Below, piece by piece: positions 1 through 64,000 of a stretch of 64,000 nucleotides of DNA. The translations under genes and the position numbers were made by a program. The notes beneath the pieces were generated by a model. It worked only from the letters and a program-made list of their open reading frames with translations, was not told where the DNA came from and ran no database searches. Every line of letters begins with the position of its first letter. Within the stretch, counting starts at the first letter, position 1. The stretch is from Mucor racemosus (Eukaryota; Mucoromycota; Mucoromycetes; Mucorales; Mucoraceae): contig JAPEHQ010000013.1 in the NCBI GenBank assembly GCA_027405735.1, positions 496,001-560,000 of the forward strand, written 5' to 3'.

Positions 1-1412
1 TCTACCTGGAGAAAAACTGGTGATTATAAAAGTATGTATAGGATTGACTTGATTTGAATGAATGAATTAATAAACTCATGTCAATCTATTTAGTTTCTAA
101 AAAGTATTTGTTTCTATTTAGTGGCCAACAGCTAAGAAGAGGAAAACAAGATGCTGTCTTGTATATCACTACCAACTATCAAAGGTATACCATAATTATT
201 ACTTACTAGCTTGTTGATTGATTTTACTAATAAATCAATTTTTATAGGTCAAAAGTAAAGGCGTATTCAGTTCAAAACTCTTGAAGAAACAATTCAATTA
301 TGCTAATTTACATCATGGTTTATCGTCTCTTGTTTATTCAGTTGCTATATTTGATTTTAATATTTTGTTTATTACACTGCTAATCGACTCGTTCGTTCAT
401 TAGAGTTAACTCAACATCCTTGATTAGTGTATCTATAATAACGGTCCATTATTAGTGTTATATCAAAAGATACTAATATAAAAATACTCTGCTAATAGAT
501 ACATTTTATTAATTCATTGATGCTTCGTATTTATAAATTTTCTAAATAGTTATATGATTATTAATATTATTAATGAATTGCTGGGTATTGAGGTACTTGA
601 TATGATTTGGGAACAAATCATATACAATGGAATTTGTGGAATTGGGAATCTGTGATTGTATCATTTGAATAAGATGTAAGATTGCTTATGTCTCATTGTT
701 GCCAAGTGTTCCTGAAGGTTTCTGACAGTCGCTGTTAATGCTAGTGGTTATGTATGACATTTAGTATGAGTTACTAAATGTCATGTCATGCTGGATTTCA
801 ATAGTTTTTCCTGGATTTCTACATCTGGGTAAACTTCTGATATATCAATTAGCTCATGGTTGTATGAAAAACTATTAAAAGAGGTCACCTAATCTCAAAT
901 TTATCTGATTCAACTGCTGATGCTAAACTAGCATCAAATTAGCTGTGTCGATTCGAAATAAAGTAAGACGTTTTATCAAGTACAATGTTGGCGTTCAATG
1001 AATTCAGTTGAATTAAACAGATAGACATATTATGGTTCATGTAGAGATCTATGAACACAAAAAAATAATCCAAACTGTCATGCTTCGTCGACCTGTATGA
1101 GATTTTTTTGTGCCGATACTTGGCTGCTCACGTGTAATTTAGGCATTTAATTGTCAAACGTACGAATCAAGATGAAGTTGGTTGATTGATATAACTGATA
1201 ATAAATGCAATGTCATTTATTGAATGGGTGAATGTAAATGTATCGTATAAAAAAGTAACACAGCTTATTACTTGTGAATTGTGAATGAAAATACTAGTTA
1301 TTTTGATTAACATCAATAGGCTCAAAAAGCATAGTTCAGTGCAATCATTGCTATTAAATTGCATAATTTGACATGCAAAAACCTCTTGAAGCATTTATTC
1401 TTTTTTTTTGGG
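1..1412. other. AT-rich stretch, possible terminal exons of an unidentified gene near its start
   Basis: No confident gene. Positions 1-31, 122-185 and 249-290 are coding-like and flanked by good intron signals (GTATGT after 31, TTAG before 122, GTATAC after 185, TTTATAG before 249), so they could be the last exons of a + strand gene or transposase entering from outside the window. Two frames are possible and I recognise neither product. The rest to 1412 is AT-rich with no supportable feature. Confidence 0.3.
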
Positions 1413-1788
1413 CAATGCTACACATTGTTCAATATGACTGAATATTAATGAATTAGAGAAAATACAACTGGTAAAAAACTGATATCCAACAATGTACATC
1501 GAGGTCAAAATGGATAAAAAGTGTATTCATTGTGTAGTGGTGGAAATTGCAGCATTTTGATGGATAGAAATTACAAGACCAAGATGTTGTGTTTGCCTCA
1601 GGATTTTCAAAAGGGTTTAAAAGCATACTTCATCAAACTTACTTAGATGTTAAATACTCACCATATGCTATTATTAGTATCATCTTGTTTTTTATTTAAT
1701 TACTGTATTATTAAAAATCAAGCTTTTCATAGCTTATAACAATAATAATGGGATGTTTCTGATTTTGGATTGACATTTATTATAAGGC

Positions 1789-1995
1789 GGGCTGATGGAA
1801 CGTTTGATATTACTGTAGGTGGAACCAGTCAATTTAATTTATGGAATTTGAATGCAAATACCCCGGAACCATTTGTAGTAAGTACCTAAGTTTGTTCTAA
1901 TAAAGGATTAAATAAATTGGCTTGGGACAAAGAGGGTAAAAAGGCGGCAAAAGGTTCCAGTGATGGCCATGTTTATGTTTATGATATTGGAGAGG
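1789..1995 (+). pseudogene. Captured fragment of cytoplasmic dynein intermediate chain (two WD40-type exons)
   Basis: Two adjacent coding-like blocks resemble the C-terminal WD40 part of dynein intermediate chain, the cargo-binding subunit of the microtubule motor. The first (about 1789-1880) reads DGTFD then FNLWNLNANTPEPFV. The second (about 1904-1995) reads LNKLAWDKEGKKAA then SSDGHVYVYDIGE, close to the family motif of the form W-x-GSSDGxVYVYDIGE. A GTAAGT...AAAG segment between them looks like a very short intron and a GTAAGA donor follows the second block. No upstream or downstream remainder of the gene is present, and the same fragment recurs, more decayed, in the right arm at 60280-60515. 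I read this as gene fragments carried by a transposon. The family assignment is from motif memory, not a search. Confidence 0.65.
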
Positions 1996-2711
1996 TAAGA
2001 CTAAAATTTAATGTAAATTACCTTTAGCGCAATAATTATAAAATAAGTTTATATTATCATCAAATAAACTACCACACAATGTTAACATGTATAAATATTT
2101 ACAGTAATAAGCTTGAATAAAGTGGGTACAACATCGTAAATTCTTGAAAAAATTATGGGGTCTTATTAAATCTCTTATTTTTAAGACTTACAAGGCTTAT
2201 ATGCGGAATATTAATTTAGAAAATTATTTTTGTCCAGATCATCAATTTTGACATTTTTTAATTTTTTTTTTTGGTTTTGCAAATCTAGAGTTAATTGTAC
2301 TACCAATTATAAAAACAAAAAGTATACACATATACAACATTTAGCGCTCTATTTGCTCAATAAAAAATAATAAATATTTTTATTTCAAAATATTTCATGA
2401 AAATCCTTTAATCAAAAATTCGTTTTTGGGCCAAAAATGCTAAGTTTTACTACTTAACATTTAATATTAAGCTTTCATAAAATGTGTGTTAGTCATGGCT
2501 ACAATTTTCTCTCACATTGTAGTATATTTAAATGTTGATTTTGGTATCAAAATTTGACTTTTCTGTTTTTTGATTAAAATCATGAGTGTTGGTAAGGATA
2601 AAATGAGCCCCGAAAATGTCCGCTACAAAAACTGAAATTTCAGACCATACGCGGTTAAATATAAGAAAAGTAAAAAAAAAATCACACATTTTCATTTAAA
2701 GCTTAGATATA

Positions 2712-2925
2712 CAGTGACCCCCAAAACTGTCCCAATGTTTCCTAGTTTTGAGTTTAGTATGATTTTCAGGTACAACGAATATATTTAAAGTACAACATAT
2801 TTTATATATTTCGGAAGATCAATTAATTTCCTTTTATATTAAATTAAAAAAATCTCGAATTTCATTGGTCCGTTATATTTATACCCTGTCTGGGACAGCA
2901 TATGCATTGGGACAGTTTTGAGAGC
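2712..2925 (+). repeat. Left terminal inverted repeat of the Tc1/mariner element
   Basis: Pairs with 4142-4356 in inverted orientation, including the outer CAGTGACCCCC end and an inner TTGGGACAGTTTTGAGAGC word. The two TIRs are nearly identical, so the element is not ancient despite its dead gene. Confidence 0.88.
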
Positions 2926-2951
2926 TTACGCGGGAAAAAATATAATCCTAT

Positions 2952-3981
2952 TTAATAGTCCGTCCAAAGGCCGTTTCTTTCCAAATATACTTTCACACAA
3001 TTGGGCATGCTATCAAAAACTTTTTGGCACTCCTCCTGTTTAATGGTGTTGTACCAAACCTCAGTTACACGCTCCGAAAGATCAAGGATTCATTCGGGCG
3101 CTGTTTTGTACTCATTAAGCCTCCTCTTTAATAAGATCCACATATTTTCGATCGGATTCAAGTCAGGAGATAGCGGAGACCAATTTATTACTTCATAGTC
3201 TTGATCCAATAGATATTCCTTGACTAAATTTGACGTATGCTTTGGAGCATTGTCATGCTGGAAAATGACCTGATCACGACGAAGGCCTAATTTATCCAAA
3301 GTAAAATCGAAAGTCCGCTCCAAATCGTCTTCAAAGATTTGTTTATACAGATGTCGATCCACAGCACCCTCAATTCTGCATATCTATCGAACTCCGGCAT
3401 ACGTAATGGCCCTCCAAAACATGACACTCCCACCGCCATCTATAACGGTCATCTTCACATAATTAGATTTCAAGCTCTCACCGTCTCAAATCCAAAGCCA
3501 GCTTCTTCCATTTAAGTTAAATCTATTAATGTTGGTCTCATCTGATCAAATCACCCTTTTCCGTTCGTCGGAAGTCCAATCCTTGCGAAGATGACACCAT
3601 TCTAAACGCCTTTTAATATTAGCCGGAGACAGCATAGGTTTTTTAGGCTTGATAATTGCTCCTATGCTCCCCCTACGGAGCGATTTCGGACAGTTTCTGG
3701 GCTTTTATTAACTCCGACATTACTCTCAAGTAGTTTAAAATGTTACTTGAATTTTTGACTGCTTTTTTTGTTGCTTGGCGAACACAAAACCTTTCATCAG
3801 ATTCAAACAGCAATTTAAGTCGACCCCTTTTAGACACACCCAAACTTGTGCAACACCGTTTTTTAATTTTTTCCACAACAGGCTTACCTACATGCAATAT
3901 TTCCGCAACTTGGCGCACTGATTTACCGGTGTTTAAAAGACTAATGGCATCATTTTCCTTATTCTCCTGAAGTTTTTTCAT
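2952..3981 (-). pseudogene. Tc1/mariner transposase, broken (DD34E type)
   Basis: Encodes a cut-and-paste transposase that would act on the flanking TIRs. Start chosen at the ATG at 3981, in front of an N-terminal helix-turn-helix-like segment (LLNTGKSVRQVAEILHVGKP). The C-terminal catalytic half is clear: the second Asp lies in HDNAPKHTS and the Glu in DLNPIENMW, with 34 residues between them, the Tc1 DD34E spacing. The first Asp is in a SDET motif. The frame is broken by a frameshift near 3676 and then by in-frame stops: TGA just before SDET, TGA in the WLWI..DGE segment, TAG near 3380, and TGA at 3090-3092 (the last ends an open stretch that continues in frame to TAA at 2952). Full length would be about 343 codons, usual for Tc1. 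It cannot make active protein. Confidence 0.9.
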
Positions 3982-4141
3982 ATTAATTTTCAATAGGCCA
4001 AAGCACCAGAATCTGTATATGAAATATGCATCTTTTTTATTTTCTTTACCCAATTAGGTGTTTATTTACTGATTTCCAAGCGTTCAAGATACTAGTGCAA
4101 ATTATGGTTCTACAATCATCGATTATCTAAAAATCAAAAAT

Positions 4142-4356
4142 GGCTCTCAAAACTGTCCCAATGCATATACTGTCCCAAATTGGGTATAAATTCAATTGAC
4201 CAATAAAATTCGAGATTTTTTTAATTTAATATAAAAGGAAATTAATTGATCTTCCGAAATATATAAAATATGTCGTACTTTAAATATATTCGTTGTACCT
4301 GAAAATCATACTAAACTTAAAACTAAGAAACATTGGGACAGATTTGGGGGTCACTG
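4142..4356 (-). repeat. Right terminal inverted repeat of the Tc1/mariner element
   Basis: Inverted partner of 2712-2925. It ends GGGGGTCACTG followed by the TA duplication. It carries the GGGACAG/CTGTCCC words at both ends. Confidence 0.88.
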
Positions 4357-5599
4357 TATACCATAGTATAAAAGACTTAGCCGTTCAATCGTGTTATACT
4401 CAATTACGGCATCGCTCTAAGGGCTTACTTTTGCAATTTTTAATGAATGTATGATATGACAGACGGTTTTTCTGGTAGAAAAATGTATGTTTCTATGATA
4501 ACAGATATTGCCTATTTTGCTTAGTTTATGGGTTGATGCGCTGTAATGCTGCTTTTAATTTGTTGGCTGAATGTGCAATTTAGCAGGGTTTTAATTGCGC
4601 TAAATAATGTAAAACCTTGAAAATCCTTTTCTACGTGTATTGTTTTTCTTTTTTTTTGTTTTCATATTCCAAGGATATTATTCAACGTTTGTTAAGGCAT
4701 ATCAGACTATCAAGCTGGTATTCTTTTCTTTTATTATCTGAATACGCATGCTAATATAAGGGACTAATGTTCTTAATATAGGTAGCAGTCGTTATATTAG
4801 GGACGGATACTTTCATTTATTAACTGCATTCTAAGGTCAAATATTATTATTTACTACTGTATTTTTGGACGTATTTCTTGATTACCAGATTAAATCAAAG
4901 GCAATGATATTTACATCTAGTCAATGGAAAGCTAGAACTGGCTACAAACCCATGAAAATTTTCAGAAAAGTGATAAAATTTCAAATGATATAGAAACAAA
5001 AAAAAAGAATAATCTAATGTTTTGTCTAATAATTATAGTTTTGATCGTAGCTACTGTCTACTTGAAAACAAATCTTTTTTACAGCTGACAATCGTAAACT
5101 AAAATAGTAATTTTGAAGAAGGTTAATTTGTTTAAATTTTATGTGTGATAAAGTAACATCTATAACCTTAGATTTGGATTACGTATAAATTTAAGCAGTA
5201 AGCGTTATTTAAGTTTATGCTCGAGCAAGAACCATTGTTGCTGCAAACATTATAGCTATTATAAACATATTTACAAATGGTAATAATAGTTGTAAATATA
5301 TTGGCTCTTGCATGTATTGCTCTACATCAGAATGTATTGATTGTATTGTCTATAATCTGTATTAATAAAAGCAATGTAATTTAAAAACTCATTCCAGGAA
5401 AAAAATGCAATGGAATTTTGAGAACGGCACGACGATGCTCATGTACAAACCAATTTGCGCCCATACAATCAGCTCATTATGCTCATGGTCAGATTTTATT
5501 ATTATGCGCACATGGAATTAATGTTATACACATGGACAGAATATATAATTCTGCACATACAGGGTTAGCGTTGTGCTCGTGTGCAGTTTCTTTTGTTCT

Positions 5600-5725
5600 G
5601 CCATATGCATCTTGTTATGTTTTTAATCATATCCAGTGGACACAATAGTTCAGGCTATTGTGTGCAGGCCGCCTGGGCACAACGAAGTCATCTTGTGCAG
5701 CACAGGTCGGCCGTAGTGACATTAG
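5600..5725 (+). repeat. GC-richer repeat E, copy 1
   Basis: A locally GC-rich segment with the words CAGGCTAT, GTGTGCAG, GGGCAC and GCAGCACAGGTCGGCCGTA. It recurs in the same orientation at 61405-61545, each time directly abutting the large inverted-repeat element. No coding potential. It may be the outer end of the element or a preferred target; I cannot decide. Confidence 0.7.
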
Positions 5726-6284
5726 AATAAGTGAGGATTGGCACTAAAATTTAGTATGAGAATGCCGTTCTAGATAGATGTGTAAGCAATCCTTAAATCA
5801 AATATAAATAGCAATAGACACTCACCTTTCATTTATTTTTTGCTATCTCGTTTCTATATGCCACAAAAAAGGTAATTAAAAAAAAAGTGATGGGGAATAC
5901 AATTGTAACTTTTCGATATTTATTCAAGATATAAAGTAAAGCAAAGGTTTCTGGATTACCATACTGTATTCTATCATATGAAACAAAGTATCAACATCTC
6001 AACCAAGTACCTTATAAAAGAATGTCAATAAAAGACATTATGATTGAACACCTGTAAAATAGACATTAATACACAAACATCCACTATTTTACAATTCTTA
6101 TAAATATAGCACACTTTATGAAGATATCATTCTTTTTTTCTTCCGATTTCTTTGAATTACAATAAAACCGTGGAAAGACTATAATTGTATTTATTAACGC
6201 TTTTATTTTTTTATTTTATTTTTCGTTTTTATAAAATTACTTCAATTTTATTGCACATACAAAATAATTTAAACAAGTTTGTGT
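5726..6284. other. AT-rich intergenic stretch
   Basis: Nothing supportable seen: no splice-flanked coding segment, no RNA gene and no repeat partner elsewhere in the window. Confidence 0.5.
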
Positions 6285-6930
6285 TTTTATTTCCCCATTT
6301 CCAGAGCAACTTGGGGAGGCTAAACCTTTTACAATTTTGGGGATCAACACTAGAAGTACCTGCTATTGCAATGGGAGGTCATTTGAATCCATATTCATCG
6401 AGAATTGGTGAGCTTATCGACATTACTAGGTGTAAGTATCAGGTAAAAAATATGCTGATCGAACGTACCGAATGCACAATGGCCCCGGAAGCTGGTACTG
6501 GAAATACCTATAGCACCTTTATTCATACCTATATCGATGATGTAGAGTGGCAGTTTATTTGGATCAGTATTTTCATAGAGATCGTATTTAAATTGTTTCC
6601 AATAATAGAAGTGCGCAGTAAGCTATTATAAATGCACTTCAACAATGGTTTTATCGACACGCAATAGGTTGTGGACGTTTCCCTTCAAAATCAGCATGTA
6701 AAAGAGGTGTTCCTACTCTCATGTAAAGTTGGAATTTATTAGGATCAAAAATCACTGCTATAAGGTTTCTGTTGTAGATTTTTTACAGTTATAAAAGTTG
6801 GTGTGTCAGATAGTTTTTAAATGTTTTCAAATGTTTTTGCCCAATATTGAGTTGAATTACGTGAAATCTTCAAAGAAGATATACCTTCACTTCATATACC
6901 ATTGATATCTCTTGGAAAATACAAATATTA
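6285..6930 (-). repeat. Interspersed repeat F, copy 1, with decayed coding potential on the minus strand
   Basis: Matches 52710-53340 in the same orientation with many substitutions and small gaps. On the minus strand, reading from about 6600 down to 6420, an open stretch contains DPNKLPLYIIDIGMNKG followed by SSTSFRGHCAFGTF, and a further upstream segment (about 6755-6665) contains DPNKFQLYMRVGTPLL. Both look like real but broken protein sequence. I do not recognise the family. The + strand open frame over 6185-6631 appears to be a shadow, since it is not kept in copy 2. Confidence 0.55.
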
Positions 6931-7064
6931 ATTCCAAAATATAAGTACACTGGCTAAATATCGACCAAAATTGACCAAGATTTACCTACAATTGATTATA
7001 AAAGATTGAGCACCTAAATTGAGATATTTATTTTAAATATTCACAAGATAGATCCAACTCCAAG

Positions 7065-8120
7065 CTACTTTGCATTTTTTTGTTTAGCGAAAAATATTGA
7101 TTTTTCGTTGAGATAATCAAAATAATATTTCATATTAGACCTTAACCCTATGGTAACTGGGTTTCAAAATCGATTTTATTACAAATTGACCAGAAAACGA
7201 TAAAAAAAACAAAATTGCTTCATGGCTCATGAACTGCAAAGTAAGTTTAAATAGTGTATTAAATAGTTTTTGTACAGTTTTGGATTTTGCATCCATCGAA
7301 ATAAAATTTAGACAAACGTTTCACATTAAATGTTGCGCAAAATGCAATTGAAATTTTGAAGGTTTTTTGAAGATACAGAACACTTTTTATAAACATATTT
7401 TAAATTTAAATAATGGAGATAATGCATAGCAAAATTATCTATTGATCGAGCTATTATTTAACCTTTTAGCTACATTTGTCATAGAGAAAACGAGATTTTT
7501 TTCCAATTTTTTTTGAAATTCAGAATTTGGGATGAGGGTATATAAGGGGAAAATCGAGGTTAGAAATGAGGGTGTCTCTTTGTACACATTTTTGAGGATA
7601 TCTCCACGAAAAATCAATATTTTGAAAAAAACTAAATTGGGTCTGAGAGAGCTCAACGAGCTTGACAACAAAAATATAAAAAGAATATTTTTCAATTTAA
7701 CCAATATTTTGAAACCTACTACAGAAATGCCAAAAAAATGAAAAAAAAATAAAAATGCTCAGAATTTTTTTATATTAACATATGTTATATAACACTTTAA
7801 AACAAGTAAGTTTCATTATCATAAAGTGTTAATATAGCTTAATTATTTCTAGAGATATGAAGCCTCAAAGGTTTTGATTTTTAGCAGTGAAATACGCGTA
7901 AAAAATCTGAAACATTAGCACTGAAAAATTAATACCAATTGCAAAAAATAGGATATTTCCGGATACTTATTTTTGAATTAAAGCTGAACATCTCAGGTAC
8001 CTTGGCATATAATTTTTTCTTGATGTTATTTAGTGAAAAAAAAAATTGAACAGGGATGAAAAGTGAGACCTAGTTTTAAGGAAAAATCAGTGAATTTTAT
8101 GTGCTTTGGGTCCTTCGTGA
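7065..8120 (+). repeat. Interspersed repeat R, copy A
   Basis: About 1.05 kb, present in at least four places: here, inverted at 19480-20525, at 33075-33157 plus 37772-38740 (one copy split by the Ty3 element), and a partial copy at 52150-52500. Landmarks in order: TTTGTTTAGCGAAAAATATTG, AACTGGGTTTCAAAA, CATGAACTGCAAAGTAAG, GATCGAGCTATT, ATATCTCCACGAAAAATC, GAGAGAGCTCAACGAGCTTG, TTGAACATCTC-like end. Short open frames inside it are not conserved as proteins between copies. Class unknown; no TIR or LTR seen. Confidence 0.75.
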
Positions 8121-8919
8121 TATATAGATCAATTTCAGTTTCAGGTAGTGCGATGATATCAACTTATACATATATTGCAGTGTCCAAGATGTTGTCTAAA
8201 ATTTGTTTATTACATGTTTATATCGTCAAATGTTCGGTGCTCCGGTTTAGAAAATTGGTATATAACTTTTGAAAATTAGCTTATACAAATTCACCTCTTG
8301 TCAAGTAAAATACTTGTAGATATTTATTATAAATTGGCGAATCATAATATATACATATCTGTGATATATTAAATTTTGAGTAGGAGAGTGATATTGTTAT
8401 CTACACTTTATAATGCTACCAATGATTGCCAAATAATCCTAAAAACATATTTTATATTGTGCTACTCGTGGTTATTATTTTGTCTATTATTTGTTACAAA
8501 AAAATGAAGTTCAAAAGATTTGTTCCAACGCTACAACGGATTTTTCCAACTTTAGACATACAAATATATGAAATCCAATCATGTAAAGAGTTCTGATTCA
8601 CAACAGCTAGCTACTACTATATGATACACTTACCCCCAAAACGAATTAGAAATCAGCAAATAGTAGAAATTTTGTTCTACGTTACACTCAATCAAATGGG
8701 CACAGTCCATCTGTGTATTTAATCAAAAGTAATTATAGTAATATTTTATTCAACCTCCAACGTATTATCCAAAAAGTTGTATTTGATAAATGCCTCTTCC
8801 TTTTCTTTTCTTTTTCTCTCTCTTTTATCATACATTTCGTTGTTTCTTAATTTCATAAACTCTACAGTAAGGAGGTTTAAGTATAATCAAATACAGTGTA
8901 GACTAATGCTTTCATCTAG
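8121..8919. other. Intergenic, AT-rich
   Basis: No gene found. A pyrimidine-rich run (about 8795-8825) lies upstream of the candidate small gene at 8920 and could be promoter sequence. Confidence 0.4.
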
Positions 8920-9228
8920 ATGTCATTACATGGTTTATCTTTAACTGTTTCCGAGAAAATAAATCTTATAAAGCAGCACGTCTGTCAGGCACGAGGAAAG
9001 AACTATTGCCTTATTCATAAAAGGTATTTCGAGATTAGTTGGTGTCCCGAGTGCAATCGAAGTGAGTATTTATATAGAAAAAAAATAGCAACAATAAAAC
9101 TAAATGAGATTTTTAGTTTCTTGAGAAAGAGAGAAAGAAGCAATATCATCACCATCTTCACCATTCATGGATTTTTCAAAAAAAAAAAAAAAAAGCTTTC
9201 TTTTTTCGTCATATGTTACGATCATTGA
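8920..9228 (+). CDS. Candidate small protein with a CxxH...CxxC motif, uncertain
   Basis: An ATG-initiated frame of 102 codons. The first 47 residues look like real protein: after a short helical segment comes CLIHKRYFEISWCPECNR, a CxxH plus CxxC arrangement that could bind zinc. The remainder is lysine-rich and low complexity. A consensus donor (GTGAGT at 9062) falls right after CNR, and a CAACAG-rich run downstream (about 9270-9325) reads poly-Gln-Ser-Thr-stop after a good AG acceptor, so the true gene may be spliced: zinc-motif exon, then polyQ terminal exon. I could not find a single consistent set of introns. Alternatively it is an orphan exon left by a transposon. Family not recognised. 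Confidence 0.35.
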   Translation: MSLHGLSLTVSEKINLIKQHVCQARGKNYCLIHKRYFEISWCPECNRSEYLYRKKIATIKLNEIFSFLRKRERSNIITIFTIHGFFKKKKKKLSFFVICYDH

Positions 9229-9262
9229 TAAAACATTCTTTTTCCTTTTATACCTTTTCATC

Positions 9263-9320
9263 AACAGCAACAGCAACAACAACAACAACAACAACAACAA
9301 CAGCAACAACAACAACAATC
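9263..9320 (+). repeat. CAA/CAG trinucleotide repeat
   Basis: A run of about 18 CAA or CAG triplets. It could be the polyglutamine tail of the candidate gene at 8920 or a simple microsatellite. Confidence 0.85.
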
Positions 9321-9859
9321 TACATAAATATTGCTTTATTTTTTATCACATGCTGTGTAAGCTTCTTAAGAATGAACATAAAATAATAAAAATTCAGTTT
9401 ATGTAATATTTTTCATTGGAATAATCTGGTCCTTTTTTCGCTTACCCTTTGCACATGTGAAGCAGTTATATGTATTAACAGATTTACATTTTTTATCACT
9501 TCATTTTTAAAATCATATGGTTGTATTTTACAGTCAAAATTTAATAAATACAATAATTTAAATAAAAAAAGGATAATGCACACTCAAACAAAGAGGATGA
9601 AGAAGAACGACAAAAGAGAAGAAAAAAAGAGGAGGAGGAGGAAGGCAGTAGAATGAAAGAAGACGAGAAAAAAAAAAAAAAAAAAAAAGAAAAGTGATAC
9701 AATTATTTAATAATTTGTCCTGCATTATCATTAAAGATTATTCTAACTATTGGTACAGTACGATGAAAAGCTTATAATTAAGTAAAACAGGCCTGCGGCA
9801 GCACGAGTTGTATACCACGTAGCGGTGTTGAACATTTTATTATTATATATATATAATTT
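9321..9859. other. SPF1 downstream region with purine-rich tract
   Basis: Holds the likely 3' UTR of SPF1 (AT-rich, about 9800-9859) and a strongly purine-rich tract (about 9585-9690, GAGGAGGAGG then an A-run). No gene seen. Confidence 0.5.
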
Positions 9860-12800
9860 CTAATCTTTGTTTCTGCGAGCAATAGCTTTAGCACGATTAT
9901 CAGCAAACATAAGCTTGGTAACCTTTTCAATAGCGTAAGCAATACCGAAATCAAGAATCATGCAAAGTGTTAATTTATAACGGAAACTACCAGGGAATTG
10001 GACAAGCTTAAGTTGATCATTGACTTCAGGCCACATCTCAGTAGCACCGGCTAAAGCAACACCACCAACAGACATTAAACCATAATACAACGCCTTATTA
10101 TCTTGGATACGTTCGCGGAAAGGATATCCTTGATAATTAATAGCAAATGTAGATACTTGCATAGATAATTGAATGAGATAAACTGCACTGTTCAATAAAC
10201 TAGGCTCAAATTCTCCTTCCAAATCGACTTCCTTTGGTCTATGAAAAAGAAAGAGTTATTGATTATTCTAAAACAATTAATACCCAATTACTTACGGTTC
10301 GAATGATTTAGCAAGAGCATTGATATAAACTAAGGAAACAATGTGAATAGCAAATTGACCCAAAACGGACAAGATAATATAGGGGTTGAAAATGTTGGGT
10401 TGAGGACGTTCCTTGGATAACTTTTGGAGAGGTTTACCTCTGGAAATACAAAGGAAACAAACAGCCATCAACATACCAGAAATAGTTACTTGTAAATCAC
10501 CAAACTTAATACCATCTAAATACAATACAGATAAACTATAGGCAGAAATCAAACAATTCAAAGCTAAAATCTTGTACATTTGAATAGTAGCAACAAGAGT
10601 ACAACGACCTTGACGAATAATGTTGTTGATAGATGTGACATTACGCAACTTAGAAGTGAAAGGAGCAGCAACAGAGGCATCACCAAACTTAATAGTAGGA
10701 GGTTCTTCCATATCCATACCTTCCATCATCTTTTGAGTAGCTTCTTCAATCTTTTTCTTTTGTTCCATTTGACGTCTTTGAGCAGGTGTCAAGTTTTGGT
10801 TTTGTTGATTAGCAAGTTGAGCAGCAAATTCGGGATAGAGATGGGCAATAGCAGGAGGAGGAGGAGGAGGAGGTTGATTGAAACGAGCAGAAATACTCTT
10901 TTGTTGTTCATACATGGCCTTCATACGTTCAATACGTTGACGTTCAGCAATTTTTTGAAGATCTTCAGGTGTACCATCTAAAAGAGCAACACCAATGTGA
11001 GCTTGTTTCAAAGCACCAACATCATTGGTACCATCACCAGCCATCAATGTAGTGTAACCGAGGTCCTTCAAACCAGTTAAGAGGTATTCCTTCTGAGAAG
11101 GAGAAACACGAGCATAAACCCAAGTATGTTCAAGAATAATATTCATGTTTTCCTTGTGAAGCATGAATTGAGACATGGCAGAACCAGTTAAACAGAGATC
11201 ATACTTATCTAAAAGAGCTGTATCCAAAGATTCGGCAGGGTTTACTTCAAGACGATAGGTTTCATCAATACTATGGAAAACAACCTTATTATCCTTACGA
11301 CTTTCATCTCTATCTACAATCAAAACTTCACGCTCAACAATAGCGACTTCACGAGCGACGGCACAAGCTGTCAATGGGTTATCACCAGTGATCATGATAC
11401 AACGATGAGAAGATTCATTCAATTCCTTCAAAGCCTCAATAGCATCATCCTTAAGAGGACAGGTAAAGACGATGAAGCCAGCAAAAATTAGTTCAGATTC
11501 AACAGATTCACGAGCAAGATCATTGATTTGATTATTAGTCAAAGTGTTATCCAACATCTTGTAACCAAGAGCCAATACTCTACTACCCTTTCTAGTGAAA
11601 TGTCTATAAGCTTCAACGTAATTATCGGGAACTTTAGTGTACATTTGCTTGAGTGTTTCAGGGGCACCCTTAACAGCAATAAATGTTTTGGTACTCTTGA
11701 GAGAAGGATGCGACAAGGTAGAAACAGATGATTGACGTTTCAATGCAGAAGAAAATTGATAGCGACGACGAATTTGCAAAGTATGGCCACCCTTTTCACC
11801 CTTTGGGAAAACGATATCGTGAGGTCCCAATTCCCAATCAAGAGCCTTGAGTGTTTCCTTTTCCATGGGATCACCAACGATACCATCTTCAAGTTGAACC
11901 AAAGCATGAGCGCTGGATAAAACCCACTTGGTAGTATCAGGAACTTCGGTAGCTTTCAAAAGATCGGTATTTTCAGTATAAGCAACACCTTCAAAGACAA
12001 GATCTTCGCCAGTCAAGGTACCGGTCTTATCAAAACAACAGACATCAACACGACCAGCGTAAGGGATACGGAAGGGTTCAGTACAATAAATAGCATATTT
12101 TGAAAGAGCAACTAGACTACTGTTGACAGCCAAACTCAATTCCATAGGCAATTCGGGAGGAACAACAGATGTAATAATCAAAATACAATCTAACAAGAGC
12201 TTTGACTTTTTACGATCATTCTTGACACCCTCTTGCCAGACATAACCAGAGGCAGCAATGGCGAAAATAAGCAAAAAGAGAATAAACAATAAGGCTTCAA
12301 AGTTATTAGCAGATACACGTTCAGTAGAGAAGATCATGGTACGAACAAGTTCACCTTGAGAGGTACCAAAACCAGTACGAGCAACAACACAGACACAACC
12401 ATCATCTGGAGGTGCTTCATCTTTAGGAGTAGTTACCTGCAATACCTTAGTACCACCATAAAGTACATTTAATCTATCAGTAACATTCATATCAAATTCA
12501 TCATTAGGATCTCTAAGAGCGATAGATTCCTTTAACAAAGGAGTTGATTCACCAGAAAGCATAGCTTCATTTACAATACAAGAACCATCAGCAATTACCA
12601 AATCACAAGGAACACCTTGATCTTCCTTTGTACGAACAATTGAAACAACATCTCCAGGTAATAAATCATCACTTTGAATTTGAATCCATTTCTTTTCTCT
12701 CTTGACATAAACAGGATAAGGCTTTTGATTCATACCACGGAATTCACCAATAGTACGAAGACGTTGATAAACAACTGTACATTCAAATACAACCAACATG

Positions 12801-13719
12801 AAAAGAGTGAAAAGAGAATAATACCAATATTCATCTAAACACCAAAGACCAACACAGAAAATTTGAAATACAAAGAAAGGTGCAACTGCATGTTCTTTGA
12901 ATAATTCCATAAATGTAGGTAAAGGAATTTCGAACCTAGTTAAGAGTATGTTATTCAAACTTATCAGATCAGACAAAAATCATCTTTCTTACTTGTTTAA
13001 ACCATAAGCATGAGTGAGAGACTCAATTTCTTTTTGAGTAGTTAAACCCTTTGTGCTTTGATAGGAACCAACAGTGTTATTGAGATCAGAAGGATAGAGT
13101 AACTTTTGAAATTGCTTTTTATCAGAATTCCAAATAAACTTCTTTTGTTGAAATAAGAATGAAATGATGTCTTCAGAATTATCAATAGACTAATACAGTA
13201 AAATGTAAGTTTCCCTCTCAAAAATCCCTGTTTTGATTGTTCTCTTTTACCTTTGTATGCTCAAGAGCAACAAGTGTACCCTTTCCTTGATAACGGAAAG
13301 GTACAATCTTGATGATAGCTGCCTTTTTAACATCGGTTTCCTAATAGCCATTTGTAAGTATATATTTGGTAATATACACCTATTGTAATATCTTACCTTG
13401 ACACAAGTGAAAAGTGCCTGTACGTCAACACTCCATTGACATACCAAGAATGTCATGGCATGAAGAGTAATAATACTTCCAAGAGAAACAAATGTCCATT
13501 CTTCTGAACCAATATATGTATCATAGTGATTATAATAAACATAGATAAAAACAGGATAAAGCATACTGACAAAAGGCCAGACATACATGTGCCAACGTCT
13601 AGGCAAAGGTCTTAACAAAGCAGCCGAAGCCACCCGTTCAGACTCAACAAGAGTTTGCGTCCTAGTTTGATACGTTAATTACTACTTGTATATCCTAATC
13701 TGCTTAATTTTGCTTACAT
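9860..13719 (-). CDS. SPF1: P5A-type ATPase, SPF1/ATP13A1 family (ER transmembrane helix dislocase)
   Basis: Six exons: 13719-13718, 13661-13397, 13340-13251, 13189-12993, 12935-10296, 10238-9860; five introns of 55-61 bp, all GT-AG. The joined frame is 1190 aa, close to yeast Spf1 (about 1215). The start codon is itself split, AT in exon 1 and G in exon 2, giving MTQTLVESERVASAALLRPL. Visible P-type landmarks: SGES (about residue 312, actuator), the P5A signature PPELPMELSLAVN (about 444), the phosphorylated Asp in DKTGTLTGED (about 487), KGAPE (about 607), TGDN (about 701) and GDGTND (about 818). Pro-rich and Gln/Lys-rich insertions follow the P domain. P5A pumps reside in the ER membrane, where they remove mis-inserted transmembrane helices and affect sterol, manganese and glycosylation homeostasis (family knowledge). 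Exon 2 carries the conserved SEEWTFVSLGSIITLHA membrane region. Confidence 0.96.
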
Positions 13720-14688
13720 TGGTGCAGCAAAAACTATTTAACAAGTATAGAGAAAAAGAAGAAATCTTCAAAAAGAAGATACTGGAAGATTTATAGACCG
13801 CGTTTACACACGCAATAACATCGTAACTCGAAATCTTTTGTTGGTAAAAGCTGGCTGGTGTAGCCGCAATTAACAAGATTAAACATTTCATTGGAAGATA
13901 AGCTTATTTTTGTGCTTTGTCAGTTTAATTTTCAAGACCAATTTACAGATCAAGGTTTTGTACAAACTGATATGTTACCGAAAAAAGTGTGTATGATGTC
14001 CTATTGCTATATCTCAACTGAGTTGCAGATATTGCTAGGTATCTGTGGATAATGATTGTTGAAGAAAAACGCCCGATTGCTGGTGATAATTTTAATGCGA
14101 TTGAGTACTAATTATGAGCTTTAAATAATTTTCATAATGTAATGACAAATGACAGAGCTTGATAAATGCTTTGAGTGCATGCTTTATATTTCAATCTATG
14201 CTTTCTAATTTTTTTATCTTATATACTACTAGTAGAAATCGAATCTGTATTCATCTTCCTTGAGTATATTGCATTATCGCATTTTCATATATACATCTTT
14301 TCCCCCACTAGAAATCTATTTTTTTTTTCTTTTTTTTTTGGCACAAAAAATACTGCGGTGTAGCTTAGATTGCAGAATTCACTGATTAATGTCTTTTTTG
14401 CCCCCTTTTTTTTAATTTGAAAGCGTAAAACTCTTCCATCTTTGCAAGTATCATGGTTTTGCTGCTGCTGCTGCTGCTGCTGCTAATCATTTAAACTCCG
14501 ATCGCATAATTATCTAACTCATAATGTTGCTCATGATATTATCTAAAAATGAGGACTAATTTTATTGTATGTATAAAACTTCAACTGAAGGGCAGGAATG
14601 ATTTTGTGTGGAAATATTTATATAAGAAAGTATTAAGAATAAGATAATTAATTGAGGGGAGAGTGTTTACCAATCTAAATGACAGTTT
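13720..14688. other. Region between SPF1 (5' side) and the SET/MYND gene (3' side)
   Basis: Contains the SPF1 upstream region (13720 onward) and the 3' flank of the SET/MYND gene. A CTG repeat of about eight units lies at 14459-14484 and T-runs near 14310-14340 and 14400-14415. No other gene seen. Confidence 0.6.
14459..14484. repeat. CTG trinucleotide microsatellite
   Basis: About eight uninterrupted GCT/CTG units, not inside any supported reading frame. Confidence 0.9.
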
Positions 14689-16245
14689 TTATGCTGTGCC
14701 TCTCACTTTACGTTCACGCTCATATACCCATTGAAGCTCAACTACATCTCTCCAAAGACTTGATTCTCTTCCAAAAGTTACATCAATAGCATTTCTAGCC
14801 AATTCAATCCAAGTACGTGTGCCATTTGCATAAATTCTCTCGAGTTTCTTTTCCACGCCAATCAACTCCATTTCAACCAAAGCATTCCATCCAGATCTTG
14901 CTAAAATGAGAGTATGATAAGCAAGATTAGGGTGAAGTGGAGGATACATTAAACGATATATGACAAATAAATATAAAGCACAGCGAGAAGTTTCTACCCA
15001 CTTTCCTTCAGAGATGCGCTTGACTAATAACTTTTCGGCCGCACGAATAGAAGCCAAAGTGAAAGCAGGAACTTCAGGTACATTTAACAAGGCTGCCATA
15101 GCGGCTGGAATTCGCTGCAGCAAATGTGCTCTATCCTCTTTAACGTACACTTTGTATAAATGGTCGGATTGGCGTTTCCTGTCATCAATTGAAGCGAAAT
15201 AAATATCTGGTGCAGCAATACGACTAACGAAATGTGCAAATTCTGGTGGTTCTAAAATTTGAATAGGTGACCAACTATCTTTATCTTTTGCTTCTGCATG
15301 CTTCACCATGTCAAGTACAGACCATGCTTTGATATGTTTTCTCATCAAATTCATTCCATCTTCCTCAGATAATCCAAGTGATTCACCTTTATCTAATGCA
15401 ACATCTACAATAGCTAAATCTCCTTCACATCTTGTACAATGACATACATAATCCTGGCCAAATTTCTCTTTTAATGCTTGTGTTCGTTGTGCTTTTGTAC
15501 TGATTACATCAACATAGGCAATAGTGATAGGTTCTCCAGGTAGAATGTCATCTAATGTTAAGAGAGATTGTGTGCCTTGTTTATAAAGCACGGCGGCATT
15601 GGGTCGGCAAGAATGACTAACAAATAATGATGTGATGGGATAGACACCCACAGCTACTTGATCCATGTGATGCTCGGGATCCATAATAGAAAATGAACAT
15701 AATTTGATTCTATACCATAGTGTATCGAGATCTTGTTGTGAAATTTGGCAATCGAAATGTTCTAAAAACTTTGCTACATCTTGCACAGTATTGTTGTGTT
15801 GTTGTGTACCTTTGTATTTAGGTGTGTGTAACTGGAGGGCGTGAATGGCGAATGGTAGATGAAGCGGAGAATGCGAATGCTGCTTATTCAGACGATCGTG
15901 ACTATGGAGCGTCAAGGCTGTTCTCTCCAATAACCATCGATCTGCGTCTACATCTTTATAAATATCTGTCTCTTGAGGCTCACATAAAACTCGGTGAAAA
16001 TGAAGCCAAGCGTTTCTAAAACATTCGTTACTACAGAAATAAGCTGACCTACAACGAGAACAACATTGTAATTGCGCTTTTCTTAAACAATAATTACACC
16101 TTTGGTGACGTTTGGCCGGTAATGGAACTGATGCAAGTGGTGGTTGAACAAGTATTGTTGAACCAGATTTAATGTATTCAGATGCAACTAATTTATCATC
16201 TTCAATTCTTACTTTTGGTTGCTCATTAATATATGAATTTAACAT
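14689..16245 (-). CDS. SET domain protein with MYND zinc finger (SMYD-like putative lysine methyltransferase)
   Basis: Single exon, 518 aa from the ATG at 16245 (MLNSYINEQPKVRIEDDKLV). The frame stays open upstream to 16356, but that extension is hydrophobic and low complexity, so I prefer the internal ATG. A split-SET arrangement is visible: the N-terminal SET strand region (EDDKLVASEYIKSGSTILVQ), then a MYND finger at about residues 50-90 (CNYC...CCSRC...YFCSNEC...HRVLC), then the SET core with SHSCRPNA (the family's NHSCxPN, AdoMet/peptide site) and PITIAYVD, then a post-SET-like CHCTRC. The long C-terminal helical part has no clear motif. SMYD-type enzymes methylate lysines on histones or other proteins; the substrate here cannot be read from sequence. 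The first residue of NHSC is Ser here, so activity should be tested rather than assumed. Confidence 0.9.
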   Translation of the reverse strand: MLNSYINEQPKVRIEDDKLVASEYIKSGSTILVQPPLASVPLPAKRHQRCNYCLRKAQLQCCSRCRSAYFCSNECFRNAWLHFHRVLCEPQETDIYKDVDADRWLLERTALTLHSHDRLNKQHSHSPLHLPFAIHALQLHTPKYKGTQQHNNTVQDVAKFLEHFDCQISQQDLDTLWYRIKLCSFSIMDPEHHMDQVAVGVYPITSLFVSHSCRPNAAVLYKQGTQSLLTLDDILPGEPITIAYVDVISTKAQRTQALKEKFGQDYVCHCTRCEGDLAIVDVALDKGESLGLSEEDGMNLMRKHIKAWSVLDMVKHAEAKDKDSWSPIQILEPPEFAHFVSRIAAPDIYFASIDDRKRQSDHLYKVYVKEDRAHLLQRIPAAMAALLNVPEVPAFTLASIRAAEKLLVKRISEGKWVETSRCALYLFVIYRLMYPPLHPNLAYHTLILARSGWNALVEMELIGVEKKLERIYANGTRTWIELARNAIDVTFGRESSLWRDVVELQWVYERERKVRGTA

Positions 16246-17376
16246 GATAAAATATAAATAATAAAAAGGGAGAAAAGAAGAAGAAGAAAAAGGAAAGACG
16301 GAGAGGGTATAAAATACCATCCAAAAGAAAGGACCCTGCTGCCTTATTCTGTTCAAAGATTACCTTTCGGTTGAAGTATTTTCCCTCTACTTTTTATAGT
16401 AATTTGAAAACCTTTTATTGTTTGGCATGTTACCTTGGAAAACCCTTTACTAATTTTCAAATATTTAATGTTTGTTTTCTCTCACGCACTCTTGAAAAAA
16501 AAAACAGGCTGAAGGTTACGTGTGTGTGTGTATTTTCATGTAGTTTTTAAGGTATGATCATCAAATCTTTTGTTTCAATTCAGTTTTGATTCCGCTTAGA
16601 TTACTGTTACATTCATCATGACTAAAGAAAGTTAACCATAGCATGAGAAAAACCATGTTCCTAGATCAAAGCCTAATGCAAGTACAAGCCAAACATTTAT
16701 CTCTTTCTTTAACAACTTTTCTCCACAATAAAACTAGCAAACAATGAATGCATTGGGTCAACTGAATTATCAGGGAAAAAAATGATGTGGGTGACTAATT
16801 CTATTTGCAACCAAAAAGGCAATGTTCTAAAACAGAGGAATATTTGGTTGGGGCTGAGATTTTACTGCTACAAAGAGCCTTCTTTTCATCTTTAACATTC
16901 AGGGCAACCTAGCAACAGCCAGTTTTCCCGGTGTAATTTTATGATTTTCGATTCATTCCACCTTAAAGAGTCTTAAAATTGCAATAGATCAAAATTATGT
17001 CGTGGAAAAGCTTAGTATTTGAAGTACAAGTTGATTTTTTGTTGTAGAAATCAAAGTGGATCAAGTAAACTTGAGATTACAAGGTCAGATTTGTCATGGA
17101 AGTAAAGTTAGTTGGTATCTAGATTATATACGTTGTGTTTTTTGGAAGTGTCGGCTTGGTATTTTAGCTTTAATGGTCAATTGTTGAAACCAGATTTCTA
17201 TATAGTGCTCGCTGAGGCATAAAAAGAGCTCAAATTCGCACTGTGAATGTAATAATGAGGGCAATCCTTGCCGCCTGTTCTGGTTTTGATTATATACAAG
17301 TTCATATATGTTTGAATGTGTAGCATACAGATATCTTAAAAGCGAGTCTTGGTAAGTTCATTTGAAATAACATTTA

Positions 17377-17410
<34 letters not shown>

Positions 17411-17951
17411 AGAAATTTACATTGTAAATTGTATGACAACCAATTACTGTTACTTGATTTCTCTAATCAGGAATGTAATGATTTATTGTAATAGTTAATT
17501 ACTCTTGTATCACAGTTCTCGATCCGGAGTTTCTTTTGGGAACGCATACAACATGCTCAAAAGGTATACGTCTTGAGCAATTGATCATATAAATCATGTA
17601 ACAGTTGTTTGTATTTGAATATGGGTGTTGTTCAAGGAAATTAAGGCTATAGTACTGAGAATTGAGCCAATTTAATTAATGAAAATCATTGATATACAAT
17701 AGAAACATCAATGGCACCTTAACAAATCAAGTAGCTTAATTTGGTTTGTCGAACATGCGTTATTTTTAGTGTCAATTTTGCTCCCCTTTTTCACAGCTTT
17801 CTAACTTTCCCCCTCTTTCTTCTTTTTTTTTTCTTCTCCAATATTCAAGTTTTCTTGCAACTTTTTATACCACATTTTCAATCCTTTTGTCTTTTCATCT
17901 TTAATTCATCTATTACATTCATTTATTCATAAAAATTATACATTTTAAACA
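16246..17951. other. Intergenic region with an A27 run and GT run
   Basis: Lies upstream of both flanking genes (divergent: SET/MYND on minus, four-TM gene on plus), so it holds both promoters. A GT microsatellite lies at about 16519-16531 and an uninterrupted A-run at about 17381-17407. A pyrimidine-rich block (17780-17840) precedes the four-TM gene. No further gene seen. Confidence 0.6.
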
Positions 17952-18896
17952 ATGGGTCTTGGTTTAGAAAAATGTTGTTGCCTTATTCCATTGAGATTAG
18001 GTACTTTCTTCATTGCTATTTGGTTCTTTGTAAGTTTTTTTCATATGAATTGAACAAATAAGTGTTAATATTAATCAATTATTACGCAGGCCATTTATCT
18101 ATTTTACACTGCAACTGGCTTTGTAGGTGTAAATTGTAAGTTTTTTTACATTCATTGATTTTGTTGTATTGCGATTTAAACTCACACGATTATGTAATTT
18201 GAAGCTATTGTATTTTATTCAGGACAAGCTGCTAGACCTTGGTACTATATTAACTTGCTATTTGCTGTATTCATTTGTCTTGGTGGATTCTGTGGCATCA
18301 TTGGCTCCTTGTTTGTATGTTTATTACAATCTAAGTCATCAATGAATTTACATTAATATGATTCAATTAGGCATCTAGAAGATTCTCAAAAGCATTCAGT
18401 ATCATTATTTGGGTCAATTGCATCTTATCAGCTATTATTTATGCTGCTTCACTTATATTGATTGCACTCAATAAGCAACATGTTGCTGATTCATGTACAG
18501 TTGTTGGATTTGTGGGTATTGGAAATGCTCAACAAGATATCACACCTACAATGCTCAACAACAACAATGCTTACTATACACCTGTCAAGTATCCAGGATT
18601 ATTGACTGAACATGCTACAAGCCGAGATGCTTGCTCTAGTATGATCAATTCTTTTACTATTATATTTGGTGTTGTTGTTTTTGTCGTTCAATTGATTCAG
18701 GTAAATACACAACCATTATATAGTTTTTTTTTATAATGATTTTAATGAAGCATTTATATTTTATTAGATTTACTTTGCATATGTTGTAGGTGCTTATGCC
18801 AAACGTTTATCAAATGGTGCTAGACATCATAGATTGCATGCTCAACAAATTAAAGATTTTGAAGAATCACAATACCACATGTCCACCGTTTATTAA
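17952..18896 (+). CDS. Small four-transmembrane protein, function unknown
   Basis: Five exons: 17952-18029, 18090-18135, 18205-18314, 18371-18700, 18768-18896; total 230 aa, introns about 55-70 bp, all GT-AG. The reading frame stays open across every junction, which supports the model. It begins MGLGLEKCCCLIPLRLGTFF, a Gly plus triple-Cys N-terminus suitable for lipid modification (inference). Four hydrophobic segments follow: about residues 15-38, 50-80, 88-110 and 170-200. Between TM3 and TM4 is a polar loop with two Cys (DSC, DAC) and an Asn run, resembling the large loop of tetraspanin-like proteins, but no CCG tetraspanin motif is present. The tail is basic and His/Gln-rich. I do not recognise the family. 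Confidence 0.85.
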
Positions 18897-19479
18897 TTTA
18901 CTCGATTTGATTGTACATATTACAGCATATAGTAACTTTGTGTTTTTACTACATAGTCAAAATAAAATCTCATATCATATCCAAAAATCCTTTGCTTTTG
19001 ACTCTATATTTATTTACAATGTAGCAGATTGGAAATTGAAGCTTCGCAGAATATTACATGCGGATGATACGTTAATCAATTGTTCATGCTGAATTTATTT
19101 ATATCTCTACTCTCAAACCAGTTATTCGTATGTTTGACACAGGTAATTAACATCGAAGTATCTATAATCTATACTCACAAGAAGCATTGATTATGTTGTA
19201 CTTAATCTAATGTAGTATGCACTTTAAATTGTCATATATGCTATCAAAAATGCCTATGAAGTTTCTGGTCCATACGTACTATAGAACACCTTCTTCTACA
19301 CTGGCTATACCTAAGTGTCCATATTTTATGATTAGGCCTATGTCATGAAAGGGATAATCACCGTATGCATATACTAAAAAATATGTAAAATACCCCCATA
19401 GACACTATAGAACAGATATAAATTAGTCGCATTATGCTAGCTACTTGTGAATTTATGTTATATCTCATGAAAGTCTCAA
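18897..19479. other. Intergenic, AT-rich
   Basis: 3' flank of the four-TM gene and nothing else supportable. Confidence 0.5.
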
Positions 19480-20525
19480 AAGCAGGTAAGATTCACTGCT
19501 TTTTCCTTGAAAACTGGGTCTCATTTTTCATACATGCTCTACTTTTTCTTTCCACTAAATAACACCAAGAAAAAAATATATGCCAATGTACCTGAGATGT
19601 TCAGCTTTAATCCAAAAACAAGTATCCGGAAATATCCTACTTTTTACAGTTGGTATTAATTTTTCAGTGTTAAGGTTTCAGATTTTTTACGCGTATTTCA
19701 CTGTTAAAATCAAAAGATTTGAACCTTCATAGCTCTGCAAAACATTAAGTTATACGAACATTTTTTAATAATAAAACTTACTTGTTTTGAAGTGTTCTAT
19801 AACACATTTTAATATAAAAAAATTCTGAGCACTTTTATTTTTTTCATTTTTTTTGGCATTTCTATAGTAGGTTTTAAAATATTAGTTAAATTGAGCAACA
19901 TTTTTTTTGCATTCATGGCATTGACCTCTTTGATCTCTCTCTAACCCAATTTAGAGTTTTTCAAAATATTGATTTTTCGTGGAGATATCCTCAAAAATGT
20001 GTACAAAAAGGTACATCCATTTCTAGCTTCCATTTTCCCCTTGTATACCCTCATCCAAAATTCTGAATTTGAAAAAAAATTGACAAAAATCTTGATTTCT
20101 CTACGAAAAATGCAGCTAAAATATTCAACAATAGCTAGATCGATAGATAATTTTGTTGCACATCATTATCATTAACTATTTTGAAAACATGTTTATAAAA
20201 AGTGATACATATCCTCAAAAAACCTCCAAAATTTCAGTGGCATTTTGTGCATAATTTAATGTGAAGCATTTGTCTAAATTTTGTTTAGATGGATGCAGAA
20301 TTTAAAACTGTACCAAAACCATTTAATAAGCTATGTCAACTTACTTTGCAGTTCAGAAGCCATTAAACAATTTTGTTTTTTTCATCATTTTCTGGTCGAT
20401 TTATCAAAATAAATTTTGGAACCCAGGTATGATAGGTTTTAAGCTGTGATAAAAACTATTATTTTGATTATCTCGATGAATAATTAACATTTTTCTCTGA
20501 AACAAGAAACTCAGAGTAGCTTTAA
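19480..20525 (-). repeat. Interspersed repeat R, copy B (inverted relative to copy A)
   Basis: Reverse complement of the 7065-8120 repeat, over its full length. Its + strand open frame (19969-20175) is the counterpart of minus-strand frames in the other copies, but frames are interrupted differently in each, so no protein is supported. Confidence 0.75.
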
Positions 20526-22416
20526 GCCCTTTGTATCTTTTGCACACGAAAAAGCTATAAAAAATAAGTCATTTTTGCGGAAGCTGCTTGAAGAGGTGTT
20601 GAAAAGTGATAAATCGACTGAAACTCATATTTATTTTACATGTTGCAAGGAATACCTAATTGGTAATTGTAAGTAGCATACATACATCGAATGTTTGCTC
20701 GGATGTAAAAAATCAAATACAATCATTATATAAAGGCAAATATGGGATGATATTTAGTGTGATTTGATACCGACAAATACTGACACATTCAGCAACGTTT
20801 GCAACAAATAAACATGGTCATCCTACATTTATCTGAAACACTATAAGCGAACATACTACATTTTTGCAAATTGTATCACTTGAAATATTAACTTATAAAC
20901 ATGGCTACCATATACATATATTTATAAATTTATATTGTATAACATTTATCAACGTTAAATGTGTATGAACTTCAAATTATGTTGATTTGCTTCCAAAATG
21001 GTTAGTTTTTTTTTTTTTTTTTTTTTTTTTGCATATACAGCCGCTGCATTGCTTCAATACATGAACATATATATATTATATGCGGCTTAAAATCAAAAAA
21101 AATAATAATGCCTACAATGATAGTTATTTTCATTGAGATGATTTTAAATAGTATAAAATGTTAATACACCTTTGTTTTGCAGTTTAATTCTTATGAAGTT
21201 TAATGACGATGAATAATACAAAATAACCGTATCATTTTCAACATCTTTACGTAAAAGCAATATAGTCCATACCACAACATACTGTACAAAATATTCAATT
21301 ACATATGTGTACCATTTTCACACAAATGACGAGATTAAGTACATTACTTTTCATTGTCAGTATTCAGTTGTATGTCAGATGATGCCCGAAATTTCAAAAG
21401 GATTTTCAAGAGATGATTCAATAAACATATTTACATAATAAGCCTTTACATATATACATTATATTATCTAATTTTAACTGATATATACTTTTTGTTTCTG
21501 TAAGTAGCAAATTGTGCTTGTAAACTAAGCATCTTCTTTTAGACATAGATTTTGACGTATTCACTCCGAAAATCACGTAATTTTTTAGGTCTTGTAGTTA
21601 CTAGTTTACAAAACGCCATCTAGAATCTATATGGTCTTATTGCACTCCATTATAATCTGAATCAACATCGACATGGAAAAAATAATAAACATGTTACATC
21701 TAGATGTAACAGAAAAAATATTGTCGTATACAGTGTTTTTATTACATTTTTGTATTCAAATTACAATGGAACGACCTTTGCCTCACATTTGCCTGCTATT
21801 TGTAGACATGTACATTATATTTTCATTGTGTCCGTAAAAACTATGAATCTTAAATTAATTGAACCAGAAGATATAGTTAAAACTAATTCGACCCCCGGAC
21901 ACTAAATACGTAATGTAGTAGTGCATGTATTGAATTATACTCTATAAGCCAACTAAAAGATAATGAGACTTTAAGAATAAAGTACAACTGAACACATAGA
22001 CAAATAAAAAGAATTCTTGACAATCTATAAACAATCAAAATTGGAGTTTTCTATACATACCAATTATATAAATTTTATGCTGAAAGCCGTCTGTATTTAC
22101 TACAAGGTATGTCCTGATAAAAATCGATGGACAATCAAAACCATACACTACCATGAAAACACATGCAATCAAAATCAAATTCTAGATGCCGATCTTCATT
22201 TAACCCCACTTGTGTTCATTGATGAGCAACTTTTTGTACAACATTCGTGAGAGTTTAAGTTATTTTTGGAAAGAGAGGTATTTAAATGAATAGTAAAATA
22301 CGACAAAACAAACAAAGCTTTCAGTATTCATAGATAAGAAATTTTAAACACCATATCATGATAACGTATTATCTTATCTAACATGTGTTTTTTTAAATTA
22401 ATCATATAAAAGGCAT
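20526..22416. other. Long AT-rich intergenic stretch with a possible transposase fragment
   Basis: Mostly featureless. A T25 run lies at 21006-21030. Around 22080-22245 an open + strand segment reads VCPDKNRWTIKTIHYHENTC, which has the Cys...His...Cys look of the small zinc module found in Mutator-like transposases, but no other transposase part is visible, so I do not call a gene. Confidence 0.4.
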
Positions 22417-22473
22417 CCATGGGGGATAAACAAATCCATGGGAGAGAGGGATATAATGGTTCCTGTTCCATGG
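22417..22473. promoter_or_regulatory. Cluster of three CCATGG palindromes with GATA words upstream of GDH2
   Basis: CCATGG occurs at 22417-22422, 22436-22441 and 22468-22473, with GGGATAAA and GGGATATA between them, about 0.7 kb upstream of the GDH2 start. Three copies of a six-base palindrome in 57 bp of AT-rich DNA is unlikely by chance. A role as activator sites is inference; GATA words would suit nitrogen regulation of an NAD-GDH. Confidence 0.35.
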
Positions 22474-23072
22474 ACCATTATATAAATCAAGCGGGAAACC
22501 GGAGGTAAATCAAGGAATATTATTACCCCACATTTTATTATTATTGGACTAACGAAATATTTGTAATATTCTTAGTCAGTTGGTTGAATGGAGAAATGGG
22601 TAAATGCTCAGTTTTGATTGTGGGTAAAATTTTATTTTGTGGCATTTAATAGACATTCCCAAATTGTTGTCTAGCCCCCTCCCCCTGCCCCTTTTCTTCT
22701 GTTCTGTTTGGACCGTATTTCGATTGCAATTATTTCTATAGAGCATTTAACGTTTTTTTGTAATAATTTCATCTAAATAGAAGTATATTATCAATGATTT
22801 GCAACAATAGGCCATTCTCTTTTCCTTACAATAAAATGTATAAATAATAAGGTTAAAAGGCAGAATTGCAGTATTCCATACAAAATATATTTTTCTCACG
22901 ATCTAACCAATGAGAATTGCGCCATTTGCATCTTACCATCATAGGTGGAGACCTGAGTCATAAATTATGGAACATGACAACCCAAATGGAAAGCTTACAG
23001 GGGCTCGCTTTTTGAAGCTGGTACCTATCCCTTTATGCTAATACTAAACAAACTAAAAAAGAAAAAAAAATC

Positions 23073-23080
23073 TATATAAA
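23073..23080 (+). promoter_or_regulatory. TATA box of GDH2
   Basis: TATATAAA about 70 bp upstream of the GDH2 ATG, preceded by A-rich sequence. A CCAAT pentamer lies farther up at about 22908. Confidence 0.5.
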
Positions 23081-23147
23081 TAGTTACAAATTTCATACGT
23101 TATTTCTCTTTTTTTCTATAATTAAATTTTATACAATATAACACAAA

Positions 23148-26100
23148 ATGAAGGATAACACTCGTATTCTTAATAACGAAAGTGGTTATGCCGCTAATGT
23201 CTTTGCTGAAAAGGAAAGCCAGATGCTCAAGGTTTGTGATAACTTGGAACAACTTGGTTTCCTTCCCAAGGAATTGGTCAAGAATGAGGTGCAATGGTTT
23301 TATAGGTAGGTTGCCATGACAACGATAGCGAAAATGCCCATTTTCGATCTCAGGTTATTAACACTGATTTCAAATCCATAGCAACCTTAACATTGATGAC
23401 TATTATTTCGCTTTGGAAAGTGTTGAAACTATCTCTAATCACATCATGTCATTGTATGGTGCCAAAATCTTGGCTTACACCAAGAATGAAAACGTTTTAG
23501 ATATCAATTTGCAAAAGGAAACCGAAGATTCTGCTGTTTATATTCATTCTTCTGAACCTGGTGTTTCTCAAATCTATGGTCCTCAACATGAAAGAGCTAT
23601 TGATGATAAATTTTTGGACAAGTCTACTCCCTCTGAAGCTTACCGCGTTGAATCTTATCGCTCTAGCTCCAATGGTGGTGGTATGACTTCTCAACTTCGT
23701 AGTTACTTTGTTACTAAATGTGAATTTGAAAATGATACTCCCACTCCTGAACAAGAAACTGATATCAAGCAAGTCGCTGATAAGAGTTTCTTACGTAAGG
23801 CTACTGAGTTTACTTTAAATATCTATGAAGATGTCATGCAAAATGTGCTTCAACGTACTGGCCCTGTCATTGAAATGTACGAAGTTAAGGGTTCTCGTGA
23901 GCGTCGTCTTATCATCGGTTATCGTCAAAGAAGTACCAAGGGGTTCTTCTCTGCTGTCAGTGATTTGTATCATTACTATGATTTGTACTCTACTCGTAAA
24001 TATGTTGGTAAGTTGTATATAAAATGGGAAAAAAGTGTAATAGTGTATTGATTTGAAAAATAGAGCAATTCTCCAACGGTGTTACTATCATTGGTTTATA
24101 CTTACATCCCGTTCCTCAATCCAAGGCTGCTCCTATCGAGCATTCTATTTATCAAGTTATGAAGGAAGCTTCTCTTTTATACTGTCTTCCCAAGACTCCT
24201 TTACAACAATACTTCCAAACTAATAAGCTTTCTGTTCAAGAAATGGTTTATGGTTATGTTGGCTGGATCTTTGCCCAACACTTTTTGAATCGTTTGGGTA
24301 AAGAATATTTGAGTTTAACCTCTATTTTGGATCGTTCCAACCCTGTTCATGAAGAAGTTTTGAGCAAGTTGAAGAAGCGTCTCCGTCAAGATACCTTTAC
24401 TCGTGAATATATCCTTGATATCATGAAGAGATACCCCGAATTACTCAAGGTTTTGTATGCTAACTTTGCTACTACTCATTATGTCAATCAACGTGAAGCT
24501 TCTTTGCAACCTACTATTTCTTATCAACGTTTGACCAACATGGAAGTATTGTCTGTCGATGATATTAGCAAGCGTATCAAGACTGTTACTACCAATGCTC
24601 ATGAACAATTAGTTTTTGAGTCTTTCTTGACTTTCAACAAGCATGTTCTCAAGACCAATTTCTATCAAACCACCAAGGTAGCACTTTCTTTCCGTATGGA
24701 TCCTAGTTTCTTGCCTGAAATCGAATATCCTACTACTCCTTATGGTTTGTTCTTGGTTGTCGGTTCTGAATTCCGTGGTTTCCATATTCGTTTCAGCGAT
24801 GTTGCTCGTGGTGGTATCCGTATGATTCGTTCTCGTAACAGAGAAGCTTATTCTATCAATTTGCGTACCTTGTTTGATGAAAATTACAACTTGGCCAACA
24901 CTCAACATCGTAAAAACAAAGATATTCCTGAAGGTGGATCTAAGGGTACCATTTTATTGGATGTTGATCAACAAGATAAGCCTTTGGTTGCCTTTGAAAA
25001 GTATGTTGATGCCATGCTTGATTTATTGATTGCTGGTGAAACCATTGGTATCAAGGATAAGTTGGTTGATTTAACCGAAAAGCCTGAAATCCTCTTCTTT
25101 GGTCCTGATGAGGGTACTGCTGAATACATGGATTGGGCTTCTCAACATGCTCGTAGACGTGGTGCTAGTTTCTGGAAGGCCTTCACTACTGGTAAGAGTC
25201 AATCTCTTGGTGGTATTCCTCATGATTTGTATGGTATGACCACTCGCTCTGTTCATCAATATGCTTTGGGTATTTACCGCAAGTTGGGTTTGAACGAAGA
25301 GGATATTACCAAGGTTCAAACTGGTGGTCCTGATGGTGATTTGGGTTCCAATGAAATCAAGATTTCCAAGGATAAGACTATTGCTATTGTCGATGGCTCC
25401 GGTGTTCTTTACGATTCCGTTGGTATTGATCGTACTGAATTGACTCGTTTAGCTAATGCTCGTATCATGATCAGTAACTTTGATATTACCAAGCTTTCTC
25501 CCAATGGTTTCCGTGTACTTGTAGATGAAGATAATGTCAAATTGCCCGATGGTACTATTGTTGAAAATGGTCTTACTTTCCGTAATACTTTCCACACCAA
25601 CCCTCTTGCTCTTTCTCGTATCCTCATTCCTTGTGGTGGTCGTCCTGAATCAATTGGTTTGGATAATGTCAACCAAGTCATTGAATCTGGCCTTTACAAA
25701 TACATTGTTGAAGGTGCTAATTTGTTCATTACTCAAGAAGCTCGTCTTCGTCTTGAAAACGCTGGTATTGTTCTTTTCAAGGATGCTTCTGCTAATAAGG
25801 GTGGTGTAACCTCTTCTTCTTTGGAAGTTTTGGCTGCTCTCGCTTTTGATGATGCCGATTTTGAAGAAAACATGTGTGTCAAGAATGGTGTCACTCCCGC
25901 TTTCTATGAAGCTTATGTCAAGGAAGTTCAAAACATCATTGCACGTAACGCTAACCTTGAATTTGAAGGTCTTTGGGAAGCTAGCCAGAAGACAGGTACT
26001 CCCATTTCTATTCTTTCTGATGAACTATCTATTGCTATTGTCAAGTTATCTGAACAACTTCAATCTACTGGTCTTTGGGATAATGTTACATTAAAGAACA

Positions 26101-26288
26101 CTGTATTGAAGCAAGCATTCCCTCAATGTTTATTAGAAAAGTTGGGTATGGAGACTCTTTTACAACGTGTTCCTGAAAGTTACGTCAAAGCTATCTTTGG
26201 TGCTACTCTTGCTTCTCAATTCGTTTACAAATACGGTGCTCATCCTGACAACTTTGCTTTCTTTGAATTCATGCGTCAAAACTACTAA
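23148..26288 (+). CDS. GDH2: NAD-specific glutamate dehydrogenase, large (about 115 kDa) fungal type
   Basis: Three exons: 23148-23305, 23382-24007, 24064-26288; 1002 aa. Converts glutamate plus NAD to 2-oxoglutarate, NADH and ammonium, the catabolic direction, linking amino-acid use to the TCA cycle. Residues 1-52 come from exon 1 (MKDNTRILNNESGYAANVF). The catalytic region shows VARGGIR (about 505-511), PEGGSKG with the catalytic-type Lys (about 550-556), GPDEGTAEYMDW (about 608-619), and the dinucleotide fold GGPDGDLGSNEI (about 682-693). Yeast Gdh2 is about 1092 aa; the difference is at the N-terminus. Codons are strongly biased (GGT, AAG, CGT, GTT), unlike the neighbours, suggesting high expression. 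A TATA box and CCATGG/GATA cluster lie upstream. Confidence 0.97.
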
Positions 26289-26368
26289 ATATCCTTTTCT
26301 CATCTTCACTTGTATTATATATCAAACACACAATCAATCAATTAAAAATAAGTTTATTTAAATAAATA

Positions 26369-28198
26369 TTATAATTTTTCCATAGATAATTTCACTTGAT
26401 TTTTAACATCTTTCCATGAAGCAACATTCTAAACGAAATGTTAGTTATTTATTGCATTTTTCATATAATTTACTCACTTGTTCACAATATACAACATGTA
26501 TTTTAGCAAATGCAATTAACATGTATCTCAATTCAGACTCTTTTTGTAATTGTAATCTATCAAAGTCTTGTTGTATATTGATAGACATGTCTTTAAATTC
26601 TTGTTTTAAAGTAATTCTAGCTTGTTCCAACTAATACCAAAATGCTTTAATGCCTTAAAAAAATATTCCACGCAAATATAAAACATACCTGTTCAATAGT
26701 TTCTTTTAATTTGCTGATTTGATTCCTTCTCGTTTGTCCTGGATCTGTATCAATCATGCCTTGAATTGTATCAGTTACAGCCGAGAACAATTTTCTTGGC
26801 GAAGACCATTTTTTGGTTTGATTCTTTGATGCACGCAATACGGATGCGCTTGCATTAGTTGGATAACTAACAGCTAAAGCATCTTGCTCAAAGTCATCTA
26901 CTTTAATAATAGCTGAAAATCCATCTTCAATTGACTCTGTATCTATACTGTCATCTTGTTGATCTATCTGACTAGTACTGTTTTCGCTGTTGGATGCTTT
27001 TATAGGGCGCTGTACAGTGTCATCCTGCTTTAAATCCAATTTTGATGCTTCGTCTTCAGTTTTAATTAAATTGCGCAACTGTAACTTTTTATGACTGATT
27101 GCTTCTTCTATCAACTCTAATTGTGCTTCTTTCATACGTCTATAACGTAATACCTGTTTAGCAATGTAAATGTATTGAGTATATTCTTGCACATGTTCTG
27201 CAAATTCCATTTCAAGTGATTGAACCATCGTTTTTGTTGTATGGCTTGTTCCATCAATTGCTTGTCCAATCCTTTCAATAGAAGTTGAAAGTAATCCTGT
27301 TTCATTTAAACTGAGCGCATTATATGCTGATCCTAATTCGGCATAATCATTTGACAAGTCTAGATTATTTATTTTAGAACATGTATACAATAGTAGTTAC
27401 GTAGCTTTTCTTTGTTTTTAACGTAGAAAACTTACCACCAAGACGTCCAAGTATACGTTTTTGCGATTTTTCAAATTGATAAGTCGATTGCTGAGCATTT
27501 TTACCTACTTTTTGTTCAGATTCTTCAAATTCTTTATCTGGATACTTGAGTGTATACGAAGTAGATGGTATTGGTATAATACTGGTAGATGTAGGTAAAT
27601 TACTGGTTATAGATGTTGTAAAACTATTGCTTTCACTGGCTGACAGTAATGGATCTTTGGGTAAATCTGATAAGGGAGCTGATTGTCGAATTTCTGTCCA
27701 GCTAATATTTCCATCAAGAAAACGATGAAAAACATGCTCTTTAACCAAAATTGGGTGCTTGGCTAATCTCAACAAAAATCTTTCGAGCATGCGTTTTCTC
27801 TTTTCTATAATAGCACTATCATCCTTTATATTTTGAGTTGTATAATTCACTGCGTGCAAATAATTAGACTAAAAGAATGTCAAATTGCCATAGATAAAAC
27901 ATACCAAGTGAGTGCTTTTCTGGTATGGGTGGTATAAGCAATGTTGGATACAATTTAACAAGAGATCTTCGGAATGATTCAAATTCACTATATCTTCTTT
28001 TCGCTTCCTTATTCTATTTTGTTTGTTGGATTATCTTGGTTTTTCCCAGACGCATAATCTTTTTCTTACCTCTGCTCGTTTTATGGTATATACGACAAAC
28101 GTATTCTTATTCCCTTCTGTTTGTTTCTTTTCCGCTTCTATTATTTTGATTTTGCCATTTAAATCCAATGAGCATTGACAAGCTATAGGTGTATACAT
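26369..28198 (-). CDS. SNX41: Sorting nexin SNX41/ATG20 family (PX plus BAR-like)
   Basis: Six exons: 28198-28070, 28013-27905, 27849-27436, 27359-26689, 26630-26478, 26428-26369; 511 aa; introns 48-76 bp. PX domain spans about residues 13-115: [19 protein letters not shown] followed by [10 protein letters not shown] gives the phosphoinositide (PI3P)-binding Arg-Tyr and Pro-loop, and [16 protein letters not shown] plus HVFHRFLDG closes it. A Ser/Thr-rich linker then leads to helices of a BAR-like domain ([34 protein letters not shown]). The PX start is close to the N-terminus, shorter than in ascomycete Snx41, so an upstream exon may be missing; I chose the ATG at 28198 because the upstream frame is low complexity. 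Family members act with Snx4 on endosome-to-Golgi recycling and selective autophagy. Confidence 0.88.
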
Positions 28199-30202
28199 AT
28201 TTAGATATAAAAAAAATATATACCAAGAAAAAGAAAAGGAAAAAGAAAAAAAAAAAGAGTCGGTCGTACACATCCTTTTATACAAGGTTTTTTATGCAGT
28301 GTTGTTGGTTGTTGGTTGTTGTTGCCAACCTCAGCAAATTGTCCGCTCTTTTGTCACTGAATAGCCAATAAGGAACCAATGTTTTTAATACTTTTGCTGC
28401 TTGCCAGAATCCAATGTCCTCGTTACATACCGTATTTCTGATAAGAATTGGTCAAGTGGTTAAACAATGATTTCGTATCTGATATTCCAAATCTAAAAGG
28501 ATTCATCCAGATTCTCAATATTTGCAATATAATGACTGATAACACATCGTTCTAGTTTGAACAGCTTTATTCTTGCCGTTTTATTATTATTTAGTTGGAA
28601 TTCTGAGCAATCAAATACAATATACACTAATAAACATTAGTCTACACACGTTAGACACCTTTGATCCTGAATTGCGACAGTTAGATAAAAATATTGTATC
28701 GGTAATATGTAATTGGATAAGTAGTTATATGCCAGTGAAAGCGTATGTTTTTATGGATTTTCTGAAATATTTGAAGTAAATTGATTTATATCATTGCTTT
28801 AATACCTATAACTGTTGCTTTCCATCATATTTTTAAATTTTACGTGCACTGCAACTCGAATATCTGCCTTGTATTAGAAGAATTTCAATTCCCCAAAGAG
28901 AATCAACATTGGTATTCATGGCTTATATATAGAGAAGCTTACCACAGATATGCGCATAATCACTCTAATTTACCGCGGAATCTCTTGTTATGATGTTAGT
29001 GTTCAAGAAATACAACAAACAAGACGAAAAAGCGGGTGTAACTTTGAAGCAGCATCTTCTTAATTATTATCAGAAGAAACTTTAAACAACTTTAGCCCGG
29101 CTTCCTAGTTATGGTTTCTGATTTTTTTTAAATGAACAAATTTATGTATATCCACTCGGTTTTAACATTTTTTTGTTGTTCTATCTTATTAGAACTACAA
29201 GCATTTATATCTAATTTAAGTCGAGGTTCAGGATGCATAAATTTGAAAAAACAAATTCAAATGCCGGTTTCAGTTTTGATCCATTTTCGTTGAATTTGAC
29301 AAAAAAAATCCATTTTGCTTAATTTCTCAATACATTATTATGTAACTGTGAAAAGTGGTCTGCCACTAATTTATTCAGAATTGAATTCTGCGTCGAATAA
29401 TGGTATTAATAAAAAAAACTACCACCAAAAAAGTTGAGTAATATTGATAGATAAAAATAATGGTTTTTTAGATAAAACTATACTTTTCGCATAATTAAAA
29501 GCGACATAAACCTAATCATATAATTTCCCAAGAAAATTGGGTCATTTTGAACTTATAAACATCATAGTAAAAAATCAAATTTTTGAGCTTAAAAATCAGA
29601 TTTTACGTTTTGGGGCGACGGTATCCGTACAGGGGTAAGTGTTTGAGAAGTCAAATTCGATGGATTTTTTCATGATTTTGAAAACAAGGAAAAAAAGTAT
29701 ATTGAGTTGATACATGATATGAGAAATGGTTTGAGTAAGTTTTAGCTTCAGATACTACCTGTGGCACTGGAGAAAATTCTTTGAAGATGCGGCTGTTTTG
29801 TCAATTTCAGTAGAAATCTACCTCATAAAGAATGGATTTAACATATATCGATAGTTTTATGCATTTAGTTCATCGACATAGCCTAATAATACATATCAGT
29901 ATTTATATTTCATTTCAAAATTGGATTAAAGCGCCTATTTGTTTAGGTATCACAACAATGAACTAAACTACCATCGAGGCGAAAATGAATCAATAGAACC
30001 ACATTTAGTTCAAAAATTTGGCAGATGTAGTCAACATGGCAGTATATAATCCATAAAGCAGTAGTATATTGAGCCCTCTTACGTCTCAAAAAACAAAAAC
30101 AACAGAGATAAAGAGCAACAATGGACTGGAATACTTTAATGGAAAAAGCTTTGTATTTATTTATGCAATATTAGTTATATTATGAAAGTATTTAAACTTC
30201 GA
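28199..30202. other. Intergenic, AT-rich, with short unrecognised open frames
   Basis: Contains the SNX41 upstream region (A/G-rich tract at 28215-28258, GTTGTTGGTT repeats near 28300) and the 3' flank of the next minus-strand gene. Open frames at about 28640-28779 and 28880-28993 look partly protein-like (for example LDTFDPELRQLDKN) but have no start, splice context or family I recognise. A repetitive-looking AT-rich block fills 29200-29800. Confidence 0.4.
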
Positions 30203-31648
30203 TTATTCAAGAGTGACTCTTGCAGGTAATAAAACAACCTGTTCTTCATCTACAAATAATGGACTAATGACCATTTTAACTTGTTTACCTTCGGTTGTAG
30301 TGTTGGGGCCAACTAAAGCCATAACTTGATCATCGTAGCTACAGCCAACTGAAATAGATTGAGCAGTAACATCAGCATCCCCACCATGAATTTCAAGTGA
30401 TAAAGCAGCACACATTTCCAAAATATCATCCCAAATATGCATATGATCTAAGGATCGACCTGAAGTTTTAGGCATTGTACTCAATAATCCCATCATTTCT
30501 TCAGTTAATCCATTTCGCATATCTGCAAGGTATTCTTTTGTGGCAGGATTAAGTGATAATGATTGTACAGTTTGTCTTCTATACCATTTTGCAAAGTACG
30601 CTCCTAATGTGCTATGAAATCGACGAATTTGATCTGAATAAGCTGTATTTAACAAATGTTGGTTTTCTGTACCAAATGGAAGTGAATTTAAATAAGATTG
30701 TGTAATTTGTAAAAATAAAGCCTGCTCAAGCTGTAATCGATATTCTTCATCTACAGTAGATTGAACGAACCGTGTTAATGTTTCTGCCAATCTAGCCAAT
30801 TTTTGAGTCAAAGTACGAGCATTGACAATAGGTTGTACTGGATTCATTGAAGGAGATCCACCATTAGCAAAGTAACTTGAATCTTTCTTTGATTTTTCAT
30901 CTGCTGCTGCTGCTGCTGCTGCTGGTTCTTTAATTTGAGATAAATTTAAAGCTTTACCAAATAACTCATCATCACAACCAGTCAAATTTCTTAAATTACT
31001 GATCATTTCTTCTTGATGCTTTTGTGCAAGCTGTGCATTGCGCAATTGAGATTGCAATATCTCATTTTCTTCCATTAATTCAGCATACGATTTATTTACA
31101 GATGCAAAACTAGGCTGTGGTTGAGGTGGCGCCATAATTTGATCATCCACTATACGATCCTCATCATCGCTAGCTACACTATTTTCAAAATCTCCTGTGG
31201 CGGAACGAGCTCCATCATCACCAAACTCTGCAGCATTAGACCGAGAACGCTTGTCGTCATCTTCATCGTTCCCAATGCCTCCTCCACGTAACAAGTGTGT
31301 CTTTTCGACCAAGTCACGTTCAGAAAGATGGATATCGTGCAAATGGTCTCGAATAGAAGCTTCCCCATCTAAAGTAGAGCGATCATCATCTGTTTCTCTG
31401 TCCATAGTCATACGACTACTACTAATAATAGAAGGTGGACCTCCACCATGAGCACTAATCACAGATTCTTGATCATCAATAGTCGCTGCGACACTCCAAG
31501 TATCTGTATCCCGAAGACGACTGGTATCCAAAGTATCTAATAAATCGGTTTTACGAAGATACGAATGTCTTGCATTAGATCCTTCAATAAAGCTTCTTTG
31601 AAAAAAAGAATCTTTATCACTGCCTTCATATGAAGAAACTGAACTCAT
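30203..31648 (-). CDS. Conserved-looking coiled-coil protein, function unknown
   Basis: Single exon, 481 aa, ATG at 31648 (MSSVSSYEGSDKDSFFQRSF). The first 170 residues are acidic, Ser/Arg-rich and probably disordered. Residues about 188-225 form a coiled coil (YAELMEENEILQSQLRNAQL). An Ala/Lys stretch from a GCT microsatellite follows. The C-terminal half is compact and ordered-looking: a helical block around LTQKLARLAETLTRFV, then LSLNPATKEYLADMRNGL, and a final strand-rich part ending VVLLPARVTLE. No catalytic motif or membrane segment. The C-terminal fold looks like a real domain but I cannot name it; localisation and partners are unknown. Confidence 0.8.
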   Translation of the reverse strand: MSSVSSYEGSDKDSFFQRSFIEGSNARHSYLRKTDLLDTLDTSRLRDTDTWSVAATIDDQESVISAHGGGPPSIISSSRMTMDRETDDDRSTLDGEASIRDHLHDIHLSERDLVEKTHLLRGGGIGNDEDDDKRSRSNAAEFGDDGARSATGDFENSVASDDEDRIVDDQIMAPPQPQPSFASVNKSYAELMEENEILQSQLRNAQLAQKHQEEMISNLRNLTGCDDELFGKALNLSQIKEPAAAAAAADEKSKKDSSYFANGGSPSMNPVQPIVNARTLTQKLARLAETLTRFVQSTVDEEYRLQLEQALFLQITQSYLNSLPFGTENQHLLNTAYSDQIRRFHSTLGAYFAKWYRRQTVQSLSLNPATKEYLADMRNGLTEEMMGLLSTMPKTSGRSLDHMHIWDDILEMCAALSLEIHGGDADVTAQSISVGCSYDDQVMALVGPNTTTEGKQVKMVISPLFVDEEQVVLLPARVTLE

Positions 31649-33074
31649 TATGTGTGTTTTTTTTTCTTGTTTATTTGTTTAAATAGAAGAAAAAAGAAAG
31701 AAATAAAAAAAGGGAACTAAACAAACTTGGCCAACCAAATGTGCTTTTTTTAATAGGGATCTCGATGTGTGCATGTAGTGACAATTAATGCTTCTAGAAT
31801 GGGCTTCCCCTCCAGGGACGCTTCCAATTTGAATTGGCAGTCATTTCAACATTTCAATTTACTGATAGCAGCATTATCAACCATAAAGTCTGCTAAATTT
31901 CTGGAAATAGCCTTCTCATTTAACGAAAATGTATGTATTTCTTCAACAGCAAAATTTAGTAAAAGTTGATTTAAAGGGTTTATTCTGGCCTATAAGACAT
32001 ACTTTTCAATATTGATTTGCGCAATACTCTATCGCAGCATTTCAGATATGCTCTCGCATTTTTTATTTTGCAAATTGTTTATTAGACAGGGCTTTATTCT
32101 GGACTCCCAAAGTAATTAAGCAAATGGTGTTCAGTCTCCGTTTTCGGCATACATAGGTCTGCGTTAGCATATATTCAGTAATAATAGATTGAGAGAAGAA
32201 TCACTTAATACTTGGTGTGAATATCTCATAATATACATCACCATTTTCTTTTGTTTTAGCCTATGTATATTATTAAATAGCTGCTGTTTGCTCAAATACG
32301 CCTTTGTTACTATTACCCAAACTAGTCATTTTATCTGACCTGAAGAAGGATCAATCTAAACTGGTCCAATGCCCTTCTTATCTTCAGTTTCTATACACAA
32401 AGTGATTTATCGAGAGATAAACGTATAAATTATTCAAACGGAAAAATACCGCTTTATTATGAGCTTATAGAGAGGGTTTATATACTAGTTGGATGAGTGC
32501 ATTAAATGTGAATGATAATATAATTAGAATGAGCATATGGATATTGTGCGAATATACTGAAATCATGCTTCTATGATTCAATAGTAACATGATGATAGAC
32601 GCACAGAATGCAATATTTTCTGAATTGCATGTTAGACATCATGGTTTGACAGATATTCTAAATTGGCAATTCAGTAATTCCTAATCTTGATAGATCACGA
32701 AGATACCAGATAGTAATCAGATATACATGTAAATACTTTTAAATCGATTCATTCATTGCAGATTTTAAAATTTCTTCCATATTAAATCAAATAAATTTGA
32801 ATGGCTGTACCTTTTTTGTTTTGATCTCTCAAAACACTACTCATATATAATTAGTTAGATACACTAAATTTTAGTTACGCACAACTACTGAAAGAGGCGG
32901 CGTATTCGATTGGGTAATAGTACATGTGAATTAGTTCTATAGCCACAACAATTATTATGTTCATCTTCAAAGATATTATCGCGTAGCATTTTATAACATA
33001 CTTTTACTTTCTTTATATATAATAGTGAGGTATTAATTTCTGTATTCACAATATAGACCTAATTAATTGCTACT
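31649..33074. other. Intergenic between the coiled-coil gene and the Ty3 insertion
   Basis: Promoter side of the coiled-coil gene. Contains one possible solo LTR (32402-32588). No gene seen. Confidence 0.5.
32402..32588 (-). mobile_element. Possible solo LTR of a gypsy-type element
   Basis: Starts TGATTTATCGAG and ends GTAACA, with an internal TTTATATAC whose complement would be a TATA box. It resembles 61549-61713 (TGATTTATCGAG...ATAACA) and has an end like the chromodomain element LTR (TGTTA on the minus strand). No target duplication is evident, so the call is weak. Confidence 0.35.
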
Positions 33075-33157
33075 CTGTATTTTTTGTTTCAGCCAAAAAT
33101 ATTGATTTTTCATCGAGATAATCAAAATAATAGTCGATATCACAGCTTACAGCTTAT
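33075..33157 (+). repeat. Interspersed repeat R, copy C, left part
   Basis: Begins with the landmark TTTTTTGTTTCAGCC and AAAAATATTGATTTTTC of copy R and stops exactly at the Ty3 element. The repeat resumes at 37772. The junction duplicates TTAT (33154-33157 and 37768-37771). Confidence 0.8.
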
Positions 33158-33259
33158 TGTTGTAACTCAGTCTTTTATATATAATCTCAATTATAATAAT
33201 ATTAATAAAATCAGTCTCTTTTCCTCAAACATAATATAGTCCATATTTAGATTATTACA
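33158..33259 (+). repeat. 5' LTR (102 bp)
   Basis: Starts TGTTGTAACTCAG and ends GATTATTACA. Contains TATATATAATC as a possible TATA element and AATAAAATC as a possible poly(A) signal. Very short for a gypsy LTR. Confidence 0.95.
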
Positions 33260-33272
33260 TGGTGAGGCTACC
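33260..33272 (+). promoter_or_regulatory. Candidate tRNA primer-binding site
   Basis: TGGTGAGGCTACC directly after the LTR. The TGG fits the CCA end of a tRNA. I cannot assign which tRNA. Confidence 0.55.
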
Positions 33273-33315
33273 ACTACTACACACTAACTAATTCATCAGT
33301 CAGTATAAGAGGTTC

Positions 33316-33380
<65 letters not shown>
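33316..33380 (+). repeat. (CAA)n tract in the Ty3 5' leader
   Basis: About 21 CAA triplets between the primer site and the gag start, in the untranslated leader. An unstructured CAA leader would favour ribosome scanning (inference). Confidence 0.9.
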
Positions 33381-33381
<1 letters not shown>

Positions 33382-33429
33382 TGTACATCAACATCAAATT
33401 ATTTCAATTCACCGAAATAATTATTCAAC

Positions 33430-36400
33430 ATGTCAAACGAAGGTACATCTAACGTTGACATTCAACAACTTCTAGCAAAGTTAGATCAACAACAACAATT
33501 AATTGAAAGATTACAAATACAACAGAATAATCAACAATTAGCATTTGAAAGCAAAAATGAATTCTCACAATATGTTAAACAACAAAAGTTAAAAAACTTG
33601 GACATGCCTAAATATCAAATCAACAATAGCTTGAGAGTATATTTCTTTGAATTTGAACAGCAAGCCAAATACTTAGGAATCACAGACATGGATTTATGCA
33701 CAGCTACTTTATGTAAATTTTTACCTGATAACATGAAAAATTGGATCATACATCTCCCAAATGCTATCAAAAGCAAATGGACAACACTAACACAAAATTT
33801 ATTGCAATATTTCGGTAAAAGCTTAAACCTTGAACAAAGACAAGGAATAAACAAGCTACAAGCATTAAAACAAAAACGAAATGAATCCATAGCTCAACAC
33901 ACTACTAACTGGATTAATACTTATCATATCATTCCTCAAGGAAGTAACATCATTTCAGTAACTGATTTGAGAGATTGGTATGTACAATCACTATATGACA
34001 TTGGTTTGGTCGCTACTCTTACTACGTCAATTTTACTTCAAGGCGAACGTGGTACTCCGGCATCTTTAGATTACATCACAAAACAAGCAATGAAAATCGG
34101 TTCCAATTTAGCTGTTTCTAACTATGGAAAAAGTTCATCTTATGATGAACAAGGACCAGATTACACAAAGGATGACCCAATGGACATTGATCATATGAAT
34201 CAAAAGAAAAAATTTGATAATAAAAAACAATTCTATAAGAAAAACAAATTCAAGAAAGGCAAAAACAAATTTCAGAACAACAAGATCAATACCAATAATA
34301 ATGAACGACCTAAACTTTATGACAAATTCGGTAATCCAGTATGTGGATATTGCAACGGCAGACACCGCAATTATGAATGCAATCAAAACAACAGATCATT
34401 ACACCAACTTGAAACCAATGAAGCGTCGTCAGAAGATATTATTGAATTACAACATATTGATGCAGGATATATAAATCACATAAAAAACGGAAACTCGGTT
34501 ACACCAACAACTGTCATAAAAATGGGATCTAATCAAATTTTAGCTTTATGGGATACTGGTGCTGCAATCACTGCTATCAATTATGAACTTATTAACAAAC
34601 TTAATTTGAATATGGACACTTCAGAAACCATTCAATACGTTGACATCAACAATAATAACAAAACAACATTAGGAATAGTATACATTCAATTGTTTAATAC
34701 TAAAGTTAAAGTTCATGTCATTAAGGATTTAGCTAAACAAATGGTCATCGGATTTGACACTATGACCAAGTGGAACACTATCATTGAAACAAACAAAAAC
34801 AGAATAAAGTTAACAATCAATGGAAAACAATATTATATACAGTATAGTAAAGTTCAACATCAACAAATCATGTGCACTGATAGTCAGCAAAAACAACTCA
34901 ATAACATTTTAAAAAATTTTCAAACAATATTTCTGTCAGGAGATCAAAAACCTTCTATTACCAACAAGATGGAATGTCACATTGACACAGGTGATCATGA
35001 GCCAATTTACTCACCTCCAAGATACTATCATCCGAAAATTCAAAAGCAAATTGATGAAAAATTTAAAGAATTAATAAAAAATGGAATAGTAACTAAAGTT
35101 GCATTCTCGGAATGGGGTTCACCTGTTACTGCTGTCACAAAATCAGACAAATCTATTAGAATTTGTGGTAATTACATCAAATTAAATGCTATAACTAAAA
35201 CTATCAAATATCCATATGTCAATCTTCATTATGCATTGCAATCTCTGGGAAAAGCAAAAATTTTTTCAAAAATCGATCTGATCTCAGGATATTATCAAAT
35301 TCCGATAGCGGAGTGTGATAAATCAAAGTCCGCTCTAGTTACACAGACGTCAATTTACGTTTTCAATTCTATGGGAATGGGAATGAAGAACTCAAGTGCA
35401 TATTTTCAATCATTAATGGACAAAGTTTTAGGTGAAATGCGTTATGTATCAGCTATTGCATATCAAGATGACGTAATTTTATATTCAGACAATTTTGATC
35501 AACATTTACATCATTTGAAGACATTGTTATATAAATTAAAAGAAGCAAACTTATCAATCAACATCAAAAAATGTCAATTCGCTATGAAACAAGTCAAATT
35601 TTTAGGTTTTATAGTTTCGGATCAAGGAATTCAAGCCGACCCAGACAAAGTTCGACCTATTACACAACTACCTCCACCAAAAGATATAAAAGAGTTGGAA
35701 AGATTTCTTGGAATGACAGGCGTATATCAAAAATTTATCAAGCAATATCAAGTAATCATTGAACCATTGAGAAGATTAAAAATGAAAAATCAAACATTTA
35801 GCTGGAAAGAAGAACAACAAGAAGCATTCACAAAAATCAAGCAACAATTGTCAAATTTACCAAATTTGATACAACCTGATTTTGATAAACAATTTGAACT
35901 ACATACAGATGCAGCAAATACGGCAGGCATAGCTGTCATACTATGTCAAAGATATGAAGGACATCCATACCCTTTATCATTCGCATCAAGATCTTTATCA
36001 AAACATGAAAAAAACTACTCTATTCGTGAACTGGAAGCATTAGCAATTATATTCGGTATCAAGAAATTTCGTATATATTTAGAATGTAATCAATTCATTA
36101 TATATACTGATCATTCTTCGTTACAATGGATACTTAATACCAATGAGGATAAGCAACCAAGGCTATTCAGATGGTGTTTATTTTTACAAGCGTTCGATTT
36201 CATAGTAAAATATGTTCCAGGCAAGAAAAATAATGCTGCAGATGCTCTATCAAGGTCAACCATATTCAACATCGAACTTAAGACAAGATTACAATCTATC
36301 AATTGGCAACTTGAACAAGAAAAAGATGATAAATTACAAGAATACAAAACATCTAACAACAAATCATTTATTGTATCTAATGGTATTATATTCAAAGTAA

Positions 36401-37512
36401 TGCAAAGACAACAAAATATATTCAGCAACAAAATAAGCAAAGTAGTACCATCTCAATTGACACAAACAGTAATCAAGGAATTTCACGACAAGCAATTTGC
36501 GGGACACAGTGAAATTAACAAAACAATAAATGCAATCAGCAAACAATTCTGGTGGGAAAATATGAAGCAAGAAGTTGAAGATTATATCAAAAAATGTATT
36601 ACTTGTCAAAAAGTCAAAGGTGATCGATCATATCAACACAATACATCAAGTACTGCAGGAGAAAAACCTTTTCAAAAAATAGCAATAGATTATTTTGGAC
36701 CATTGCCAATAACAGAAAAAGGAAATGTTCACATATTAGTTATCATTGACACTTTCACGAAATATGTTGAAATTTATCCAATGAAATCAATACTCACAAG
36801 TGAATTAGCAAAAGTATTGTACTACAACTTTATCTTAAGGCACGGCATACCAGACGAAATAATTTCAGATAATGGAGCACCATTCAACAGTGAATTTATG
36901 CAACAATTAAATCAATATCTAGATATAAAAATATCATTTACACCACCTAATCATCCATCATCAAACGGGATTGTTGAAAGATACATGAAAACTCTGAGAC
37001 AAATGATTTTGGTATATGCACAAAAAACCAATGTAGTCAAACTATGGGATACAAACATCAGATTAATTCGTTTTGTATACAACAACATGATTCATCAAAG
37101 TACTGGTTTTACACCTTTTGAACTTGTATATGGTAGAACAGCAAAATCAATAAATCAGATTATTACTCAAGAAAATAAAGACATACCTTTATACAAAGGA
37201 CAATCTCACACACCACAATCCAAATTTGCATCACAATTAAAAGAAAATCTAGAACAAGCTTTCGAAATAGTATACAACAATTTAACTACAAATGAACACT
37301 ATGAATACAATAATGAATTCAAAGTTAATGATAAAGTATTATTATTTAATACATCAAGATCATCGAAAGTCAGACCTAGAAAACTTCAACAAAATTGGAT
37401 AGGACCAATGATAATATTTAAAGTACTATCAAAAACTAGATACAACTTGAAATATTACTACAAACGTTACAATAACATACACATATCATTAATCAAGAAA
37501 TATTACGATTAA
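33430..37512 (+). CDS. Ty3/gypsy Gag-Pol polyprotein, single frame
   Basis: 1360 aa from ATG 33430. Order: Gag/capsid (about 1-290, Gln- and Asn-rich), a zinc knuckle CGYCNGRHRNYEC (about 305-317, one residue shorter than canonical CX2CX4HX4C), aspartic protease DTGAA (about 375), reverse transcriptase with KIDLISGYYQIPI and YQDD (about 678-681), RNase H (Asp at about 827 in HTDAANTAG, ELEALAI, YTDHSSLQ), and integrase with an HHCC finger (HDKQFAGH...CITC) and catalytic D1087, D1147, E1183 (DD35E). The protease-RT-RNaseH-integrase order defines Ty3/gypsy. Gag and Pol are fused with no frameshift or stop, and no chromodomain is visible at the C-terminus (ends ISLIKKYYD), so target choice may differ from chromoviruses. 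No inactivating lesion seen. Confidence 0.95.
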   Translation: MSNEGTSNVDIQQLLAKLDQQQQLIERLQIQQNNQQLAFESKNEFSQYVKQQKLKNLDMPKYQINNSLRVYFFEFEQQAKYLGITDMDLCTATLCKFLPDNMKNWIIHLPNAIKSKWTTLTQNLLQYFGKSLNLEQRQGINKLQALKQKRNESIAQHTTNWINTYHIIPQGSNIISVTDLRDWYVQSLYDIGLVATLTTSILLQGERGTPASLDYITKQAMKIGSNLAVSNYGKSSSYDEQGPDYTKDDPMDIDHMNQKKKFDNKKQFYKKNKFKKGKNKFQNNKINTNNNERPKLYDKFGNPVCGYCNGRHRNYECNQNNRSLHQLETNEASSEDIIELQHIDAGYINHIKNGNSVTPTTVIKMGSNQILALWDTGAAITAINYELINKLNLNMDTSETIQYVDINNNNKTTLGIVYIQLFNTKVKVHVIKDLAKQMVIGFDTMTKWNTIIETNKNRIKLTINGKQYYIQYSKVQHQQIMCTDSQQKQLNNILKNFQTIFLSGDQKPSITNKMECHIDTGDHEPIYSPPRYYHPKIQKQIDEKFKELIKNGIVTKVAFSEWGSPVTAVTKSDKSIRICGNYIKLNAITKTIKYPYVNLHYALQSLGKAKIFSKIDLISGYYQIPIAECDKSKSALVTQTSIYVFNSMGMGMKNSSAYFQSLMDKVLGEMRYVSAIAYQDDVILYSDNFDQHLHHLKTLLYKLKEANLSINIKKCQFAMKQVKFLGFIVSDQGIQADPDKVRPITQLPPPKDIKELERFLGMTGVYQKFIKQYQVIIEPLRRLKMKNQTFSWKEEQQEAFTKIKQQLSNLPNLIQPDFDKQFELHTDAANTAGIAVILCQRYEGHPYPLSFASRSLSKHEKNYSIRELEALAIIFGIKKFRIYLECNQFIIYTDHSSLQWILNTNEDKQPRLFRWCLFLQAFDFIVKYVPGKKNNAADALSRSTIFNIELKTRLQSINWQLEQEKDDKLQEYKTSNNKSFIVSNGIIFKVMQRQQNIFSNKISKVVPSQLTQTVIKEFHDKQFAGHSEINKTINAISKQFWWENMKQEVEDYIKKCITCQKVKGDRSYQHNTSSTAGEKPFQKIAIDYFGPLPITEKGNVHILVIIDTFTKYVEIYPMKSILTSELAKVLYYNFILRHGIPDEIISDNGAPFNSEFMQQLNQYLDIKISFTPPNHPSSNGIVERYMKTLRQMILVYAQKTNVVKLWDTNIRLIRFVYNNMIHQSTGFTPFELVYGRTAKSINQIITQENKDIPLYKGQSHTPQSKFASQLKENLEQAFEIVYNNLTTNEHYEYNNEFKVNDKVLLFNTSRSSKVRPRKLQQNWIGPMIIFKVLSKTRYNLKYYYKRYNNIHISLIKKYYD

Positions 37513-37654
37513 TACATCAAATCAATCAAGCTTTTTTCCTCTTAGGTTTTTAATGCGATTATTCAATTATTTTATATTCAATTATTTTAGTATCATTTCA
37601 TATTATTCAATTATTTTATTTTATATTATTTTATATCATCATTTATATTTTATC

Positions 37655-37665
37655 AAACGGGGGAA
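37655..37665 (+). promoter_or_regulatory. Polypurine tract of the Ty3 element
   Basis: AAACGGGGGAA immediately before the 3' LTR, the expected plus-strand primer for reverse transcription. Confidence 0.75.
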
Positions 37666-37767
37666 TGTTGTAACTCAGTCTTTTATATATAATCTCAATT
37701 ATAATAATATTAATAAAATCAGTCTCTTTTCCTCAAACATAATATAGTCCATATTTAGATTATTACA
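37666..37767 (+). repeat. 3' LTR (102 bp)
   Basis: Appears identical to the 5' LTR when read base by base. Followed by TTAT, the second copy of the target duplication. Confidence 0.95.
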
Positions 37768-37771
37768 TTAT

Positions 37772-38740
37772 GATAACTGGGTTCCAAAATTTATTTTAAA
37801 AAATGAACGAAAAATGATGAAAAAAACAAAATCGTTTAATTGCTCATGAACTGCAAAGTAAGTCGACCTAGTATACTAAATAGCTTTTGTACAGTTTTGA
37901 ATTCTGCATCTATCTAAATAAAAGTCAAACAAACATTGTACATTAAATTTTACGTAAAATGCAATTGAAATTTTGGAGATTTTTTGAAGATACACATTAA
38001 TTTTAATAAACAAATTTAACATATAAGTAATTAAGATAATGCGCAAAAAAATTATCTATCGATCGAGCTATTGCGGAACCTTTTAGCTACATTTTTCGTA
38101 GAGAAAATGTGATTTTTGTCCAAATTTTTTCAGATTCAGAATTTTGGATGAGGGTATACAAGGGGAAAATGGAAGCTAGAAATGGAGGTACCTTTTTGTA
38201 CACATTTTTTAGGATATCTCCACGAAATATCAATATTTTGAAAAACTCTAAATTGGGTCCGAGAGAGCTTAACGAGCTTGATGTCATGAATGCAAAAAAA
38301 ATGTTGCTCAATTTAGCCAATATTTTGAAACCTACTATAGAAATGTCAAAAAAAATGAAAAAAAAATAAAGGTGCTCAGAATTTTTTTATATTAAAACAT
38401 GTTATAGAGCACTTTAAAACAAGTAAGTTTTATTATTAGAAAGTGTTAGTATAGCTTAATTATTTCTAGAGATATGAAGAGTCGAAGCTCTTAACGTTTA
38501 GCAGTGAAATACCGGTAAAAATCTGAAACATTAACATTAATTGTTTGTTTTCATCTGCTAGAGATAGCATATTTCCGGAAACGCGTTTTTGGATTAAAGT
38601 TGAACATCTCAGGTACATTGGGATATGTTTTTATTCTATTATTTTATAGTGAAAAAAGAAAGTTGAGTAGAGATAAAAAGTTGAACCAATTTTTTTTTAG
38701 GAAATTGCAGTAAATTCCATCTATTTTGGAGTTTTTAGTG
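37772..38740 (+). repeat. Interspersed repeat R, copy C, right part
   Basis: Resumes at GATAACTGGGTTCCAAAA and runs through the shared landmarks (CATGAACTGCAAAGTAAG, GATCGAGCTATT, ATATCTCCACGAAATATC, GAGAGAGCTTAACGAGCTTG) to TTGAACATCTC. Together with 33075-33157 it makes one full-length copy. Confidence 0.78.
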
Positions 38741-38880
38741 GATTGCAAATTATTTTCAGGAACAGATAGACTTGTTGTACGAGGTATAAAGTGCTCTTTT
38801 ATTGAATTATTAAATACTTGAATTCAAAGATGCATATAGCAACGTGAGATGATGCCTCCGTGTAATTGTATATGATACGT

Positions 38881-38907
38881 ATATTATTATTATTATTATT
38901 ATTATTT
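38881..38907. repeat. (ATT)n microsatellite
   Basis: About eight ATT units in the short gap between repeat R and the 3' end of the casein kinase gene. Confidence 0.85.
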
Positions 38908-39036
38908 TCAGAAAAAATTGTCAAAATATAATTCCTTAATTTATAAAATAAATATTTCTTTTAATAAAAGTAAAGAGTATGAAGATAAAGGAGAGGTATA
39001 CTATTATATATAATGAAAAAGGAGTGTAAGGGAGGC

Positions 39037-40623
39037 TCACAAACATGAACAAAAACTGCCAAAACATCTGGATAAGAATCCTCGTTTTTGGTCATCTAGT
39101 AACTCATTTTGCTGCTGCTGTTGTTGCAGTAATAATTGATGGGTTGGGTCCATCGTACGATAATTTGCAATACCTGCATCACTCAACATGGGCTGAGTTG
39201 ATCTATACATATTATGTTGACCGCTGTATCTTTTGTTTGGTACTCGGCGTTGATGTTTTTGTTGTTGTTGTTGCTGCTGTTGCTGCTGTTGCTGTCTAAC
39301 TGGACGATCACTCGATACTGCATTATTTAAAGCAACAACTGCACTATGTCTATGAGAATTACGATATAGATTGGAACGAGACTATCATCACATTGTTAAT
39401 GTATGATTCAATTTATAACCATGTCAATTTAATTTACCTCCCATCCTTTGCCGTCATTCAACAACATCCAGTCGTAGATACCATCATCTTCTTCGCCCAA
39501 TGTATTCAAAACTTTATCGAATAAATCTTTCATGTAGTCATAATTAGGGTTTTCTTCAAAATCAAGTCGTCGTGCATATTGCAAATAGAGACCGAATTCC
39601 TCTACATGCGGAAATGAGTTACTAAATTGTTATCGCTTATCTAATCTTTGAAATCAAACTTACCAGGAAATCCCTCACAAAGGTCCTTGACACTTGTTGT
39701 TTGTTTTTTCTCGCCAATTCTTTCGTATTTTTGCTTATTTGTAGCAGCTTTTAATCCTTGCCAAGGTAACGCACCTCTTAGAAAGTACATGAATACATGG
39801 CCCAAGGATTCCAAATCATCACGTCTAGATTGTTCCCTTCCCAAATGAGTATTCACGCTCATATAACGTGCAGTACCAGATAAGCTTTTCTTTTCTCTGT
39901 ATGGGATATGTTGTTTTGTCTTTGGATCGCGGTATAATTTGGCCATACCAAAATCAATCAAGTATATGGTGTTGGCATATTTTGTATTTGGTCGCCCAAT
40001 TAGAAAATTGTCCGGCTTAATATCACGATAAATGAGATTACGTTCATGAATCGATTGTACACGAGTGATCTTTTTTAAGATTTTGTGAGTACAGAAGCCT
40101 ATATAATATTGAAATTTAACGTACCATTTGCTTTGCAAGCATTGCCACTGTTTTTATACTAAATTTACGAGAGCACATATCGAATAAATCTTCTAGACTA
40201 GGACCTAGTATATCAATCACTAAAATACTGTGCAGACCTTCTTGGCCAAAATAATATGCAGTAGGAATACCGCCTTTATGAAGCAGATGTCAATACATAC
40301 ACATACTATATAACGTATATCACTTACTAATGCCTGCTAAGATTTTATAAGTTCTATATTCATCTCTTAGTTGTGGAGCATCCGATTTTCTTGACTCAAA
40401 TTTGATAGCTACTTGTTGATTATTCATCAAGTTGATACCTGATCTGATAGTGTAAGTAGCATTATAAAGAAACTTAAAAAGCCAAGAAAACAATACCTTC
40501 ATAAATAATGCCAAAACTGCCTTCACCTATTTTTCTTCCAACTTTATAATGAACACCAACTACGTTGGAAGAAGAAACAGAATGGGTTGAATTTGAACGT
40601 GTTTGTCGATGTTGACCTGCCAT
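39037..40623 (-). CDS. Casein kinase 1, membrane-type (CKI1/YCK family)
   Basis: Six exons: 40623-40497, 40438-40328, 40273-40125, 40069-39664, 39601-39438, 39381-39037; 433 aa; introns about 54-63 bp. Starts [20 protein letters not shown], then the kinase domain: GEGSFG loop (33-38), ATP-binding Lys in VAIKFE (K55), the family-typical [19 protein letters not shown], catalytic D145 in [12 protein letters not shown] at 168-170, and the CK1 signature [20 protein letters not shown]. The tail is Gln-rich (two polyQ runs) and ends [10 protein letters not shown], a Cys cluster fitting the C-terminal palmitoylation that anchors Yck/Cki kinases to the plasma membrane. These Ser/Thr kinases regulate endocytosis, nutrient-transporter turnover and polarity (family knowledge). 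Confidence 0.95.
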
Positions 40624-41218
40624 GGCTTTTTATTATATATTCAAGCAGATCCAAAATTTGCTATTTCAAAACTGTTGCGCTAGGAAAAGAAAACAAGAAA
40701 CAACAACAAGAAGAAGAGGGAGAAATACACAGGAAAGACTATTCTTTTTTATTTTATTTCTCCCGCACTGCCAACTACTTGCCTAAGAAGCAAACCATAT
40801 CGATTTGGTGTTATAAAAATGCGGCCATTTAAAACAATGGCAACAACCACAAACCACAATGACAACGACAATCAATTTCATTATTCATTAGATGAAAAAA
40901 TAGGGATTGCCAATCTTGAAACAAGTAATTCTACACGATTTTTATTTACCGTATGTAAAATGTATGCGCTTGGGCCAAGGGAGTAAAATGAAAACATGTG
41001 CAGAAAATGGAGATGGAAATACCAAGGCTTGATTTAAAAGCAGCTTGGCATACAATAAACTTGGCATTAATGTAAAGTCTACCATGTTAAATTTATCATG
41101 TTTTATGAATTATGTGCTTGCGAGATAGTCTTTTTCACATTTAAAAATTAATCTAATATCAATAAAGACACCTTTTCCTCTTTTTTCTGCTCATTCAATT
41201 TTAATACTAAATAAAAAC
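40624..41218. other. Divergent promoter region between casein kinase 1 and the ubiquitin-like cluster
   Basis: 595 bp between the minus-strand kinase start and the plus-strand ubiquitin-like fragment. CA-rich near 40840-40880, pyrimidine-rich at 41170-41190. No gene seen. Confidence 0.5.
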
Positions 41219-41335
41219 ATGATCATTTTTGTCGATTACGGCATTGGCGAAATCCTCGCCATTCAAGTAAAATCATCTGATTCTACCAAAAGTGTCAAAC
41301 AAAAGATTGAATACATGCCAGGGAATTTAGTTTGA
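41219..41335 (+). pseudogene. Truncated ubiquitin-like fragment
   Basis: 38 codons from ATG 41219 to TGA: it begins MIIFVDYGIGEILAIQVKSS and continues through SVKQKIE, matching ubiquitin strands 1-2 and the start of the helix (MQIFVKTLTGK, then ...NVKSKIQ), then stops at about residue 38, halfway through the fold. Too short to fold as ubiquitin, so a decayed member of the cluster; a longer spliced form is possible but no donor is evident. Confidence 0.55.
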
Positions 41336-41777
41336 GAGTAATGCCTCATATTATGATATCCACGACAATATAACTGTACATTTAGTAATTCACTTTTGTG
41401 GTTGTTAAATAATTCACATCTATCTGATTTCATTATCTTCTCTTGCTTCTCTCAAAATAAAGTCCGTTATCTCTCTCTCTCTCTTTCGCTCACTCTTTTT
41501 TTTGCATCCCTTTTTCAGTATAATGTATGCATAAATTTCTGCTGCGTACTAAATCAATGAGTTCTATCTTATAATTCATCTGCCACATGCATTTACTTTA
41601 AAGCACCTGGGTTATCTAGTAATTCAAAGCGTTGTCGTTTTTATTTATCAGTAAAAGTGTCATGTTATGGATTGATATATCAATTTTTTAATTTTAAAAA
41701 TGTGTACAAGAATCAATAAATATTATGTCTTTGTTGTTTTTGTTCCTCATAAAAAAACCCTCTATTAAAGATTAAAT

Positions 41778-42221
41778 ATGCAAATATTCATTCATAGATC
41801 AACCAACGATAGAACTACATTGGAAGTAGAGTTATCTGAATCTATCGAAAATGTCAAGCAAAAGATTCAAAACAAGAAAGACATTCCAAAAGATCAACAA
41901 CGTTTGGCTTTACATGGAATACAATTACAAGATGAACGTTCTTTATCGGATTATGACATTTATACCAATCCTATCCTTTATTTGAGAGTTGTTTTGAAAA
42001 TTTACTTGCATTTAGTGGATGGTAAAATGTACACATTTATAACAAAAACAGAAGACGAGGTTAGCGATTTAAAGCAGAGAATTGAGGACAAATTAGGTAT
42101 ATCTGTAGATTCACAGAAAATCATTCACAGAGGTTTACTGTTAAAAGATAACCTTCCTTTGCCTTACTGCGTTTTCGATAAAGATACACACAATATAATC
42201 ATCAAACTTCGTGGTTATTAA
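41778..42221 (+). CDS. Tandem divergent ubiquitin-like protein (two UBL domains)
   Basis: 147 aa, single exon. UBL1 (1-75) begins MQIFIHRSTNDRTTLEVELS and keeps the ubiquitin core KDQQRLALHG and the LSDYDI turn. The position of ubiquitin Lys48 is Ile and that of Lys63 is Thr. UBL2 (76-147) is more diverged (LKQRIEDKLGISVDSQ) and ends KLRGY, so the diglycine needed for conjugation is absent and no extension follows. The two domains are fused without a GG processing site between them (LRVVLK). It looks derived from polyubiquitin but unable to be conjugated in the usual way; it could act as a UBL adaptor for proteasome or Cdc48-type partners (inference). The intact frame argues against simple decay. 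Confidence 0.7.
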   Translation: MQIFIHRSTNDRTTLEVELSESIENVKQKIQNKKDIPKDQQRLALHGIQLQDERSLSDYDIYTNPILYLRVVLKIYLHLVDGKMYTFITKTEDEVSDLKQRIEDKLGISVDSQKIIHRGLLLKDNLPLPYCVFDKDTHNIIIKLRGY

Positions 42222-42648
42222 ACCAATTTTACTAGCATTTATTTTTCTCCCCTAAAATATGAATACATTGCTTTGAATTTTTCCTTTGTGATGTCTTTTT
42301 TCTATACTTTTATTGTATATTATCAATGCTGCTTTAACTTCCACTGACCGCCAATCTTGGACACCTGAAATTTGATATATAAACAAATCTCATCAAGAAT
42401 TAATGATGACACAAGCGGCAACATATAATGCATCGTAATTACGATTAAGTTGGATCACAATCTAAATACTGTTGGATATACAAGAAGCATACTTTAATGC
42501 AGATGAGGTATCGAGTGATTTGAAGCATTGCAATAGTATGTTAAAAATAAAACAGGAGTAAAACTTTATTTACAGTGTATGTAAATCAAAGTATATGTTA
42601 TAACCTTATGAATATATTGGGTTTCGAGAAACAAAACAATAATCTAAC
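42222..42648. other. Intergenic within the ubiquitin-like cluster
   Basis: 427 bp, AT-rich; no feature beyond likely promoter and 3' sequences. Confidence 0.4.
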
Positions 42649-42930
42649 ATGAAAGCCCAAATCCAAACTTCCTATAATAAAATAGTTGCCTTGAAAATAG
42701 AGCCGAATGAATCAATTATAGACGTCAAAAGAATGGTTCAAGATAAAGAAGATGTCTCACATTATAAAAAGCATTTGTTTCTACTTTATAGAGAACTAGA
42801 TGATGAATGGATCTTGTCGTCGTTAATTCGTGATTCAGGGTTGATTATTCTTCATTTAAGACTTCGAATGAGGAAGGATTCGGCTTTCCTGAAGAATAAC
42901 AGCGTCTCGTTTACTGTAGACAACAATTAA
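42649..42930 (+). CDS. Single divergent ubiquitin-like protein
   Basis: 93 aa, single exon. The pattern follows ubiquitin: a first strand (MKAQIQTSYNKIVALKIEP), the helix SIIDVKRMVQDKEDV in the place of DTIENVKAKIQDKEGIP, and a last strand ILHLRLRMRK aligned with LHLVLRLRGG, then a 19-residue tail. GG is replaced by MR, the hydrophobic patch is altered (KKHLFLLYRELDDEW), and Lys48 and Lys63 are not kept. Third member of the local cluster, probably by tandem duplication. No conjugation expected; function unknown. Confidence 0.55.
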   Translation: MKAQIQTSYNKIVALKIEPNESIIDVKRMVQDKEDVSHYKKHLFLLYRELDDEWILSSLIRDSGLIILHLRLRMRKDSAFLKNNSVSFTVDNN

Positions 42931-43265
42931 AATATAATAGAGCCTGAGATTTATATCATATCTACGAAAAATGTATAGTTCATGTACTCGCGAGATTTTA
43001 TAATAGTCGAGATTATTGCCGAAATTGTTCTCATATCAATTAGCTTAGATGTTACTTTCTAATTAACTAAATAAAATCAAAAGTTAACTCAAGATACAAT
43101 ATTCATAACCTAAACAGTGCTCATGCCTAAAATACATCTATACTAGTCAATGTTGACCAAATCGTCTTATTTTTAAGCGACACTTTGCTTGAAGCGGGAT
43201 TCAAATGATCGATATTTTGATCGTCAATGACCTGAATCATTCATTTTGAAGCATACTTTGGTAAC

Positions 43266-43300
<35 letters not shown>

Positions 43301-44104
43301 ATCAAGATAAACTTCTGTGCTTTATTTAATTATTTTTTTAAAATTCTTTAATCCAAAGAACATTTTACGTCCAAAGATCAACATTTTGAGCTTGTATGTG
43401 TTTTGCATTATAAATCTCCACGTTTTTACCTCACATTATTGCGCATTTAAACCTTTTTTTTTTTGCTTAATTTTTGAATCTTGACTAATTAAAGACATTA
43501 AAAATTAAGATTTTGTAAGACACAACCTTTATATCGTATGATCACCCATCATGGTCATAAAAGAGAGAGGTACAAACCCAACCCTTTTTTTTTTTTGGGT
43601 TCCCTAGCAGTTTTTTTCCATGGATAAATCAAATCTAAATCTATAAAAACATGAATTCAGGGATTTTTAAGCTTTTATTTTTCATTAATATAGTATCAAT
43701 GCCGACTGATTTTCCTGCATATATTAAAGCGGTTTTGGATTAGTTTATATCTAATTAATTAATCGTTTGCTGCCAATATCGGTACCTTAATTATTATAAT
43801 GCAGCTGCAGCTGGTTGCTTGTAAAGTATATTGGAAACTCTTAATTGATGTTTATGATATAGAAATATAGTCAATATTATAATGAAAAAAAAAACTTTAG
43901 CAATAAGAAGAGACGAAAGCATATACATAAGCCAAAATAATGTTGCAATAGCGTTTAAATGTCTAAAAAAAAAACTCTTAGGGGCCTAAATGTAGTTGTC
44001 AAAGTCTTAAAACTTGTTTATAATAATGGAGCGTTGTATCACACACTTCTCAAATAGTGTTTAAACAAACAAATGTAATATGTATTTTAGGAAATTGAGT
44101 TTTA
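42931..44104. other. Intergenic, with an (AT)n microsatellite
   Basis: Contains an uninterrupted AT dinucleotide run at 43269-43298 and T-runs near 43448 and 43590. 3' flank of the arrestin gene at the right end. No gene seen. Confidence 0.5.
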
Positions 44105-46847
44105 TTAAATACCAAGTGATATACCAAAATCGTTACCAAAAGATAATCTGGGTAATCTAGGTGGTGCACAATCATCTTCAACTGTTTGACTATCATCCTT
44201 GATTTCACTATCCTTACTAAAGCTACTACTAGTACTACTACTATTATTATTATTACTACTGTTCAAAGCAGCCAAGGACTTTATATTATTTGGTAATGCT
44301 GGTAATGGAGGTGGAGAAGGAGATCTTATGCCATCTTCTCTGTCAATATAGTCTTCCTCATCACTATCATCTATGTACAGTTTTGTCAGACGTCTAGTTG
44401 CTTTCAAATTAGGGTCTACAGTGGGAGGAAGAGCAGAAGGAGGAGGTCCAAAAGGAGAAACAGCAGGGTTGGTGGGTATGGGAGGTAGTTGAGCATAAGC
44501 GTATCTATTATTAGGTGGTGGTGGTGGGTAATCGAAACTGCCTAAACTGCTACTACAGAAACTACTATGCAGTAATGATTGAGCATCAGGATCTACAGTG
44601 GAAGAAGCTCTTCCTCTAAAAGTGTTTGGAGATATCATGGATGGACCCAACTGTAAAGAATCATTTGTTAATGATGAGATGGTAGATAATGCGATACGTC
44701 TTTGAAGTGCATATGTTGTGCGAGGCGAAAATAATGTGGATGATGCTACTGTGTTCATGGCGGGAGACATGATGGAAGCGGAATCCGGAGGAAACATTTC
44801 TTCTACTGCTTGAACTCCTTCTCCATGTGGTCTCAATGCAATAGTGGCAGGTAACCCAGGTGCTGGACTGAAAACAGGAGATGGAGGTCTAGAATGAAGG
44901 GTTGGTTGACTCTTATTAGTCGAGAGAGTAGCAGAAGAGCTTAAACTAGGTGCATTATGACTACTGGAAATAGATGTTTCCGAATAAATTGATTGCAAAT
45001 CTTCGTTGCTAATATTATCCATATTTGTAATAGCTGCACTTTCAAGCGGTCTCATGTTTTTTCTAATTTGTTGCTGATGTTGCATGCGATCTAAAGTTGG
45101 AAGAACATCCGAGCTTGGTGATTCCTGTGCTACAGGTGGTAAAGGAAGTGTGGTTTGTGGTGGTGGTCTTAAAGAAGGCATAGATTTAAATATATTCACT
45201 TCTTTTCCGTTTGCTAAGTCAACATTGATTGGTTGTAGTTGCTTTCTTCTCTTCATTGTTGGTGTAGTTGTTCTAGGACGTTCCTCAGGTTGTCTTTCAG
45301 CATCCAAGAGTAATGATTCTTCAGATGCAGTACTAAGATCAAATGCAGAAGCAAACTTCTTTAATTGTCTCTGGTTGTTATTAATATTAAATGTAGATGA
45401 TGATTCAGGTGTGGGTGATAAAACTCGTCGATTAATGATGTTGCTTGTATTTGTCATGTAGGTGGAAATTGCTGGTGGTGGTAATGGAGTAGGTGAAAAA
45501 CTTCGAGGAGGATTATTTTTAGTTCCAAACATCTTTGGAGTAACCCTTCCACTTCTTGGATAATTTTCTTGTTCATATTCTTCATCACTTAGTACAGGCA
45601 TCATGCTTGTATCCCGAAGAATACTGAAACTATCATCATTTGGAGTACTCGTATCATCATCAGTGAGACGATGTGTTGAATTACGGGATTCTAGTTTATA
45701 TGACAAGAACTCTGATCTAGCTGTTTCTTCAAATGCATACTTCATCATCAAGTTACTACTTTTTTTATCTAACTGGATTTGAGATGGTTCTTTATGTGGT
45801 ATAGATGCGACGATGATGGGTAATTTAATCTTGATTTCTTCGTATTTCATGCCGAATTGAAAAGTTATTTCGATTTGATGATAGATAGAAACTAGAGGAG
45901 AGTCCAATGTGTAGCTAAGATAGGGATGTAATCCATGTCGAATCAAACAAGGTCGTTTCCAAGTCGAAGCTGCTGCATCAGGTATGTGAATAAGAGCAGG
46001 TATTGTTCTTTTGATGTATTTTATATGGGTATCTTTAAAATGCGCAGAATCAGCAATTCTTTTGTCCAAATCAAAGATATGAGAATCTCTGTTGCTTGCT
46101 GTCAAGTCTGATTCTGATTTTGAGAGGGATTGGCGTCTGTAATAAGTAAAGAAGAAAAAAGTTAGTGCAATGAAAGCAAAGATGTATACACACTATAATG
46201 AATTACCTGTAGAGTTCAATTTGAACAATTCGAGTTCTAATAGATTGTACCTGTTTTTGATTTGCAATACTGACATATTTGATGGCCATTGGTATATACT
46301 CTTGCTCTATGCAAATGATTTGCGGGGCATCAATCTCATAATGAAATTTACCAGGTATAGTTCTTTGGTATAATTTTGTTTCAATCAGTGGAGATAATTC
46401 CTTGTAAGGCAGTAAATGTCTTTTCAATACGATTGGATATTCTGCAGTCAATGTTCTTGCAATACCTGTCGATATAGATACTACTACTTTGTAATGGATT
46501 GTTGCTCTTTTAGCCAATAAACTTCTGGGATAAATGTTTGGTATGTCCAATTCCCAAGGTATGATATGATCCCCTGCCGGTAAGTTTGTTTTGCCAAATA
46601 ATGGCACTTTTAACTTGGGCAATAATGGACATGTTGTTTCAATATTGTATGGTTGTTTTAATGTAATATTGCTGAATCCTTTGAATTTGATTGACATTGT
46701 ACGAATTTTAGTGGGCCTGATCAACGTAAATTTTACATGCCCCTTTAAGACTTTTGATTGCTCAGTTGAATGTAATTTTGCTGGTCCAATGAAATCAAGA
46801 TACCCTTCTTTTGGTTCAATTTGTAATGATTTAAAATCATCCTTCAT
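44105..46847 (-). CDS. Alpha-arrestin family protein (arrestin-related trafficking adaptor-like)
   Basis: Two exons: 46847-46207 and 46136-44105, 890 aa. Start at the first ATG (MKDDFKSLQIEPKEGYLDFI); the frame extends farther up only through a TTG. The arrestin N domain covers about 10-165 (VLKGHVKFTLIRPTKIRTMSIKF, AGDHIIPWELDIPN), the C domain about 180-330 (IEQEYIPMAIKYVSIANQKQVQS, then after the intron HIKYIKRTIPALIHIPD and LPIIVASIP). The remaining about 550 residues are disordered, Ser/Pro-rich, with a short acidic segment DDSDEEDYIDRED. Such proteins usually recruit HECT ubiquitin ligases to plasma-membrane transporters through PPxY; I see Pro-rich patches (YPPPPP, LPPPAISTY) but no exact PPxY, so the ligase link may differ. 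Confidence 0.88.
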
Positions 46848-47050
46848 GATGATAATTTTTTGTTTTAATAAATGCAAAATAATGATGGAAGTGAAAAGAA
46901 CAAGAAGAACAAGAACAAGAACAAGAAAAAAGAAGCTTGTTTAAAAATATTACTGTTTTATATAGTGTTACTTGAAAAGTGGAGTATTAATGGTTGCACT
47001 CGACTTGTAAAACATTAATTCTCTTTTTTATTCTTTTATATAAAAATATA
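46848..47050. promoter_or_regulatory. Divergent promoter between arrestin and ALG12-glutaredoxin genes
   Basis: 203 bp between the two start codons. The arrestin side is GAACAAGAACAAG-rich; the ALG12 side has TTTTATATAG and TTTATATAAAAAT. Shared regulation is possible but not shown. Confidence 0.45.
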
Positions 47051-48871
47051 ATGAAACTCGTGTTAGGGTGCTTATTTGCACTGATAGTTTCAGAAGCTTA
47101 TTTTGCCCCATTCACAAAGGTTGAAGAAAGCTTCAATTTACAGGCAACTTTTGATATTATCAACCAAGTAGATCAATTTGATCATGTTCAATTTCCTGGA
47201 GTTGTTCCGCGTACTTTTGTAGGCGCTTCTTTATTGAGTTTATTTGCATGGCCACTAATTCAAATCATTCCATTATCTCCTATTGACCAACAAGTATTAG
47301 TTCGTGTTGTATTATCTACCTTTGTCATTTTATCTTTGGGTAAATTCGCCTTTGGCGTCAAATCCTTGTTCGGCTCAATTACTGCAAATTTAACCATTAT
47401 GCTTATAATTTGTCAGTTCCACCTCGTGTTTTGGTCCTCTCGTACTTTGCCAAATACGTTAGCATTGCCATGGGTTATGCTGGGTCTATCTCATTGGCTG
47501 CATAGCCTCTCTCAATCTAGTGGTCGTACATATCATCTGAATTGGATGATCCGGTACCTAACATTTACCGGCATAGTCTTTAGATTTGAAGTAGGCATTT
47601 TGTTGGTCATCTTGTTGGCAAGTGAATATTTCCATGCTACAATCACTCTATCTGCTATATTGAAACAATTGGTTATTACTTCGATTATTAGTCTGTTGAT
47701 CACTGTACCACTGGATTCATACTTCTGGAATACATGGCTTTGGCCAGAAGGAATGGTATTTTACTTTAATGCAATCCTCAACAAGAGTTCAGAGTGGGGC
47801 ACCTTACCTTTTCATGCTTATTTTACCTCATTTTTGCCTCGTTTACTTCTCGTGTCGTATCCATTAGCATGCTTGGCTCTTGTAACAAATGGACGTGTTC
47901 GTCGCATGTTGATGCCAATGATTATTTATGTTGCATTATTCTCTTTTATGCCACACAAAGAATGGAGATTTATAATTTACACTGTACCTGTATTCACTGC
48001 TGCTGCTGCTACTTGTATTTCAAATTCTATTCATGCCGCATCTCGTTCTTGGCTACATTGTATTTCACTTTTAGTCATGTTGGTAGGTGCTGCTGCTTCA
48101 TTTGCTATTGCTATTACAATGTTTCAAATCTCCCGTTTGAATTATCCAGGAGGTGAGGCCTTGTTTACTCTACATGAAATTGAAAAGAACACACCCTATG
48201 TAAATGTTCATATGGATGCAGATACTGCCATGACAGGAGCATCTCTTTATGGACAATCCAATCCTAATTGGTCTTATTCCAAGAACGAGACTCACAAAGT
48301 TCAAGATGATTTCTTGGATGCTCGTTATACACATATTATCACAGCAAACCCTGAAAAATTTGACACAGCTTTATTTGAAACTATTGATGAAACATATGGA
48401 TTGGATAAAGTAAAAGTCAAATCATTACATGAATATAAAAAGTCAATTCAGAATCATGATATATCACCCATTGAATTCAGAATGTCACCTAAATTATATA
48501 CACTTCGGCTGATCAGCCCGCAAAAAACCTGGATTCAAACCACGTTACGCAAATATCCTGTTGTACTATATAGTAAAAGCTATTGGTAAATTTGTTATAT
48601 TTTAAAATGGTAATACAAAAATCTGATTTCTGTTTTATATAGTCCTTATTGTATGGCAGCAAAACAACTCATTTCAAAATATTGCAAGTATATAGAAATT
48701 ATCGAAGTGGATCGTCAAAGAAATGGAAATGAAATTCGAGATGCTTTGATTGAATTGACAGGTCAGCGTACATTTCCAAATCTATTTAAAAATGGTAAAA
48801 GTTTGGGTGGATATGATCGTCTATCAGGATTAGACAGAGAAGGAAAATTAGATGGACTTTGTGATTCCTAA
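47051..48871 (+). CDS. ALG12: ALG12-type mannosyltransferase fused to a C-terminal glutaredoxin
   Basis: Two exons: 47051-48585 and 48643-48871, 587 aa. Residues 1-about 490 are ALG12 (GT22), which adds the alpha-1,6 mannose to Man7GlcNAc2-PP-dolichol on the lumenal side of the ER: FTKVEESFNLQATFDI, FPGVVPRTF, many membrane segments, and HKEWRFIIY, ending in SPKLYTL like ALG12 of other species. The frame then continues into a glutaredoxin: KYPVVLYSKSYCPYC (active site CPYC, 512-515), IEVDRQRNGNEIRDAL, TFPNLFKNGKSLGG (cis-Pro loop and GSH-binding GG), GKLDGL. The codon of the first active-site Cys is split by the 57-bp intron (TG|T). If the intron is retained, translation ends W-stop just before the CPYC. 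A separate glutaredoxin could also start at M478 (110 aa). Confidence 0.9.
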
Positions 48872-51165
48872 AAAATATAGGTTGATTCTCTGTGAGACCA
48901 TAATAAAATGTATAACAGTTTTATGATTATTTGAGGGACCCTCATCTTTATTTGATAACGGTTATGCTATCTATACATATATGTGTGTAAGCATATGTTT
49001 ACGCATAAGTGATATTTTATCTGTATTATCTATATGACATCTTTTTTTTTTTTTTTTTGAACTTTTTTTTTGAACTTTTTTTTTACTGATGAGATGTTTA
49101 TACAACTGTGCTACATCAATTAATAAAAATGTTGTATGATAAACATGCAACCAATGAAAATTAGATTGATAATTATATCACTCACCATTCAAAACATAAT
49201 GTCAAAACTATACTTTGAGGGTAAATTTCCTTTATCTAATTATCTATGATCAAGATTTTACTATTATTAGTGATTTTAGCAAAAAGTTATGCAATCATAA
49301 CCTGCATTTATTTTGACATGTAAAAAAGGGCTTAATAAATAAATAACATTATAGCTTTTATTTTAGCATAATACGTAAGTCTTCCCTACATTTATTATGT
49401 AATACATATATAAATGTATCATATGCCTTTATTAAACAAACATCTATTATTAGTATTATTGAATTGAAAATGCTATCCACGTTGTAAGCCGTAAATTGAT
49501 TTTAATGTTACACTACGTTACAAGGGGCTACTTCTTTTTCTTCTTTTTCATAAATCAGCTTGGTTCTTCTGAAATCATGCATATATTTTATTATATGCTG
49601 CAAAGTAAAACACGAAAAGCTATCATTAGAAAGTAGTACAATAGTAATAGATTAATTAATTGCATTTTTTTCTTGGTATAGTTTTCTTTTTATAACATTG
49701 GGGCTGTACGATATATTCTGGAACTATACTTCCGAAAGTCTATTTAATATATAAAAATGTCAAAACTGTGCAAAAAAAGCTACAACTCAACCGGAATAAC
49801 TTTTACAAATATGTTAAATGCTAAAGCTCTAAATCAGGCTATTTCAGTCATGTATCGTTCATATAGTGCTAGACTGCTGAGAATTATAAAAATGATGCTA
49901 TAGTAGAGATCAAGCACATTTAATTCTAGAACAAGATGTTTTGGTTATTTTTGCTTGCAAATAAGGCAATCGTTTGAAGATTGTTGTTGTTGTTGTTGTT
50001 TTGTGTGCTTTATGTGCGTTATGATCAAATCAAGTAAAATCATAAAACATATTGATCTTTTACACGATTTTACGGAAAGCTTCCACAGATTAGTAATGAT
50101 AAGCGTTTAATTTCCTCAGGCATTAAAATACCGTAAAAAATGTGTACCTATACTTTTACCCTGGCTTTTCAAAGGCATGAAATTATAAATTTACACAGAA
50201 AGTTATATGCTATGATGTTATATAAATATTCATGAATTCAACATCGGTATATTTGCCTGTTTTTCTTTATAACCTTTGCCGTATGCATTTAAGGTTAGAA
50301 ATACATTTTCATATCATATTTATCGCAACATGGCAAACAACAAAAAGACCGACGTTTTTCATTCAAAAGACTGTAGATTACCGAGGGTTACTTAAGGAAG
50401 ATGAAAAATCTGCCTTTTTGTTCTAATCTTTTGTCTTTTTTTTCTACTTGTTTTTTCTACTTATTTTTGTTTACGAATTTTTTTGAGATTTGAGATATAC
50501 TATGCCATTTCTTATTAGAATCATATGATATTTTGCTGTTCTAGTGGTTATGGAAAAGGTTACAGTCATCTTACGACGAATATTGAACTATGGAACCTTG
50601 TCCGCTCGATGTAAGTAAGTGTGTATCCCTGCTGTACCTGAATCTATAAAGATCCAAAATCCTTTGATTTATTTTTCCTTGGCAATACTGTTTCACATTT
50701 AAACTATTTAATAAAGGCTCTGTTCCTTCCTTGTGTAAAGCTTTTATGCTTTTCTTCCATTTTCACACACATCATAATCAATAGATTTCATGAGACTTTT
50801 ATTTTATCCTCCTTATCTTTGAATAACCTCCTTTTCTTTTAAAAACACCAACATGAAGATCGCTTTTACATGGATTCTATCTATTCAAACATGTTAAATA
50901 TCACATCTTGATAACAGCAAACCTCACACTAAAAAGCTGCACGATGAAGAATGTGTTTATTTCTTCCTTTGTATAACATCTTCAGGGTTCCAAAAGAAGC
51001 CAAAACCTTATCCAAGGGAAATCTTTCATCAGTTATTATATATTCATTTTTGTATCCGTGTTATTGTAAAACAAATAATCCAATTGTAATCCTATTCAAC
51101 ATTGTCCCGGCTACAAATTTTATTAAATGAAGCAAGGATGGTTACTATAGTGATTGTTTCATAAA
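48872..51165. other. Long AT-rich intergenic stretch
   Basis: No gene found. T-runs at 49041-49083, a GTT microsatellite at 49981-50001, C/T-rich tracts at 50410-50470. No splice-flanked coding segment convinced me. Confidence 0.5.
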
Positions 51166-51520
51166 TTTGAATGATGCAGAAATGGCCAGCTTAAAATTGA
51201 GAAACCGCATTTGAAATCAAAATAAATCGAGAAAATACTAAGGTATTGCAATGATGGGTATTAAGTAAAGTCTAGGTTATTTTTCATTCTCTACCAGGAT
51301 ATTTAGTTTTTAGATCGCTGTGAAGACTTTTTTATTTTTTTATAAATTTTGTGAGAGCTCTTTTTGTGATATAGAAATTCATGAAGGGACGACTGATATG
51401 CAACGCTAAAACCACAGGATAGTACTCATTAGCGTCTATCCAACGAATTTTACCTTGTCAAAAAATATTGATTTTTGGTCGAGAAAATTGAGATTGAATG
51501 ATTGATTTTTGGTGATACAA
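51166..51520 (+). repeat. Interspersed repeat G, copy 1
   Basis: About 350 bp, nearly identical to 61990-62361: shared words include GGCCAGCTTAAAATTGAG, AATACTAAGGTATTGCAATG, CATGAAGGGACGACTGATAT and GATTGATTTTTGGTGATACA. This copy runs on into unrelated sequence (AAAAAAGGATTC), so it serves as the empty site for the LTR element in copy 2. Noncoding. Confidence 0.8.
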
Positions 51521-52149
51521 AAAAGGATTCATTTTGGACGAGGATATACAAGGATAAATTTTCGGTTTTACAAAAAAAATTCAAAAAAATTAATATCTCC
51601 ACGAAAAATAGGGCTACAGCTACGTGTAAATACTCATTCTGTAGATGATTTTGTTGCGCATAATGTGAAAATAAAATATTTTAGAAATGCATTTGAATGA
51701 AGGGTACTTTTTGATCAAAAACCATTAAAATTTGATATTAAATTTACTAGAGATTTTATGAGAAAAATATTTTCAAAACCTACACAGATCGATTCAGAAT
51801 TAAAAACTAAACCTAAAATATTTAATACGTTAGTTCAAATTGCTATGCATTTTTGTGAGTAATTAAACATACAAGGTTTTTTTTGGTTTTTTTTGAATTT
51901 TTTTTCCATTTGAACACTTTTTGGATTCAAGCTCAGTCACCTGTGCATATCTAATTATACAATTTTATATGGTGATATTCAAAATTGGAGCGTGCCCCCA
52001 TTTCAATAGATAATCAAGAAATATAAAATGTAGAGCTATACTTGATATGCTACAGAATATTGACAAAAGACTTATTTCTATTCATGTTAATTTCTCAGCG
52101 AGTATAAAGGCTTCAAAAGTGAAACACTTGCTTTTACCCCGCTTAAGAA
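51521..52149. other. AT-rich filler between repeats
   Basis: Has R-like words (ATATCTCCACGAAAAATAG near 51595) but not in the R order; possibly a decayed or rearranged R copy. No gene. Confidence 0.35.
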
Positions 52150-52500
52150 ATCGATCGAAGATGTCAAATATGATGGTATACAATGAAACAATTGAAGCTA
52201 GAAACGAAGGTATCTTTTTGTGCACATTTTTGAGAAAGATATCTCCACGAAATATCAGTATTTTGAAAAAAAAAAAACAGATTGGGTCTGAGAGAGCTTA
52301 ACAAGGTCGATGACATGGATGTAAAAAAAAATGTCAAAAAACTGTCAGAAAAATAAAAGTGCTCAAAAAATATGTATACTATCATATCTGTTATGGAGCG
52401 CTTCAAAACAAGTTTTACTATTATTAGAAAGTGTCAGTAAAGCTTACCCTTTTGCAAAGACTTGAAGCCTCAAAGTAGTGGAGCTTTTTAATCTAAGGAA
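52150..52500 (+). repeat. Interspersed repeat R, partial copy D
   Basis: Matches copy A from about 7530 to 7880 (GAAGCTAGAAACGAAGGTAT, ATATCTCCACGAAATATC, GGGTCTGAGAGAGCTTAAC, CTTGAAGCCTCAAAG). Diverged and truncated at both ends. Confidence 0.65.
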
Positions 52501-52709
52501 AGCAGGTTTCTTTTTGATAGCCGTGCCTTGATCATTCAAAAATAATTTTTAATCAATGAGATCAATATTGTATGTTATTCATAGGCTCACTGTGCATTAA
52601 GTCTAATTTAAAATTTTAATTTTGAATTATTATTTGATTTTATAAAAAATTTCAAGGAATATCTGAAACAATTGATACAGAATAATTTGAAATTTGCACA
52701 CCTATGAGT

Positions 52710-53340
52710 TGTTATTTCTCCATTTTCACAGCAACTCAGGCGGCTAAACCTTTTGCAATTCTGTTGACCAACATTAAAAGTACCTGCTATTACAACGGGA
52801 GGTCATTTTTTGAATCCATATCCGTGGAGAACGAGTGTGCGTACTGACCTTCATACAAGGCATAAATAGAAGATAACCATCTTGTTGTTCAAACCTATTG
52901 AATGCACAATAATCCATGGAAGCTGATACTGTATCTGAAATACTTTTAATGAATATTCATATCTATGTTCATGTGGAGTCGCAGCTTACTTGGATTAGTA
53001 TTTATAGATGCCTTATTTAAATTGTTTTCAATAAAAGTGTGCAACAAAATATAGGTGCACTTCGGCGATTATTTTCTCAACACACAGTAGGTTGTGGAAG
53101 TTGCCATTCAACATCATTATGTGAAAAATGATGCGTACCAAACTCTCATGCAAATTTAGAAGTTACTTGGATCAAAGTTCCTCAGGTTACGGTTTTGTTG
53201 CCACTTGAATTTTGGATGGTTTCAGATGGTTCTCGGATAATTTTCAAAACTTTTCGCCCAATATTGAGTCAAATTCAGTTAAATTCCCAAAGTAGATGTA
53301 TCTTGTCTCTATAGGCCATTAATTTCTCTCTCGAAATAAA
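52710..53340 (-). repeat. Interspersed repeat F, copy 2
   Basis: Parallels 6285-6930 (GGCGGCTAAACCTTTTGCAA, GGGAGGTCATTTT, GAAGTGCACTTC-like segment). More decayed: the minus-strand reading found in copy 1 is interrupted many times here. Confidence 0.6.
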
Positions 53341-53853
53341 ATTGCTAATATATACCGCTCTCTAAAACAATGATTTCTATAACACAGATGATTGTATTTA
53401 CAGTGTGGTTCAAGTTTATAAACAGCATTTCAATCAAGTTACACAAAATTTTGAAGACGTCATCAATGGAATTCAAATTTTAGGGCTTATTCAAAAACAC
53501 GAAGGTCCCCTGTTTGTTTTAACAACCAGGTAAATTTGATGAAGCAAAACCTTATGGTTTGGTGGAATCACGAGTCTATCTTGTACGTGCCTTATCCTTT
53601 GGCTAAGGTCTACTATAGTATCTCGCAGGACAAAGTTTCATACGTAGATGCTGAAGGTTAGGTGGGAGTTTCGACGTTAAAGTAACGTCTGGTGCGTGAA
53701 ATTTTAACGAAGCTTCTATCATAAACTTTCCTAGTATTTTAGGTTTGAGTAAAAGAAAAACAAGTAAGCTGCTCTTGTTTAACTTTCTTTTAGCTCATCC
53801 TGGTACAGGGTTTATTCTATCTGCGTTTGGTTCCTTTGATTGTTTACCTGCGG
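53341..53853. other. Unique stretch with an orphan coding-like segment
   Basis: From about 53383 to 53532 the + strand is open and protein-like (VVQVYKQHFNQVTQNFEDV, then HEGPLFVLTT) and ends at a GTAAAT donor, but no start or partner exon is visible and no family is recognised. Confidence 0.3.
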
Positions 53854-54290
53854 TTATCAGCTGTTTGTTATCTGATTTTTGGCACACTCTTGACCAAGGT
53901 TTAAGAGTAGAAATAATTTCAACTAACAGTTGGTAACTATTGAGTTATCAGCTGTTTGTTATCTGATTTCTGGCACACCCTTAGCCAGGGTTTAAGAGTC
54001 GAAATGATTTGAGCTGACAGTTGGTAGCTATTGAGCTATCAGCTATTAGCTATCTGATTTTTGGCACACCCTTGGCCAGGGTTTAAGAGTCGAAATGATT
54101 TGAGCTAAAAGTTGGTAGCTATTGAGCTATCAGCTATTAGCTATCTGATTTTTGGCACACCCTTGGCCAGGGTTTAAGAGTCGAAATGATTTGAGCTAAC
54201 GGTTGGTAGCTATTGAGCTATCAGCTATCAGCTATTTCATTTTGGCACACCCTTGGCCAGGGTTTAAGAGTCAAAATAATAGGAGTTAAT
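53854..54290 (+). repeat. 91-bp tandem repeat, about five units
   Basis: Units begin near 53854, 53946, 54036, 54127 and 54218 (last one partial). Each contains TTATCTGATTTTTGGCACAC, CCTTGGCCAGGGTTTAAGAG and GGTAGCTATTGAG-like words. Units 2-4 are most alike. A lone diverged unit lies at 56371-56425, on the far side of the 21-bp array. Confidence 0.9.
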
Positions 54291-54339
54291 AACTGATGCC
54301 TCAATTCTGCTATAGCCCTTCCCTTTTCTTTAGCGTTTG

Positions 54340-56340
54340 TTCTCTTTTCTTCAAGGTCTGATCTTTCTGGTATGTTTCTAAAACGTAATATATTCTACTT
54401 TCTTCTAATCTAATATTTTTTTTGGATATATTCAATAATCGTTTTTCTGCAACACTTACCTCTCTTCTCAAGGATCCAGCACCTTTTTTAGTATATCTGG
54501 TCTCGTTTCTGCAACATTTGTTATCGTTACTGAGCAATGTGGTTTATCATACGCAAATCTGGTCTCTTTCTGTAATATATGGTTATCCTCTTTCAATACC
54601 TGGTAACTTTATGTTAACATTGGCTTTTTATTTAGGTTTGCCTTGCCTTTTATTCTATCTGTCTCTCCTACTATGGCTTTTCTGGTATCTGGTTTCTCTA
54701 TATTTGTTATTATCTCGCTTCTTGGTTTTTAATGCTGCCGTCTCTCTATGTTCATTCACCTCGTCCGTTTCAGTCAACATCTGGTTTTTCATATCCTGTA
54801 TCAAGTTTTGGTCTACTCTATGTAGTTCTATCTGACGTCGTGCTTTATCTATCTGGTTTCTGTTTGTCTTACATGATCCTTGATTCTCCATTCCCACTGC
54901 CCTAAATCTTTTAATTGCGTGGTGCCTTTTTGTGTATGTCCTGTCTCGGTTCTTCACTATATATGGTAGTATTCTGGATATTGTATGTCATTTAAGCAAT
55001 ATCTGGTTTCGATTAATTTACTTCTGGTCTCAACTCAGGTTTATATAGTCTCATTTCATGCTCATCAGATCTCCATTCATGTACTTTAGTCTCAATTTAT
55101 CAATGTTTGGTCCTTCGTCAAGTATTTCTGGTTTTACTCCATGTTTATCTGGTCTCATAACATGCTCTCCTAGTCTCATCTCATGCTCGTCTGGTCTCAA
55201 TACATGCTCTTCTAGTTTTAACTCGTTCTTATCTGGTTTGAACTCATGCTTATTTGGTTTCAATTTAATGCTTATATGGTTTCAATTTATAGTTATCTGG
55301 TTTAGGTTTATGCACATCTGGTTTTCTTTCATGCGCTCCTCATTTGAATTAATGCGCATCTTGTATCGTATCATTAGCATATTGTCTTTCTGGTTTCATC
55401 TGGTCTCATTACATGCTTACCTGGTTTCAATGTATGGACATTTGGTATCGTTTTTTAACATCTGGTTTTTGTTTATGCACTGTTGGTCTCAATTTATGTT
55501 TATATCGTATAGGTTTCTCAATATCTGGTTTTTACTTATGCACTTCTGGTCTCACTTAATGCATATCCGTTCTGCCTTTGTCAACGTATAGTCTTTATTT
55601 TCATGCACATCTGATCTGTATTCATGCACTTCTGGTTCCACTTCATCAATATATTATCTCATTTTATTCTTATCTCGTCTTTAGTTTTGCTCGTCTGGCC
55701 TCCATTCATGTTTATCTGTTCTCCATTATTTATGCTCGTCTCAACTTCATTAATTTTTCTCTGGTATCAAGTGGTTTACATTTGGTCTATTTTAATTCTT
55801 GCTCATCTGGTTTCTAATTATTCACAGTTAATCTTGGTTCATTCAAGTGTGTTCTCAATTTATTTCTACCTGGATTCAATTTATTCTGGTTTTGTCTCCA
55901 TCAATTTGTATCTGGTCTCAATGTATACTCATCTGTTTTCAAGTTATCCTGATGTGGTCAAAATTCATGTTTATCTGGCCTTATTTCATCTTTAACTGGT
56001 CTCAATTTATGCTCTTTTGGTATAAAGGTATGCTTTTTCATGTTCATCAGTTTTTCAATTAATGCTCATCTGGTCTTACTTCATATTTATCTAGTCTCAA
56101 TTCATCCCCATTGGGTCTCACTTCGTGTGCTTCTTGTCTCATCTCTTTAACTTGTAGTTTCAATTTATGAAAAAGGTATATTATTGAAAACTTAAAAAGT
56201 ATCGTCAACGTCTGATCTTAATTTGGTATCTCTTTTATAATTTTGAAGGTTTCTTTTGATATAACGTCTCCAATCTAATGTCTCTGGTCTTGTCTCTCTG
56301 GTCGTATCGTCTCTCTGGTCTTGTCTTCTTTGATTTTATT
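54340..56340 (-). repeat. Degenerate 21-bp tandem array; minus strand reads as a heptapeptide repeat
   Basis: About 2 kb of imperfect repeats, clearest at 55021-56160. Each 21-bp unit starts near TCTGGTCTCA and ends ATGCTCA; at 55150-55330 the spacing is 21 bp for several units in a row. On the minus strand a unit encodes Glu-His-Glu-Leu-Arg-Pro-Asp, and the open stretch 55263-55051 gives KPDKNEL, RPDEHEM, RLGEHVM, RPDKHGV in series. Frames are broken by indels elsewhere, though three charged minus-strand stretches remain open (54310-54537, 54655-54957, 55051-55263). The unit length being a codon multiple and the charged product suggest a decayed repeat-protein gene rather than a random satellite. 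Plus-strand frames here (Leu/Phe/Ser-rich) are by-products. Confidence 0.75.
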
Positions 56341-56370
56341 TTATTCCATCTAGAAGTTAAAGCATCTTTT

Positions 56371-56425
56371 CGTTATCTGATTTTTGATACACCTTACGTA
56401 GGTTTAAGAATCAAAATGATTTGAT
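56371..56425 (+). repeat. Stray partial unit of the 91-bp repeat
   Basis: GTTATCTGATTTTTGATACA then AGGTTTAAGAATCAAAATGA matches the core of the 53854-54290 units. Together they bracket the 21-bp array. Confidence 0.7.
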
Positions 56426-57608
56426 CGAAAAAAAGCGATAACTTTTACCACCTTTATTGGGATAGTATCTGTTTTGATGCTATCTTAGTAAATTCGGTTA
56501 TTATACTCAGTTGTTTGTTTTTGTACAATCGGTAATCCTGGGTCAATTTAATCTGGTTGCTCTCCATTCGTGGACTTGCAACCTCTCCCCCTTTTAGGGT
56601 CTTATAGTCTTCTTTCACGGTAACCGGCTGGAAACTATAGCCCTTTCTGGCAATCGGAGTCGTATTGATTTCATAGCATCTGCTTGATTTCAGTATCACT
56701 TTATAGTATGGTGGTATACAAACTATAAAGTCAAATGGCAACATGTAGATAGACCTCCTCGTGGTGTTGCTGGAAACGTTATTTTGAACGGCTAACTATC
56801 TACTCCATTAAACCAATTATATCAAAAGTTACTTTTCCTCCATCTTGGAGCATTTCGTCGTTTATAATATCGATCCATAATTTTTTACTAGATTTGTTTT
56901 TTCTTGGATTTTTTATATTGCATAATAAATGTTACAGGATTGAAATTAATCGTTTTATCCATCTATTTATTATGTCATATTTTTTGTTCTGATATAAAAA
57001 GTATTGAATAATACAACTAAGCACTTATAAAACCATTGACAGTATTAAAAAAAACATAGACAGAACAGAATAATATATATGTATTGATGTATTTTCTATA
57101 AACTCACCACGCAGTTTCATCAAAAAAATTACGCAAATTTGCTTGATTGATATACTGTATATATACAAGAAAACAATCTACTAACAGTATACGTATACTG
57201 TATATATATATATCTGAGTGCGCTTTGATTTTACGCTAGAAGATTATATCAATTTCGAAGCTAAAACATGTACTAAGTCATTTAATAAAAATAAAGAAAC
57301 ACTGCTATCAAATGAAAGAGCACATTAAAACTAAAGAACGTTATTATAAGATCAAAATATCTTCTTTTATATTCACATTCTCTAATTATATGACTAGTCT
57401 AAAATGAGTCTATTTAAATACATATATATATCCAATCAAGTCTAGGTGGCACACACCGGTTCTACATTCCTCAATAATACGTACAGTATAAACTGAGCTT
57501 TATAACATAATACACAGCAATGTAGAACTTATCACATCAATCTTTGTCGTAATCGTAACCAAGGAATGTACACAGACTTGTGGACGCAACAATCTAGTTT
57601 TAACTTTT
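56426..57608. other. Mostly AT-rich, with a possible broken minus-strand coding segment
   Basis: On the minus strand 56744-56454 is open (96 codons; MLPFDFIVCIPPYYKVILKS start, YSFQPVTVKEDYKTLKGGE inside), and a different frame just upstream reads PFKITFPATPRGGLST. It lies immediately upstream, in the minus direction, of the heptapeptide array and could be its N-terminal part. Not recognised. The rest to 57608 shows AT-rich hairpins (57150-57215, CTGTATATATA words) only. Confidence 0.35.
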
Positions 57609-58121
57609 CCGTATATTTTTAGGTTCGATAAATAACACTTGAAAAAGAATACAATTAAAAGAAAATGAGTAATGAATCAGTTCTTCAACTGTATAATAAG
57701 AATAAAATATTATTTATTTAGATATACAGTAAAAGTATGGCCTATTATATTGATTTGATATTGAGATTCTGGGATATAATTTAAGACAATATTGAACCAT
57801 TAGATTTGCTTGATAGTAATCAATGGATTGAAATGAATCAATTATAATTTAACCATGCTTGCAAAGCTTGTGAGTTGCTTTGTTTCAATGTTGCGCTAAA
57901 TGTGTTTGGATGTTGATTTGATAGCTACTTGATTGATTAACTGCTGGGATAAAATAATATGGTGTCATAATTGAGGTCCAAGCGTTTTTGGTAATTATTG
58001 GATTAAACTTGGTACGCTAAGATTTTTTTATACCCGATATCAAGACTTTGCACTTCAATACATGTCGTAGTTAATAGATTGTATGTAGGATGTTGTATTG
58101 ATACTATAGAAGGCGATAACG
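57609..58121 (+). repeat. Left TIR of the 3.8 kb element
   Basis: Pairs with 60895-61407; matched words include GTAATGAATCAG, AGTTCTTCAACTGTA, AAAAGTATGGCCTATTATAT, GGTGTCATAATTGAGGTCCA and GGTAATTATTGGATTAAACT. Confidence 0.82.
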
Positions 58122-58531
58122 TGTGATAATATCTAGATGGCATACAACACACATGGACACAACAAAAGATACTGCAAACGAGCACAACAAAAAGCCTGTA
58201 TGTGCAGGATTAAAGATTCTATCAGTGTGCATGGTGACATTAATTCCATGATAGTAGAATTGCCCATAAGCATGTCGTTATCCCTATTTGTGCATCATAA
58301 TAAAATCTGACCATAAGCATAATGAGCTGATCGTATGGGCACACATTGGCTTATACATGAGCATTATGCCGTTCTCAAAATTTTATTGCATTTTTTACTA
58401 GACTGTGGTTTCACATTACATTTGCTTTCATTAATATATATCACAGATAATACAATTCAATACATTGTTGTTGCAGAGAAATAAATGCAACTGCGAATAT
58501 ATTTACAATTATTATCATCATTTGTAAATGT

Positions 58532-58678
58532 CACTATGAAAAAAAAACCCTTAATTCTCTTAATTATACCATATTAAGGAAAATAAGACAAAATTTAAAA
58601 AAAATAAGCAGTGTAAATTTTCTTATTTTCCTTAATGTGGCACAATTAAGAGAATTAAGAGATTTTTTGTTCATAGTG
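58532..58678. mobile_element. 147-bp CACTA-like MITE
   Basis: Ends CACTATGAA and TTCATAGTG are inverted, with about 57-bp arms (CTTAATTCTCTTAATT, ATTAAGGAAAATAAG on each side) around a short A-rich centre. Flanked by a 3-bp TGT duplication (58529-58531 and 58679-58681). CACTA ends with 3-bp duplications are the mark of the CACTA (EnSpm/CMC) superfamily. The left arm, near 5270, is the empty site. Confidence 0.82.
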
Positions 58679-60279
58679 TGTGTTTATAGCTATAATATTT
58701 GTAACAACAATGGTTTTTGCTCGAGCATAAACTTAAATAACACTTTCTGCTTAAATTTATATGCAAACCAAACCTAAGGTTATAAATGTTACTTTATCAC
58801 ACATAAAATTTAAACAAATTAACGATTTTTAAACTTACTATCTTAGTTGACGATTGTTAGCTGTAAGGAGATTTGTTTTCAAGCATAGCTACGATCAAAA
58901 CTATGGCTATTTTTAGCCAAGACATCAGATTATTATTTTTTTGTATTTCTATATCGTTTGAAATTGTATCACTTTTCTGGAACATTTTGTGGGCCTGTAG
59001 CCAGTTCTAGCTTTTTATTGAGCAGATATACATATGATTGCCTTCAATTTGATCTTGTAATCACGAAATACGTCCAATAATACAGTAGTAAATAATGATA
59101 TTTGATTTTAGAATGCGGTTAAATGAACATTTAAGTCTCTAATATAGACTGTTACCTATATTAAAAGCATTAGCCTCTTATGTTAGCATTCTTATTTAGA
59201 TAAAAGAAAAGGATACCAGCTTGATAATAGTCTGATATATCTTATCAAACAGTGAGTATGTTCTTAGAATAATATGAAAAAAAAGAGAGAAACAACACAC
59301 GTAGAATAGGATTTTCAAGGCTTTACATTATTTAGTGCAATGAAAACCCTGCTAAATTGCACATTTCAGCCAATGTCAAAAGTAGCACTACGGCGCATCA
59401 ACCATAAACTAAACAATATAGGCAATATCTGTTATCATAGAAACATGCATTTTTCTACTAGAAAACCCGTCTGCCATATCACAGATTCGTTAAAAAATTG
59501 CAAAAGAGAGCTCGTAGAGCAACGCCGTAATTGAGTATAGCAAGATTGAACAGCTAAATATTTTATACTATGGTACAGTATATCTAAATTTTAAATAAAA
59601 AGGTGCTTTTTTTTAACTTTTCTTATATTTAACCACGTGCAATCTGAAAATTCAGTTTTTGTAGCGGACATTTTCGGGGCTCATTTTATCCTTACCAACA
59701 CTCATGATTTCGATCAAAAAACAGAAAAGTTAAATTTTGATACCAAAATCAACGTGTAAATATACTACATTGTGAGAGAAAATTGTAGCCATAGCTAATA
59801 CACATTTTATAAAAGCTTAATATTAAATGTTAAGTAATGAGATTTTGCACTTTTGTCCCAAAAACGGTTTTTTGATTAAGGGATTTTCATGTAATACTTT
59901 GCAATAAAAAGGTTTGTTATTTTTTATTGAGCAAATAGAGCGCTAAATTGTGCATATGTGTACATTTTTTGTTTTTATAATTGGTAGTATAATGCACTCT
60001 AGATTTGCAAAATCAGAAAAAAAAAATTAAAAAATGTCAAAATTGATGATCTGGACAAGAATAATTTTCGAAATTAATATTCCGCTTATAAGCCTTGTAA
60101 GTCTTAAAAATAAGAAATTTTATGATTTTTGAAAACTTTTTCAAGAATTTACGATTCTGCACCCACTTATTACTGTAAGCTTTTATACATATTAATATTG
60201 TGTGGTAGTTTATTCAATGATAATATAGTCTTACTTTATAATTATCGCGCTAAAGGTGATTTACATTGAGTTTTAGTCT

Positions 60280-60515
60280 TATCTCTCCAATATTATAAAT
60301 TATAAACATAAACATGATGGCCATCACTGGAATCCATTATTACCACCTTTTTGCCCTCTGTGTCCCAAGCCAATTTATTCACTGCCATGCCTCACCAGAA
60401 CCAACTTAAGTACTTACAAATGGTTCCTCGGCATTTGCATTAAAATTTCATAAATCAAATTGACTGATGATTCCATCTATAAAAGTATCAAACGTGTCAT
60501 CAGCCCGCCTTATGA
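60280..60515 (-). pseudogene. Dynein intermediate chain fragment, second and more decayed copy
   Basis: Minus-strand counterpart of 1789-1995. LAWDTEGKK and SSDGH are still readable, but insertions and stops break the WD40 segment. No function possible. Confidence 0.6.
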
Positions 60516-60894
60516 TAAATGCCAATCTAAAATCAGAAATATCCTATTGTCATTGTTATAAGCTATGAAAAGCTTGATTTTTAATAATACAGCAATCAGT
60601 AAATAAAAAACAAGATGATACTAATATCATATGGTGAGTATTTAACATCTCAGTAAGTTTGATAAAGCATGCTTTTAAAACCCTTTTTAAAAATCCTGAG
60701 GCAAATACCAACATCTTGGTCCTGTAATTTCTATCCATCGAAATGTTGTGATTTTTACTACATAATGAATGCACCTTTTATCAACGTTGACCTCGATGCA
60801 CATTGGGTATCAGCTTTTTACCATTTGTATTTTCTCTGATTCATTAATATTCAGTCATATTCAACGATAATGATTTGTAGCATTATAGTACTAT

Positions 60895-61407
60895 ACGTTA
60901 TCACCTTCTACAGTATTAATATATCTCACAATCTATTGACTACGACATTCATTCAAATGCAAATTCTTGATATCGGATATAAAAGACTCCTAGCGTACCA
61001 AGTTTAATCCAATAATTACCAAAAACGCTTGGACCTCAATTATGACACCATATTCTTTCATCCCAACGGTTAATCAATCAAGTAGCTGTCAAGTCAACAT
61101 CCAAGCACATTTAGCGCAGCATTGAAACAAGACAACTCACCAGCTCTGCAAAAACGATTAAATTATGATTGATCCATTTCAATCCATCGATTACTATCAA
61201 GCAGATCTAATGATTCAATATTGTCTTGAATTACATCCCAGAATCTTAATGTCAAATCAATATAATAGGCCATACTTTTACTGTATATCTAAATAAACGA
61301 TATATTGTTTTTATTGTACAGTTGAAGAACTGATTCATTACTGATTCTTTTTTAATTGTATTCTTTTTAAAGTATTACTCATCAAATCTGAAAATATACG
61401 TCAATGT
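60895..61407 (-). repeat. Right TIR of the 3.8 kb element
   Basis: Reverse complement of 57609-58121 with scattered differences; the outer boundary is near AAAATATACG. Confidence 0.82.
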
Positions 61408-61545
61408 GCACCTTGTCATCTTTTTAGCCATATTCAGTGGGCACGGCCGCACAACAGCTCAGGCTATAGTGTGCAGCCCACCTGCTGGGCACCACAAGGA
61501 AATAATCTTGCGCAGCACAGGTCGGCCGTAATGACTAATCTTGGT
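61405..61545 (+). repeat. GC-richer repeat E, copy 2
   Basis: Same orientation as 5600-5725; words CAGCTCAGGCTATAG, GTGTGCAGCCCACC, GCAGCACAGGTCGGCCGTAA. Directly abuts the right TIR. This copy keeps CTGCTGGGCACC, longer than copy 1. Confidence 0.7.
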
Positions 61546-61548
61546 GGT

Positions 61549-61713
61549 GATTTATCGAGACTTTGTAAATTAAAATCAACGTAAAAAGTACCGTTTATTA
61601 GAATAAATTAAATATGGGTTTATATAGTTATTGGAATTGTGTGATAAGATCTAGTGGACAGGGATCCATTAGATGTGACAATAGATATTATTATTAATGT
61701 GTATGGATATAAC
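61549..61713 (-). mobile_element. Possible solo LTR of a gypsy-type element
   Basis: TGATTTATCGAG at one end and GGATATAACA at the other; its minus strand would start TGTTATATCC and contains TATATAAACCC. Resembles 32402-32588. No clear target duplication; boundaries approximate. Confidence 0.35.
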
Positions 61714-61989
61714 ATGTTATGTTTCAGTTGTAATATTGCTATAAGTTATGTTTCATTAGTAGTTCCTGGGTGACGGGAACCAGTTACTGGATAGATAAGA
61801 TCTGCTAGATTTGTCGGAGATCTTCTATATATCGAATGTTGTAATTCTGATAGATCAGGTGGCATACAACAAATTTTATCAAAATGAGTAAGCTCCAGCC
61901 AAGGTTTTGAGGCTTTTGCATTTTTCATCTTGTAGCCAGTTTTCGACAGTATTCATTAATCTAGTAATAACAGCTTGATAAAATATCAC
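61714..61989. other. Unassigned stretch next to the possible LTR
   Basis: A minus-strand open frame of 60 codons (61928-61746, containing KICCMPPDLSELQHSIYRRS) may be retrotransposon debris. Not recognised. Confidence 0.25.
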
Positions 61990-62361
61990 GCAAACTAACA
62001 TTAATTTGAATAACGATGCAAAAAGGGCCAGCTTAAAATTGAGAAACCGCATTTGAAATGAAAATAAGTCGAGAAAATACTAAGGTATTGCAATGATGGT
62101 TATTAAGTAAAGTCTAAGTTATTTTTCATTCTCTACCAAGATATCTAGGTTTTGGATGACTGTAAAGACTTTTTTATTTTTTTATAAATTTTGTGAGAGC
62201 TCTTTTTGTGATATAGAAATCCATGAAGGGACGACTGATATGCAACGCTAAAACCATAGGATAGTACTCATTAGCGTCTATCCAACGAATTTTACCGTGT
62301 CAAAAAATATTGATTTTTGGTCGAGAAAATTGAGATTGAATGATTGATTTTTGGTGATACA
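61990..62361 (+). repeat. Interspersed repeat G, copy 2
   Basis: Near-identical to 51166-51520 and interrupted at GGTGATACA by the LTR of the gypsy element. Confidence 0.8.
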
Positions 62362-62606
62362 TGAAATGTCAAAACGGTCTTAAGAAATAATCTTGCCAAA
62401 ATATTACACTTTTTATTAACAATACATCCAGAGGATGTATTTATATACTTTTCATTATAACTATTACACAGAATTACTATCTAAGAACATTACACCAATT
62501 TACTAAGACGCATGTGAATCAACGTGTACACCTGTTGATTTACTATAATACCGAATATTGACTGCGACCTTGAATGTGCGACCTAGGATATGATATTGAC
62601 ATAACA
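62362..62606 (-). repeat. 3' LTR of the chromodomain gypsy element (about 245 bp)
   Basis: On the minus strand it starts TGTTATGTCAATATC and ends just before the repeat G sequence, near ...TTTCA. A TATATAAATAC element lies inside. The end was placed from the empty-site comparison, so it may shift by a few bases. Confidence 0.7.
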
Positions 62607-62911
62607 CCATCCCACACCAACATAAGCATTATGTGATAAAAGATAGTGATAGTTGTTGTAGTTTGTTGTAATTGTAATTTGTGTATAAGTTGGTTGACAT
62701 AACGTGAAAAAAAGAAAAAATAAAAAAAATAAAAACGGCAATATTGTTGATATATGATAATGTACTTCTTGTTGATTGATCTTCGTTGTACAATAATATA
62801 AACTTCAAATTTAGATATTCAGGGGCAACCATTAAAAACCTCACATTCCAAAAACCCAGTGGGATCAAAAAGGAAATGTTAAAAGGAAAAGGTATAGCCT
62901 TCATCTAACAT

Positions 62912-64000
62912 TTAAATCGTATCTTCTGCTAATAATCTTTCACGCTTCTTCTTGGACTTCTCCTCGCGTGTAGCAATCTTTCTTGTATTAATTGATTTAG
63001 GAGCTTGCTTTCCCTTACCATTAGATTGCGTATTAGCATCTACTTTCGCCCAATAATGTTTAATAACATCAGGAGAATCAAATGATGCTGGTGGTTCCCA
63101 AGAATCATGATCTTCTGTGAAATTCTTCCATCTTACTAAATATTCGTAATTGGGTGGAGTACCTCTATGCTTTATAATAGCTTGTACTTCATACACATCT
63201 GAGTTATCTTCCTTTGCATCATTCGTGCTGATCAACTTGATCTGTTGTGTAGGTACATCTCTAGCTAAGAATGTATCAGTTTTATCAGTAAGAATATAGC
63301 TTCCATTTTTAGTTATTCCATGTATATAAAATGGGCCTTCATAGTTAGGATCAGTTTTCCTATTCTTATTTTCTATATTCTTGATCATTACAGTAGGTCC
63401 AATTGGATAAGGTTTCTCCAAGATTCTATGTCTCTTTCTAAAGTAACTACTATTCTTATCCTGTGTCTTTAGTATTTGGTCTCTAATTGCTGGAACAATA
63501 ATTCTATCAATTAAATCGAGCTTCTTTTTAAATGCTTCCACATCGATTTCTCTTTCATGAAGTGTAGGTTTATCTCCTCGATAATCCTTAAATTCATTAG
63601 GTGCTCTATGAAACATTACCATGAATGGCATCATCCCATGCAGTCTAGATCTATGTACATTTAAACTTAATGCTGTTCCATTAAGGTACAAATCCCAATC
63701 TTTGCTACGACCTTCCAACATCTTCATAATTATTGTTTTTGCAGACTTTACTGCAGCTTCACAGCAACTATTACCTTGGGGCGTAAATGGTAAACTTGCT
63801 CTATTCTCAACCTCAGCATGTTTAAGTATCTTTTCAAGTAATTTATTATGGAATTCTGCACCTCGATCATGACCAACGATACGTGGGTAGCCGAACAATG
63901 AAAAGATAGATACCAATTCCTTTGCAACAGTAGTAGCTGATTTATCTGGAATTGCACGTAAGATAATAAATCTCGAGAATAGATCTAGCACTACTAATAT
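62912..64000 (-). CDS. Ty3/gypsy integrase with chromodomain, 5' truncated by the window
   Basis: Open to the window edge (363 codons visible). Integrase catalytic residues: Asp in VVLDLFSRF at the edge, Asp in GHDRGAEF, Glu in GNSCCEAAVK; the zinc finger lies outside. Then a polypeptide-binding region (PYPIGPTVMIKNIENKNRK, DPNYEGPFYIHG) and a chromodomain (about residues 268-315: YEVQAIIKHRG, YEYLVRWKNFTEDHDSWEP) followed by a Lys/Arg-rich tail ending AEDTI. In chromoviruses the chromodomain directs integration to heterochromatin marked by histone methylation (family knowledge). No stop or frameshift in the visible part, so the element may be active. Confidence 0.9.
   Translation of the reverse strand: MLVVLDLFSRFIILRAIPDKSATTVAKELVSIFSLFGYPRIVGHDRGAEFHNKLLEKILKHAEVENRASLPFTPQGNSCCEAAVKSAKTIIMKMLEGRSKDWDLYLNGTALSLNVHRSRLHGMMPFMVMFHRAPNEFKDYRGDKPTLHEREIDVEAFKKKLDLIDRIIVPAIRDQILKTQDKNSSYFRKRHRILEKPYPIGPTVMIKNIENKNRKTDPNYEGPFYIHGITKNGSYILTDKTDTFLARDVPTQQIKLISTNDAKEDNSDVYEVQAIIKHRGTPPNYEYLVRWKNFTEDHDSWEPPASFDSPDVIKHYWAKVDANTQSNGKGKQAPKSINTRKIATREEKSKKKRERLLAEDTI

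Follow-up and report, generated by a model that had tools for sequence, protein, structure and literature searches.

A predicted in-frame fusion of the ALG12 mannosyltransferase to a CPYC glutaredoxin in Mucor racemosus and its relatives in Mucorales

Introduction

Can one gene of Mucor racemosus encode both a mannosyltransferase of the ER membrane and a glutaredoxin, and if so, on which side of the membrane would the redox domain lie and what could it do there? This question is raised by a locus on the forward strand of the window, by which we mean the whole stretch of 64,000 nucleotides analysed here, in which an ALG12 frame runs on into a glutaredoxin carrying a CPYC active site. Thiol-redox proteins located beside enzymes of N-glycan metabolism are known from the ER: PMC7563561 describes Ost3/Ost6 (MAGT1/TUSC3) in OST, Sep15 with UGGT, and PDI, TXNDC11 and ERp46 with the EDEMs. 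Glutaredoxins are also known from this part of the cell, since yeast Grx6 and Grx7 are presented in PMC7912550 as glutaredoxins of the ER and Golgi, in the early secretory pathway.

Results

The fusion gene (47051..48871, + strand) consists of two exons and encodes 587 residues. Splicing of exon 1 (47051-48585) to exon 2 (48643-48871, +) gives 587 codons in a single open frame, and a Pfam scan of the spliced protein placed Glyco_transf_22 at residues 6-359 and Glutaredoxin at 504-564, both above their cut-offs. A complete ALG12 (residues 1-488; 47051..48514, +) is directly joined to a complete CPYC glutaredoxin (residues 489-587). The first helix and strand of the latter lie in exon 1 (48515..48585, +), from residue 489 to the first two bases of codon 512; a 57-bp GT-AG intron of phase 2 (48586..48642, +) then interrupts this codon, which specifies C512, the first active-site Cys, and exon 2 carries the remainder, beginning with the third base of this codon and running to the stop. 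Both the in-frame fusion and the splitting of the active-site Cys codon by an intron, as claimed in the preliminary description of the locus, are therefore borne out. In the genomic DNA the ALG12 frame stays open, without a stop, through the first helix and strand of the glutaredoxin. From 48300 to the end of exon 2 the sequence has neither AATAAA nor ATTAAA, and AATAAA is present downstream of the fusion (48902..48907, +).

The gene lies divergent from one for an arrestin N-terminal domain protein (46203-46850, -; just over the cut-off), the two starts being about 200 bp apart. Elsewhere, the window contains a P-type ATPase frame (10292-12976, -), an NAD-glutamate dehydrogenase-like frame (24159-26288, +) and a 1360-aa retroelement frame (33430-37512, +), preceded by a CAA repeat, with a gag-type protease (below cut-off), reverse transcriptase, RNase H and integrase. 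An integrase core and chromodomain frame (62912-63991, -) is part of a chromodomain retroelement that runs off the window.

We then asked how widely this architecture occurs. Two protein searches, one with region 440-587 (26 matches) and one with region 300-500 (91 matches), together gave proteins P0001-P0093; both depend on shared words of 5 residues, and the first missed 10 fused proteins found with the second, the reverse being true of 2. Both Pfam domains are present in 28 of the 43 Mucorales-type proteins P0001-P0043 (P0001-P0017, P0020, P0031, P0034-P0037 and P0039-P0043); of the others, 14 end with YSK[ST]YW and 1 lacks the motif. The search of related fungal proteomes for GT22 and glutaredoxin domains in one protein, proposed when the locus was first described, thus had 28 positive results. 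All but one of these 28 are named, and they represent 23 genera, which we take to belong without exception to Mucorales: Parasitella, Mucor, Pilaira, Choanephora, Blakeslea, Cokeromyces, Helicostylum, Thamnidium, Gilbertella, Mycotypha, Backusella, Fennellomyces, Gongronella, Benjaminiella, Pilobolus, Rhizopus, Apophysomyces, Radiomyces, Circinella, Zychaea, Halteromyces, Chlamydoabsidia and Phascolomyces. Mucor and Parasitella supply the closest of the named proteins. Phycomyces, Lichtheimia, Umbelopsis and Mortierella were not among the named matches of these word-based searches, which does not imply that they lack the fusion. None of the 50 ALG12-like proteins from elsewhere (P0044-P0093) has the YSK[ST]YW motif or a glutaredoxin domain. 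A search with the glutaredoxin alone returned 2 proteins among 4 candidates, both without ALG12, which we read as exon-2 frames. Judged from these protein sequences, the fusion is real and conserved across Mucorales.

The appended domain appears to be under constraint. Over 27 fused rows of the alignment, which are not independent (Mucor, Parasitella and Thamnidium each occur twice), mean pairwise identity across the glutaredoxin (504-582) was 60.5%, compared with 57.4% for the membrane core (166-357) and 53.4% for the ALG12 C-terminal domain (358-487); it was 40.6% over the last part of that domain (440-487) and 50.2% at 488-503. By this sequence measure, conservation of the glutaredoxin matches that of the membrane core.

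Many of the public models are automatic, and several deserve comment. P0027, from Mucor mucedo, is the sole Mucorales-type model without the start of the glutaredoxin, ending with LIQPQNNLD; either the fusion has been lost there or the gene has been given another splice model. In 12 of the 28 fused models (P0002, P0006, P0007, P0012, P0016, P0017, P0020, P0031, P0037, P0040, P0042 and P0043) the protein begins at the equivalent of M166 (47546 in the window) and so is without the catalytic first lumenal loop, which may reflect either a gene-prediction quirk or a real shorter transcript. P0010 comes from a contig no longer than 1,823 bp; its frame of 579 aa reads through the junction and ends with QIGRAHV, the translation of a common Illumina adapter. 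It looks like a cDNA contig, in which case it would be direct evidence of a spliced fused transcript in a relative; the alternative is an intronless genomic contig.

The first 488 residues resemble ALG12 more closely than they do other GT22 enzymes. The GT22 domain is unambiguous (PF03901, E 3.4e-39, 135.7 bits against a cut-off of 23.8), the acidic motif of the first lumenal loop is present as TKVEESFN at 22-29, as it is in the full-length relatives, and the R/K-x-P-type motif of a later lumenal loop is represented by R306 and P313, invariant across 19 rows. Both motifs are among the features named in PMC6801728. Unfused ALG12 proteins terminate at the alignment column where the glutaredoxin begins, in line with the earlier claim that the ALG12 C-terminus is intact ahead of the join, and known ALG12 proteins such as the chicken GT22 alpha-1,6-mannosyltransferase (PDB 9s6t) stop where the glutaredoxin starts here. 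By homology, this part is predicted to be the alpha-1,6-mannosyltransferase that converts Man7 to Man8. In a 53.2-Mb genome of 54 contigs, a search with the ALG12 part scored 3 candidates and gave one match, the fusion locus itself, a search that is insensitive to distant GT22 genes, as it brought up neither ALG9 nor the GPI mannosyltransferases.

The glutaredoxin part has a complete fold, including the CPYC active site, the cis-Pro loop and the GG-x-D region. In the structure model of an orthologue (pLDDT 90.4) both folds are complete and adjoining, a helix (490-501) and a strand (504-508) open the glutaredoxin, and the structural alignment to glutaredoxins starts at about residue 489. The best NCBIfam family is GRX_euk (TIGR02180), for which the two orthologues covered by the scan scored narrowly below the cut-off of 87.25 (P0003, 83.3 bits; P0035, 81.9 bits). 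Fold, CPYC, cis-Pro loop and GG-x-D are shared with the class I CPYC glutaredoxins (human Grx2, 2fls; yeast Grx1/2; wheat Grx, 5zvl), from which the domain differs in being carried on a membrane glycosyltransferase, in having Phe before the loop proline, in an extra Cys pair and in its predicted location in the ER lumen. In class I glutaredoxins Val precedes the loop proline, forming a Thr-Val-cisPro loop; this residue is Phe556 in 27/27 fused rows, whereas the stand-alone paralogues have Val-Pro (TVP).

Does this domain still act as a redox catalyst? The substitution by Phe in every fused row would fit a folding or protein-binding module devoid of redox catalysis, as would the changes in the active site itself: the second Cys (C515; 48650..48652, +), present in 25/27 fused rows, is replaced by Ser in Cokeromyces and Benjaminiella (P0009 and P0031), giving CPYS and turning a dithiol into a monothiol site, and the motif of Apophysomyces is CSYC. 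However, the nucleophilic first Cys, Lys509, Pro557 and Asp570 are each found in 27/27 fused rows, and reactions with glutathione mixed disulfides require the first active-site Cys only. We consider a non-catalytic module quite unlikely, and favour a glutathione-dependent redox activity, predicted from the conserved residues, for the appended domain.

The side of the membrane faced by the CPYC, which the preliminary description had left to a topology prediction, is predicted to be the ER lumen. In the GT-C topology model of PMC6801728, ALG12 has 11 membrane helices and a lumenal C-terminus, and a motif of the HKEWR kind is placed in a lumenal loop. Here, HKEWR (302-306) is followed in the structure model by two long helices (305-330 and 334-364), which return the chain to the lumenal side. 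A count of loop charges on the model was uninformative, with 0 to 2 K+R per loop. The fusion proteins also carry two extra Cys: C526 (48683..48685, +), conserved in 26/27 fused rows, and its proposed partner C585 (48860..48862, +), near the C-terminus, where 25/26 rows have a C-terminal Cys. Both are kept in 25 rows and both are missing in 1 (Rhizopus arrhizus P0035), one row being cut by the adapter; the chance that a single loss of each would coincide is 1 in 26. None of the five stand-alone CPYC paralogues has a Cys at either place. This pattern, which rests on a single double loss, is suggestive of a structural C526-C585 disulfide, which would fit an oxidising compartment. Because the topology model, the path of the helices and the pattern of the Cys pair point the same way, our preferred reading is a lumenal glutaredoxin that contains a structural disulfide; the domain probably lies in the ER lumen.

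A second glutaredoxin, soluble and cytosolic, could instead be supplied by an internal transcript or start at the end of the ALG12 frame, and a separate product starting at M478 (48482..48484, +) had indeed been proposed. This Met lies just ahead of the glutaredoxin in the window and its product would be as long as an ordinary glutaredoxin, but it is poorly kept: Met occupies the position in 10/27 fused rows, and 9/27 have no Met at all between 465 and 494. Moreover, the genome holds five other CPYC genes, at least four of them showing no sign of a leader, and the C526/C585 pair is unlike these stand-alone paralogues. Since the Met is not conserved, we reject an M478 glutaredoxin as a general feature of the fusion, and regard a two-product gene as very unlikely.

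The preliminary description had also read the intron as a switch, with retention giving ALG12 alone and splicing giving the fusion. The unspliced frame does stop at once, and the same stop position is seen in the 14 unspliced public frames, all ending at the same residue (YSK[ST]YW), which makes the position and phase of the intron look conserved among the relatives, as far as intron positions can be deduced from protein ends; one public model, P0022 from Mucor lusitanicus CBS 277.49, ends at the intron stop. Nevertheless, any intron of phase 2 that opens with a GTAA donor reads xxG-TAA when left unspliced, so that the stop needs no regulatory reason. Of the 14 stop frames, 13 are unnamed, save one jgi and one Apophysomyces model, and most are unspliced predictions of the six-frame style (source lgn), uninformative on transcripts. 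Nor would the unspliced product be ALG12 alone, because residues 489-512, the 24 residues of the first helix and strand of the glutaredoxin, would remain as a tail.

An intron in these codons is also ordinary in this genome. It has five stand-alone CPYC glutaredoxin genes (L002, L003, L007, L009 and L011), and in three of these (L007, L009 and L011) the Pro codon of CPYC is split by a phase-1 intron (TGY C|CN), which lies 2 nt downstream of the position of the phase-2 intron of the fusion; in L002 and L003 the CPYC codons are uninterrupted. L009, spliced in silico by script, gives a complete glutaredoxin, and for L007 and L011 the inter-exon DNA was inspected by eye. The likeliest origin of the fusion's intron is that it came with the glutaredoxin partner, with the 2-nt offset possibly due to intron sliding; the alternative is an independent gain, and joint inheritance by itself leaves the offset unaccounted for. 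With the stop explained by phase and donor and the paralogue introns lying 2 nt away, we reject a splicing switch as the main reading of the locus, and hold it very doubtful that regulated retention sets a ratio of ALG12-like product to fusion that matters to the cell.

Finally, a merger of two adjacent genes by annotation or assembly, of which automatic models are capable and for which P0027, without its glutaredoxin, might be quoted, is scarcely credible and was rejected, since the genomic frame is open through the join here and in the 28 fused and 14 unspliced public frames, neither AATAAA nor ATTAAA occurs from 48300 to the end of exon 2, and both parts are constrained.

Discussion

We consider it highly probable that the locus encodes a single fused polypeptide. 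That this polypeptide is, as a whole, a bifunctional ER membrane protein, in which ALG12 tethers a lumenal CPYC glutaredoxin to N-glycan assembly, is in our judgement likely. The ALG12 part would add the alpha-1,6-linked mannose to the lipid-linked oligosaccharide, from Man7 to Man8, with Dol-P-Man as the donor. The glutaredoxin (489-587), appended at the lumenal C-terminus, would be held at the lumenal face of the membrane, where, with the glutathione of the ER lumen, it could make or resolve disulfides as well as mixed disulfides between proteins and glutathione. Its targets would be proteins near the machinery of glycan assembly and quality control. The ALG12 part itself offers few candidates: positions with Cys in a majority of rows are 7 (8/14), 121 (15/15) and 299 (14/27) only, and in the model they sit at or beside membrane helices, which makes a regulatory disulfide within ALG12 less likely than an action on neighbouring proteins.

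A bolder proposal, unlikely on present evidence, is that the glutaredoxin forms a redox-sensitive gate, reading the glutathione balance of the ER and tuning the addition of alpha-1,6-mannose by way of mixed disulfides with ALG12 partners or the assembly complex, in replacement of the Grx6/7 type. The later ERAD glycan signal depends on the alpha-1,6-mannose branch. Among the 13 PF00462 matches of the genome, the best candidates, with L002 taken without its N-terminal exon, there is no clear separate lumenal glutaredoxin resembling Grx6/7. If such a gate were true, a single polypeptide would link oxidative load with the quality control of glycans in Mucorales.

How does the fusion compare with known systems? 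It would share an ER or Golgi lumenal location with yeast Grx6/Grx7 (PMC7912550), its own being predicted. Grx6/Grx7 are monothiol according to the title of a reference in that source, whereas the window encodes CPYC and the fusion would be anchored by ALG12 itself. With Ost3/Ost6, Sep15, PDI, TXNDC11 and ERp46 it shares the placing of a thiol-redox protein beside an ER N-glycan enzyme, but these (PMC7563561) are separate subunits or partners of the thioredoxin type, while here an enzyme that assembles the lipid-linked oligosaccharide carries a glutaredoxin in its own chain; the OST subunits of the Ost3/Ost6 type are a functional parallel only. Neither 'ALG12' nor 'glutaredoxin' occurs in the main text of PMC7563561, and PMC2679010 has no occurrence of mannosyl or glycosyl. 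A literature search by titles and the starts of abstracts, with supplements and most subscription journals outside its range, found no description of an ALG12-glutaredoxin fusion. As far as this search shows, the architecture is new and undescribed, and is built of known domains.

For annotation, public models that are cut at the intron stop or start at the M166 equivalent deserve a check. For biology, the fusion would extend to glycan assembly the pattern by which redox proteins are found beside glycan enzymes. To our knowledge, the role of glutathione and glutaredoxins in the ER lumen is unsettled. The fusion, kept across many genera of one fungal order, may offer a natural handle on it, as the partner sets the location of the glutaredoxin, glycan analysis can report on the product of that partner, and the domain could be removed by ending the protein at residue 488.
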